From an uncultured Lachnospiraceae bacterium (GTDB lineage Bacteria > Bacillota > Clostridia > Lachnospirales > Lachnospiraceae), in the NCBI GenBank assembly GCA_947363565.1, contig CANAPP010000023.1, positions 1 to 46,460 of the forward strand: 46,460 nucleotides of DNA. The letters are read 5' to 3'. Shown here in pieces: positions 1 to 46,460 of the stretch; position 1 is the stretch's first letter; each line of letters starts with the position of its first letter. Made by a program: the position numbers and the translations under genes. A model generated the notes under the pieces. It did not search any database and was not told the DNA's origin. It was given only the letters and a program-made list of their open reading frames with translations.

Positions 1-133
1 TATGCTCGTTTCGGCTCCGTTTTTTGTCGTTTTGGGGGCTGGCCCATAGGCCGGGTAGAAAGCCGCAATTTGTTTATGTGCGAGCACAACGCCATTGGCG
101 GATTGCTCCCCGGCGCACTGCTCACTGCCAACG
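1..133. other. Sequence downstream of pheS, no gene recognised
   Basis: This is the window edge, downstream of the pheS stop. I see no start of pheT here, although pheT usually follows pheS directly. The stretch contains short GC-rich self-complementary pieces around 95-135 but no clear terminator T-run. pheT may lie just outside the window or elsewhere. Confidence 0.4.
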
Positions 134-1153
134 CTAAAACTGTTTTAAAAATCTTATATCATTCTCGTACAGCAGCCGCATATCATCAATCTCGTATTTC
201 AGCAGCGCGATTCGCTCCAATCCTACGCCGAAAGCAAATCCGGTGTACTCTTTGGGGTCGATGCCGCACATCTCCAGCACATGGGGATGTACCATGCCGC
301 AGCCTAAGATTTCTATCCAGCCGGAGCCTTTGCAGAACCGGCAGCCTTTCCCTCCGCACTTAAAGCAGGATACGTCCACCTCCGCGCTTGGCTCTGTGAA
401 AGGGAAATGATGAGGGCGGAACTTGGTCTTTGTGTCCGGCCCGAACAGCTCTTTTGCAAACACTTCAAGCGTTCCCTTAAGGTCCGCAAAGGAAATATTT
501 TTATCAATGACCAGCCCTTCAATCTGATGGAAGGACGGGGAGTGGGTTGCGTCCACCTCGTCAGAGCGGAACACCCTTCCCGGCGCAATCATACGGATGG
601 GGAGCTTTCCTTCCTCCATCACCCGGGCCTGCACCGGGGACGTCTGGGTACGCAGCACAATCTCCTTATTGATATAGAAAGTATCCTGCTCATCCTTAGC
701 CGGATGGTCAGCCGGGATATTTAACTTCTCGAAGTTGTAAAGGTCGTACTCTACCTCCGGCCCTTCCACCACTTCATAACCCATGCCTACGAAGATTCTC
801 TCCACCTCCTCAAGGGCAATGGTATTCGGATGGCGGTGCCCCACCATATTCTTCTTCGACGGCAGCGTAACGTCGATGACCTCCTGCTTTAACTTCTCCG
901 CGCGGATGGCGCGCTCCATCTTCTTTTTGCTCTCCTCAAGAAGGGATTCAATCGCCGCCCTGGTGTCATTCACCATCTGGCCCACCTTCGGCCGATCCTC
1001 GGCAGCTACATCCTTCATCCCTTTTAACACTGCGGTAAGCTCTCCCTTCTTCCCCAGGAATCTTACCCTCACATCGTTAAGCTTTTCCGGCATGTCGGCG
1101 CTCTCAATAGCCTTTAACGCCTCTTCCCTGATGCTCTGTAATCTTTCTTTCAT
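134..1153 (-). CDS. pheS: Phenylalanine-tRNA ligase alpha subunit
   Basis: Cytoplasmic enzyme subunit that, with PheT, charges tRNA-Phe with phenylalanine using ATP. The 339-residue protein has the family's usual length: an N-terminal coiled-coil tRNA-binding arm (about residues 1-90) and then the class II catalytic core. Motif 2 ([18 protein letters not shown]) and motif 3 ([16 protein letters not shown], near the C-terminus) are clear. A Cys cluster ([12 protein letters not shown]) lies between them. I chose the ATG at 1153, not the GTG one codon upstream, because AAAGGAAA lies at good distance. The gene is preceded by a complete Phe-type T-box leader with its own promoter, so expression should rise when uncharged tRNA-Phe accumulates. 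No pheT is visible downstream before the window edge. Confidence 0.96.
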
Positions 1154-1194
1154 CACTATCGTTTCCTTTCTCTGTCATTTTGAAATAAAGAATA

Positions 1195-1306
1195 TGCCTT
1201 GGCACATTCTCGCGCCGAGCGCGGTCGCTTGCGACATAATTCTTCTTCGCGCGAGTGCGCATCCCCCGGAGGGGTTTTGTGATATGGGGAACGAAGTTTC
1301 CTATAT
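1195..1306 (-). repeat. Structured GC-rich element in the pheS 5' UTR
   Basis: Between the T-box terminator and the pheS start lie about 110 bases unlike a normal leader. Read on the minus strand they form three successive hairpins: GATATAGGAA...TTCCCCATATC, then CCCCTCCGGGG, then a long arm pairing CTCGCGC with GCGCGAG (extended by GCGCA/TGTGC) that encloses a TCGC/GCGA hairpin. This looks like a REP-type palindromic repeat that has landed in the untranslated region. No second copy is visible in this window, so its repeat nature is inferred from structure only. Confidence 0.4.
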
Positions 1307-1310
1307 CATA

Positions 1311-1581
1311 AAAAATCCCCATCCCTATCTGCATAGGGACGAGGAACTACCCGCGATACCACCCTGATTCCCATACATTAAAAAACATACAGGCACTCAT
1401 TGCTGCGTAACGTGCAGACACGGCATTTCCTACTCCATCATATGATGTATTTCAAAAATGCAGCTTGCGTGGGAAATTCAATTGCCATCTGAACCTGAGG
1501 GAACTTTCAGCCGGAGATTCCCCCTCTCTGATGGAAAATGGCTCTCTACTTTACACGGTCATCGCTTTTTCCTATCTATAC
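1311..1581 (-). promoter_or_regulatory. T-box riboswitch leader of pheS (with terminator)
   Basis: The minus strand carries the conserved T-box core GGGTGGTATCGCGGG (plus-strand 1349-1363), followed by a 12-bp terminator stem (CCTCGTCCCTAT pairing with ATAGGGATGGGG) and TTTTTT at 1310-1315. Upstream is a stem I region with AGTAGAGAG and CAGAGAGG motifs and a CCATC/GATGG stem. A TTC/TTT-rich stretch (GAATTTC, near 1475) is a plausible Phe specifier, but I could not settle the exact codon. The T-box family binds tRNA; uncharged tRNA-Phe would stabilise the antiterminator and let pheS be read. Confidence 0.9.
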
Positions 1582-1587
1582 TTCAAC

Positions 1588-1615
1588 ATTGTAACATACA
1601 AGCGCACATTGTCAA
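1588..1615 (-). promoter_or_regulatory. Promoter of the pheS T-box transcript
   Basis: On the minus strand TTGACA (1610-1615) and TACAAT (1588-1593) are separated by 16 bases. This is a near-consensus sigma-A promoter just ahead of the T-box stem I. Confidence 0.8.
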
Positions 1616-1626
1616 GAACAAAATTC

Positions 1627-1656
1627 GGATAGCATCCTACGGGTGATATCCTATCC
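1627..1656 (-). terminator. Hairpin at the end of the HAD gene
   Basis: GGATAG and CTATCC pair across an imperfect stem that begins at the HAD stop codon and is followed on the minus strand by GAATTTTGTT. It probably ends the upstream transcript before the pheS promoter. The T-run is weak. Confidence 0.5.
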
Positions 1657-2121
1657 TCTAAGCGTCGCGATCAGCCGTTTCGGACGGAGTAAGAGATCCA
1701 ACGCATCCTCAATGCTCCTGGTACACACGTCCGCCTCTCCCAGAAGCCTGCCGCACATCCCCTCCTGCTCCATCACGGCGATGGCAAGGGCACTCGCCCT
1801 GCACATCAGTTTATCATTGCGGCCATTCCCGATTGCGATGCATTTATCTTCTCCCAGACCTTCCACAACCGCCAGCTTTTCATCCAGCGCACCGTCTGTC
1901 GGAAATGTCTGGATCTTAAGAGGCATACCCTCGCACATCTTTTTCGCTGTTCCGTGGGTATCCGCAGTCAGCACATGGATCTGAAGATCCTTGGCAAGCT
2001 TAAGAAGCCGCTCCTTCACCTCATCCCGCATCCTCCCGTCCAGTGCGATCGTCCCGTTATAATCCAGGACAAGATATTCTAACTCTAAAGTCTTATAATC
2101 AGGTATCTCAATCTTTATCAT
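1651..2121 (-). CDS. HAD-family hydrolase
   Basis: Small cytoplasmic HAD-superfamily phosphatase-like protein, 156 residues from the chosen start. Motif I is DYNGT, with the nucleophile-type Asp. TADTHGT fits motif II, and GNGRND near residue 100 fits motif III/IV with its Mg-binding acid. There is no large cap domain, so the substrate cannot be read from the sequence. The ATG at 2121 has GGGGT eight bases upstream. An earlier ATG at 2142 overlaps the stop of the upstream gene (TAATG) and is an alternative start by translational coupling. It sits in one transcript with the YihY-type membrane protein. Confidence 0.8.
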   Translation of the reverse strand: MIKIEIPDYKTLELEYLVLDYNGTIALDGRMRDEVKERLLKLAKDLQIHVLTADTHGTAKKMCEGMPLKIQTFPTDGALDEKLAVVEGLGEDKCIAIGNGRNDKLMCRASALAIAVMEQEGMCGRLLGEADVCTRSIEDALDLLLRPKRLIATLRG

Positions 2122-2141
2122 TTCTTTTACCCCATTTCTCA

Positions 2142-2981
2142 TTATCTGCGTAATTTGATCTCAAAAAGCTCATCATACAAAAGCACGTTGATCTCCCCGC
2201 CGAGCAATATGCTGTACATGCAAAAATACATCCACAGCATGATCAGGACAAGTGTAGTCAGGCTCCCGTACATACTGGAAAATCCTTCAAAAATATCCAG
2301 GTATACGGAAAATATCCACGAAACGACCATCCAGCCAAGCGCTGCAAACGCCGCCCCCGGCAGCTGCCTGATAAGCCTGTCCCTCCGGTTGGGAAGGAAC
2401 TTGTAGATCAGCAGGCTGAACACAACCAGCACTGCCGGCGAGATGACTGATCTTGCCTCGATCAGCCAATCCGCCATCCTGGTCATGATCGGCACATGTT
2501 CAAGAATAAACAGGTTCAGCGAATTACCGAACACTGACAACACCAAAAGAAGCAGGATAACGACGATAAACATCACCGTATAAAGCGTCGCCCTGATCCG
2601 CAGGAAGAAATAATTCCGTGTCTCCGGGCATCCGTAGATACAGTTAAGCCCTGTCGTTATGGACAAAACACCCTTCCCTGCCGACCATAAAGCGATCAGG
2701 ATCGTCACGGGGATGATCCCGGTAGACTGATTATATACCTGGTTGACGATCGACGTGATCATCGAATCCACAGATGACGGGAACACCTGTATGACCGCCG
2801 TCATCACATCCGCCTTCGTCACCGGCGTATACTGCACCAGCGTCAGAAGGAGAAGAATGATCGGTATCATACAGAGCATCAGAAAATAAGCAGCCTGCGC
2901 GGCATAAGCACCCATATGCACCCGGGAAACCTGTTTCGGTATCTGTGAAACCTGTGAAAAAATCCGTTTTAACTTTTCCAT
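2142..2981 (-). CDS. YihY/UPF0761-type (BrkB-like) membrane protein
   Basis: Integral membrane protein of 279 residues with about six hydrophobic segments and the family pattern: an N-terminal AQAAYFLMLCMIP segment, a central IALWSAGKGVLSI segment, and a C-terminal LIMLWMYFCMYSILLGGEINV segment. The family was once linked to ribonuclease BN by mistake; its function is unknown, with envelope or export roles suggested. The start at 2981 is set by GGGGTGG seven bases upstream; an in-frame extension to 3083 has no ribosome site. It overlaps or abuts the HAD gene, so the two are probably coupled. Confidence 0.85.
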   Translation of the reverse strand: MEKLKRIFSQVSQIPKQVSRVHMGAYAAQAAYFLMLCMIPIILLLLTLVQYTPVTKADVMTAVIQVFPSSVDSMITSIVNQVYNQSTGIIPVTILIALWSAGKGVLSITTGLNCIYGCPETRNYFFLRIRATLYTVMFIVVILLLLVLSVFGNSLNLFILEHVPIMTRMADWLIEARSVISPAVLVVFSLLIYKFLPNRRDRLIRQLPGAAFAALGWMVVSWIFSVYLDIFEGFSSMYGSLTTLVLIMLWMYFCMYSILLGGEINVLLYDELFEIKLRR

Positions 2982-3119
2982 AAATCCACCCCTATATGCA
3001 GTATATTCTACCCGATTTCCCATATTTTGTCCATCAAAAAACTTTCTTCCAGTAATTTCCATATGAAAACAGAGCTGGAACACATATCGCTTCCTGCATT
3101 CCGGCTCTGTCTGTATTTC

Positions 3120-5240
3120 CTATTTGGTGAGCAGCAGCATGATCTCGTTGCTCCTCTGTACGAATGCCGTCATCTCCTCCGGATTCAGCGGCTTGTGCGC
3201 GATCATCGCGAGGTCGTAAAGCTGTCCGCAGATAAGGGAAACATTCTCGCCGTCCCTGTTATCCGACACATACTTCACCAGCGGATGGTTGGCATTGAGG
3301 ATCAGCGTGCCCTCACTGCCTGCATCCATGCCCATACCCATGGCACCCATGCCGTACATCTTCATCATCTCCTGCATACGGCGGCTCTGCTCTGACAGGG
3401 TGATCATGGATGCAACTTTGTCATCCTTAAGCTTTTCAACCTTCACCTCGAGCTTATCCTTGCCGAGGGCTTTTCTGAATATCTCTGTCAGGTCTTCGGC
3501 AGCCTTTTTAAATGTCTCCTTGTCTTCCTCGCCAATCTCCTCCTTCACCGTATCCGTCACGTCCGCATCAATCCTCTGGAACTGGATATTTTCGTTGCGC
3601 TGCTCAAGCTGGGTGATAAACGGCGAGTCGATGTTATGGCTTAAGATCACCGCATCCAGCCCCTGCTTTTTAAACATATTGATATATTGGCTCTGCTGGA
3701 TCTCGTCCGTCACATAGTAGATGGTCGTCTTCTTCTCTTCCTTGCTGCCACCGTCAGCTTCCTCCGAAGCATTTTCTGCTGTATTCTCCGCTCCAGTATC
3801 TTCTGCCCCCGCTACTTCCTTCGTCTCCTCTGCCGCATCTTCCGGCTTCTCGTCCTTTCCGCCGTTTTCTTCAATGCAGTCCTTAAGGGTCAGATATTTG
3901 CCGTCAATATTTTTAAACAGCACCACATCTTTCATCTTATCGCAGAACTTCTCGTCCTTCAGGCACCCGAACTTGACAAACGGGCTGATGTCATCCCAGT
4001 ATTTCTCGTAATCCTCTCTCTTCGTCTTGCACATACCAGCCAGCTTGTCCGCTACTTTCTTAGAAATGTACTCGGCGATCTTGTTGACAAATCCGTCATT
4101 TTGCAGCGCGCTTCTCGATACGTTGAGCGGAAGGTCCGGACAGTCGATCACTCCCTTAAGCACCATCAGAAACTCCGGAATGACTTCTTTAATATTATCT
4201 GCAATGAATACCTGGTTATTGTATAACTTGATCGTTCCCTCGATGGAATCGTACTCCGTATTGATCCTCGGGAAATAAAGGATTCCCTTAAGGTTGAACG
4301 GATAATCCATATTCAGGTGGATCCAGAATAACGGCTCCTTATAATCAAGGAAGACCTTGCGGTAGAACTCCTTATAATCCTCGTCGGAGCACTCGTTCGG
4401 ATGCTTTGTCCAGAGCGGGTGGATATCGCTCAAGGAGACAGGGCGCTTCTCGATCTTAACCTTCTCCTTTGCCGGAGATACCTCGACCATCTCCTTTGTC
4501 CCGTCCTCATTCTCCTTCTCTTCCATCTTGGCTTCTTCGTGGATATGCTCAACGACGATATCCGTATCCTTTAGATCCGCCTCATCGATCGTTTCATATT
4601 CTTTTTCCGCATTTTCCTTGGAAAGGAAGATCTCTACCGGCATGAAGGAACAGTACTTCTCCACAACCTCCCTCATGCGGTACTCATTGGCAAATTCAAG
4701 GCTGTCCTCATTAAGATGAAGGGTGATCGTCGTTCCTACCGTGTCCCTATTGCCCTCGTCCATCTCGTACTCTGTGCCGCCGTCACTCACCCAGTGCACC
4801 GGAACTGCGCCTTCTTTATAGGAAAGGCTGTCGATATGCACCTCGTCTGCCACCATGAACGCAGAGTAAAATCCAAGTCCGAAGTGGCCGATCATATCGT
4901 CCTCCGTCGTCTTATCCTTATATTTTTCCAAAAATTCTGTCGCTCCGGAAAATGCGATCTGGGTAATATACTCTTCCACTTCCTCCGCGGTCATTCCAAG
5001 ACCGGTATCGGCAAATGTAAGCGTCTTCTCCTCCGGATTGACCGTGATCTGGATCTTCGCCTTATAATCGTCAGGAAGCTGGTACTCGCCCATCACATCC
5101 AGCTTTTTCAGTTTTGTGATCGCGTCGCATCCGTTGGACACCATCTCCCGCACAAAGATATCGTGGTCAGAATACACCCATTTTTTGATGATCGGAAATA
5201 TGTTTTCACTGCTGATTGATAGATTTCCCTTTTTTGCCAT
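3120..5240 (-). CDS. htpG: Chaperone HtpG (Hsp90 family)
   Basis: ATP-dependent cytosolic chaperone of 706 residues, longer than the typical bacterial HtpG of about 620-640. The N-terminal GHKL ATPase domain shows DTGLGM (near 80) and GHFGLGFYSAFMVA (near 120); the middle domain shows LPLNVSRSALQND (near 373). Two acidic insertions account for the extra length: about residues 215-262, rich in Glu/Lys between the N and middle domains, and about 460-508, very Glu/Ala-rich. The start ATG at 5240 has AGGAG at good spacing; a GTG three codons earlier is less likely. A perfect CIRCE operator upstream points to HrcA repression and heat induction. Confidence 0.97.
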   Translation of the reverse strand: MAKKGNLSISSENIFPIIKKWVYSDHDIFVREMVSNGCDAITKLKKLDVMGEYQLPDDYKAKIQITVNPEEKTLTFADTGLGMTAEEVEEYITQIAFSGATEFLEKYKDKTTEDDMIGHFGLGFYSAFMVADEVHIDSLSYKEGAVPVHWVSDGGTEYEMDEGNRDTVGTTITLHLNEDSLEFANEYRMREVVEKYCSFMPVEIFLSKENAEKEYETIDEADLKDTDIVVEHIHEEAKMEEKENEDGTKEMVEVSPAKEKVKIEKRPVSLSDIHPLWTKHPNECSDEDYKEFYRKVFLDYKEPLFWIHLNMDYPFNLKGILYFPRINTEYDSIEGTIKLYNNQVFIADNIKEVIPEFLMVLKGVIDCPDLPLNVSRSALQNDGFVNKIAEYISKKVADKLAGMCKTKREDYEKYWDDISPFVKFGCLKDEKFCDKMKDVVLFKNIDGKYLTLKDCIEENGGKDEKPEDAAEETKEVAGAEDTGAENTAENASEEADGGSKEEKKTTIYYVTDEIQQSQYINMFKKQGLDAVILSHNIDSPFITQLEQRNENIQFQRIDADVTDTVKEEIGEEDKETFKKAAEDLTEIFRKALGKDKLEVKVEKLKDDKVASMITLSEQSRRMQEMMKMYGMGAMGMGMDAGSEGTLILNANHPLVKYVSDNRDGENVSLICGQLYDLAMIAHKPLNPEEMTAFVQRSNEIMLLLTK

Positions 5241-5335
5241 AATCGTCACTCCTATTTTTATATATTTTCTATTTATTTACGCCTGATCCGCAAAAATGGC
5301 TTCCCGCTGACCGGCTTCACTTTTGCCTAAGTGAT

Positions 5336-5364
5336 ATAATAATACCGCCGCAAATAAAAGTCAA
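5336..5364 (-). promoter_or_regulatory. Candidate htpG promoter
   Basis: On the minus strand TTGACT (5359-5364) and TATTAT (5336-5341) are 17 bases apart, about 100 bases ahead of the htpG start. The CIRCE element lies just upstream of the -35. A second promoter overlapping CIRCE (TTGTTA near 5397) cannot be excluded. Confidence 0.6.
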
Positions 5365-5371
5365 TAGAAAA

Positions 5372-5398
5372 TTAGCACTCTTTTTCGTTGAGTGCTAA
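5372..5398. promoter_or_regulatory. CIRCE operator (HrcA binding site)
   Basis: Perfect inverted repeat TTAGCACTC - 9 bases - GAGTGCTAA, identical to the CIRCE consensus bound by the HrcA repressor in Bacillota. It lies upstream of htpG and places this Hsp90 in the HrcA regulon. Confidence 0.95.
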
Positions 5399-5447
5399 CA
5401 ATTCCGTGAAAATCATTAAAATTCTATAAACTTCAGCTTTTTAACAG

Positions 5448-6812
5448 TTATTCCACCGTGATATCCTTGTAAAACAGCGCGAGTATCTCCTTATAGCCCT
5501 TCCCTTTTTTTGCCATCTCATTGGCACCAGTCTGGCTCATGCCGATACCGTGGCCGAAGCCCCCGCCCTTGATCATAAATTTACCGCCCTTTTTTTCAAT
5601 GGTGAAAAAAGCGCTGGGGAGAAGTTCGCGCCCGTCTGTCTCGCTGCCGTCCTGGCGCTTGATCTTATATCCGCTGCCGCCTAAGGCTTTTCGAATCTTG
5701 TTCTCTGTTTTAACGGTGACGCTGCCTTTGTCTCCCACAGCCTTCATCACAAGAGCCACGCCGCCGGGCCCACGCTTCGTTATCTTCACTTTACTTAAAT
5801 CCCCGATATCTTTCCCCGTATTCAGTCCGATAAGGTCGGATAACGTCTCTGCCGAAACCGTCACCGTCCAGCGGTACCAGGGCAGGTCTTTCTCGTAATC
5901 GCCGTCTTCATCCTTCACCTTCGCGGAGTAGAGATACCCGTTCTTCTTATCCGGCTTTGTCCCCCACGCCTCCATCGTCGTCGTCTTTCCGCAGGAAGTG
6001 GAATAAAAATAAGTAGATACCACATCGCCCTTATACCTGACCGTCTGTCCCGCCGTCTCCTCCACTGCTTTTGATGAAATCTCTGCCTGGGCGGAATTAT
6101 TATAGACCTGATAGCTTGTGCTGTCATTGATGTGCGCCTCATACTCCGGGTAGGCATATTTTTCCATCTGCCGGTAAGCATAGCTCCTGGCGCATACCGC
6201 CTGGGCTTTCAGGGCCTCCAGCTCATAAGACGCAGGCATCTCGCTGGGGATGACCCCGCACAGGTACTTTTCCACCGGAAGCTCATTGATGACGGCGATA
6301 CCCTCCGCCGTACTCCGAAGCTCGATCACACCGTCGTAGGAAGGTGTCCCATCCCCGCGCTCTATGCTTTTTAACGTCAGCTTTCCCTTTTTCGCCCTGA
6401 TGCGCACCGCACCCTGTTTGAACCACTTGTGATCCGGCTCGATCTTCAAGGTCTTTTTCTTCTTATATTCCTTTTTCTTATCTCCATATGTAACGACCAT
6501 CCCCGAGCCGGAAGTCAGGCTCACCTGGGTGTGCACTGTCCCCCGGAAGCCATTGGTCATCAGGAGCACCCGGATGTCCGGGTTATCCACCTTGACTTTC
6601 TCATCGGCGCTTTCCTTTTCGGCTTCTTCATCTTCCCCGGCTTTCTCTGTCTTCGCCCGATCTGCGGATGTTCCTTTCCCTTCTCCTGCCGCCGGCCCTC
6701 TGTCTGTCCCGTCCCTCACAGCGGAGGTAAGCCCTACAACGATGAAGATTGCTACCAGGACCGCTATCCCGTAGTATATCTGCTTTTCTCTGATCCTTCT
6801 GCTTTTTCTCAT
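5448..6812 (-). CDS. SpoIID/LytB-domain protein
   Basis: Membrane-anchored or exported protein of 454 residues. It starts with a basic stretch and one membrane segment (IYYGIAVLVAIFIVVGL), followed by a Glu/Lys-rich linker. The SpoIID domain includes ELPVEKYLCGVIPSEMP, with the Glu that acts in glycan-strand cleavage in SpoIID lytic transglycosylases, then LKAQAVCARSYA and an STSCG segment. It ends in the typical GGGFGHGIGMSQTGANEMAKKG tail region. SpoIID acts in forespore engulfment; the long linker and lack of other spoII genes nearby mean this may be a paralogue in wall remodelling. The ATG at 6812 is preferred; a TTG-started extension to 6881 is possible. Confidence 0.87.
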   Translation of the reverse strand: MRKSRRIREKQIYYGIAVLVAIFIVVGLTSAVRDGTDRGPAAGEGKGTSADRAKTEKAGEDEEAEKESADEKVKVDNPDIRVLLMTNGFRGTVHTQVSLTSGSGMVVTYGDKKKEYKKKKTLKIEPDHKWFKQGAVRIRAKKGKLTLKSIERGDGTPSYDGVIELRSTAEGIAVINELPVEKYLCGVIPSEMPASYELEALKAQAVCARSYAYRQMEKYAYPEYEAHINDSTSYQVYNNSAQAEISSKAVEETAGQTVRYKGDVVSTYFYSTSCGKTTTMEAWGTKPDKKNGYLYSAKVKDEDGDYEKDLPWYRWTVTVSAETLSDLIGLNTGKDIGDLSKVKITKRGPGGVALVMKAVGDKGSVTVKTENKIRKALGGSGYKIKRQDGSETDGRELLPSAFFTIEKKGGKFMIKGGGFGHGIGMSQTGANEMAKKGKGYKEILALFYKDITVE

Positions 6813-6892
6813 CCTGATGCCTCTGTCATTTCTCCCCAACAATCTGCACTCCTTTTGGAATAGATTCCCTTTGGTCCCCAACGGCCGGCTAT

Positions 6893-6920
6893 TTAAAAAG
6901 ACAGCCGTATAAGGCTGCCT
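6893..6920 (-). terminator. Intrinsic terminator of the 6S-like RNA
   Basis: Minus strand GGCAGCC - TTATAC - GGCTGTC followed by TTTTTAAA. It is a compact GC-rich hairpin with a U-tract and marks the 3' end of the small RNA. Confidence 0.85.
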
Positions 6921-7116
6921 TTTCTCTTTAGTACGTCCCCGAAATGCCGGTTTCTGTATTTTGACTCCTAGCCACAGCTAGGTGGGTGTCCGCATCCGCT
7001 TTTTTGTCTTCCCCTGCGTAAATGGAGGCCTGACATATTACGGAGATATAAGAGTCCCGTTTAAAGTTTTGTAGGTTCAAAATTACAGAAGTTATCGAAC
7101 ATCCCAGGTGGTCGCT
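6893..7116 (-). ncRNA. ssrS: Structured small RNA, probably 6S RNA
   Basis: A stretch of about 220 bases with its own promoter and terminator but no credible protein. The ends pair in a long interrupted stem: CCTGGGATG with CATTTCGGG, then TTCTGTA with TACAGAA, a large bubble, then GACTC with GAGTC and a terminal CTAGC/GCTAG hairpin. One long rod with a central bubble is the hallmark of 6S RNA, which sequesters sigma-A RNA polymerase. It ends in GGCAGCC/GGCTGTC plus TTTTT. The assignment rests on shape, size and context, not on a covariance search. Confidence 0.55.
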
Positions 7117-7122
7117 GAAATT

Positions 7123-7151
7123 ATTATAACCCATTTCTGTCAATTTTACAA
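7123..7151 (-). promoter_or_regulatory. Promoter of the 6S-like RNA
   Basis: Minus strand TTGTAA (7146-7151), 17 bases, TATAAT (7123-7128). It predicts a start near 7116. It is back to back with the pckA promoter. Confidence 0.75.
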
Positions 7152-7238
7152 CTATAAAAAAATGATTCTTGAAAGCATTCTTAAAACAGCTACTTTGTGA
7201 AGTTTCTAACAAGATTTGAAAATTTTAAGGAAATTTTA

Positions 7239-7266
7239 TTGATTTTATCCCATTATTATGTATAAT
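7239..7266 (+). promoter_or_regulatory. pckA promoter
   Basis: TTGATT (7239-7244), 16 bases, TATAAT (7261-7266), about 95 bases ahead of the pckA ATG. The leader has a small hairpin (TGCAGG...CCTGCA, about 7294-7321) of unknown role. Confidence 0.65.
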
Positions 7267-7359
7267 TGAAATTGAAACTTAAGAGGTCCGATTTGCAGGC
7301 AAACAGGACAGAATCCTGCATATGAGGGCAAATATTGAAGGAAGAAAGGATATAAAAAA

Positions 7360-8964
7360 ATGGCAGAAATCAATTTAAGCAAGTATGGCATTACCGGAAC
7401 TACGGAGATTGTTCACAATCCTTCTTTTGAGGTGTTATTTGAAGAAGAAACAAAGCCTGGTCTGGAAGGTTACGAAAAAGGACAGGTAAGTGAGCTGGGC
7501 GCAGTTAATGTAATGACTGGTATCTACACTGGCCGTTCACCTAAAGATAAGTTCATCGTAATGGACGAGAATTCTAAGGATACCGTGTGGTGGACTTCCG
7601 ACGAGTACAAGAACGACAACCATCCGCTTTCCGAGGAATCCTGGGCTGTTGTCAAAGATCTTGCACTGAAAGAGCTTTCCGGAAAGAGACTTTTTGTCGT
7701 AGATGCATTCTGCGGTACCAACGCTGATACCCGCATGGCTATCCGCTTTATTATGGAGGTTGCATGGCAGGCTCACTTTGTTAAGAATATGTTCATTCAG
7801 CCGACAGACGAGGAGCTTGAGAACTTCGAGCCTGATTTTGTTGTCTACAATGCTTCCAAGGCAAAGGTAGAGAACTATAAAGAGCTGGGTCTGAATTCAG
7901 AGACAGCAGCAGTATTCAATATCTCAAGCCGCGAGCAGGTTATCCTGAATACATGGTACGGCGGAGAGATGAAGAAAGGTATGTTCTCCATGATGAACTA
8001 CTACTTGCCGCTCAAGGGCATCGCTTCCATGCACTGCTCTGCAAACACTGATATGAACGGCGAGAATACGGCGATCTTCTTCGGCCTTTCCGGGACAGGA
8101 AAGACAACTCTTTCCACAGATCCGAAGCGTCTCCTTATCGGTGACGACGAGCACGGTTGGGATGACAACGGCGTATTCAACTTCGAGGGCGGATGCTATG
8201 CTAAGGTTATCAACCTCGACAAAGAGTCCGAGCCGGACATCTACAATGCCATCAAGCGCAACGCCCTTCTTGAGAACGTAACGCTGGATGCTGACGGCAA
8301 GATTGATTTCAACGATAAGAGCGTGACGGAAAATACCCGTGTATCTTATCCGATCGACCATATCGAAAAGATTGTCCGCCCGGTATCCGCAGCACCTGCA
8401 GCTAAGGAAGTTATCTTCTTATCTGCAGACGCTTTTGGTGTGCTTCCTCCGGTATCCATCCTGACTCCGGAGCAGACACAGTACTACTTCCTGTCAGGTT
8501 TCACCGCTAAGCTTGCAGGTACAGAGCGCGGAATCACAGAGCCTACGCCTACCTTCTCCGCTTGTTTCGGACAGGCATTCTTAGAGCTGCACCCGACCAA
8601 ATACGGTGAAGAGCTTGTTAAGAGAATGGAAGCTAACGGCGCTAAGGCTTACCTTGTTAATACCGGATGGAACGGCACTGGCAAGCGAATCACCATCAAA
8701 GATACCCGCGGCATTATCGACGCAATCTTAAATGGCGATATCTTAAACGCTCCGACAAAGAAGATCCCGTACTTCAACTTTGAAGTTCCGACAGAGCTTC
8801 CGGGCGTTGATTCCGGTATCCTTGATCCCCGCGATACTTATGCGGACGCTGCTGAGTGGGAGACAAAGGCGAAAGACCTTGCACAGAGATTCGTTAAAAA
8901 CTTTGCGAAATATGAGGGCAACGAGGCTGGAAAAGCTTTAGTTTCCGCTGGTCCCCAGTTATAA
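7360..8964 (+). CDS. pckA: Phosphoenolpyruvate carboxykinase (ATP)
   Basis: Cytosolic enzyme that interconverts oxaloacetate plus ATP with PEP, CO2 and ADP. In anaerobic gut Bacillota it can run in the PEP-carboxylating, energy-saving direction; that direction is inference. The 534-residue length matches the ATP-type family (E. coli 540). The kinase-1a P-loop GLSGTGKTT is at 242-250 and the kinase-2 motif [10 protein letters not shown] at 260-269. An active-site GRSPKDKF region lies near 58-65. The ribosome site is AAGGAAGAAAGGA. The gene is monocistronic, with its own promoter and a strong terminator at 9009-9053. Confidence 0.98.
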
Positions 8965-9008
8965 GACTAAAAGATCTGATACCGTGATAATCGGATGAAC
9001 AAAAGATA

Positions 9009-9053
9009 AAAGCTCCGGGTAGTGAAGGATTCCTGCACTACCCGGAGCTTTTT
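9009..9053 (+). terminator. pckA terminator
   Basis: AGCTCCGGGTAGTG pairs perfectly with CACTACCCGGAGCT around an 11-base loop and is followed by TTTTTC. It is preceded by A-rich sequence, so it may work in both directions against the convergent thrC operon. Confidence 0.95.
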
Positions 9054-9153
9054 CGCATTCATCGGCAAGCCGGTTCACTTTTCACCTGACCGGGCTATCC
9101 CGGCCAGGCTGAATTTCTCATTTCGCCGCAGCTAATCTATGTCCAGATTACCC

Positions 9154-9507
9154 TTATATGCCGAAATATTTTTTATTGATCTTTTTCATGCGCACAGAAA
9201 AGAAGACGATTGCAGCAAATACCAGAACGATCATCACAGCCAAAAGACCTGCTGCCACTCTGTTGACATAGGTATTATAAAGGTCAACCGCACCGTACAC
9301 CAGAACGATGACTCCCAGGATAAGCGCCGGCTTCTGGGCTTCGCTGCTGTATCCTTTAAAATCCTTGCACGTTTTTATATTCATATCTTTCGGCAGAAAG
9401 AGTGAATGTACAATCTCTCCCCTGAACCTCAGCATATAATATCCATACAGGCAGTACAGCCCGCATCCAACGCCGATCAGTCCAAATATCCCATCCAGAC
9501 CTGACAT
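9154..9507 (-). CDS. Small three-helix membrane protein
   Basis: Unrecognised protein of 117 residues. Three hydrophobic segments are visible (about residues 6-25, 58-77 and 83-103), with a basic tail (RMKKINKKYFGI). GGGGTGATGAG precedes the ATG. It starts 15 bases after the thrC stop on the same strand and is therefore probably the last gene of the leuC-leuD-thrC transcript. I see no sign of a link to amino-acid synthesis beyond position; a transporter accessory or simply a passenger gene are both possible. Confidence 0.65.
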   Translation of the reverse strand: MSGLDGIFGLIGVGCGLYCLYGYYMLRFRGEIVHSLFLPKDMNIKTCKDFKGYSSEAQKPALILGVIVLVYGAVDLYNTYVNRVAAGLLAVMIVLVFAAIVFFSVRMKKINKKYFGI

Positions 9508-9522
9508 ATCTCATCACCCCGT

Positions 9523-11004
9523 CTATATTCCAAGTATATCTTTTACCGTTTCCTTCATCTTATCTGCATCGCACTCTGTCCTGTGGACGATATCTGCCTC
9601 AAGAATATCCTTGATCGCCTGAGGCATCGGCGTCTTCGATACATCGCGCAGTGTCTCAAGAAGCGCAAATTCATCCTTCCCGCCATAAGAACTGTCGATA
9701 GCCGTCATCACGCTCTTCACAAACTTGTACGGACTTGCCGTAGATGCGATCACGCATTTCTGGTCGTCACCGCACAATTTCCTGCATACATGGGAAGCTA
9801 CCGCCGTGTGGGTATCGAGTACATAGCCTGTCTTTTCATAGACTCTGCTGATCTCCTTTGCTGTCTCCTCCTCCGATGCATACCCGCCTAAAAAGCTTTC
9901 AAGCCTTTCTTTCATCTCATCGGAAATCTCATATCTTCCGCTGCCTTTAAGCTCTTCCATAAGCGCCCTCGTCTTATCCGAATCTTCTCCGGCGATCAGA
10001 TAGATCAGGCGCTCTAAGTTGCTGGAAATGAGGATATCCATAGACGGGGACGAGGTGAGTACAAAATCCCTGTTCTTATCATAGACTCCTGTCCGGAAGA
10101 AATCAAACAGCACTTTATTTTCATTGGATGCACAGATAAGCTTGTCAATAGGCACTCCCATAAGCTTTGCATAATATGCCGCAAGGATATTGCCGAAGTT
10201 ACCGGTAGGCACTACGACGTTCACCGGCTCATTCTCCCTGACTTCATCATTCTCCAAAAGCTTCGCATAAGCATAGACATAGTAAACCACCTGCGGAATC
10301 AGACGCCCGATATTGATGGAATTGGCAGAGGAAAACTGATAGCCTTTATCCGCCAGCTCTTTTCCAAGCTCTTTATCCTCAAACATGGCCTTCACACCGC
10401 TCTGGGCATTGTCAAAGTTCCCGTGGATAGCTGCCACATCCACATTGCCGCCCTTCTGGGTGACCATCTGAAGCTCCTGAACCTTGCTGACCCCGTTCTT
10501 CGGGTAGAATACAATGATCCTTGTCCCTTCTACATCTGCGAATCCGGCCAGAGCCGCCTTTCCTGTGTCCCCGGAAGTGGCTGTGAGGATGACAATCTCA
10601 TTCTCCACCTTATTTTTCTTCGCCGACGTGGTAAGAAGATGAGGAAGTATGGAAAGCGCCATATCCTTGAACGCAATCGTCGCACCGTGGAAAAGCTCCA
10701 GATAATACGTATTGTCAACTTTAACGAGAGGCGCGATCTCCCCGGTATCAAACTTACTGTCATAAGCCTTCTGGATACACGCTTTAAGCTCCTCCTCCGT
10801 AAAATCTGTCAAGAACTGCTTCATCACACAGTAAGCCGTATCCTGATAGCTCATCCCTTTAAGGCCATCAAGCGTCACATCAAGCTTCGGAACATGTTCC
10901 GGCACAAATAAACCTCCATCCGGCGCAAGCCCGGTAAGGATCGCCTCGGAAGCAGTTACTTTCAGATCTGAATTTCTTGTACTTTTATAGTATAAATCCA
11001 TCAT
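9523..11004 (-). CDS. thrC: Threonine synthase
   Basis: PLP enzyme converting O-phospho-L-homoserine to L-threonine in the cytosol. The 493 residues fit the longer (fungal/enterobacterial-like) threonine synthase class. The PLP lysine is K113 in FHGATIAFKDMALS, the phosphate loop is TATSGDTGKAALAGF, and an N-terminal LAPDGGLFVPE motif is clear. AAGGGTGAG lies just upstream of two consecutive ATG codons, either of which may start the protein. It follows leuD by 11 bases, so threonine and leucine synthesis genes are cotranscribed here. Confidence 0.97.
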   Translation of the reverse strand: MMDLYYKSTRNSDLKVTASEAILTGLAPDGGLFVPEHVPKLDVTLDGLKGMSYQDTAYCVMKQFLTDFTEEELKACIQKAYDSKFDTGEIAPLVKVDNTYYLELFHGATIAFKDMALSILPHLLTTSAKKNKVENEIVILTATSGDTGKAALAGFADVEGTRIIVFYPKNGVSKVQELQMVTQKGGNVDVAAIHGNFDNAQSGVKAMFEDKELGKELADKGYQFSSANSINIGRLIPQVVYYVYAYAKLLENDEVRENEPVNVVVPTGNFGNILAAYYAKLMGVPIDKLICASNENKVLFDFFRTGVYDKNRDFVLTSSPSMDILISSNLERLIYLIAGEDSDKTRALMEELKGSGRYEISDEMKERLESFLGGYASEEETAKEISRVYEKTGYVLDTHTAVASHVCRKLCGDDQKCVIASTASPYKFVKSVMTAIDSSYGGKDEFALLETLRDVSKTPMPQAIKDILEADIVHRTECDADKMKETVKDILGI

Positions 11005-11015
11005 CTCACCCTTCT

Positions 11016-11504
11016 TTACTTTTTACTGTTCGTGTATTTCACAAGGCCACCCGCCGCAATCAGCTTCTGCATGAATTCCGGGAACGGCTGTCCCTGGAAC
11101 TCGGTTCCCTTCGTTCTGTTGTAGATCTTTCCGCTGTCAAAATCAATCTCTACCTCGTCGCCGGCGTCAATGCCTTTAGCCGCCTCCGGGCACTCGATGA
11201 TCGGCAGCCCGATATTGATCGCATTTCTATAGAAGATTCTCGCAAATGTCTCAGCAATGACACAGCTTACCCCCGCTGTCTTAAGGCACAGCGGCGCGTG
11301 CTCTCTTGATGAACCGCAGCCAAAATTCTTATTCGCCACGATCAGATCGCCTGGCTGCACCTTTTTCACAAAATCCGGATCGATGTCTACCATCGCGTGG
11401 CTGGCAAGCTCCTGCGCATCAAAAGAATTCAGGTATCTTGCCGGAATGATCACGTCCGTATCTACATTATCTCCATATTTAAATACATGCCCCAATGCTC
11501 TCAT
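11016..11504 (-). CDS. leuD: 3-Isopropylmalate dehydratase small subunit
   Basis: Small subunit of the leucine-pathway isomerase that converts 2-isopropylmalate to 3-isopropylmalate. The 162 residues match the clostridial/archaeal-type short LeuD. The swivelling-domain signature is visible: [15 protein letters not shown] near 10-24 and [12 protein letters not shown] near 60-71. Its start overlaps the leuC stop by one base, so the two subunits are translationally coupled. A homoaconitase-like role cannot be excluded from sequence alone, but with leuC beside it leucine synthesis is the natural reading. Confidence 0.95.
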
Positions 11505-12778
11505 TATCTGTCACCTACTTTCTCAGGATTCGCAATGCGCCCGGCAATTGCGCTTGCTGCCGCCACTTCCGGCGAAGCAAGATAGATCAAGGATTCCACG
11601 TGTCCCATCCTTCCCACAAAGTTGCGGTTCGTTGTGGATACGCACTTTTCTCCTGCTGCCATAACACCCATATGGCCTCCCATGCAAGGCCCGCAGCTCG
11701 GCGTATTCACCGCGCAGCCCGCATCGATAAAGATATCCACAAGTCCTTCCGCAATACACTGCTTATAAATCTTCTGTGTCGCAGGCACGACCATAACACG
11801 CACATCCGGATGTACCGTATGGCCTTTAAGGATTGCGGCGGCTTTTCTCATATCTGTAATCCTTCCGTTCGTACAGGAACCGATCACCACCTGATCGATC
11901 CATATCGGATCCATCGCCTCAATCTCGTCAATGGTCTTCGCATTGCCCGGAAGATGCGGAAACGCTACTGTCGGACGGACTTCACTGAGATCGATCCTGA
12001 CAACATCATCATACTGTGCATCCTCATCCGCACTGTATACTTTATATTCCTTTTTCGTATGTTCCTTAAGATACTTCTCCGTCCGGTCATCTACCGGGAA
12101 GATTCCATTCTTCGCACCTGCCTCAATGGCCATATTCGCCATCGTAAAACGGTCATCCATCGTAAGATTCGCAATACCGTCTCCCACAAATTCCATAGAT
12201 TTATAAAGTGCTCCGTCCACACCGATCTTCCCGATGATATGGATGATGATATCTTTACCGGTCACATATGGCCCCGGCTTACCGGTGAGCACAAATTTGA
12301 TGGCGCTCGGAACCTTGAACCAAAGCTCACCCATCGCCATCCCTGTGGCAATATCCGTAGTACCTACACCTGTGGAAAATGCACCCAGCGCCCCGTATGT
12401 ACAGGTATGTGAATCCGCACCGATAATGCACTCTCCCGCCGCCACAACTCCAGCTTCCGGTAAGATCGCATGCTCTACGCCGGATTTACCCTGTTCAAAA
12501 TACCAGGACAGTCCCTGCTCCTTTGCATATTCGCGGATCGCCTTGGAGTTCTCTGCGGATTTAATATCTTTATTCGGAGTAAAATGATCCGGCACGAAAA
12601 CAACCTTATCCTTATCAAATACTTTGTCTGACATCTGCTTTACGATCGGCAGTGCCATAGGCCCGGTGATGTCATTAGCCATAACTACGTCAAGCTTTGC
12701 CTCTATCAACTGACCTGCAGCTACGCTTTCAAGCCCTGCATGTGCCGCCAGAATTTTCTGCGTCATTGTCATTCCCAT
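11504..12778 (-). CDS. leuC: 3-Isopropylmalate dehydratase large subunit
   Basis: Aconitase-family large subunit carrying the [4Fe-4S] cluster. The three ligand cysteines are C302 (IGSCTNGR) and C362/C365 (SCGPCMGGH). The 424 residues fit the separate-subunit LeuC2 type of clostridia and archaea, not the 466-residue proteobacterial type. [13 protein letters not shown] near 120-132 is typical. AAGGAGG sits eight bases before the ATG at 12778. Only 25 bases separate it from the stop of the upstream adhesin gene, with no room for a separate regulated promoter; leuA and leuB are not in the window. Confidence 0.96.
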
Positions 12779-12803
12779 TACGACAACCTCCTTATTGTTC
12801 TTC

Positions 12804-15500
12804 TTAGTCTTTACGTGCTATTCTAACACAGGTAAATACAGAGACGCAAGAAAGAATCAATAATATCACAAGATGCATCAAGGAATTGTTGTCTCCGGTT
12901 TTCGCTGCAACAGGTTTTTTCCGGATTTCCGGAACCGGCGTATCTGACACGGCCTCCATAAAATTCTGCGGTTCTTCTGGCTGATGAAATTCTTCTGGTT
13001 CTTCTGGCTTTTCCGGTACTTTCGGGTCCTCTGGTTTCTCCGGGTCTTTCGGTTCCTCTGGTTTCTCCGGCTTCTCCGGTTCTTCCGGTTCCTTCGGTTC
13101 TTCCAGTTCCTCTGGCTCTTCTGGTTCCTCCGGCTCCTCTGGCTCTTCTGGTTCCTCCGGCTCTTCTGGTTCTTCCGGCTCTTCTGGCTCTTCTGGTTCC
13201 TCCGGCTCTTCTGGCTCTTCTGGTTCCTCCGGCTCTTCTGGCTCTTCTGGCTCCTCTGGTTCTTCTGGCTCTTCCGGTTCCTCTGGCTCTTCTGGCTCTT
13301 CCGGTTCCTCTGGCTCTTCCGGTTCTTCCGATTCTTCCGGCTCCTCTGGTTCATGGAAAGAAATTGTCTGTTCTGCTGACCCGGGATCTTTATGTTTTGC
13401 TACCAACGCTCCCGGCTCTTTTTCATTCTCAAATTCATACAGTTCTTCGTATATGACAATATCCCTGTCATTTAACCCAGATGAATCGAAGTTGAAAGCT
13501 ATCTCTGTACTGCCATCCTCTGCCCCGGCAGTAAATATTTTCCATGAGGAGACCGGAACGTCATCCTCCACAAGCTGTTCTTTCGTCTCTTTATCCATGA
13601 TCTTCCCCACCAGCATATATTTTTTTTCTTTTTCCAGATTACGATAAAACACCTTATCGATGACCGTTACCGATTCCTTTGGTACAGAACAGTTAGTCTC
13701 TGTCTCTTCATCCCTCGCTTCCGTATAGATCTCCGCGCCGTAATTTTCAATATCCCCCAGCTCAATAACTGTTTTATCCCTGTAGACCGTCACCGTATCC
13801 TTGTACATGGCCATCCCCGCATTATGCTCACCTTTCAATTCCTCCAGCTCATAAATATCATAGGGAAGCGCTCCCGCCTCATCATCAGCAGGTGCCATAG
13901 CATCATCGCTCCCTCCGTCAAACCAGACACCGCTGCCCGCCTTCCCCCCGTTAGTATCCTGGGAATGTTTGATAAATGAAGCAGACGTACTGTACCTCCC
14001 GTCCTCATCCGTGACAAATGTGTGGGACTCGCCCGTGGTTGTCGAAGTAAGCCTAAACTCTACTCCCGCCATCGGCCTGCCATCATCTCCCCTGACCTTC
14101 CTCAGCGATAGATCCCCGCGCACCACCTGGTCACAGATCTCATACGCATGTCCGCCTTCAAGGATAAATCCCTCTTCTGTCCGGGTAATCTGCGCCGTAT
14201 ACACACCTCTCTCTTCTTCTTTTGTCTCTGCGTTTTTTATCACAGCACCCTCCCGCAGATACCCTTCCGGCGCCTTTGTCTCCTCGACGGATATTGTTCC
14301 GGCAGGAAGGACTACTTTTTCATCAAGCATGTAAAGGTCATCTCCCCCCACGAAACATTCTTCGTTTTCCAGGTTGGCGCAATACACCGTCTGCCCGTCC
14401 TCTTCCTGCTCCACCGTCCTTACGACCCATTTCCTTTTGGCCTCCGACGCATAGGCATCATAGTCCGGCAAATCTTCCTTGGCAAAAAATCCATCATAAT
14501 AGCATACCGTAAATTCCGCATCCGCAAGCAATGCCCCTCCCTGTCCTGACGGCTCTCCAGTCTCTGCATCAAGCTTTTTTAAATGCAGCTTTAACGGTAC
14601 ATGCCCCGGCACCTCCTTTACCGTAAGGGTCTTTTTATCCCCGAAGCCTACTGTCACCGGATATACCGCCTCATCAAGCTCATACCCTTTGGAAGCCCTG
14701 ATCTCTTTTACATAATACTTTCCAATAGTAAGGGTAACCGGCCCTGCGGCTCCACCTTCATCTGTTTTCAGCATTCCCGCGGATTTTGTGCAGGCGGAAT
14801 CCGAATATATCCCGTACTCCGCCCCTGCCAGGCTATAACACCGATTGTTTTTTATAAGCTCCGGGGCAGACGGAGTTTTTTTCAGCAACAGTTCCCCGGT
14901 CTTTAAAGTAGGTGCCTGCAAGATTGCCACTTCCTGCATATCAGGGATATCTACATTCTTCCACGCCGTACCGTGCCCCTCGTAAAGAGACGCTTCTTCC
15001 TTCACCTTCTTTTCCAGGTCAGCATAAAATTTCTTCTGCTTACTGACTGACATGTCAATATCACAGACATACTGTCGCCATCCGCCGTCACCGATATGCT
15101 TTCTCTGGATAAACCATACCATACACTGGGTCAGCATATATTTTTCCGCTTTCGTGTATTTATCCATGGCGAAGATATGTTTTCTGGCCAGACATGCCAA
15201 CACAAGCTCCTTTCCCGGAAGATATTTTTTTATACTGACCTCCTTCGCCGCGCCTGCGTCCGACTTCTTCTCCATATAAACACAGTAGGCAAGCTTTCCG
15301 TCCAACATATGCATCTTCGCCCTGTACTTCATCTGTAGCTCCCCGTCGTGGTACTGTTTATAATACCCCACATATTTCTCCGTGATCTTATGGGCTGCCG
15401 CGCTCACCTCACAAACTCCAAAAAAAGGTACAAAATCTAATACCATAGCAAATACAAGTGCTATCGCAGCCATTCTCCATATTAACTTTTTTCTCTTCAT
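12804..15500 (-). CDS. Wall-anchored adhesin with thioester and T-Q ester domains
   Basis: Large surface protein (898 residues from the ATG at 15500, AAGGAG upstream). Positions below count from the GTG two codons earlier. A signal peptide (1-38, ending VSAAA) is followed by a thioester-type domain with C75 (LAYCVYM) and Q127 (LTQCMVW), the Cys/Gln pair that forms an internal thioester in TQXA-family adhesins. SpaA/Cna-B-like domains follow at about 205-290, 307-440 and 475-545 ([27 protein letters not shown]). A VaFE/T-Q ester-bond domain lies at 610-715 ([14 protein letters not shown]). A Glu-Glu-Pro stalk (718-855) leads to a noncanonical sorting signal AAKTGD (867-872), a membrane helix and RIARKD. 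It probably binds host or neighbour surfaces covalently; no sortase is nearby. Confidence 0.85.
12942..13355 (-). repeat. 9-bp tandem repeat encoding the Glu-Glu-Pro stalk
   Basis: About 410 bases built on a degenerate 9-bp unit (coding strand GAAGAGCCA/GAGGAACCG and variants), nearly perfect from about 13090 to 13350 and more varied towards 12942. It encodes (E-E-P)n, a stiff wall-spanning stalk. Several other frames are open across the block purely because of the repeat; they are not genes. Slippage here should change stalk length in multiples of three residues without a frameshift. Confidence 0.9.
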
Positions 15501-15506
15501 GCACAC

Positions 15507-15683
15507 TCTCCTTATCTTTAAATCACAAATGTTGATTACAGCGGTACCTGAAAAACCTCCTTCCTGTATAGACTGCTCGTTTTTGGAAATCTGGGATGAA
15601 TGCTCCCAACTGAGGATATCCTCATGATCCGAAATGATTAAATTAATCTCTTAGAAAATAGAATTTCTTAGACGAGTGTTATT
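15507..15683 (-). promoter_or_regulatory. Leader region of the adhesin transcript
   Basis: About 175 untranslated bases separate the strong adhesin promoter from its start. They hold a perfect palindrome TGAGGATATCCTCA (about 15610-15623), a TGGGA/TCCCA hairpin (about 15590-15605), and an internal AGGAAGGAGG far from any start codon. I do not recognise a known riboswitch. Confidence 0.35.
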
Positions 15684-15712
15684 ATCATAAATATATTTCT
15701 TATAATTGTCAA
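15684..15712 (-). promoter_or_regulatory. Promoter of the adhesin gene
   Basis: Minus strand TTGACA (15707-15712), 17 bases, TATGAT (15684-15689). A near-consensus sigma-A promoter divergent from feoAB. Confidence 0.75.
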
Positions 15713-15749
15713 TAGCATTTTCACAAAAATAATGGTATTATAAATTAAT

Positions 15750-15764
15750 AGATAATGATTATCA
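15750..15764. promoter_or_regulatory. Fur box ahead of feoAB
   Basis: AGATAATGATTATCA matches the Bacillus-type 7-1-7 Fur box (TGATAATNATTATCA) at 14 of 15 positions. It lies about 26 bases before the feoA start and just downstream of -10-like sequences (TATTATAAAT, 15736-15745), a good place for iron-dependent repression of feoAB. Confidence 0.85.
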
Positions 15765-15790
15765 AAACCAGAACAAAAGAGGGATCATCG

Positions 15791-16021
15791 ATGACACTGA
15801 AACAAGGAAAGAACAACCAGACCTACCAAGTGCTTTCCATCGACATAGAACTGAAGCTTGAGCGCAGGTTAGAAGCACTTGGCCTGACGCAGGGAACTTG
15901 TATCACCATCCTGAATAATGATAAGAAAGGGGCACTCACCGCAAAGTTCCGCGGGACGAGATTTGCCCTTGGCCGGCGGATTGCAGACCACATCGAAGTA
16001 AAGGAGGTTTCCCGCTCATGA
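15791..16021 (+). CDS. feoA: Ferrous iron transport protein A
   Basis: Small SH3-like cytosolic partner of the FeoB iron transporter, 76 residues from the ATG at 15791 (GAGGGATCATCG upstream). An in-frame ATG at 15755 lies partly within the Fur box and is unlikely. The sequence shows the FeoA pattern: LERRLEALGLTQGTCITIL, then FRGTRFALGRRIADHIEV. Its stop overlaps the feoB start (ATGA), so they are translationally coupled and share Fur control. Confidence 0.93.
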   Translation: MTLKQGKNNQTYQVLSIDIELKLERRLEALGLTQGTCITILNNDKKGALTAKFRGTRFALGRRIADHIEVKEVSRS

Positions 16022-18060
16022 AAGATACGATCAACGTCGGATTCATCGGCAATCCGAACTGCGGAAAGACAACACTTTTTAACGCCTATACCGGAGCTAA
16101 CCTAAAGGTTGCCAACTGGCCCGGGGTTACCGTCGAAAAAAAAGAAGGCCGGACTACCTTTGAGGGCGACACCTTCAAGCTCATCGACCTTCCGGGCATC
16201 TACAGCTTAAGTTCCTACACTATGGAGGAGACCGTATCCAGACAGTGCATCATGAGCGACGAGGTGGACGTCATCGTAAACGTGGTGGATGCCTCCTGCC
16301 TTGAGCGCAACCTCTACCTGACCCTTCAGCTTATCGAGCTTGGAAAACCGGTAGTTTTAGCGCTCAACATGATGGACATCGTGGAAGAACGGGGCATGGA
16401 GATCGACCTCCACCGCCTCCCGGAGATGCTCGGCATACCCGCCATCCCTGTGTCCGCCCGGAAAAAGAGCGGGCTTTCTATCCTGATGCACGCGGTTGCA
16501 CACCATAAGACAAACCTCCGCCAAAGTCCCCTGATCCACCATCACCCGGGACTGAAATCATCCCATGTCCACAACCATCACAGCGAATATGCCATGGTGT
16601 ATGAGGATTATATTGAAGACAGGATCGACAGCATCATTACCCTGCTGGACGAAAAATACACGGAGCTTCCCAACAAACGCTGGCATGCCGTCAAGCTGCT
16701 GGAAAAGGATCCTGATATTACCAGCCGGTACCCCCTGGATACAGAAAACATAGCAGACCGGAGTTACGAAAAAGACATCATCAACCAAAAGTATAATTTT
16801 ATCGAGGAGATCATCTCGGAAATCCTGGTAAATAAATCTGAAAAAGAAGCCTCCACCGACAAGATTGATCATTACCTCACCAGCCGGTGGCTAGGTCTTC
16901 CTATTTTCCTTGTGATCATGGCTCTCGTATTTTTCCTGACCTTCACTGTAGGAGATTGGCTCAAAGGATACTTTGAGATCGGGCTGGAAAATTTCTCTGC
17001 TTTTGTGGCAGGCGGGTTGTCCGCGGTACATACCAACCCCATGCTTTCCTCCCTGATCCTAGACGGGATCATCGCAGGTGTCGGAGGTATCCTTACCTTT
17101 TTGCCAAATATTTTTATCCTCTTTCTGGCACTGGCAGTTTTAGAGGACAGCGGATATATGGCGAGAGTTGCTTTTGTCATGGACGATATCATGAGCCATC
17201 TTGGTTTGTCCGGGCGCGCCTTCCTGCCCCTGCTTTTAGGCTTTGGCTGCACGGTGCCCGCCCTTATGGCGTCACGGGCCCTTGAGCATCCCAAAGACCG
17301 GTTCAAGACCATTATGGTCACGCCGTTTATGTCCTGCAGTGCAAGGCTTCCCATCTATGTCCTTTTTTCCTCCATGTTCTTCGGGAAACATGCGATGCTT
17401 GTCTGCTATTTCCTTTATCTGCTCGGCATCGCCGCTGCCATCGTAACGGCATACATACTGTCAAGGATTGACGGAAGCAAAGCCGAGCACGCGCTGCTCA
17501 TCGAGCTGCCGGAATATAAATCGCCAAACGCCCACACGATCGCAATCTACGTCTCGGAAAAGGTGAAGGATTACCTGAGTAAAGCAGGCACCGTTATCTT
17601 TATCGCCTCCGTCATCATGTGGGTCATCTTAAATTTCGGCCCTGCGGGATATGTGACCGATATAAGCTTAAGCTTCGGCTCCCTCATCGGGAAATTTATC
17701 GCCCCGGTGTTTGCGCCTGCCGGGCTTGGCTACTGGCAGATCGTCGTGGCTCTGATCGCCGGGATTGCGGCAAAGGAAGTCGTTGTCTCAAGCTGCAGCG
17801 TACTGTTCGGCATCCAGAATGTGACTTCTGCCGCCGGCATGGACTCCATGGTAGCCGCCCTTTCTACCCTGGGTTTTAACGCTGCCAACGGACTTGCGCT
17901 GATGGTATTCTGTCTGCTGTATGTACCATGCACCGCTTCCATTGCCACGATGCACCGGGAACTTGGGAGTGCGAAAAAGACCCTTGGCATCATCTTGTAC
18001 CAGCTTGCAGTGGCATGGATCATGAGCGTGATCGTGTACCATATCGCCTTGATGTTTTAG
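16018..18060 (+). CDS. feoB: Ferrous iron transporter FeoB
   Basis: GTPase-gated Fe(II) importer of the inner membrane, 680 residues. The G domain has G1 GNPNCGKT (11-18), G3 DLPG (57-60), G4 NMMD (117-120) and G5 SAR (146-148). A His-rich stretch (about 174-188, eight His) sits between the G domain and the helical spacer. The membrane part has two Gate motifs (GCTVPALMASRAL; AAKEVVVSSCSVLFG). The overlap with feoA by four bases and the Fur box upstream mark an iron-starvation operon. A bidirectional terminator follows at 18071. Confidence 0.96.
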   Translation: MKDTINVGFIGNPNCGKTTLFNAYTGANLKVANWPGVTVEKKEGRTTFEGDTFKLIDLPGIYSLSSYTMEETVSRQCIMSDEVDVIVNVVDASCLERNLYLTLQLIELGKPVVLALNMMDIVEERGMEIDLHRLPEMLGIPAIPVSARKKSGLSILMHAVAHHKTNLRQSPLIHHHPGLKSSHVHNHHSEYAMVYEDYIEDRIDSIITLLDEKYTELPNKRWHAVKLLEKDPDITSRYPLDTENIADRSYEKDIINQKYNFIEEIISEILVNKSEKEASTDKIDHYLTSRWLGLPIFLVIMALVFFLTFTVGDWLKGYFEIGLENFSAFVAGGLSAVHTNPMLSSLILDGIIAGVGGILTFLPNIFILFLALAVLEDSGYMARVAFVMDDIMSHLGLSGRAFLPLLLGFGCTVPALMASRALEHPKDRFKTIMVTPFMSCSARLPIYVLFSSMFFGKHAMLVCYFLYLLGIAAAIVTAYILSRIDGSKAEHALLIELPEYKSPNAHTIAIYVSEKVKDYLSKAGTVIFIASVIMWVILNFGPAGYVTDISLSFGSLIGKFIAPVFAPAGLGYWQIVVALIAGIAAKEVVVSSCSVLFGIQNVTSAAGMDSMVAALSTLGFNAANGLALMVFCLLYVPCTASIATMHRELGSAKKTLGIILYQLAVAWIMSVIVYHIALMF

Positions 18061-18070
18061 AGGATATGAT

Positions 18071-18137
18071 AAAAAAGATGTACAGCCGCCGGTATGGAGG
18101 TTCTTTCCATCCATCCGTGCAGCTGCACATCTTTTTA
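18071..18137. terminator. Terminator between feoB and the PHP gene
   Basis: AAAAAAGATGTACAGC pairs with GCTGCACATCTTTTT (one mismatch), with an inner GGA...TCC hairpin. A-run on one side and T-run on the other let it end both convergent transcripts. Confidence 0.85.
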
Positions 18138-18142
18138 CTTCG

Positions 18143-18967
18143 TCAAATCTTCTTCTGCAGATATTCAAATTCAATGGGATCGATCGGGTCGATGGGATTC
18201 TCCACCTCGCTCTTAAGCTTCCGCTTCCTCCGTTTCAAAAGCTCCCCGCTCTTATTATAAAACCAGAAGGAATACGGCAGTATCTTGCTCATCTTCCCAA
18301 TCCGCTCCTTCGTCGTCTTCGTGTAGAGCGTGCCGCCCGACTCAATAGGTACCTTTCTGCGGATCAGCGATATCAGCTCCGTCTCACACGTCACCGGCTC
18401 CGGCAGAATCGTGTAAGCCATCCCGACGCACTCCAGCTTGTGGGCATCGCTCCCGCCTATCCCTGGCTTTTTATACTTCTGTGCCAGCTTAAGGGCGCCC
18501 GCATTAGAATCTACCGGCTCGCACGCATTGAACGATTCGATAAAATCAAATCTCTTGATAATCTCCGGCGCGCGGTAATATTTCTTCGTATGGGCAAAGC
18601 TCATATATTTCTCCCCGCAGGGATGCGCCGGCCCAAGTATCCCCCCGTGGCGGTGTACAAAATCAATCAGGACAGAAACGGACATCCCCCGAAGCTCCAG
18701 AAGGCGCATCTTCACCCCTTCCGGCATAATGCAGAGGATATGCCCCGCATCGCAGGTATCATACTCCATCCCCTTAAGCACGACAAAATCTTCGTGAGCC
18801 TTGCCTTTCATATGGTATTTCCAATATCTATAGCCCTTGTAGGTGTCATGGTCTGTAATCAGCATCCCGTCGAAGCCGTTCTCCTTAAGCTTCGTAATAT
18901 AATCATCAAGGCTAACCTTACTGTCAATTGAACCTTCCTTCACATGGCAGTGCATATCAAGTTTCAT
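18143..18967 (-). CDS. PHP-domain metal-dependent phosphoesterase
   Basis: Cytosolic protein of 274 residues with the polymerase-and-histidinol-phosphatase fold. Metal ligands are visible in order: H6 and H8 (MHCHVKEGS), TDHD (38-41), GMEYD (E68), GPAHPCGE, and GGSDAH near 195. This is the TrpH/YciV-like stand-alone group; possible substrates include 3',5'-phosphonucleosides or short RNA, but none can be fixed from sequence. The C-terminus is basic (LKRRKRKLKSE) and carries a short NPIDPIDPIEF repeat. The ribosome site GAAGGAGGG and a promoter at 19005-19032 support the start. Confidence 0.85.
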   Translation of the reverse strand: MKLDMHCHVKEGSIDSKVSLDDYITKLKENGFDGMLITDHDTYKGYRYWKYHMKGKAHEDFVVLKGMEYDTCDAGHILCIMPEGVKMRLLELRGMSVSVLIDFVHRHGGILGPAHPCGEKYMSFAHTKKYYRAPEIIKRFDFIESFNACEPVDSNAGALKLAQKYKKPGIGGSDAHKLECVGMAYTILPEPVTCETELISLIRRKVPIESGGTLYTKTTKERIGKMSKILPYSFWFYNKSGELLKRRKRKLKSEVENPIDPIDPIEFEYLQKKI

Positions 18968-19004
18968 CAGCAGCCCTCCTTCACCTTTATCTTCCGATTA
19001 TAAT

Positions 19005-19032
19005 ATTATACCACCTTTCCGCAAAAATACAA
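19005..19032 (-). promoter_or_regulatory. Promoter of the PHP gene
   Basis: Minus strand TTGTAT (19027-19032), 16 bases, TATAAT (19005-19010). The -35 directly abuts the dispersed repeat copy at 19033. Confidence 0.65.
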
Positions 19033-19080
19033 GTCGACAAATGGGATGCAGACATGCCCACCTGGCTGGTTGCCCGCAAA
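19033..19080 (+). repeat. Dispersed repeat, copy A
   Basis: About 48 bases beginning GTCGACAAATG, with core ATGCAGACATGCCCACC and ending TTGCCCGCAAA. It aligns along its whole length with 25478-25526 (copy B) and, less one insertion, with 27025-27111 (copy C). Here it is not next to a recombinase. Confidence 0.6.
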
Positions 19081-19090
19081 ATAACTTGGC

Positions 19091-19819
19091 CTAATCCTCG
19101 GCATCTTCGTCGTCATCAAGAAGCATCCTTGCCTTCTCGACCTCCGATTCCATCGAATCTTTTTTCTTAACCTTCTTTCCGCCTGTCTTCTCTTTTTTAC
19201 CTGCCTTTTTTGTATACAGGATAAACTGCACGGCCATTCCTGCCACGGCGAATCCGCAGGCAAACCCTATCCCGATAAAGGGATTCTCCGTAAGACCCGC
19301 AAGCGATGCGATACCCATCCCCGCCGACATACCGCCAGACAGCGCTGTGATGATGACCGCCGACGGTCCTGCGAATATCATCGCCACAATCCCTAAGACA
19401 GCCGCCACTCCAAGCGCCGCCATGACATACGTCTTTTCACCCGTGCCCAGCACAGCAGCCGCCACAGATAATGTAACGGTAAAGGTCATCAGAAATATCC
19501 CGACTCTGTACAGGAAAAAAAGCAGTGCCGCAAGAACCACCGCACAGCCAAAGATAATGATAATCCTCGTCATCCCTTCCACGCCTGTTATGCTGCTGAT
19601 GACAAATCCTGCCACGATACCAAGGCTTACGCCAAGAAGGGCAGAGATCACCCTGATCAGCTTATGCCCCAAAAAACAAAACAATAGGCCGATAACGATA
19701 GTTGCAATAATGATCCCTGTATTAAGCTTGCCAAGACTGCCTGCCAGGAATATTGCTGTCGGCCCGTCCGCTCCTCCAATCAACTCAGCCGTTTCCGTTA
19801 TGTTTTGTAAATTATTCAT
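19091..19819 (-). CDS. Multi-pass membrane protein with a GADGPT motif
   Basis: Unassigned 242-residue membrane protein. The N-terminus holds LIGGADGPTAIFLAG (about 14-28), nearly identical to the sodium-site segment of the beta subunit of Na+-pumping decarboxylases (OadB/GcdB family). About seven hydrophobic segments follow, glycine-rich and resembling DUF4203-like proteins, then a charged tail (KKAGKKEKTGGKKVKKKD...DDDEDAED). It is much too short to be a decarboxylase beta subunit (about 370-430 residues), and no alpha or biotin subunits are nearby. AAGGAGAAGGAAGT precedes the ATG. Function unknown. Confidence 0.7.
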   Translation of the reverse strand: MNNLQNITETAELIGGADGPTAIFLAGSLGKLNTGIIIATIVIGLLFCFLGHKLIRVISALLGVSLGIVAGFVISSITGVEGMTRIIIIFGCAVVLAALLFFLYRVGIFLMTFTVTLSVAAAVLGTGEKTYVMAALGVAAVLGIVAMIFAGPSAVIITALSGGMSAGMGIASLAGLTENPFIGIGFACGFAVAGMAVQFILYTKKAGKKEKTGGKKVKKKDSMESEVEKARMLLDDDEDAED

Positions 19820-20256
19820 ACTTCCTTCTCCTTTGTTCCCTGAAATCTTTCCCCTTATACCATCTTATCTCACAATCTATATAAAGGCAAGCAAAAAAGA
19901 TGGGTATCAAATATATTCCATAAATGACACCCACCTTCAATGAACTTCACTATCCATTGGATCATACCTCTTTCTTCATTTATTCCTGGTAATGTTAACT
20001 TAATCTTTTGGCGGTCCGTACCTCCTTCTCCCAAATTTGCAAACATCAGATAGGTGAAAACCTGTATTTTCTCTATCCATTGGTTCGCTTCTTTATTATG
20101 TCATAATCTTATCATTTGTTTTCTTATTTGTCAATATATTTTTTGAACTTTTTTGTTTTTTCTGATTTTTATGACCCAGAATGATTTATTTATTTTCCGG
20201 CATAATTCCTGCTTTGTCAATTATATCTGTAAACGTCAATTATCCGCGGGAATAAA
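19820..20256. other. Gene-poor AT-rich stretch
   Basis: No supported gene. It holds a diverged direct repeat TATCCATTGG at 19951 and 20074 (with similar flanks TC...CTTC). The minus strand is open over about 75 codons (about 20088 to 19870) but lacks a start codon with a usable ribosome site at its head. It could be an eroded gene or a leader of the 19819 gene. I recognise neither RNA family nor promoter with confidence. Confidence 0.4.
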
Positions 20257-20285
20257 ATAACGGCACAGCTTTCCTGCACCGTTAT
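20250..20285 (-). terminator. Terminator of the DUF6465-type gene
   Basis: ATAACGG(TGCAG) pairs with (CTGTG)CCGTTAT, followed on the minus strand by TTTTATT. It lies 26 bases after the stop codon. Confidence 0.75.
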
Positions 20286-20310
20286 CTCTGTACGTATACC
20301 TTTTCAGATA

Positions 20311-20781
20311 TCAGAATGCCACTTTCCCGGTCTCTGTCTTGTTGATCACATAGTAGACCGCATCTTCCTCCGGCTTGATGTAAAGCTCAACGCTCTTGAT
20401 GTCCCCAACCTTCTTACCGGATCTTGTCCATGCTTTCTTTACATCGGCAAGGATATCCTTCTCATCTACCTGTTTTCCGTAATACTCTACAACCGTCTTA
20501 ACCTTGATCTCTTTCTTCACTGCCGGTTTCTTTGCGGCTGCCGGCTTAGCTGCCCTTTTGGCTGCCGCCTTCACCTCCGCCGGCTTAGTCTCTGCCTTCT
20601 TATCTTCAATAATTTTAGCTGTCGGCTTCTTATCTTCGGTAACCTTGCTCTCTGCTGCTTTATGATCTGCAGAACTCTTCGCGGGTGCTGCCTTGACTGT
20701 CGGTGTATTCTCTGGTACTGTCTTTGCGGCTGCCGTCTTTACTGTCTCAGCAGATGCTTTGGTTGCTTTCTTTGTGGCCAT
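20311..20781 (-). CDS. DUF6465-type protein with Lys/Ala-rich N-terminus
   Basis: 156 residues from the ATG at 20781 (AGGAGG seven bases upstream). The first about 95 residues are a low-complexity Lys/Ala/Pro/Thr stretch with histone-H1-like composition (repeated TAKI, KKPAVKK, AAAKRAAKPAAAKK). The C-terminal about 60 residues form a compact domain: VVEYYGKQVDEKDILADVKKAW ... VELYIKPEEDAVYYVIN ... GKVAF, which I match to the DUF6465 family of Lachnospiraceae. The basic tail might bind nucleic acid; that is inference from composition. Monocistronic with its own terminator. Confidence 0.8.
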   Translation of the reverse strand: MATKKATKASAETVKTAAAKTVPENTPTVKAAPAKSSADHKAAESKVTEDKKPTAKIIEDKKAETKPAEVKAAAKRAAKPAAAKKPAVKKEIKVKTVVEYYGKQVDEKDILADVKKAWTRSGKKVGDIKSVELYIKPEEDAVYYVINKTETGKVAF

Positions 20782-20902
20782 AATAATTCCTCCTAGTCCC
20801 ATAAACCCTTATTGCCTTCGTGGACATTATAACACATCCTAAGAAAAATGCAATTCTCTGGCAAAATCCCATTGTTTTGCCCTAAAAACCGTACAATTCC
20901 GC

Positions 20903-21766
20903 CTAATTTCCTATGAATATTTCCATAGACTCAAGTACAATTCCAGCCGTTACTGCAAAAATAAACAATAATCCGGCTATTTTGGCATTTTCTTTTTTGT
21001 GCGAATTTACCTTGCAGAGCACTGCCAGCCCCACTCCCGTCCCGGTACAAAGCCCCGCAATTACGGAGGCAAAGGATATAGCACCGCTTAGATAAAGCTG
21101 GATTAAGATCACCGATGCTGCACAGTTAGGCACAAAACCGATAACTGCCGCGATAAGCGGCTGAAAAACCGTATCGCCAAGAAGGATCGCCGACAGCCGC
21201 TCCATCCCCAGAATCTCGATGCACAGGTTCAAAACCCCGGTAAACACAAGCAGATACAAAAATAACGTACCCGTATGCCGCCACGCCGGAAGAAAAATCC
21301 CTGTATCTTCCCCATGGCAGCCACAGTGCCCGCCCATACCGCGGTACACCTTCCCGGTCGCTGCCTTCCCCTCAAGGAACAGGTCAGCAAAAAAACCGGC
21401 CAGAACGGCAATGATAACCTTCGCCGCGATAAGCGCTCCCACCTCCCCAATCCGGTCTGGATTGCTTAAGATGATCAATATTGCCTCATCCGATGTTGCA
21501 AGAAATACTGCCAATAATGTACCAAGCGAGATAACCCCTCCCCCGTACAGATTAGCCGCCATGACAGAAAAGCCGCACTGGGGAATACACCCTGCCAGCG
21601 CCCCCACGATTGGCCCGGCATTCCCTATCCGTTTAAATACTCTCCCCAGAAGATTCCCGGAATAGCTTTCCAGCGCTTCCATGAGAAGAAATGCGGCAAA
21701 CAGAAAAGGCAGCATCTTCAGGCAATCCAGCACAGTATCAAGAATGATATCCGATAAAAGTTCCAT
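20903..21766 (-). CDS. ArsP_2-type putative metal(loid) exporter
   Basis: Polytopic membrane protein of 287-289 residues with about eight to ten hydrophobic helices in two halves. Diagnostic segments are GALAGCIPQCGFSVMAANLYGGGVISLGTL (shown in part; about residues 58-85) and the mirrored GFVPNCAASVILIQLYLSGAISFASV near 213-238. The two Cys-containing GC(I)PxC/PNC sites resemble those of the ArsP_2 (putative heavy-metal/10TM) family. A cytosolic GGHCGCHGED loop near 147-156 could bind metal. Starts: ATG at 21766, or TTG at 21772 with better spacing from GGAAGG. Substrate unknown; manganese or arsenic have been suggested for relatives. Confidence 0.75.
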   Translation of the reverse strand: MELLSDIILDTVLDCLKMLPFLFAAFLLMEALESYSGNLLGRVFKRIGNAGPIVGALAGCIPQCGFSVMAANLYGGGVISLGTLLAVFLATSDEAILIILSNPDRIGEVGALIAAKVIIAVLAGFFADLFLEGKAATGKVYRGMGGHCGCHGEDTGIFLPAWRHTGTLFLYLLVFTGVLNLCIEILGMERLSAILLGDTVFQPLIAAVIGFVPNCAASVILIQLYLSGAISFASVIAGLCTGTGVGLAVLCKVNSHKKENAKIAGLLFIFAVTAGIVLESMEIFIGN

Positions 21767-21791
21767 ATACAATATAACCTTCCAAACTTCT

Positions 21792-22406
21792 TTACGCTTT
21801 ATAGATCATCTCGAGTACATCCACCATTCTTTCTATACCGAGCCTGCTGGCATTCAACACGATCTGGTACGTATCCGTACTTCCCCATTCCTGACCGGTA
21901 TGGGACTCGTAATAATATCTGCGCTCTCTGTCAACCTTCGCGATTCGGTCAGCCGCCTTGCGCTCTGACAAGTCATACCGCTTCGCGATCCGCCGGATCC
22001 GGTCCTCCCTGTCCGCACAGATAAAGACATCTATGCAGTCGGCATAACCTTTCAGCACATAATCTGCACACCGCCCTACGATCACGCACGGCCCTCGGTA
22101 GGCAAGCTTCCTGATGATCTCCGTCTGGAGCTCATACACCTGCTCATTGAGCGGCTGGATCGTCTCTATGTTTCCCGCATTCTTCGCGTACTCCATAGGC
22201 GCGAGCACGTACCCTGAAAGAAAACTGTTGAGCGTCGTCTCGTCCACCGCGCGGGCCGTCTCCTCGCGGATATCCAGCTTCTTCGCCACCATCCGCACCA
22301 AGTTGTTGTCATAGAGCGGAATATCCAGACGGGTTGCGAGAAGATTCCCCACCTCGTGTCCTCCGCTTCCGAACTGTCTTCCAATTGTTATGATCTTGTG
22401 AGCTGT
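21792..22406 (-). CDS. Cytidylate kinase-like protein
   Basis: P-loop protein of 204 residues in the cytidylate-kinase-like family (AAA_26/PF13189 type). Near the start IITIGRQFGSGGHEVG provides a kinase P-loop of the GSGG form without the classical GKS. PLYDNNLVRMVAKKL, then RGPCVIVGRCADYVL, then a lid-like region REDRIRRIAKRYDLSERKAADRI follow. It is not the housekeeping Cmk, which has a standard GPxGxGKS loop. Start ATG at 22406 with GAGGAGGG upstream. Probably phosphorylates a nucleotide or small molecule; not known. Confidence 0.82.
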   Translation of the reverse strand, partial: TAHKIITIGRQFGSGGHEVGNLLATRLDIPLYDNNLVRMVAKKLDIREETARAVDETTLNSFLSGYVLAPMEYAKNAGNIETIQPLNEQVYELQTEIIRKLAYRGPCVIVGRCADYVLKGYADCIDVFICADREDRIRRIAKRYDLSERKAADRIAKVDRERRYYYESHTGQEWGSTDTYQIVLNASRLGIERMVDVLEMIYKA

Positions 22407-22772
22407 CATTCCAATCCCTCCTCTGCACGGATCCGGCCAGTGCACAGTACACTGGTAACGCCGGCTCCTGGTCAAACCGTAACTATTTTTGTGTATAGTT
22501 ATATTATACTACAAAAGTCCGCGGAAAAGTAAATTAATTCTCTCCCGATTACCGGTCATTTTTTCCGCACTCCCGGAATACAAATGTTGTACAAGTACAT
22601 TTATTTCATACAAATATATCAATATTGTTTAATTATCATCAATGATTCTATCATTTTTGTATTCTTTCCATGATTTTTTTACATAAAATATGGTTTTTTT
22701 GTCTAAAAACGTGGAAAAAGTCAGGAAATAATTGTATAATATAAATCAACACTATGAAAGAGAGGACTCATT
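22407..22772. promoter_or_regulatory. Divergent promoter region, glgC and kinase-like gene
   Basis: For glgC, TGGAAA (22712-22717), 17 bases, TATAAT (22735-22740) and GAGAGGA before the ATG. On the minus strand a TATAAT-like box near 22500 can serve the 22406 gene. Between them an AT-rich spacer contains a palindromic TTGTACAAGTACA (about 22585-22598) that could be an operator; no known regulator is assigned. Confidence 0.5.
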
Positions 22773-23912
22773 ATGAAACAAAACAATATGTTAGCCATGA
22801 TTCTGGCCGGCGGCCGCGGCAGCCGTCTTCATGATTTGACTAATAAAGTTGCAAAACCCGCTGTTTCATATGGCGGGAAATACCGCATTGTAGATTTCCC
22901 GCTCAGCAACTGTGCCAACAGCGGAATTGACGTTGTAGGCGTTTTAACCCAGTACGAATCCGTTTTACTGAACAGCTATGTTGCAGCCGGCGGACGCTGG
23001 GGGCTTGATGCCAGGGACAGCGGTGTATTCGTACTGCCTCCCCGCGAAAAAGCAGATGCCAATTTAGACGTTTACCGCGGAACGGCAGATGCTATTTCCC
23101 AGAACATTGACTTTATTGACTCTTACTCACCGGATTACCTTCTTGTTCTTTCGGGAGACCATATCTACAAGATGAACTATGCAAAGATGCTCGCCCATCA
23201 TAAAGAATGCGGCGCAGACGCTACCATCGCGGTTATCGAAGTGCCAAAGAAAGAGGCAAGCCGTTTCGGTATCATGAATACCGATGAAAATGGCTGCATC
23301 GTAGAATTTGAAGAGAAGCCGGAACACCCGAAGAGCAACCTTGCTTCTATGGGGATCTATATCTTCAGTTGGAAGACTCTGCGCAAGATGCTGATTGCCG
23401 ATATGAAGAATGCCGATTCCAACCACGACTTCGGCAAGGACATCATTCCTGCTCTTCTGTCGGACAACCGCAAGCTTGTGGCATACAAGTTCAAGGGCTA
23501 CTGGAAAGACGTAGGAACCATCGACTCCTTGTGGGAAGCTAACATGGATCTTCTGGATTCCGACAATGATCTTGACTTAAGCGATCCGACATGGAAGATC
23601 TACACTGAAGACACCACCACATTACCGCAGTATCTTGGTCCTGACGCCGATATCAGGCGCGCATATATCACCCAGGGATGTGTAGTGGACGGCGAGGTCA
23701 AGAATTCCGTTCTGTTCACCGGTGCAAAGGTCGGAAAAGGCGCGAAGATCATCGACAGCGTCCTGATGCCGGGTGTTGAGGTTGAGGAAGGCGCTGTTGT
23801 AAAGCGTGCGCTCGTTGCCAACGATGTAAAGATCGGTAAAGGCGCAAAGGTCGGAAGCGCGGACAGCGAACACATCGAGCTTGTTGCAAAACGTGTAAAG
23901 GGGGTAGAGTAA
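22773..23912 (+). CDS. glgC: Glucose-1-phosphate adenylyltransferase, catalytic subunit
   Basis: Makes ADP-glucose from glucose-1-phosphate and ATP, the committed step of bacterial glycogen synthesis. 379 residues. The N-terminal nucleotidyltransferase domain opens with [16 protein letters not shown] and continues [13 protein letters not shown] and [23 protein letters not shown]-type and [11 protein letters not shown] segments follow. The C-terminal left-handed beta helix shows hexapeptide repeats from about residue 290. One base separates it from glgD, with which it forms a heteromeric enzyme in Bacillota. No glgA, glgB or glgP is in the window. Confidence 0.97.
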
Positions 23913-23913
23913 T

Positions 23914-25038
23914 ATGTGTGAAGCATTAGGAATCGTAAGTTTTGCCGGGAATCATATCTGGGTAGAGGGTCTTCATGATTACCGCCCGGTTGCAGCATTT
24001 TCATTCCTTGGAAGATACCGCGTCGTAGACTTCCCGATCTCCAATATGAGCAACAGCGGCATGGATCACATTCAGGTATACTTAAACGCTAAACCGCGCT
24101 CACTGATCGAGCACCTTGGTTCCGGACGTCATTACAATATTAACTCCAAGCGCGGCAAGCTCCATATGTTATTTGCCGACAGCATGATCGACCACGATAT
24201 GTATAATAACGACATTTCCGCATTCATGGCGAATTTAGAGAGCATCGCCCATGCAAAAGAGCCGTATGTGATCATCGCTCCGAGCTACATGGTATATACC
24301 CAGGATTTCAACGCCTTGCTTAACACGCACATTGAGTCCGGGGCAGATGTCACCCTGTTATACCAGTCTGTTGACAATGCAAAAGATGCTTACGTGAACT
24401 GTGATATCCTGAACCTGAACAAGCAAAAGGGTGTCCTCTCTATCGAAAAGAACCGCGGCAACGCAAAGAACCGCAACATTTTTATGGATACATATGTGAT
24501 GAGGAAAGAGCTTTTCATCGACCTGATCAAAAAGGCGAAAAAGACCTCTTCTCTTTATACCCTTTCCGATATTATCAGCAGCGAATGTGGCGAGCATGGT
24601 ACTTTAGATGTGCGCGGCGTATCCCACCGCGGCTACTTCGCAGCAATCACTGATTTTAAGGGTTACTATAACGCCAATATCGAACTCACCGATTACAACG
24701 CGACCAACTCATTGTTTGATGCGAACTGGCCGATCTATACCAGGACGAACGATTCCAGCCCCACCCACTATTCCGAGGATGGAAGCGCGAAGAATTCTGT
24801 GATCTCCAACGGCTGTCTTATCGAGGGTACCGTAGAAAACAGTGTCGTCGGACGTGGCTGTACGATCAAGGAAGGCGCTGTAGTGAAGAATTGCGTGATC
24901 TTGTCTGATGTAACCATCGGTGCAGGCGTACATGCTGAAAATCTTGTTATCGACCGCAATGCGAAGCTTACGAAGGTGAAGGAAGTTGTTGCCGGTGAAG
25001 ACGATCCGCACTATGTAAAACGGTATGATGTGATTTAA
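23914..25038 (+). CDS. glgD: Glucose-1-phosphate adenylyltransferase subunit GlgD
   Basis: 374 residues, homologous to GlgC but altered at the active site: the LAGGxGxRL pyrophosphorylase loop is missing and the protein opens MCEALGIVSFAGNHIWVEGL. This is the usual state of GlgD, which activates GlgC and is itself weakly or not catalytic. The nucleotide-domain core (GRYRVVDFPISNMSNSGMDHI) and C-terminal beta-helix repeats (about 285-355) are kept. Coupled to glgC by position. Confidence 0.95.
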   Translation: MCEALGIVSFAGNHIWVEGLHDYRPVAAFSFLGRYRVVDFPISNMSNSGMDHIQVYLNAKPRSLIEHLGSGRHYNINSKRGKLHMLFADSMIDHDMYNNDISAFMANLESIAHAKEPYVIIAPSYMVYTQDFNALLNTHIESGADVTLLYQSVDNAKDAYVNCDILNLNKQKGVLSIEKNRGNAKNRNIFMDTYVMRKELFIDLIKKAKKTSSLYTLSDIISSECGEHGTLDVRGVSHRGYFAAITDFKGYYNANIELTDYNATNSLFDANWPIYTRTNDSSPTHYSEDGSAKNSVISNGCLIEGTVENSVVGRGCTIKEGAVVKNCVILSDVTIGAGVHAENLVIDRNAKLTKVKEVVAGEDDPHYVKRYDVI

Positions 25039-25041
25039 AAA

Positions 25042-25170
25042 TCAAGGATAAAGGAGGGGCTCATACTGATATGGGTCCTTCTTATCTTTCGGTCCATTCC
25101 CCATCAGAAAAGACACAGCTACCGTTTCCGTCATCTCAACGTCATTATAATGGCCGCCCACAGGCCATAC
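25042..25170 (-). pseudogene. C-terminal fragment of an unidentified gene
   Basis: On the minus strand 42 sense codons run to a TGA at 25042 without a start codon that has a ribosome site. The peptide (GGHYNDVEMTETVAVSFLMG, then KDKKDPYQYEPLLYP) looks like real protein, not noise, but I cannot name the family. Upstream codons are cut off by stops. It lies tail-to-tail with glgD and could be the remains of a gene lost when the neighbouring recombinase segment arrived. Confidence 0.35.
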
Positions 25171-25262
25171 TTATTCTTTATGATCCATGTGTCGAAAGAA
25201 TAACTATTCCATAAACAATCAAATTTATTTTTTCTATAAATCCAAATACATTCTCAGCAAGC

Positions 25263-25313
25263 TCCCGCGAAAAGCCTTTCGAGTATAAGATTTTTCTCGG
25301 GCTGTTATTTTTG
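25263..25313 (+). terminator. Hairpin with T-run upstream of the recombinase
   Basis: CCCGCGAAAA pairs with TTTTTCTCGGG, followed by TTATTTTTG. It may close the glgCD transcript or insulate the recombinase. Confidence 0.55.
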
Positions 25314-25351
25314 TACCCGGCTTTACATACATTTAAAGATGAGCATATGAT

Positions 25352-25376
25352 CCCTGATGCCCCGGCGGCATCAGGG
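25352..25376. other. Perfect hairpin CCCTGATGCC/GGCATCAGGG
   Basis: Ten-base-pair perfect stem with a five-base loop, no following T-run on the plus strand. Position between terminator and recombinase suggests an attenuator or a recombination-related structure; unproven. Confidence 0.4.
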
Positions 25377-25477
25377 GCAATTTATCTGTCCCGAATTGCA
25401 GTCAAAGACACAGCTGCAAACAACGGGCATCAAACTTACAACGCTGCAGTACAGCAAATTATTCGACCCTCGCGGGC

Positions 25478-25526
25478 GTCGCCAAATGTGCATGCAAACA
25501 TGCCCGCCCGGCTCGGTACCCGCGGA
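25478..25526 (+). repeat. Dispersed repeat, copy B (left of recombinase)
   Basis: GTCGCCAAATGTGCATGCAAAC..., core ATGCCCGCCCGGCTC, ending ACCCGCGGAA. Ends 18 bases before the recombinase ATG. Aligns with copies A and C. Confidence 0.6.
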
Positions 25527-25544
25527 AATAAAGGAGAGTGCGCC

Positions 25545-27023
25545 ATGCAAAGATACGGCTACGGCTACGTCAGAGTCTCCACGGACAAACAGGAAGAATT
25601 ATCTCCCGATTCCCAGGAAAAACTTATCCGTGAATATGGAAAGAAGAATAATATCATCATCTTAAAAATCTACAACGAGATCGGCATCTCCGGCCGGTCT
25701 GCCGACAAGCGCCCTGCTTTCCAGGAGATGGTAGCTTCTGCCAAGTCAAAAGAACATCCCGTCGATGCGATCCTCGTATGGAAGTACAGCCGTTTTGCCC
25801 GGAACCAGGAAGAGTCTATCGTCTACAAGTCTCTCCTGAAAAAGCAGAACAATGTAGATGTTATCAGCGTATCGGAGCCTCTGGTAGACGGTCCCTTCGG
25901 TTCCTTGATCGAGCGAATCATCGAATGGATGGATGAATATTACTCCATCCGTCTGTCCGGCGAAGTATTCCGAGGAATGAAAGAAAACGCCATGCGCGGT
26001 TCTTTCCAGGCTCGCCCGCCGCTCGGATACCGGATAGCAGAGCGGGGCAGGCCTCCGGTTATCGTCCCCGATGAGGCTGACATTATAAGGACAATCTTTC
26101 ATAAATATGCAAACGAATCCATGAGTTTTTTCGATATAGCCAGATACCTCAACTCCCTGGGCTATAAAACAACCCATAACAAACCCTTTGAGCGGCGCTC
26201 GATCGAATATATCGTCCAGAACCCAATCTACTGCGGCATGATCCGCTGGAACCGGACACAAAATGCCACCAACGAAATCAAAGACCGGGACGAATGGATC
26301 ATCGTTGACGGTGAACAGGAGCCCATCATATCCAAAGAGCTTTATGAAAAAGCTCAGGAGCGTTATAAAAGCACCTGCAATCCTAAAGGCTCCCGCCCTT
26401 CTTCCACTTATAAGCACTGGCTCTCCGGTTTGATCAAATGCCCCGTCTGCGGACGGACACTTACCGCGAGCACACTGCACAGGAAAAACGGAGAGCCTTA
26501 TTCTTACTTTTCGTGTTATGGATACAGTAAAGGAAAATGCAAGAAACCAAACGGTATAAGTTCACTGGTGGTGGAACGGGAAGTTCTGCAGTGCTTCAGG
26601 GAAGTTCTTGATACCGGAAATATCGAGTACGAGCTTAAGCATTATGAGACAACCGAGATCATCGACGAACAGCGTGTGATCAACGAACGTATCAAAGGAC
26701 TTGTACATAAAGAAGAACGTATCAAAGCTTCCTACCGGGAAGGCATTGACACCCTCGAAGAATATAAAGAGCACAAACAGCTTATCCAGGAAGAACGGAA
26801 CCGGCTCACTGCACAGCTTAAGGAGCTATCCCGCACTCACGCCGAGAAGCCGGAAGATATCTCCCATGCGTTACTTCAGAAAGCAGGCAATGTATATGCC
26901 ATCTTAACGTCCGACCGCTATCCTATCGCCCAAAAAAATGATGCCTTAAAGCAGATTGTTGATAAAATCATCTATGACCGGACAACTGATATGCTGAAAA
27001 TCTATTATTTTTACTACACCTAA
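25545..27023 (+). CDS. Large serine recombinase
   Basis: Site-specific recombinase of 492 residues. The N-terminal resolvase domain (1-150) holds the nucleophile S12 in YGYVRVSTDKQ and the conserved RFARN and GPFGSLIERI segments. The recombinase domain (about 155-290) follows, then a zinc ribbon (CPVCGRTLTAS...SCYGYSKGKC, about 300-345) and a C-terminal coiled coil. Enzymes of this class integrate or excise phages, conjugative elements and cassettes by strand exchange at att sites. I set the start at ATG 25545 (AAGGAG upstream); an open frame back to 25311 runs through repeat B and is spurious. No other phage or transfer genes are near. Terminator at 27117. Confidence 0.93.
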   Translation: MQRYGYGYVRVSTDKQEELSPDSQEKLIREYGKKNNIIILKIYNEIGISGRSADKRPAFQEMVASAKSKEHPVDAILVWKYSRFARNQEESIVYKSLLKKQNNVDVISVSEPLVDGPFGSLIERIIEWMDEYYSIRLSGEVFRGMKENAMRGSFQARPPLGYRIAERGRPPVIVPDEADIIRTIFHKYANESMSFFDIARYLNSLGYKTTHNKPFERRSIEYIVQNPIYCGMIRWNRTQNATNEIKDRDEWIIVDGEQEPIISKELYEKAQERYKSTCNPKGSRPSSTYKHWLSGLIKCPVCGRTLTASTLHRKNGEPYSYFSCYGYSKGKCKKPNGISSLVVEREVLQCFREVLDTGNIEYELKHYETTEIIDEQRVINERIKGLVHKEERIKASYREGIDTLEEYKEHKQLIQEERNRLTAQLKELSRTHAEKPEDISHALLQKAGNVYAILTSDRYPIAQKNDALKQIVDKIIYDRTTDMLKIYYFYYT

Positions 27024-27024
27024 A

Positions 27025-27111
27025 GTCAAATGTGCATCCAAATACAAGGTGAGCCCTTGAGGCGAGGGGAGGGAGCCTGAGCCATGCCCACCCGACTCAT
27101 TGCCGCGGGAA
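27025..27111 (+). repeat. Dispersed repeat, copy C (right of recombinase)
   Basis: Begins two bases after the recombinase stop: GTCAAATGTGCATCC, then about 44 extra bases (GGCGAGGGGAGGGAGCC inside), then CATGCCCACCCGACTCATTGCCGCGGGAA. Same ends and order as copies A and B. Confidence 0.55.
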
Positions 27112-27116
27112 GAAAA

Positions 27117-27156
27117 CAACAGAAATCCCATATTATGGGGATTTCTGTTGCTTTAT
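27117..27156 (+). terminator. Recombinase terminator
   Basis: CAACAGAAATCCC and GGGATTTCTGTTG pair perfectly (13 bp) around an 8-base loop, followed by CTTTAT. It is symmetrical enough to act in both directions. Confidence 0.75.
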
Positions 27157-27158
27157 CA

Positions 27159-27560
27159 GTTGTTGCAAAAAGGATGACCCAGTGGGGCTCCAAATCCCTG
27201 GGCGACCAGGGCTACACCCCCATCCAGATCCTCCGCTACTATTACGGGGACAACATGTACATCAACACCGCCGAAGCCATCTCCGGAATTCCCGCGTCCT
27301 GGCCCGGCTACAACTTAACCCAGGGCTCTACCGGAAGCAAGGTGCGGCAGATGCAGGAACAGCTTGCCGTCATCTCCGGCGCCTACCCCGCCATTCCCAA
27401 AATCGCTGCCGACGGCATCTTCGGCCCTGCCACCGCAGCCGCAGTGAAAAAATTCCAGTCCGTATTCGGGCTGCCCGCGACCGGAATCGTGGATTACCCT
27501 ACTTGGTATAAGATATCGGAAATCTACGTGGGCGTCTCAAGGATTGCGGAGCTGACCTGA
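27159..27560 (+). pseudogene. Truncated SpoIID-like / peptidoglycan-binding protein
   Basis: About 130 codons with clear protein character but no own start. The beginning (KRMTQWGSKSLGDQGYTPIQILRYYY) resembles the C-terminal end of SpoIID/LytB domains, and is followed by a PG_binding_1 domain (LTQGSTGSKVRQMQEQL, DGIFGPATAAAVKKFQ, GLPATGIVDYPTWYKI). Upstream in-frame codons back to an ATG at 27084 run through the terminator hairpin and repeat C and cannot be native. The 5' part of the gene is missing, not interrupted nearby. If expressed at all it would be a secretion-less wall-binding stub. Confidence 0.75.
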
Positions 27561-27628
27561 TACCGTCTCCACTGTTCCCGAAAGCAGGTGGTACGCTGAA
27601 GGTTCCAAAAGGTTTGCCGATAAGTGCA

Positions 27629-27650
27629 GGGCATGGCAGCCGCCATGCCC
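27629..27650. terminator. Hairpin between the wall-protein stub and jetC
   Basis: GGGCATGGC - AGCC - GCCATGCCC, a perfect nine-base-pair stem, with a further GGGCATG copy nearby at 27654-27660. No T-run, so it may be only a weak terminator between the convergent genes. Confidence 0.45.
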
Positions 27651-27660
27651 TAAACATGCC

Positions 27661-30600
27661 CTAAAATACCAGTTCCTGCTGCTCGATCACTTCAATCTGC
27701 GACACTACCATCGTATCCGGCTCGTCGCCCCGCATATGCTCCGCCCGCAGATACTGCATGCCGCCCCTTAGGCTTGCCGCGATCAGGTTCAGCACATAGA
27801 TATTGTCAAACCGGTTGTAGATAGATTCGCCGCCGAGGCCGGTCAGGCAGATCATCTGCGTGTTGGTCTTCTCCGCCACATCCATGAGCGGCTTAAGAAG
27901 GTGGGAAGCGTTAGTCTGGGCAAATGGATTGTCCATGATCAGAACTTTCCCCTCGTTCCTGTCCGCGAAGATGTCCGTATCGTCCTTCCTCATATAATAG
28001 AGCAGGCTTGACAGGATGACAAACGCCGACAGAAAGCCCTCGCCGCCGGAGTTTCTCGCCACCTCCGCCCAGGTAATGGGATATTCCCGCTGCTCCTCAA
28101 TCTTGTAGAGCCGTATCTGCACATTTCCGATGCCGATGACCGTATCGTACAGATTCTTTGTGGTAATCTGGATGCCGAAATATTCCTGGGCATTCTCGTT
28201 CTGCTCAAACAGCTCCAGGCCCTTCTGGGTCACCTTGTCAATCAGATCCTGGAGACGGATACGGTAGAGATTTTCATTCTCTTCCCACTCCGGAAGCAGA
28301 ATTTTTAACATCTTCACCGGACGATTCCGGATGGTTATGGTCGAATTGCAGTCAATCTTCCCCAGGTTCCGGTGGACCTCCTTTACATAATCCTCGAAAA
28401 GTCCCGCGATATTATTCTTCTCCTGTTCTACCAGAGACACATCTACCTTGAGCTTTTCCATCAGGCTGTCATAGGACTGTATGGTCGTAGAAAGCTGCAG
28501 GAGTACCTGGGATGCATCGTCGGTAAGCTCTAGCATAGCCTCCAATGGCTTCTTATAAAAATCCTCCTGAAAATCTTCAAGCCGCACGATACGATTGAGT
28601 ACATGGGTAAGGCGCTCCTTCTCCTCCTGGCGCCTTCCCATGCTCTGGTTGTAGTCCCTGATAAGGATCCCTTTGAATTCCCGCAGCTTCCGTCCGTCCA
28701 TAGCTGCAAAATCCTGCTCCCACTCCACTTCCTCTGCTATCTTAAACACACTGTACTCTGACAGCGCGGTCAAATTTTCGTCATAATTTTTCAGGCGCTC
28801 TTTAAGTCTCTCCCCCTGGCGGTGAAGCTCTTCCCTTTCATAAGCCAGCTTGTTTTTCCGGGCCGCGAAATTAAGATTCTGGATCTTATCCTCAGGAAGG
28901 GGCGTATCCTGCCCGCATTCCTTAAGCATCTCCTTTTTACGGTCGTCCTTTCTCTGGAGCGTCAGGGCGATCTTTTTATCCTCCTCATTCCACAGCCGCT
29001 GCTTTAGCTCAATCATATCCTGGCGCTCCTTTAACATGCTCTCCTGATGCTTTTCCTCCTTGCGGCTGTATCTTATGCCTTCCCATTCATCCGCCTTAAG
29101 GCCGTATTTTTCCTTAAGGCGCACAAGCTCATCGGATATATTCTGGCAGCGCCTTGCGGCTCTTTGCTCCTGATCTTCCAGCTCCTTTAACTCCTGGGAC
29201 ATGCTCGTGGTGATGGCAGCGTAGCGCGCCTCGATCTCCCGGACATCCGAAGCGTCCATATCCAGCACCGTTGCGTCCGCGTCATGGCCATCTGCCGTCT
29301 CCTCTTTGTGTTCTCCGCCTTCTTTCAGGAAACCCGCCCATATATCTATGTTTCCGGCTTTGAGGATGTCTGGCTTAACCGCATCTTTGGGGAGGCTCTG
29401 GTAGCGCTCGTACCTGCGGATATTTTCCCGGAGCTTTTCCTGCTCTCTGATCAGGCTGTCCTTCCTGGCCTCCTTCGTCCTCTGCTCATCTAAGAGCCTT
29501 TGTTCCCTGCTTCTTGACAGCTTCTGGCGTTCCTCAAGCTTTTCCTTCTCCCGGCGGCACCTGAAAAGCTCTCTCCTGCTGGTCTCGTAGGCTTCATAAT
29601 CCTGGTAAAGTCTCTGAAAGTCTTCCAGCCTCCGCTTCTGGCGCTCGATCTCTTTTTCCGCCCGGCGGATATCCTGCTCCCGCTTCTCGGTTTCTTCCCG
29701 AAGCTTTGAAAGATTACCGGCGGTCTTTCTGAGACTTTCTTCCAGCGCACCGATCTCTGCTTTAAGCTTCTCTATCGTATTCCCATTCTGTTCCCAGCTA
29801 AGCTTGTCCACCCGCTGATTTTTCAGCTGCTCCTGCCGCTCAAAATATTCTTTATACTCTGTCCGGCGGACGGCGAGCACTTCCTGTTTCTTCTGGATCT
29901 GGCGCTCCTTCTCCTCCACGAGGAGCTTTAACTTCTCCTCATTTAACAGATTTTCGTTGAACAGCACATAAAAGCTTACGCTGGAGAACATCTGGACACC
30001 GCCGCCGTCTGACTCTCTTTCCTCTTCTAACATCTCCCTTAAGACAATGGGGATCGGGGTGGAGGTATAAAGCTCCTTTCCGCTCCCGGACAGCTTTAAA
30101 AGCTCCTGCTCCGACAAGATCAGGGCATAGGGAAGAAACGGGTTGTTCCTTACCAGCTTCTGGTTTTTTTCCTCGGAATAACCGTTTTTCCGAAGCCACT
30201 CCATACCGTACACCACATGGATGCCGAGATTTTCAAAGCCGGTCTTAAGCTCCTCGTTAAGCTCCAGCACCTTCCCCTGGGTCAGCCGCTGATATTCCTT
30301 CTGGAGGGCGTCTTCTTCTTTCTCAAGATTCCTCCGGATGCTGTCGATCTCGATGAGCTTTCTCTCCGATACACGGAGGATCTCCTCCCGCTCAAAAAGC
30401 AGGGCATCCTCAAGGTTCAGATACCGAAGGATCACCCGGCGGCCTTCAAGCTCTTTTTCATAGTCTTCCCGAAGCTTTTGCTGCCCCAAAAGCTCGGCGC
30501 CCTTTTTGATCTTTTCTGTGCGCATATCCTCGAGACTACGCTCCATGCTCTTTCTCTTCTCCCGGTCCTGCTCCTGCTGCCTTCTCATACTAAGCCGCCT

Positions 30601-32184
30601 TCGGCTCTCCTCATTAAGCTCCTTTTCGTAAGCAGCCCGTTTAATATCCATAAGCCCCGGCTCGTACTCCCCGAGGATATTGCGTGCCAGCTCCTCTTCG
30701 TAGCGCTGGTTATAATCCTCCTCCCGCTCATCGTAAGCTTCCGTCCTGCTCTTTAGCGCGCCCTCTCTCGATGCATTCTCATAAAGCTCCTGGGAAAGGT
30801 CGGCAAGCTTCACCCGTTCGCGGATAAGCTCCTCTAAGATCTCGCGGCAGTCTTTGTCATTCTGCGCGCACTTTTCCCTGTTCATCCCCATCAGCGCCTC
30901 ATACCAGCGCCGCAGGGTATACCCGAGATACTTCCGCTCAGGCTCCAGGTCTTCCCCCTTTTTTCTCACCACTTTAAGCCTCTGGCGGACAAGCTCAAGC
31001 TCGCCCTCCTCTTCCTTAAAGGTCTTTTCCTGTTTCGCGCACTGAAGGAGACTGAGTGTCTTCCCTATCCGCTCCGCCTCATGCAGAAGCCCCTCCTTCT
31101 CACTATCAAGCATATCCCGGTTGCTGATGTGGAACCGGCATGCTTGATCAAGCTTGTGGATCTCGCTTGAGAGCCTCTCGTACTCCACCCGCTCCATCTG
31201 CCCCGAGATGTCATCTTCCTTCTCCTTCGTCTGTTCAAGTTCCTTCCCGGCCATGCCGTGAAGCTTGTTTAGCTGCGCGATAAAGCAGGCCACACGATTC
31301 TCCTGCGCCCGTTTTTCTTCCTCTGCTTTCTGGTATTCCTGCGCCTTCTCCTGTATCCTGACCGCTTCTTCCTTGAACTTCTGGATGGTATCATACCGCT
31401 TGATGCTGGATTTATTCTCCTTATACTGACCCACATATTTTTCCAGTGTATCCTGGAATTCCTTCATACGGTTCTTTTCTTTGTTCAGCTTGCTCTCCAC
31501 CGCGTCAAGGAACCATTTCTCTACAAGCCCCTTTTCGTCCCGGCAGTCAGAAAAAAGCTCGGACAGGCCGGACTCTTTAAGATTCACCTTCTTGATGATC
31601 GTCTCCCATTCCTTGTAGTGGATCTGGTACTCCATCAATTTATCAAAATACTGCCTGGACTGAGCCGCATTGGTCATGTCGTAGCAGAAAAACTTCTTCG
31701 TGCGGTCTTTTTTATACCCCTCAAAAAGCTGCCTGCAATCGGCAAAGTTTTTCAGGGTCATCTCTTTTTTCTCTTTTTTTACCACTGGCAGGTGATGGAT
31801 GTCCTGTTCGCAGGGACCGCTGTATTCACAGATCAGGTTCACTATTTCCAGATTCTCATTATTCCCCTCCGCAGTATCCTGGCTCCTTCTCACCATCATC
31901 CCGGTGAGCACATATCCCGCCTGTCCGTCAAGAGCCCATTCTACCAGGATAAACGATGGTTTATTGGTGGTAAAATAACTCTCAAAGGGCCGGTCCTTCG
32001 TATCCCGGTATCTCTTGTGCACGAAAGGCGCCGTCATCATCTGCACCAATACAGACTTTCCCCCGCCATTCCTTAAAGACAGCAGCGTACTCTCCCCATT
32101 CATATGAAAACATTCATCGCTGATGCGGATCGCATTATTGTTATAGCCGATATTAATAAGACGCACTGTCTGTATCTTACTCAT
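27661..32184 (-). CDS. jetC: Wadjet SMC-like ATPase JetC
   Basis: Giant SMC/MukB-like ATPase of 1507 residues, the motor of the Wadjet complex, which extrudes DNA loops and senses small circular DNA. The N-terminal Walker A is SLRNGGGKS (36-44). About 1000 residues of charged coiled coil with a hinge-like, non-coil middle (about 610-760) follow. The C-terminal ABC signature is NSGGEGF (1378-1384) and Walker B is KVLIMDNPF with D1418; the usual catalytic Glu position is N1419. The tail (TGLGGESIYNRFDNIYVLNL) matches relatives I recall from clostridial Wadjet loci. Overlaps jetB by eight bases; GGGGGTGACGG precedes the ATG. Confidence 0.88.
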   Translation of the reverse strand: MSKIQTVRLINIGYNNNAIRISDECFHMNGESTLLSLRNGGGKSVLVQMMTAPFVHKRYRDTKDRPFESYFTTNKPSFILVEWALDGQAGYVLTGMMVRRSQDTAEGNNENLEIVNLICEYSGPCEQDIHHLPVVKKEKKEMTLKNFADCRQLFEGYKKDRTKKFFCYDMTNAAQSRQYFDKLMEYQIHYKEWETIIKKVNLKESGLSELFSDCRDEKGLVEKWFLDAVESKLNKEKNRMKEFQDTLEKYVGQYKENKSSIKRYDTIQKFKEEAVRIQEKAQEYQKAEEEKRAQENRVACFIAQLNKLHGMAGKELEQTKEKEDDISGQMERVEYERLSSEIHKLDQACRFHISNRDMLDSEKEGLLHEAERIGKTLSLLQCAKQEKTFKEEEGELELVRQRLKVVRKKGEDLEPERKYLGYTLRRWYEALMGMNREKCAQNDKDCREILEELIRERVKLADLSQELYENASREGALKSRTEAYDEREEDYNQRYEEELARNILGEYEPGLMDIKRAAYEKELNEESRRRLSMRRQQEQDREKRKSMERSLEDMRTEKIKKGAELLGQQKLREDYEKELEGRRVILRYLNLEDALLFEREEILRVSERKLIEIDSIRRNLEKEEDALQKEYQRLTQGKVLELNEELKTGFENLGIHVVYGMEWLRKNGYSEEKNQKLVRNNPFLPYALILSEQELLKLSGSGKELYTSTPIPIVLREMLEEERESDGGGVQMFSSVSFYVLFNENLLNEEKLKLLVEEKERQIQKKQEVLAVRRTEYKEYFERQEQLKNQRVDKLSWEQNGNTIEKLKAEIGALEESLRKTAGNLSKLREETEKREQDIRRAEKEIERQKRRLEDFQRLYQDYEAYETSRRELFRCRREKEKLEERQKLSRSREQRLLDEQRTKEARKDSLIREQEKLRENIRRYERYQSLPKDAVKPDILKAGNIDIWAGFLKEGGEHKEETADGHDADATVLDMDASDVREIEARYAAITTSMSQELKELEDQEQRAARRCQNISDELVRLKEKYGLKADEWEGIRYSRKEEKHQESMLKERQDMIELKQRLWNEEDKKIALTLQRKDDRKKEMLKECGQDTPLPEDKIQNLNFAARKNKLAYEREELHRQGERLKERLKNYDENLTALSEYSVFKIAEEVEWEQDFAAMDGRKLREFKGILIRDYNQSMGRRQEEKERLTHVLNRIVRLEDFQEDFYKKPLEAMLELTDDASQVLLQLSTTIQSYDSLMEKLKVDVSLVEQEKNNIAGLFEDYVKEVHRNLGKIDCNSTITIRNRPVKMLKILLPEWEENENLYRIRLQDLIDKVTQKGLELFEQNENAQEYFGIQITTKNLYDTVIGIGNVQIRLYKIEEQREYPITWAEVARNSGGEGFLSAFVILSSLLYYMRKDDTDIFADRNEGKVLIMDNPFAQTNASHLLKPLMDVAEKTNTQMICLTGLGGESIYNRFDNIYVLNLIAASLRGGMQYLRAEHMRGDEPDTMVVSQIEVIEQQELVF

Positions 32185-32893
32185 TTTCCGTCACCCCCAA
32201 TACCCGCAGCACTCTCTGGTAATTGTTCTGGTTCAGCAGATTCCAGTCCATAAAGCTGTCAAGCTTCTTCGTCGTCTTGATCATCTCATCCTGTTCCACA
32301 TACTCAATAAGCCCCTGCTTTTGCAGGAACAAAAGAATGTGATGCAGGAATCCTTCCTTCGTCGTCTTGGCGCGGGAGCCCTTCTCGTCCGACTTAAGCG
32401 CCTCGTACGCTTCATACATGTTGGAAAATGCAATCCCGGCCTGCTCCTCTTCCTCTTCGCCCAAATTCTGTGCACCCTCCTTTAGATGGCCGGACACAAG
32501 ATTCTGCAGCTCTCCTACCCGGATATATTCTCTCGCCTTACTGCTGCTTCCCTGTCCGTCAAAAAACTCCACCAAAAGCGTCAGGATCACAAACTGGGAG
32601 AGATAATAATCCTTGTCTGTAGCTCCTGACCTGCAAAGAACAGATTTTAGCTGCGCTTTTGAAAATCCAAGAAAATTATTCTCCTCCTTAGGGATCAGGT
32701 AGATGACATTGCCATACCGCTCGATCGTACTTCCCGCAATCTCCCCCTGTGATTTCACCAAATTCTGAACCTCTTCCTCCTCCGTGTACGCCTTATAAAG
32801 GAGCATCTCTTCCTCCTCCCGAAGCTCGTGGTTTTCCAGGAGATAATAAAAGATCTCCTGGCTTGCCTTTATATCATCCAATTCGTAAGCCAT
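32177..32893 (-). CDS. jetB: Wadjet accessory subunit JetB (DUF6063-type)
   Basis: 238 residues, mainly helical with Glu-rich stretches (ENHELREEEEMLL, LGEEEEEQAG). In Wadjet/MksBEF systems the gene between the kleisin-like and SMC-like genes encodes the KITE/MukE-like winged-helix partner. The length and the C-terminal LHHILLFLQKQGLIEYV winged-helix-like segment agree. I match it to DUF6063-type proteins from clostridial Wadjet loci by memory. Five bases after the jetA stop and overlapping jetC: one translation-coupled operon. Confidence 0.78.
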   Translation of the reverse strand: MAYELDDIKASQEIFYYLLENHELREEEEMLLYKAYTEEEEVQNLVKSQGEIAGSTIERYGNVIYLIPKEENNFLGFSKAQLKSVLCRSGATDKDYYLSQFVILTLLVEFFDGQGSSSKAREYIRVGELQNLVSGHLKEGAQNLGEEEEEQAGIAFSNMYEAYEALKSDEKGSRAKTTKEGFLHHILLFLQKQGLIEYVEQDEMIKTTKKLDSFMDWNLLNQNNYQRVLRVLGVTENE

Positions 32894-32898
32894 AAGCC

Positions 32899-34518
32899 CT
32901 ATTCCTTTCGCTCTATCCGTATCGATACATTTGAACAGCGGATGCTCTTCCTTACCCCGTCCTCAGTTAATATACCGTCAAATGATACGGTGCTCCCATC
33001 CTCGATACGGTTAACCTCTATCCTCTTGATATCGCTGTTCTCCGGGTACTCCTCCACCAGGTAAAGCAGCATCTCATTGAGCTGGAACTCTCCCCGTCTG
33101 TCCTGGATATATTCACTCCGTTCTTTTTTGAGGGCATCGATATCAATCTCCCGGTTTTTTAAAAGTTCCACCATGATCTCCTTAAATATCTCTGCATTAG
33201 GGATGAGCTGCTCCTTTTCCTCCCCCGCCCGGTCAAGCCGCATGCCAAGCTCCTTAAGCGTAAGCTCTCCCCTGCCCTTGGTCTCCCTTAATAGAAAGCC
33301 GAGGCTGGTCTCATACCGCTTAAGCTTCCTTTTCTGGCGTCTCTCCTGCTCAATCTGCCATCCTTCTTCATCAAAATCAAGAGCCTCCTGGGTATCCTCC
33401 TCACGCTTCTTCCTCACAGGACGCTGGAGCTGGAAGGCTTTATTCAGGTTGTACGTCTTGTCCGCCTCCCGCCCAAAAAGCGGTCTGAGGAAATAATCCA
33501 GATTCTCAAGGGCCTTTGGATTTTCCAAAACCTTGTCATAAAGCTCCGCCCGCAAAGAAAACCGCTTGATAAAAGACATCTGGATCAGCTCCTCAAGCTC
33601 CTTTGTATATAAAGCTTTCAAGTCAAAATGACTCCCCAGTATCTTCTGATGCTCATCAATGGTGCGGTTTAAATAGCCTTCAATCTCCCGCAGATAATTA
33701 AGCTTTTCCTCGTCCTTTGCACTCAGCCTCTTTACGTCGATATTCTCCTGCTCAAGCTCTTTTACACGGCTCTTTACCCGGTCTCTGTAATTCTGGAATT
33801 TTTCTTTCGTCTCCTCGATCGTCAAGAGATTTTCTTTCAGGATATCCCCATAGTCCTTTACCGAATAATTCAGGGCATTGCGCCGGATCTTTCCCATAGC
33901 CTCCTGAATCTTCTGAAGCTGGATGCGCAGCAGATTGAACACATTTTTAATCTCATCCACTGCTTTGTCATAGCTTTGCTTCTCCAGATGCATCTGGAAG
34001 ATCATCTCGTGGATGGTCAGCTTCATATTATTCTCAATCTCAAGAGTTGCCAACATCAAGTTATACCCGTCGTCGGTCAGATAATAGGACGTCCGCTTAA
34101 GCTCCCTGTCTATGTATACGATCCGATTGGCAACATAACTGATATGCATACTCTGGTATCCGTTCTTTCCAAAATCAAACCCGTCAAAATGCATGACTTT
34201 GCCTTCATTTGACAGCACCACATTTACAATAAAATCTCCCAGCTTTCTGCAGTCGTCATAGGTCATATCCTTCCGGAAATACTGCATATTGATGGTATCA
34301 ATATAAGCTCCGATATCATCCATCACACAGTTTTCCTCCTTCAAGGACTGCTCCATAATATAGAGCATCACCGCAAAGATCACATTGAGCTGCTCATCAA
34401 GCCTCTGAAAGCCGTACTGCTTCCAAATCGTCTTCTGGGCACTGTTTTGTATGATCAGTGCATAAAGACCTACATTCTTCATCCTTCTGGGAAAATGTTT
34501 CAAAAATTCATACTGCAT
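32899..34518 (-). CDS. jetA: Wadjet kleisin-like subunit JetA (DUF5716-type)
   Basis: 539 residues, cytosolic, rich in helices. The N-terminal winged-helix-like part (FKHFPRR-type MQYEFLKHFPRRM start, then YIMEQSLKEENC) is followed by long coiled coil (about 150-310) and a C-terminal charged region (EEDTQEALDFDEEGW). It agrees with the JetA family formerly called DUF5716, which acts as the kleisin bridging the SMC heads. Spacing of 23 bases from jetD and five from jetB supports one complex. The kleisin role is from family knowledge and context. Confidence 0.8.
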   Translation of the reverse strand: MQYEFLKHFPRRMKNVGLYALIIQNSAQKTIWKQYGFQRLDEQLNVIFAVMLYIMEQSLKEENCVMDDIGAYIDTINMQYFRKDMTYDDCRKLGDFIVNVVLSNEGKVMHFDGFDFGKNGYQSMHISYVANRIVYIDRELKRTSYYLTDDGYNLMLATLEIENNMKLTIHEMIFQMHLEKQSYDKAVDEIKNVFNLLRIQLQKIQEAMGKIRRNALNYSVKDYGDILKENLLTIEETKEKFQNYRDRVKSRVKELEQENIDVKRLSAKDEEKLNYLREIEGYLNRTIDEHQKILGSHFDLKALYTKELEELIQMSFIKRFSLRAELYDKVLENPKALENLDYFLRPLFGREADKTYNLNKAFQLQRPVRKKREEDTQEALDFDEEGWQIEQERRQKRKLKRYETSLGFLLRETKGRGELTLKELGMRLDRAGEEKEQLIPNAEIFKEIMVELLKNREIDIDALKKERSEYIQDRRGEFQLNEMLLYLVEEYPENSDIKRIEVNRIEDGSTVSFDGILTEDGVRKSIRCSNVSIRIERKE

Positions 34519-34541
34519 CTTTTTTCTTTTTCCTCAACAAA

Positions 34542-35534
34542 TCACCGGTAAAAATCCGATATATTCAGAATCTCCTGCGGGATATACCTTCCGCTCTCCA
34601 GCACTTTTCGCATCCGTTCTGCAAACTCCCCGGGAAAATGCCGGAAAAATTCACCGCTTATCTTTCGGTTCTGCTGCTCCTTCGTCTCCGGCAGGCTGTC
34701 TGTCCCTTTATCCTCCGCCTTCTCCAGCATCCGCTCATACGCCCGGATAAAGGGCACGATCTCCCACCTCTCTTTAAACAGGTCTGCCAGATGTTCATAG
34801 ATTCCAATCCCCTCATAATCCAGATCCCCGAAATAATAGATCCCATTCTCCCCGTCCGTCATATAAGGCTCCACACAGATATCGAAATCCCCGAACCGCT
34901 TAAGGATCCCCTTCCCCGCGCCGTAGATCAGCGTTCCTGCGGGCATACCGAAGATATACTCATTTCCCTCGAGCAAGTATCTGCGCATGCTGTAAAAGGT
35001 ATCCTTATTCTCCAGGATCAACAGGTTCTGAGGCGTCTTTCTTGTGTGGGAATAGTAGGCTAACGGCTCGCTGGTCCCGTAGATATGAAGGAAATCCTCC
35101 GTGAGATTGCAGTGCTTTAGCACCGCCTTCCCCTGTTCCCGCGAAAGGAACTTCTCCCGTCCCCAGATCTCAAAGCTCCGTTCATTTACCGACACCGGAT
35201 AGTCAAGCTTTTCCCTGTCCTGCTTTAAGTAATCACTGAGCTTTATCACCCACGTCCGCTCCCGCCTGTAGCTTTCGGGATGCGCCAGATAATAATCCAC
35301 GGCGATCAGCGGATGCAGACGGTACTTGATCTCCTCCTCAAGCGCCTGGTAATCCTTCTTCGGCTCCAAAAGCCAGTACTCCCGGAAAAGCGCCGGCTTT
35401 TTCCCGTTAGTCTTTGATGCCTTCAACGGCTTGATCTTTCCCTTTTCCATCAGCCCTGTCACGTACTCATACTGCTCCCTGTAGGAAAGCTCTCCCTTAG
35501 CCAAAACTAACTGCTCCAAAGATATCCGCTTCAT
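34542..35534 (-). CDS. jetD: Wadjet nuclease subunit JetD
   Basis: 330-residue DNA-cleaving subunit related to the topoisomerase VI A-subunit Toprim fold. Toprim residues are present: E175 in LLILENKD, and D237/D239 with E241 in YYFGDLDYEG. An N-terminal winged-helix-like region (SLEQLVLAKGELSYREQYEYV) probably contacts DNA. In Wadjet complexes JetD cuts plasmid DNA once loop extrusion stalls on a closed circle. It is the first gene of the operon here (jetD-A-B-C) rather than the last as in jetABCD. GGGAAAGGAAC precedes the ATG. Confidence 0.85.
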   Translation of the reverse strand: MKRISLEQLVLAKGELSYREQYEYVTGLMEKGKIKPLKASKTNGKKPALFREYWLLEPKKDYQALEEEIKYRLHPLIAVDYYLAHPESYRRERTWVIKLSDYLKQDREKLDYPVSVNERSFEIWGREKFLSREQGKAVLKHCNLTEDFLHIYGTSEPLAYYSHTRKTPQNLLILENKDTFYSMRRYLLEGNEYIFGMPAGTLIYGAGKGILKRFGDFDICVEPYMTDGENGIYYFGDLDYEGIGIYEHLADLFKERWEIVPFIRAYERMLEKAEDKGTDSLPETKEQQNRKISGEFFRHFPGEFAERMRKVLESGRYIPQEILNISDFYR

Positions 35535-35735
35535 AAAAGTTCCTTTCCCTGCCAGAAATCATTCTCTGCCAGCATACTTATTGTAACACTTTCTGACATT
35601 TTTCTCCATAGTGAAATCTTAACCCGACTAAACTTACCAGTAAACTACCAGAATATGCATACATTTTTTTCATTTGGACAAAAATATCCGTAATTGGACG
35701 AATCCAAATGCCAAAATAAAAAGCGAGGTATCATC
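35535..35735. promoter_or_regulatory. Divergent promoter region jetD / small protein
   Basis: On the minus strand TACAAT (35580-35585) with a poor -35 (TGGAGA, 17 bases) may serve jetD. Near 35672-35712 lie two TTGGAC copies and an inverted ATTTGGA...TCCAAAT pair, which could be promoter parts or an operator for the plus-strand gene. No known site is recognised. Confidence 0.4.
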
Positions 35736-35951
35736 ATGATGGAACAGAAAAATAAGAAAAGACAGCAGAAAAAGACCAACCAGGAGATCATCGATTCCTA
35801 CGACTATCTGTCCAATGCAGCCTCCATGCAGGACTGCACCGGACTGATCCCCTCTGAGCCGGAGTCCGCGGCGGAGCTTGAGGCTTACGAGGATCTGTAT
35901 CATTTTCTCCCGCCGAACGGAAATGTATCGAATATTGATTCTGACGAATAA
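35736..35951 (+). CDS. Small hydrophilic protein of unknown function
   Basis: 71 residues (or 70 from the second Met) with GCGAGG ahead of the ATG. The N-terminus is basic (KNKKRQQKKT) and the remainder acidic (IIDSYDYLSNAASMQDCTGLIP, with a single Cys, then ESAAELEAYEDLYHFLPP). I recall similar uncharacterised small proteins in Lachnospiraceae but can name no function. Divergent from jetD and followed by a strong terminator, so it is an independent unit. Confidence 0.65.
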   Translation: MMEQKNKKRQQKKTNQEIIDSYDYLSNAASMQDCTGLIPSEPESAAELEAYEDLYHFLPPNGNVSNIDSDE

Positions 35952-35980
35952 GACTGGGAATAACATCTGGAAGACATAGT

Positions 35981-36046
35981 ATATCCCCGCAGGATCCGGG
36001 AATTTTGCCGGCAAATGATCCCTGCGGGGATATTAATGTCTTTTTA
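35981..36046 (+). terminator. Terminator of the small protein gene
   Basis: ATATCCCCGCAGGATC pairs with GATCCCTGCGGGGATAT (one bulge) around a GC-containing loop, followed by TAATGTCTTTTTA. It faces the convergent His-rich gene and may serve both. Confidence 0.8.
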
Positions 36047-36067
36047 TGATATTTTCAAGATGATCGT

Positions 36068-36328
36068 TCAGTGATGTCTTAAATGGTGCCTCTTTCCGTT
36101 GTTATGGATTTTCTTGTGCACCTTGCAGTATCTTTTGCAATTGCTTTTTTTCTTATGACGCTTGTGATGGTATGGACAGTACACGCCTTTACTGCCCGTA
36201 CTGTAGCTGCTGTGATGGCTTCCTGTGTGATGTCCGTGAGCCATGGCCGGCATGCCAAAGCTTCCGGATAACATAACGGCTGTCATCATCACAACAACTG
36301 CCTTTTTCCATTTTTTTAATAATCCCAT
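36068..36328 (-). CDS. His-rich secreted peptide
   Basis: 86 residues: basic start, hydrophobic core (AVVVMMTAVMLSGSFG) and a signal-peptidase site after PAMA (residue 30). The mature 56 residues are packed with His, Lys and a few Cys (HGHHTGSHHSSY; CPYHHKRHKKKSNCKRYCKVHKK; RHHLRHH). AAGGAGG precedes the ATG. A metal-binding or antimicrobial-like role is suggested by composition only. It follows the RsgI-like gene by about 105 bases on the same strand, and that gene also ends in Gly/His-rich sequence, hinting at a common function. Confidence 0.7.
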   Translation of the reverse strand: MGLLKKWKKAVVVMMTAVMLSGSFGMPAMAHGHHTGSHHSSYSTGSKGVYCPYHHKRHKKKSNCKRYCKVHKKIHNNGKRHHLRHH

Positions 36329-36432
36329 TTGCGCTGCCTCCTTGATCTTGTGTAAAACTTTGTCTTCTATAAATAATACGTCTAAGCTTTCTTAATCCTT
36401 GCAAATAAAATTATTTTTTTACCGCCTGGATA

Positions 36433-37167
36433 TCAATGCCCATGCCGGTGATGCCTCCCATGGCCTTTACCGCTGTCACTGTCTTCCTCATATCCGCCGT
36501 TTCCATTCCCATGCCCATGCCCTTTGCAGGTCTCAATCCGGTCTTCGATCTCACCCATGGACATACCGTGGCAATCCTCCACGGTAACGGATTCATCATA
36601 CCGAGAAAGTTCAAGGCACACCCGGTATTTCCCAAAAGACATGGACTGCCGGTGGGCCTCTTCCCTGCAGGTCAGATCGCTCGTATAAGTTCTCGCACCA
36701 TACCTTCCGGTAAGCTCATCTTCGCGGATCTCCTCCAGGATCTTCTCCCGGCTATCCGAGATAACTGTGATAAACACCCGGGAATCTTCGGCCAGATACC
36801 CCAGGTAACCCTCATCCGCAAGAAGCCGCCGGATCGCTTTAAGATAAGGGACATGCTTTAGTGCCGCCTGCTTGAGAAGCCCCTCTCCGTCCCGGTTATA
36901 GGCGTCCACCTCCACGACTCTGCCGAAGCGGTTTACACCAAGCTCCACGGAAGGATTCACATCTATACTGATGTAGGAGACAGGGCGTTTATATATCGTA
37001 TATCCCGCTGCTGTCAGCATCAGGCATAAACATGCCGCCGCGAGAGCGTACCTGCGTATCCGCCTGTCCCGGACGCGCTTTCGCTGCTGCCGCAGATAAT
37101 CCATCGTGCTTTTCTTAAGCTCCTCTGACGCCCGGATATCCTTCATACTTTCATGGATCCTGTTCAT
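36433..37167 (-). CDS. RsgI-like anti-sigma factor
   Basis: 244 residues from the ATG at 37167, whose ATGA overlaps the sigma-factor stop. A short cytosolic N-terminus is followed by one membrane helix (about 41-60) and an RsgI-like extracytoplasmic domain (SYISIDVNPSVELGVNRFGRVV, then AYNRDG) as in anti-sigma factors that control SigI-type sigma factors. The C-terminus is Gly/His-rich (GHGHGNGNGG; GRHHRHGH), perhaps a sensor tail binding metal or wall material. By position it should hold the neighbouring ECF sigma inactive until a cell-surface signal arrives. Confidence 0.82.
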   Translation of the reverse strand: MNRIHESMKDIRASEELKKSTMDYLRQQRKRVRDRRIRRYALAAACLCLMLTAAGYTIYKRPVSYISIDVNPSVELGVNRFGRVVEVDAYNRDGEGLLKQAALKHVPYLKAIRRLLADEGYLGYLAEDSRVFITVISDSREKILEEIREDELTGRYGARTYTSDLTCREEAHRQSMSFGKYRVCLELSRYDESVTVEDCHGMSMGEIEDRIETCKGHGHGNGNGGYEEDSDSGKGHGRHHRHGH

Positions 37168-37619
37168 GCCCACTCACCCCCTAACTTCTCCTTAAGAAGC
37201 TCTCTGGCTCTTGAAAGCCATGAGTATACTGTATTTTCCTTTTTTCCGAGGACTCTGGCAATCTCCACTGCGGAATAATCCTCATAATAATGCAGGTAGA
37301 TAACGTTTTTGTACTTTTCCGGGAGGGAAAGGACCGCCTGCAAGACCTCCGAAGCTGTCTCGTCAACAACCCCACTCTCCTCTTCGATCACATCAAGAGG
37401 CACCCATTTCCTGCGCGAAGCGTACCGCAGATGATCCGTACACGCATTGATCGTCACCCGCGCAAACCACGCCTTCTCGTGCTCCCCGCTCGCAAAAGAC
37501 TTATCGCTGAGCAGATATTTTAAATAGACATTCTGGAATACGTCCTCTGTGTCATATCTATTTTTCAAATGCAAAAAACATATTCTCCTGACCATATCAG
37601 CGTAAGCATCCATGGCCAT
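37164..37619 (-). CDS. ECF-family RNA polymerase sigma factor
   Basis: 151 residues from ATG 37619. Region 2 is seen in YADMVRRICFLHLKNRYDTEDVFQNVYLKYL and region 4 in LPEKYKNVIYLHYYEDYSAVEIARVLGKKENTVYSWLSRARE. The frame is open upstream to 37733 but overlaps the permease end, so a later start is more likely. Paired with the RsgI-like gene by a four-base overlap, it is a self-contained sigma/anti-sigma switch; the His-rich peptide and perhaps the ABC genes are candidate targets. Confidence 0.88.
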   Translation of the reverse strand: MAMDAYADMVRRICFLHLKNRYDTEDVFQNVYLKYLLSDKSFASGEHEKAWFARVTINACTDHLRYASRRKWVPLDVIEEESGVVDETASEVLQAVLSLPEKYKNVIYLHYYEDYSAVEIARVLGKKENTVYSWLSRARELLKEKLGGEWA

Positions 37620-37686
37620 ACTTAATTCTTCCTCACTCCTCAACGCAGCTCCCTCCCTCACCCGCAGCCATATCTTACGTATTAAC

Positions 37687-38391
37687 CTAGACCAGATCCT
37701 TCTTTTCTGCACCGCAGATGGACAGCGCGGCAAACGCTAAGGAGACCGCGGTAAGCACCGCCGGAAATACCACATTTTCCCTCAGGGTAAAGTCACCCAC
37801 ATTTGCCTGCGTAAGGAAGATCAGCAGGAATGAGGTGACGACCGCCGCCTTTGAGGACTTCATAACAAGCCCTGCAAACAGCGCGATAAAGCTCATGCTT
37901 ACAATCACTGCGGATGTTAAGATAAGCTGGACATAGAAGGATACGCTGCCCGGATGAACATCAATGATGAAAGATGACGGCATCACCTTTGCCCCCATAA
38001 ACACGCACAGGCAGATCAAAAGCTTTGTAAAAACAAGCGCCGCGAAGTTGAAGCTCCAGACCGCGATCATCTGGGAGGCCAGTATCTTCTGCCGCCTGAT
38101 GGGATAGGAAAACATCAGGTTCATGGTCCTGTTTTGGTATGCGTTTACGATAAAGGACGAGAGCATCACGCTGGTATAGACCAGAAATGCCATGCTGGTA
38201 AACAGCTCGATCGGCGCGGAGATCACTTCCATCCCCGGCGCTGCGTCAAGCATCCCGTCCGGATCGTCAGCAATGCCGAAAAACGCCAGGGCAAAGATGA
38301 ATAAGCCAAGCAGCACCGCCATAATGACTGCGCCCCGGATATATTTCCCGATATTATTCTTCTTCCATTCAAGTCTGATCAATTTTAACAT
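37687..38391 (-). CDS. ABC-2 type permease
   Basis: 234-residue membrane protein with six hydrophobic segments (about 20-40, 65-85, 110-133, 150-175, 182-200, 205-225). It partners the ATPase whose stop it overlaps by seven bases. It resembles bacitracin/lantibiotic-type BcrB or EcsB-like permeases that export or flip peptide antibiotics or lipids. The substrate is not visible in sequence. Confidence 0.85.
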   Translation of the reverse strand: MLKLIRLEWKKNNIGKYIRGAVIMAVLLGLFIFALAFFGIADDPDGMLDAAPGMEVISAPIELFTSMAFLVYTSVMLSSFIVNAYQNRTMNLMFSYPIRRQKILASQMIAVWSFNFAALVFTKLLICLCVFMGAKVMPSSFIIDVHPGSVSFYVQLILTSAVIVSMSFIALFAGLVMKSSKAAVVTSFLLIFLTQANVGDFTLRENVVFPAVLTAVSLAFAALSICGAEKKDLV

Positions 38392-39308
38392 AATGTTCCC
38401 TCCTTCGCTGTCACTTTCAAAAAATAATCCTCCAGGCTCTCCGCGTGCCGGCTGACGGTAATAAGCCCCGCGCCATTTGCCGCAAGCTCCTCCGCAATAT
38501 CCCTGGTAGTGATCCCGCTGTCGTAAATGCGTACTTTTCCATCATCCACGACCTTGAAGTTGCCGGCCCCAAGCTTATCCGCAAGCACGTAAACCGCCTT
38601 GTTCGTATCCTCCACCGTAACTTCCACGTAAGCCGTATTCATCTCGGTAATCTCTTTCATGGAGATTTCTTTTACAAGCTTCCCTCGGCTGATCACGCCC
38701 ACCGTATCGGCAATGCTCTCAATCTCCGGAAGCAGATGGCTGGAAATCATCAGGGTCATGCCGTATTCTGTGCAGAGCATCCGGAACAGGTCCCGGATCT
38801 TCTTCATGCCCGCCGGATCCAGTCCATTGACCGGCTCGTCGAGGATCAGAAGCTCCGGCTTGCAGAGGATTGCCCGGGCGATTCCCAGGCGCTGGCGCAT
38901 CCCGAGGGAATAGCTTTTGACCGGTCTGTCCGCCGCCTCCGCAAGATCCAGCATCTTTAATGCCTCTTCTACACTGCCCTTGCAGTAATACCCCATGTAT
39001 TCGCAGTGGAGCTTAAGGTTCTCCCGACCGCTTAGATGGTCGTAAAAGGTCGGGAATTCGATAATGCTCCCCATACGCTTCAGTACCTCGTAGGAATCCT
39101 TCCGCAGAATACTCCCAAAAAGCTCCACTGTGCCGGTCGTCGGCTTCCAGAGATTCGTAAGCATCTTCATCACCGTCGTCTTTCCGGCTCCGTTAGGCCC
39201 TAAAAACCCGTAGATCTCGCCTTTTTTTATATGGATATTCACATTGGCAACCAGTTCTTTTCCATCTATCGTCTTGCCCAGATGGTCCGTCTGTAAAATA
39301 TATGACAT
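38385..39308 (-). CDS. ABC transporter ATP-binding protein (BcrA-like)
   Basis: 307 residues. Walker A GPNGAGKTT (37-45), Q-loop region with IEFPTFYDHLSG, signature SLGMRQRLGIARA, Walker B LLILDEPVNGLD and H-loop SSHLLPE are all intact. The C-terminal 80 residues fit the BcrA/DrrA-type regulatory extension. GGAAGGAGG lies before the ATG. It follows the two-component genes by 93 bases that contain a separate promoter. Together they form a RR-kinase-ABC module of the cell-envelope stress type. Confidence 0.93.
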   Translation of the reverse strand: MSYILQTDHLGKTIDGKELVANVNIHIKKGEIYGFLGPNGAGKTTVMKMLTNLWKPTTGTVELFGSILRKDSYEVLKRMGSIIEFPTFYDHLSGRENLKLHCEYMGYYCKGSVEEALKMLDLAEAADRPVKSYSLGMRQRLGIARAILCKPELLILDEPVNGLDPAGMKKIRDLFRMLCTEYGMTLMISSHLLPEIESIADTVGVISRGKLVKEISMKEITEMNTAYVEVTVEDTNKAVYVLADKLGAGNFKVVDDGKVRIYDSGITTRDIAEELAANGAGLITVSRHAESLEDYFLKVTAKEGTLC

Positions 39309-39338
39309 ATTTTTTGCCTCCTTCCTTTTATGAATACC

Positions 39339-39390
39339 ATTATAGCGGGATGGATTTTCAAAACTCTTGACAAATTCTTACGAATTTCTT
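39339..39390 (-). promoter_or_regulatory. ABC promoter with probable response-regulator site
   Basis: TATAAT (minus strand, 39339-39344) has no proper -35. Upstream, the plus strand shows AATTCTTA (39373) and AATTTCTT (39383), direct half-sites spaced 10 bases, as expected for an OmpR/PhoB-type dimer. This suggests activation of the ABC genes by the adjacent regulator. Confidence 0.55.
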
Positions 39391-39401
39391 TCACCGCAAA
39401 T

Positions 39402-40340
39402 TTAATCGTTTATCTTGTTCAGTTTCAGCGTAAATGCCGTCCTCTTACCGGGAATGCTGCTTAACGTAAGCTCTCCCCCCAGCCTTCCGGCAAGATTCTT
39501 CGCGATGGTAAGCCCAAGGCCGTTCCCCTGTATCTCCCGGTTCCTTGAGTCCTCCATCGTATACAGCCGGTCAAAGACATTTGCCGCAAATTCCTTCGCG
39601 ATCCCCTTCCCCTTATCGACCACATCTATGTATACACTGTTTTCATCCTGGCGCAGAAACACGCCCAGGTATTTCCCGTCGCTACCATAACGGATCACAT
39701 TGGACAGCAGGTTATACAAAATTCTCTGCAGGGCTTCCCTGTCGCCCTGCACATATACCGCAGCCTCGGGAATAGAAATTTCCACCTCGAAGTCCTCTTT
39801 AAGAAGCATCTCATAAAATTCCAGCACATTCTCCCGGCATACCTCGCAGATATTCAGCCGGCGCAAAGCGATGTCCGTATCCCCGGCCTCAATCTTCGCC
39901 AGCGTGAAAAACTCATTGACCATATCCATGATCTGCTTCGCCTTCTCCTCTGCTTTCTGCAGCATCTCATCGTCCTTACGGTCAAGGCGCATGATCTCAA
40001 GATACCCCAGGATGACTGTAAGCGGTGTCTTCATATCGTGAGATATGTTGGACAGCATCCTTTTCGAGGCGATCTCCTCCCGCCTTACGTCCGCCCGGAT
40101 CTTCTGACGCTCATTCAGCAGCCTGTTGATCTGCGCGCCCAACTCCTTAAGGACAGGATTTCCGGTAAAAACCATCACCTTCTCATCACTGTCCGTCTCA
40201 AGGATTTCCTCTATCTTTCCATTGATCTGCTTAAGCTTCGCCTGTGCCCCCCTGCCAAAGGCAATCCGCTGGTAAATGATCACAAGAATCAGGATAACCA
40301 CAAAAACAGCCAGAAAAAACAGGATTGTCTGATCACTCAT
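39402..40340 (-). CDS. Sensor histidine kinase
   Basis: 312 residues. One N-terminal membrane helix (6-24) and almost no extracellular part, then a HAMP-like/coiled stretch, a DHp domain with H101 in SNISHDMKTPLTVILGYLE, and an ATPase domain with N-box (LYNLLSNVIRYG), DKGKGI and GNGLGLTIAKNLAG. With a minimal sensor it is likely to read signal through its ABC partner, as in Bce-type modules; that link is inference. The stop/start overlap with the regulator gene is eight bases. Confidence 0.92.
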   Translation of the reverse strand: MSDQTILFFLAVFVVILILVIIYQRIAFGRGAQAKLKQINGKIEEILETDSDEKVMVFTGNPVLKELGAQINRLLNERQKIRADVRREEIASKRMLSNISHDMKTPLTVILGYLEIMRLDRKDDEMLQKAEEKAKQIMDMVNEFFTLAKIEAGDTDIALRRLNICEVCRENVLEFYEMLLKEDFEVEISIPEAAVYVQGDREALQRILYNLLSNVIRYGSDGKYLGVFLRQDENSVYIDVVDKGKGIAKEFAANVFDRLYTMEDSRNREIQGNGLGLTIAKNLAGRLGGELTLSSIPGKRTAFTLKLNKIND

Positions 40341-41043
40341 CTTTCCCTTCTCCTAACTTGTACCCAATCCCCCATACCGTAACGATATACTGCGGCTTGC
40401 GGGGATTGTCCTCTATCTTGTTCCGCAATCTGCTGATATGGACGTTCACCGCATTTTCATCCCCGAAGTAGGCATCCTGCCACACAAGGGAATAAATCTG
40501 CTCTTTCGTATACACCTTCTTCGGGTTCTTTAAAAACAGCTTTAAAATCTCATACTCTTTCGCGGTAAGCTCGATCTCCCGGCCGTCCTTTGTCACGGCG
40601 TAAGTGTCAAGATGCATGATGAGGCTGCCTTTTTTAAGCGTCTCCTCCTGACCTGCACCTCCGAACCCGCACTGTGCGTACTGGGTGCTCCTTCTGATAT
40701 TAGCCTTGATGCGTGCCAGCACCTCCGTGACAGAAAAGGGCTTTGTGATATAATCATCCGCACCAAGGCCCAGCCCCAGCATCTTATCTGAATCGGTGTC
40801 CTTGGCGGAGATAATGATGATCGGGACGGTATGATGCTCCCTGATCCTTTCCATCACCTCCATGCCGCTCATCTTCGGTATCATCAGGTCGAGAAGAACC
40901 AGGTCAAAGGTATCTGAAAAAAACTTCCCGCAGGCACTCTCCCCGTCAAAAGCCGTCTCTACTTCATAATTCTCCGTGAGGAGGAAATTGCGGAGCATAG
41001 CGCTTATCTCTCTGTCATCCTCAACCAGCAAAAGCTTACTCAT
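40333..41043 (-). CDS. OmpR-family response regulator
   Basis: 236 residues. The receiver domain has the acidic pocket (VEDD, 7-10), phospho-acceptor D52 (LLDLMIPKMSG) and K in AKD...YITKPF. A winged-helix domain follows (ELTAKEYEILKLFLKNPKKVYTKEQI, NVHISRLRNKIEDNP). AGGAAGGAGAC precedes the ATG. Cotranscribed with the kinase; probable target is the ABC promoter downstream. Confidence 0.95.
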   Translation of the reverse strand: MSKLLLVEDDREISAMLRNFLLTENYEVETAFDGESACGKFFSDTFDLVLLDLMIPKMSGMEVMERIREHHTVPIIIISAKDTDSDKMLGLGLGADDYITKPFSVTEVLARIKANIRRSTQYAQCGFGGAGQEETLKKGSLIMHLDTYAVTKDGREIELTAKEYEILKLFLKNPKKVYTKEQIYSLVWQDAYFGDENAVNVHISRLRNKIEDNPRKPQYIVTVWGIGYKLGEGKDE

Positions 41044-41068
41044 CCTTTGTCTCCTTCCTTTTTAATCC

Positions 41069-41344
41069 CTAGCTGCCTGTCCCGGCTGTTAGCTCTTTCT
41101 TAATTTCATCCTGATGCGGGATCCGTTTCACGTAGCAAAAGGTTCCGCTTTTATACGCTCTGCCCTGTCTGAATCATGATTCCGCCTGCATTTTTGACTG
41201 CTGCCTCAAGCTCTATCCGCTCCGTTTTAAGCAGTTCCATTCCTTCTTCAATGGCAGTATTTCAGCAGACAATTCCCCATATCGATGTTTGTTTTCCTCA
41301 AAGATATTCTTTACCTCTTCATATTTTAATGAGCCTTGATTCAT
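41069..41344 (-). pseudogene. Scrambled remnant frames
   Basis: Three short minus-strand frames that read like one broken gene: about 41344-41255 (KYEEVKNIFEENKHRYG), 41252-41151 (EEGMELLKTERIELEAAVKNAGG) and 41170-41069 (RAYKSGTFCYVKRIPHQDEIKKEL), in different frames. EENKHRYG is reminiscent of IS3-type transposases, but the rest is not recognised. At least two frameshifts separate the pieces. Confidence 0.4.
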
Positions 41345-41547
41345 CTTCCGTTGTGGCTTTTCCCGCATAGCCACGCGTGTATTTCCAAATGCATCTTATC
41401 GACCAGCTCAACGACTGTTGTCGAATCCTTTCCGCCGCTGTAGCCAATCACCCATGGACGATTATCGGATTGGTACACATACTGTATCTCTTCAATCAGT
41501 TCCTCCCGGGTGTTTTCATTAAAATAACTGTTTGCTGCCGTCATCAT
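41341..41547 (-). pseudogene. DndC-like sulfurtransferase stub
   Basis: 68 residues containing IEEIQYVYQSDNRPWVIGYSGGKDSTTVVELV, the N-terminal PP-loop of DndC/PAPS-reductase-like enzymes (DNA phosphorothioation). DndC is about 450-520 residues; here the homology ends after VELVDK and a stop follows within 20 residues. The remainder is absent or scrambled in the neighbouring 270 bases. It overlaps the XRE gene by 29 bases and has no dndB, dndD or dndE beside it. Confidence 0.7.
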
Positions 41548-41896
41548 TCCCCTGGTTTTGAACTACCTTTAAAAGTTCCAAAACCAGCTTCCTTCCTTTT
41601 TCGTCCATCCCATTGAGAGAATTTATTATTCTTTGCTGCAGTCCATCGGAACCTTCCTTGCCGACAAACTCCCGTCCTACCAATTGATCCAGGGTAATAC
41701 CATAGATATCCGCGGTCTGCATAAGTAATTCGATATCCGGCGCAGATTTGCTGTTTTCTATATTGCTTATAATTTGCTGCGAAACATTCAGCTTCTCTGC
41801 CAGCTCTGTCTGCTTATATCCATACTGTTTTCTCAACTTTGCTAAATTCTTCCCCAAACTCTTTTCACCTGCTGACCGCTTATCCTGTTTTTGCAT
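41519..41896 (-). CDS. XRE-family transcriptional regulator
   Basis: 125 residues from ATG 41896. HTH motif: LAKLRKQYGYKQTELAEKLNVSQQIISNIENSKSAP (about 20-55). The C-terminal LNGMDEKGRKLVLELLKVV is a typical dimerisation tail of short XRE repressors. AGGTATAAGCAG lies upstream, a weak site; an in-frame start at 41962 is possible. Directly upstream of and overlapping the DndC stub, it probably once controlled that locus. Confidence 0.85.
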   Translation of the reverse strand: MQKQDKRSAGEKSLGKNLAKLRKQYGYKQTELAEKLNVSQQIISNIENSKSAPDIELLMQTADIYGITLDQLVGREFVGKEGSDGLQQRIINSLNGMDEKGRKLVLELLKVVQNQGNDDGSKQLF

Positions 41897-42221
41897 CTGC
41901 TTATACCTGCCTAACAAACAACATTTAAGGCCCACAAAACCGCAAGCCTTATAAATTTGCATAGTTTTCTGGCTATTAAGTTTATCATATTCTTTGCATT
42001 ATTACAATGAAAATTTGTATAAAAGCCAATAACAGCCATGATTTTTATATTAAATACAAATATTCCGTTAGTTGAAGGGTAAGAAAGGGAGAAAACAACC
42101 GTGATTTGTAAACCTGCGGAAATGAGTTGCCCTCCAATAAGCCCTGCCACTCTGACCGCTGCTCCTGCGCTCAATGCGGCGAGTGATCACCGCATTACAC
42201 TATAAAAACATTATGAAAAGA
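41897..42221. other. Intergenic stretch, no supported gene
   Basis: AT-rich near the XRE gene. From 42102 a GTG-started 34-codon frame (VICKPAEMSCPPISPATLTA...) ends at 42206 and has AAAGGGAG nine bases upstream; it may be a small peptide or a remnant, and I do not call it. Confidence 0.35.
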
Positions 42222-42251
42222 TTGTAAACTTACTATTTTATGTAGTATACT
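42222..42251 (+). promoter_or_regulatory. Promoter of the DUF1846 gene
   Basis: TTGTAA (42222-42227), 18 bases, TATACT (42246-42251), about 62 bases before the ATG. Confidence 0.65.
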
Positions 42252-42313
42252 TGAAAGTGGATTTATCCATGCAGGTTTACAAGATTTTTCTAAAAGTACA
42301 AGAGGAATGAGAG

Positions 42314-43807
42314 ATGAAAATAGGATTTGATAACGAAAAATATTTGAAAATGCAGTCTTCCCACATCAAGGAGCGCATCGGCAAATTTGACAACAAGCTT
42401 TACCTGGAGTTCGGCGGAAAGCTCTTCGACGACTACCACGCTTCCCGTGTCCTTCCTGGATTCCAGCCGGACAGCAAGATGCATATGCTTATGCAGCTTT
42501 CTGACCAGGCGGAGATCGTCATCGTCATCAGCGCTGAAGACATTGAAAAGAACAAGATCCGGGGTGACTTAGGTATCACCTACGATGTGGACGTGCTGCG
42601 GCTGATGTCCGTCTTTAAAGAACACGGTCTTTATGTGGGGAGTGTTGTGATCACCAAATTCAGCGGACAGGAAAGTGCATGTCTTTTTCAGAACCGTCTG
42701 GAAAAATACGGCATCAAAGTGTACCGCCACTACCCCATCTCGGGGTATCCTTCCAATGTCCCGCACATCGTGAGCGAGGACGGCTACGGGAAGAATGACT
42801 ATATCGAGACCTCCCGTCCGCTGATCGTCGTAACTGCACCGGGTCCCGGAAGCGGCAAGATGGCCGTCTGTCTCTCCCAGCTCTACCATGAGCACCGGCG
42901 GGGCATCTGCGCAGGCTATGCCAAGTACGAGACATTCCCCATCTGGAACATCCCGTTAAAGCATCCGGTGAATCTGGCCTATGAGGCCGCTACCGCCGAT
43001 TTAAACGACGTGAATATGATCGACCCCTTCCATCTGGATGCCTACGGTGAGACCACAGTCAATTACAACCGGGATGTGGAGATCTATCCGGTACTGAACG
43101 CTATGTTCAAGCGCATTTACGGGGAAAGCCCCTACAAATCCCCTACCGACATGGGCGTCAATATGGCAGGGAAATGCATCTGTGATGACACCGTCTGCCG
43201 GGAAGCTTCCTGTCAGGAAATCATCCGCAGATACTACGATTCCCTGCGAAGACGTCTCATCGGCTCCTGCCCGGACGAGGAAGTCTATAAGGTAGAGATG
43301 CTCATGAACCAGGCCGATATCAATGTTCATGACCGGAAAGTCGTAGACGCTGCCATACAGCAGGCTGCAGAGACTGAGGGACCCGCAGCAGCACTGGAGC
43401 TTCACGACGGCACCATCGTTACCGGAAAAACATCTAACCTTCTGGGAGCTTCCGCCGCTCTCCTGCTCAACGCATTAAAAAAGCTGGCAGGCATTCCCCA
43501 TGAACGCCACGTCATATCACCGGAGGCCATTGAGCCGATACAGAAGCTTAAGACTCAGTATCTCGGAAGCAAGAATCCGAGACTCCACACAGACGAAGTA
43601 CTTATTGCCCTGTCGGTCAGTGCCGCCACTGACGCCACCGCACAGCTCGCCTTAGACCAGCTTCCGAAGCTTCAAGGCTGTCAGGCCCACACTTCCGTTA
43701 TGGTAAGTTCTGTAGATATCAAGCAGTTTAAAAAGCTATCCATACAGGCAACTTTTGAAGCGATGTACGAAAAAAATACTATATTTTTCATGGGGAAAGG
43801 TGTATAA
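42314..43807 (+). CDS. DUF1846 / UPF0371 family protein
   Basis: 497-residue cytosolic protein matching the UPF0371 (DUF1846) family in length and sequence: start MKIGFDNEKYLKMQSSHI, then KLYLEFGGKLFDDYHASRVLPGF, ITKFSGQESA, VVTAPGPGSGKMAVCLSQLYH and a Cys-rich CICDDTVCREASC segment. The PGPGSGKMA loop suggests a nucleotide- or phosphate-binding site. The family is widespread in Firmicutes and its structure resembles metal-binding oxidoreductases or kinases, but its role is not settled. GAGGAATGAGAG before the ATG. Lies 54 bases upstream of pyrG without a terminator, so the two may be cotranscribed. Confidence 0.93.
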   Translation: MKIGFDNEKYLKMQSSHIKERIGKFDNKLYLEFGGKLFDDYHASRVLPGFQPDSKMHMLMQLSDQAEIVIVISAEDIEKNKIRGDLGITYDVDVLRLMSVFKEHGLYVGSVVITKFSGQESACLFQNRLEKYGIKVYRHYPISGYPSNVPHIVSEDGYGKNDYIETSRPLIVVTAPGPGSGKMAVCLSQLYHEHRRGICAGYAKYETFPIWNIPLKHPVNLAYEAATADLNDVNMIDPFHLDAYGETTVNYNRDVEIYPVLNAMFKRIYGESPYKSPTDMGVNMAGKCICDDTVCREASCQEIIRRYYDSLRRRLIGSCPDEEVYKVEMLMNQADINVHDRKVVDAAIQQAAETEGPAAALELHDGTIVTGKTSNLLGASAALLLNALKKLAGIPHERHVISPEAIEPIQKLKTQYLGSKNPRLHTDEVLIALSVSAATDATAQLALDQLPKLQGCQAHTSVMVSSVDIKQFKKLSIQATFEAMYEKNTIFFMGKGV

Positions 43808-43861
43808 TTGGAAAGTATTTTTTTTAAATAACTCGTACACAGCTTTCTAAAGGAGGAGATT

Positions 43862-45466
43862 ATGGCAGTTAAATATGTATTCGTTACCGGAGGCGTCGTA
43901 TCAGGTCTTGGCAAGGGCATCACCGCAGCGTCCTTAGGGCGTCTTCTTAAGGCGCGCGGTTACAAGGTGACCATGCAGAAGTTTGACCCTTACATCAACA
44001 TCGATCCCGGAACTATGAATCCGGTGCAGCACGGAGAAGTATTCGTCACCGATGACGGTGCAGAGACAGACCTTGACCTTGGACACTATGAACGGTTCAT
44101 CGATGAGAGCCTGAACAAGAATTCTAATGTCACCACCGGAAAAATCTACTGGTCTGTTCTCCAAAAAGAGCGCCGGGGAGATTTCGGCGGAGGCACCGTG
44201 CAGGTCATTCCTCACATTACTAATGAGATCAAGAGCCGCTTCCACCGCAACCCCGCTGCGAAGGATACAGAGATTGCCATCATTGAAGTAGGCGGAACCG
44301 TCGGTGATATCGAAAGCCAGCCTTTCCTTGAGTCCATCCGGCAGTTCCAGCATGAGAAAGGACACGATAATGTCGTCTTGATCCATGTTACCCTTATCCC
44401 GTATCTCCGCGCCTCACAAGAGATGAAAACAAAGCCTACGCAGGCCAGTGTCAAGGACCTGCAGGGAATGGGAATCTGGCCAGACATCCTTGTCTGCCGT
44501 TCCGAATATCCGTTAGACGACAGCATCCGGGATAAGATTGCGCTGTTCTGCAACGTTCCTTCTAAACATGTCCTCCAGAACTTAGACGTAGAATATCTGT
44601 ACGAAGCACCTCTCGCCATGGAAGAAGAGAATCTTGCCGGCGTCGTATGCGAATGTTTAAAGCTCGACTGCCCAGAGCCGGACTTAAAGGACTGGCGGGA
44701 GATGGTGGATTACCTGAAACATCCGACGACTGAGGTGACCGTAGCTCTTGTAGGAAAATATATCCAGCTCCATGATGCCTACATCAGCGTTGTGGAAGCT
44801 TTGAAACACGGCGGCATCTTTAACCATGCAACCGTGAATATCAAATGGATCGACTCCGAGTCTGTCACCGCTGACAATGCGTCTGAACTTTTCTCCGACG
44901 TCAGCGGAATCCTTGTGCCCGGCGGTTTCGGTAACCGGGGAATCGACGGAAAGCTTGAGGCCATCCATTACGCCCGCACAAACAATGTCCCCTTCCTGGG
45001 TCTGTGCCTTGGTATGCAGCTCTCTATCGTAGAGTTTGCCCGCAATGTCATCGGCTACCGGGATGCCCACAGTGCAGAGCTTGATCCTAACACCAGCCAC
45101 CCTGTCATCCATATTATGCCGGAGCAGATTGGCATAGAGGACATCGGCGGAACTTTAAGGCTTGGCGCCTATCCTTGTACACTCGATCCGGATTCAAAAG
45201 CGTATGAGATGTACAAGACCATGCAGATCAAAGAGCGTCACCGCCATCGCTATGAAGTGAACAATGATTACCGGGATGTGCTGACTGAACACGGCATGAG
45301 ACTTTCCGGCCTGTCACCTGACGGCAGGATTGTGGAGATGATCGAGATTCCGGAGCACCCGTGGTTTATCGCGACACAAGCCCATCCGGAGCTCAAATCA
45401 AGACCCAACAGACCACATCCATTATTCAAAGGTTTTATCGAAGCAGCGTTAAAATTCAGCTTCTGA
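43862..45466 (+). CDS. pyrG: CTP synthase
   Basis: Makes CTP from UTP, ATP and glutamine in the cytosol. 534 residues, normal length. The N-terminal amidoligase domain opens with [21 protein letters not shown] and [14 protein letters not shown]; the C-terminal class I glutamine amidotransferase has the nucleophile elbow GLCLGMQL and the His/Glu pair in [20 protein letters not shown] lies close to the ATG. I see no pyrG-type attenuator hairpin and no initial GGG(C) run to indicate reiterative-initiation control in the 54-base gap. Confidence 0.98.
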
Positions 45467-45545
45467 GCTTCCTATACAAAGTTTTAGGAGCACCGCGTGC
45501 GCAGCTTTTGCAGCAGCACGGGACATGCCCGAAGGAGAAAACGAT

Positions 45546-45890
45546 ATGGCTTATGAAGAAAGAGTAAAAAACAGTGAACAAAGCTACCGGGTTGCCGCCA
45601 CGTATCGACTTCTGTGCCTGATTCCGGAAAATACTGAACTTTCTCTCACGGTCTGCGGCATAGAGCGCTGCGCCCCACTACAGTTCTACGGTCTCTGACA
45701 AAGAGATGATTACCATCTTTACTTCGTTCTTGACGGTAAAAGAATCTTAAAGATTGAGGACAAGTGCTACTATCCTCATTGGGGCTAGGTATTCGTTGGG
45801 CCCCTTGACATAGACATCCACTATTACTGTGATGATACTGAGCCTTGGCATTGCACCTGTCTCTCCACGTCACAGATGATACAAAAAATA
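45546..45890 (+). pseudogene. AraC-family regulator, 5' remnant with in-frame stops
   Basis: A start ATG with GAAGGAG upstream opens MAYEERVKNSEQSYRVAATY, then LTVCGIERCAP, DYHLYFVLDGKRILKIEDKCYY and VFVGPLDIDIHYYCDDTEPWH, the cupin-type N-terminal domain of AraC regulators (effector-binding half). In-frame stops interrupt it at 45696, 45786 and 45891, with no frameshift needed between them. The C-terminal HTH half (about 100 residues) is missing. It is plainly dead; stops by point mutation suggest relatively mild decay. Confidence 0.75.
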
Positions 45891-45893
45891 TAG

Positions 45894-46010
45894 CTTGCAC
45901 TAAACCCTTACACGGTTGTATTATGTGAGTAAGTCTTATTGTAGCTAAAGACTACACGATTACTCCACGTTGCTACACACTTTAACACGATTACTACAAT
46001 ACATATAACA
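45894..46010. repeat. AT-rich stretch with a short direct repeat
   Basis: CACGATTACT occurs at 45955 and 45986, 31 bases apart, among AT-rich sequence with many CTACAC/TTACAC words. No gene seen. Confidence 0.3.
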
Positions 46011-46245
46011 CTGCCTCTGTCCAACTATACATATGTGCGGAGCGGCTGGATTGATATATATTATGGCATCTCAGAGGGCGCTGGCGGCTATGGCCGTGTG
46101 TGGTCTAGTATATCTCGATCAGGCATCGCACTTGCCTACGTCCTAGACTTCGTTAGCTCCGGCATCAATCCTTCAGGCAACGGCGGTCGCTACCATGCTT
46201 TCCCCGTCCGTTGCAGGCTCTGTGGTGTTTGTTCTGGTAATGATA
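46011..46245 (+). pseudogene. Fragment of a DUF1566/FISUMP-like lectin-type domain
   Basis: The frame reads YVRSGWIDIYYGISEGAGG, GRVWSSIS..., AYVLDFVSSGINPSGNGGRYHAFPVRC. This matches the pattern of the C-terminal domain of DUF1566/Fibrobacter-succinogenes paralogous-type surface proteins (YVRSG..., YWSS..., FxVRC). No start with a ribosome site and no N-terminal exporter or stalk region is present; the open frame continues to 46448 with sequence of no recognised kind. A remnant or a very short piece of a gene disrupted by the same erosion as the AraC gene. Confidence 0.5.
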
Positions 46246-46460
46246 TGTGTCCTTACTTCCAGCAGAACGTGCCGATATGCGTCAGGGAAGCTAAGAAAGT
46301 GTCTCTAAAACGACTGGAATGTGGCAGATTGCGTCGGGGAAATACTATTGTTAAACCTTCCATTGCGTCGTTAGCTCACTCAAAACAAAAGCCCATTGAT
46401 ATGATACCTCAAAATCCTTCCGTAAAAAGCTTAACAAAGCAGGGATGAGACAAAGCATGT

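Follow-up and report, generated by a model that had tools for sequence, protein, structure and literature searches.

Main

Three types of Wadjet system are defined by sequence similarity and operon organization, and a 2023 review describes JetABC as the part that uses ATP-driven extrusion to sense closed circles of small size, with JetD as the subunit that cuts (PMC10586767). The activity reported for types I and II is directed at smaller, circular DNA (PMC10586767, PMC12647877). Most work has been on type I, and in the review types II and III are still to be characterized (PMC10586767); a 2025 paper works with reconstituted complexes of types I and II and touches on type III only briefly, describing it as having no hinge channel and a tendency to long arms (PMC12647877). 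The first-pass annotation of the locus described here had likewise called type III the least studied branch, in agreement with both papers. In type I of C. glutamicum, the MksB E1042Q mutant is impaired and was judged probably inactive, and MksG cleaves in vitro even when MksBEF is absent (PMC10123090). Members of the Wadjet group without JetD, namely MukBEF and several others, are already in print (PMC7617805), and PADLOC reports Muk-like sets as Wadjet ‘other’ (PMC9252829).

Here we analyze a type III locus from an uncultured gut bacterium of the Lachnospiraceae, in a stretch of 46,460 nucleotides that we call the window. Wadjets of this kind are already known, and the gene order is no surprise; what is surprising is the asparagine conserved at the ATPase site, together with a sister lineage that has no nuclease and often lies beside recR.

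Results

An intact type III operon

Four intact, co-directional open reading frames lie on the minus strand in the order jetD-jetA-jetB-jetC, tightly spaced or overlapping and exactly where the first-pass annotation had placed them:

35535–35693, no strand: divergent intergenic stretch, with a sigma-70-like match at 35608–35580 on the minus strand, 46 nt upstream of jetD
34542–35534, minus strand: jetD, 330 aa, Toprim nuclease subunit; PADLOC JetD3, 416.6 bits (residues 1–328); Pfam JetD_C
32899–34518, minus strand: jetA, 539 aa, predicted kleisin-type subunit; PADLOC JetA3, 895.1 bits (residues 1–538)
32177–32893, minus strand: jetB, 238 aa, predicted KITE-type subunit; PADLOC JetB3, 436.6 bits (residues 1–238); Pfam DUF6063, 266.2 bits
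27661–32184, minus strand: jetC, 1507 aa, SMC-like ATPase; PADLOC JetC3, 2136.6 bits (residues 1–1507)

The gaps of 23 nt (jetD/jetA) and 5 nt (jetA/jetB) and the 8-nt overlap of jetB and jetC lead us to read jetDABC as one operon, for which the sigma-70-like match, a match to the consensus, is a possible promoter candidate. The jet genes have a G+C content (0.45–0.51) similar to the window's 0.486. The best PADLOC models are of type III for all four proteins, as the annotation's assignment to a type III-like branch had anticipated, and the remaining matches were weak ones to JetD1 (E 7.7e-6 and 4.1e-5). With JetD_C in JetD (25.4 bits, cut-off 22) and DUF6063 in JetB, the profile search that the annotation had proposed came out in its favor, and its pairing of DUF5716 with DUF6063 held for JetB but not for JetA, which has no match to DUF5716, a family that PADLOC ties to type I JetA models. 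JetA and JetC matched no Pfam family at E ≤ 0.001, and an NCBIfam search returned nothing for any of the four Jet proteins. There is one JetC3 copy in the genome, the second match being weak (E 3.8e-4). Judged by profile matches far beyond chance, the locus is a genuine, intact type III Wadjet operon.

Compared with described systems, the locus shares with type III the match of all four proteins, DUF6063 in JetB and a long JetC (1507 aa); we found nothing that excludes membership, and both the D-A-B-C order and the D-N-P-F motif discussed below were read nearly all in one Clostridia family. It shares SMC, kleisin, KITE and Toprim subunits, and the Toprim motifs of JetD, with type I (MksBEFG of Corynebacterium), which differs in having JetD after JetC, a JetC of approximately 1100 aa and D-E-A-F at Walker B; the type I features of a DUF5716 or DUF3375 JetA and a D-E-A-F Walker B are absent from the window locus. 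Type II (for example, Neobacillus vireti nvJET) also has the four subunits and a JetC longer than that of type I, but differs in its DUF2397 JetA and DUF2398 JetB (checked in locus L243), in JetD after JetC and in D-E-A-F at Walker B. MukBEF and MksBEF share the JetABC-type core but are without a nuclease subunit and organize the chromosome, whereas jetD is intact here at 34542–35534.

Gene order and distribution

JetC3 was found in all six genomes of the genus, including this one, and at E ≤ 1e-20 in 78 of 397 genomes of the family. Forty loci were fetched from the genus and family searches and then 39 more of a distant group, leaving out three short matches at or near contig ends (G078, G119 and G237). 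To these, a scan of a larger collection added 80 named loci, the best 80 of 560 confirmed. After removal of exact duplicates of the last 300 JetC residues, the jetD-bearing branch comprised 97 distinct loci, 86 of them D-A-B-C, nine A-B-C and two with only C (L041 and L093, one contig present twice with JetC cut short, stand outside this count). Six of the 11 exceptions end at a contig edge (L108, L132, L155, L166, L159 and L168). Three (L047, L107 and L109) have JetD elsewhere in the genome, in G180 approximately 9.5 kb upstream on the same strand, the other two genomes being G737 and G738; for the remaining two, JetD was not found in the assemblies G349 and G736. No other order was seen among the 97. 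Two cultured members of the branch, Acetatifactor muris and Muricomes intestini, have D-A-B-C as well.

By PADLOC, JetD lies behind JetC in two type I loci (L240 and L242) and three type II loci (L243, L244 and L245), and JetA lies ahead of JetC in all five (by PADLOC in L240, L242 and L243; by ORF size and place in L244 and L245). In a further type I locus, L241, no JetD was found beside JetC; the JetB2 profile PDLC00548 gave nothing in 199 genomes or controls, and the JetD1 profile PDLC00522 matched 0 of 148 Clostridia. The jetD-A-B-C order that the first-pass annotation had read in the window is real and sets it apart from the five type I and II loci, but it is not peculiar to the strain: nuclease-first order is fixed in the jetD-bearing branch and usual there. 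Since the types are defined partly by operon organization, the D-first order may belong to the original definition of type III.

Inheritance and neighborhood

L090, L091, L092 and L124 match a block of the window in collinear pieces, at 76–85% DNA identity, from 27172 to 35941 or further, and L093 matches from 28235 on, its contig starting inside jetC. The block is therefore present in all five named relatives of the same genus, with L093 cut inside jetC by the contig end. Against three genus relatives, dN/dS was 0.11–0.21 for jetD, 0.03–0.05 for jetA, 0.01–0.02 for jetB and 0.04–0.08 for jetC, with synonymous sites near saturation in some pairs; jetA to jetD are under purifying selection. Searches of 72,556 plasmid records for JetA and of 50,697 phage records for JetD came back empty, and none of 43 pattern matches to JetC in viral contigs was confirmed as a relative. 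We read the collinear block, the purifying selection and these negative searches together as the mark of a resident chromosomal system.

Neighboring genes, by Pfam, include phenylalanyl-tRNA synthetase, Hsp90, threonine synthase, FeoB and CTP synthase. That housekeeping genes surround the locus, and that 6/6 genus genomes carry it, steadier than expected of defense genes, both count against plasmid restriction. A mobile defense island is not supported: the site is collinear in the genus relatives, the neighbors are of the housekeeping kind and PADLOC gave only two weak matches on the ten ORFs scanned left of 19000, besides a weak LmuB match to the recombinase next to the locus (E 2.9e-4). Recent acquisition of the Wadjet genes together with the neighboring serine recombinase was rejected, given that the jet block is collinear in the genus, whereas the other five genomes of the genus gave no match to the recombinase. 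An 85-aa ORF at 35694–35951 occurs, among the fetched loci, only in the genus. The largest neighbor cluster (one member checked, an ABC transporter ATPase) is found at 17 of 70 loci, on both sides and both strands, so no fixed accessory partner is seen.

The JetD nuclease

The annotation had described JetD as a Toprim protein with E175 and D237/D239. All three residues are present and, with N176 and D178, invariant in 26 aligned JetD proteins; a second alignment gave E175 in 29/29 and D237 and D239 in 30/30. In a profile search of solved structures the best match was MksG, the type I JetD of C. glutamicum, although weak (E 0.04): the alignment takes in the GDxDxxG stretch and also the EN-D stretch, the latter contributing hardly any score. 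An AlphaFold2 model (pLDDT 88.5, pTM 0.57) places E175 after the strand 170–174 and D237/D239 after the strand 231–235. Only four PDB matches of the model fall below E 0.001, all of them topoisomerase VI chains of approximately 360 residues, taken to be the A subunit. The best has E 3.1e-5. Two points count against plasmid restriction here: the TM-scores to topoisomerase VI are low (0.37), and the 50 PDB matches listed include no chain under the name JetD or MksG.

Asparagine in the JetC ATPase site

Loop extrusion by SMC complexes is held to require ATP hydrolysis, and the Walker B glutamate-to-glutamine change is the usual hydrolysis-deficient SMC mutant. JetC of the window has the Walker A motif N39-G-G-G-K43-S, the signature N1378-S-G-G-E1382 and the Walker B motif D1418-N1419-P-F, in the context V-L-I-M-D1418-N1419-P-F. 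Walker A is mostly L-x-N-G-G-G-K-S/T in type III compared with G-x-x-[GA]-x-G-K-S/T forms in types I and II, and its lysine is present in 98/98 type III rows. Among the 80 profile-found JetC3 rows (the window, L037–L076 and L178–L216), L041 is truncated and all 79 that cover Walker B, the jetD-less lineage included, have D-N-P-F. These rows are nearly all from one Clostridia family, and JetC from other Clostridia families (L220 and L221) also has D-N-P-F. Adding the 80 named loci gives 158/160, the other two being the same contig present twice with JetC cut short; we set these loci aside for Walker B because the scan pattern contained D-N-P-F, and they partly repeat genomes of the profile-found set. 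JetC of type I has D-E-A-F in 12/12 rows (some near-copies; 19 of 199 genomes matched), as has JetC of type II (the best 12; 65 of 398 genomes matched). A candidate D-H-P-F variant in three rows was rejected as an unrelated motif earlier in the sequence, and the recount gave D-N-P-F only.

Profile alignment places D-N-P-F on D-E-A-F, weakly (type I, E 2e-4, probability 46%; type II, E 0.014, probability 3%), and as these C-terminal alignments are weak, the assignment of N1419 leans mainly on the shared pattern of a hydrophobic strand and D-x-x-F after the signature motif. On this assignment, the usual position of the catalytic glutamate is occupied by asparagine in the window JetC and in all relatives read. 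Given that MksB E1042Q is impaired (PMC10123090), the invariant asparagine of type III JetC sits where a substitution inactivates the type I enzyme, a point that also speaks against plasmid restriction by the window locus. The type I ATP cycle cannot, hence, simply be assumed for type III, and the hydrolysis step probably differs in detail, by another base or a slower cycle. Two invariant acidic residues might be considered as substitutes for the glutamate, E82, also present in 9/12 type I rows, and E204, which is confined to type III, type I having a gap there. We take neither as evidence of a catalytic role.

Structural comparison added little: the model of the JetC C-lobe is too poor for use (mean pLDDT 60.8), a sequence search of solved structures gave one meaningless match, and the best 60 of 207 profile matches were coiled-coil stretches, some of SMC proteins. 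The titles and passages of the literature searched, with few subscription papers among them, held no mention of the type III Walker B asparagine.

A jetD-less sister lineage

The distant JetC3 group comprises 48 loci of the same family with the order jetA-jetB-jetC. No jetD was found in any of the 48 stretches, of which L188, L189, L197 and L207 start less than 200 nt from jetA or inside the operon and are uninformative upstream. In the 44 genomes with only the jetD-less kind, the JetD profile gave no full match, a more divergent JetD being possible, and five had partial matches over 46–129 of 338 positions; this search left out G022 and G096. Two genomes, G155 and G178, carry both kinds, and their JetD belongs to the D-A-B-C locus. 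Upstream, within 2.4 kb of jetA, recR is found in 20/48 stretches, with dnaX too in 19; downstream, a TPR-like protein is found in 36/48; of four tested against Pfam, one had no TPR match and the others matched weakly.

In a tree of 110 JetC rows with 12 of type I as the outgroup, a quick search that came with a long-branch warning, the 48 sister-lineage rows form one clade with support of 100. Their signature motif is G-S-T-G-Q-S-Q-G (nine rows shown); in the jetD branch it is mostly N-S-G-G-E-G-F, with variants such as S-S-G-A-E-K-F in distant D-A-B-C loci (L064–L067). Across Clostridia, the sister-lineage JetC profile (E ≤ 1e-100) matched 5 of 291 genomes, two in the same family and three in other families. 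The lineage has the look of a chromosomal system of the MukBEF kind to which Wadjet profiles respond as well; a JetC3 or JetABC match alone should therefore not be counted as defense. We found no description of this lineage or its recR neighborhood in the literature searched.

Discussion

The window locus is very probably a type III Wadjet (JetABCD) that is resident in its host, is passed on vertically and acts to restrict small circular DNA. This reading draws on the type III matches of all four proteins, D-A-B-C order in 86/97 loci, the invariant acidic residues of JetD, its topoisomerase VI and MksG matches, dN/dS values of 0.01–0.21 and the collinear block in the genus. By analogy with type I and II work, from which loop extrusion, shape sensing and cleavage are carried over, JetA (kleisin), JetB (KITE) and JetC (SMC ATPase) would assemble into a ring-shaped motor, loaded on DNA, that draws in a circle until no DNA is left. 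The JetD Toprim dimer, presumed inactive until then, would cut the trapped segment.

A complex that mainly organizes the host chromosome, like MukBEF or MksBEF, with JetD in a housekeeping role instead of plasmid restriction, would account for the presence of the locus at a collinear site in 6/6 genus genomes, for purifying selection that is stronger on jetA to jetC than on jetD and for a related type III-like JetABC lineage that is without jetD and lies beside recR in 20/48 stretches. However, jetD adjoins jetABC in 86 of the 97 distinct relatives and its acidic Toprim residues are invariant in 26 aligned proteins, and the lineage that resembles a housekeeping system branches off as its own clade (48 rows, support 100), G155 and G178 carrying one of each kind. 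We consider this explanation unlikely. Phage rather than plasmid defense would fit the listing of Wadjet among PADLOC's anti-phage systems, and phage genomes also circularize, but we give it very little credence because what has been reported for types I and II is activity on smaller DNA circles (PMC10586767, PMC12647877).

The asparagine where the catalytic glutamate usually stands could also mean that N1419 leaves JetC catalytically dead, in a decaying operon or an ATP-binding-only device. Decay would not fix one residue, yet the asparagine is invariant in all 79 profile-found rows covering the motif, the Walker A lysine is kept in 98/98 type III rows and jetC has a dN/dS of 0.04–0.08; a dead JetC is accordingly most improbable. 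We instead propose, tentatively and at somewhat under an even chance, that type III has an SMC motor without the canonical catalytic glutamate, in which the invariant asparagine is accompanied by another base that splits ATP, or ATP is split so slowly that binding, not rapid turnover, drives plasmid sensing. The same proposal has this active site common to the jetD-less, often recR-linked sister, which would then be a chromosomal condensin of gut Clostridia that derives from type III and is as yet undescribed.

Intact, selected SMC motors with asparagine allow a direct test of whether the Walker B glutamate is essential for an SMC motor. With the sister lineage, nature provides two versions of one machine to compare, one that probably cuts plasmids and one that probably organizes the chromosome. 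In practice, the locus could be one cause of the resistance to transformation that some gut Lachnospiraceae might show.

The left flank of the Wadjet operon carries a large serine recombinase, which occupies the break point of a SpoIID/peptidoglycan-binding-like gene that is unbroken in relatives (14666-16000 in the relative's locus L090).

25311-27171 and 27172-27560, with 5277-7723 of contig C63 in genome G000 (L177): serine recombinase and broken-gene site, compared with relatives

The C-terminal part of the broken gene lies in the window and the N-terminal part on contig C63, and GGATGACC is common to both junctions. Searching the other five genomes of the genus gave no match to the recombinase, whose true start is probably 25546. 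In the window, glgC-glgD ends approximately 0.5 kb ahead of the recombinase, and its distance to jetC in genome G001 is approximately 250 kb. Given the gene split over two contigs with a shared sequence, the recombinase unmatched in those five genomes and the distance of glgC-glgD from jetC in G001, the site marks a strain-specific insertion or rearrangement, or else an assembly join. Directly upstream of the recombinase (~25381-25538) is a repeat of ~50-150 bp, with nine further copies in the same genome and also some in relatives.

To the right of jetD, the following features are found.

35694-35951, plus strand: 85-aa open reading frame, divergent from jetD and conserved in the genus
36433-37733: sigma-70-type factor gene and RsgI-like anti-sigma partner, adjoining the Wadjet block

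The small open reading frame is kept in all five genus relatives (75-86% identity), was not found in the non-genus loci compared and has no match in Pfam, PADLOC or NCBIfam. The sigma/anti-sigma pair is matched also in three relatives (L090, L092 and L093).

One lineage of 48 stretches (L068-L076 and L178-L216) has type III-like JetABC and no JetD; recR precedes the genes in 20 of them and a TPR-like protein of ~700-1300 aa follows in 36. This lineage appears to be a chromosomal system of the condensin type, one that Wadjet profiles score as well.

Within the jetD branch itself, jetD and jetABC are separated by ~9.5 kb in genome G180 (L047/L217; contig C10, ~80060-90513), a spacer that holds, among others, a gene for a large Big_2-domain protein and another that is YibE/F-like. 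Two further members, L057 (genome G349) and L130 (G736), encode full-length jetABC, yet no JetD match is found across the available genome sequence of either. These appear to be independent losses of jetD, and the two genomes provide natural comparison material.
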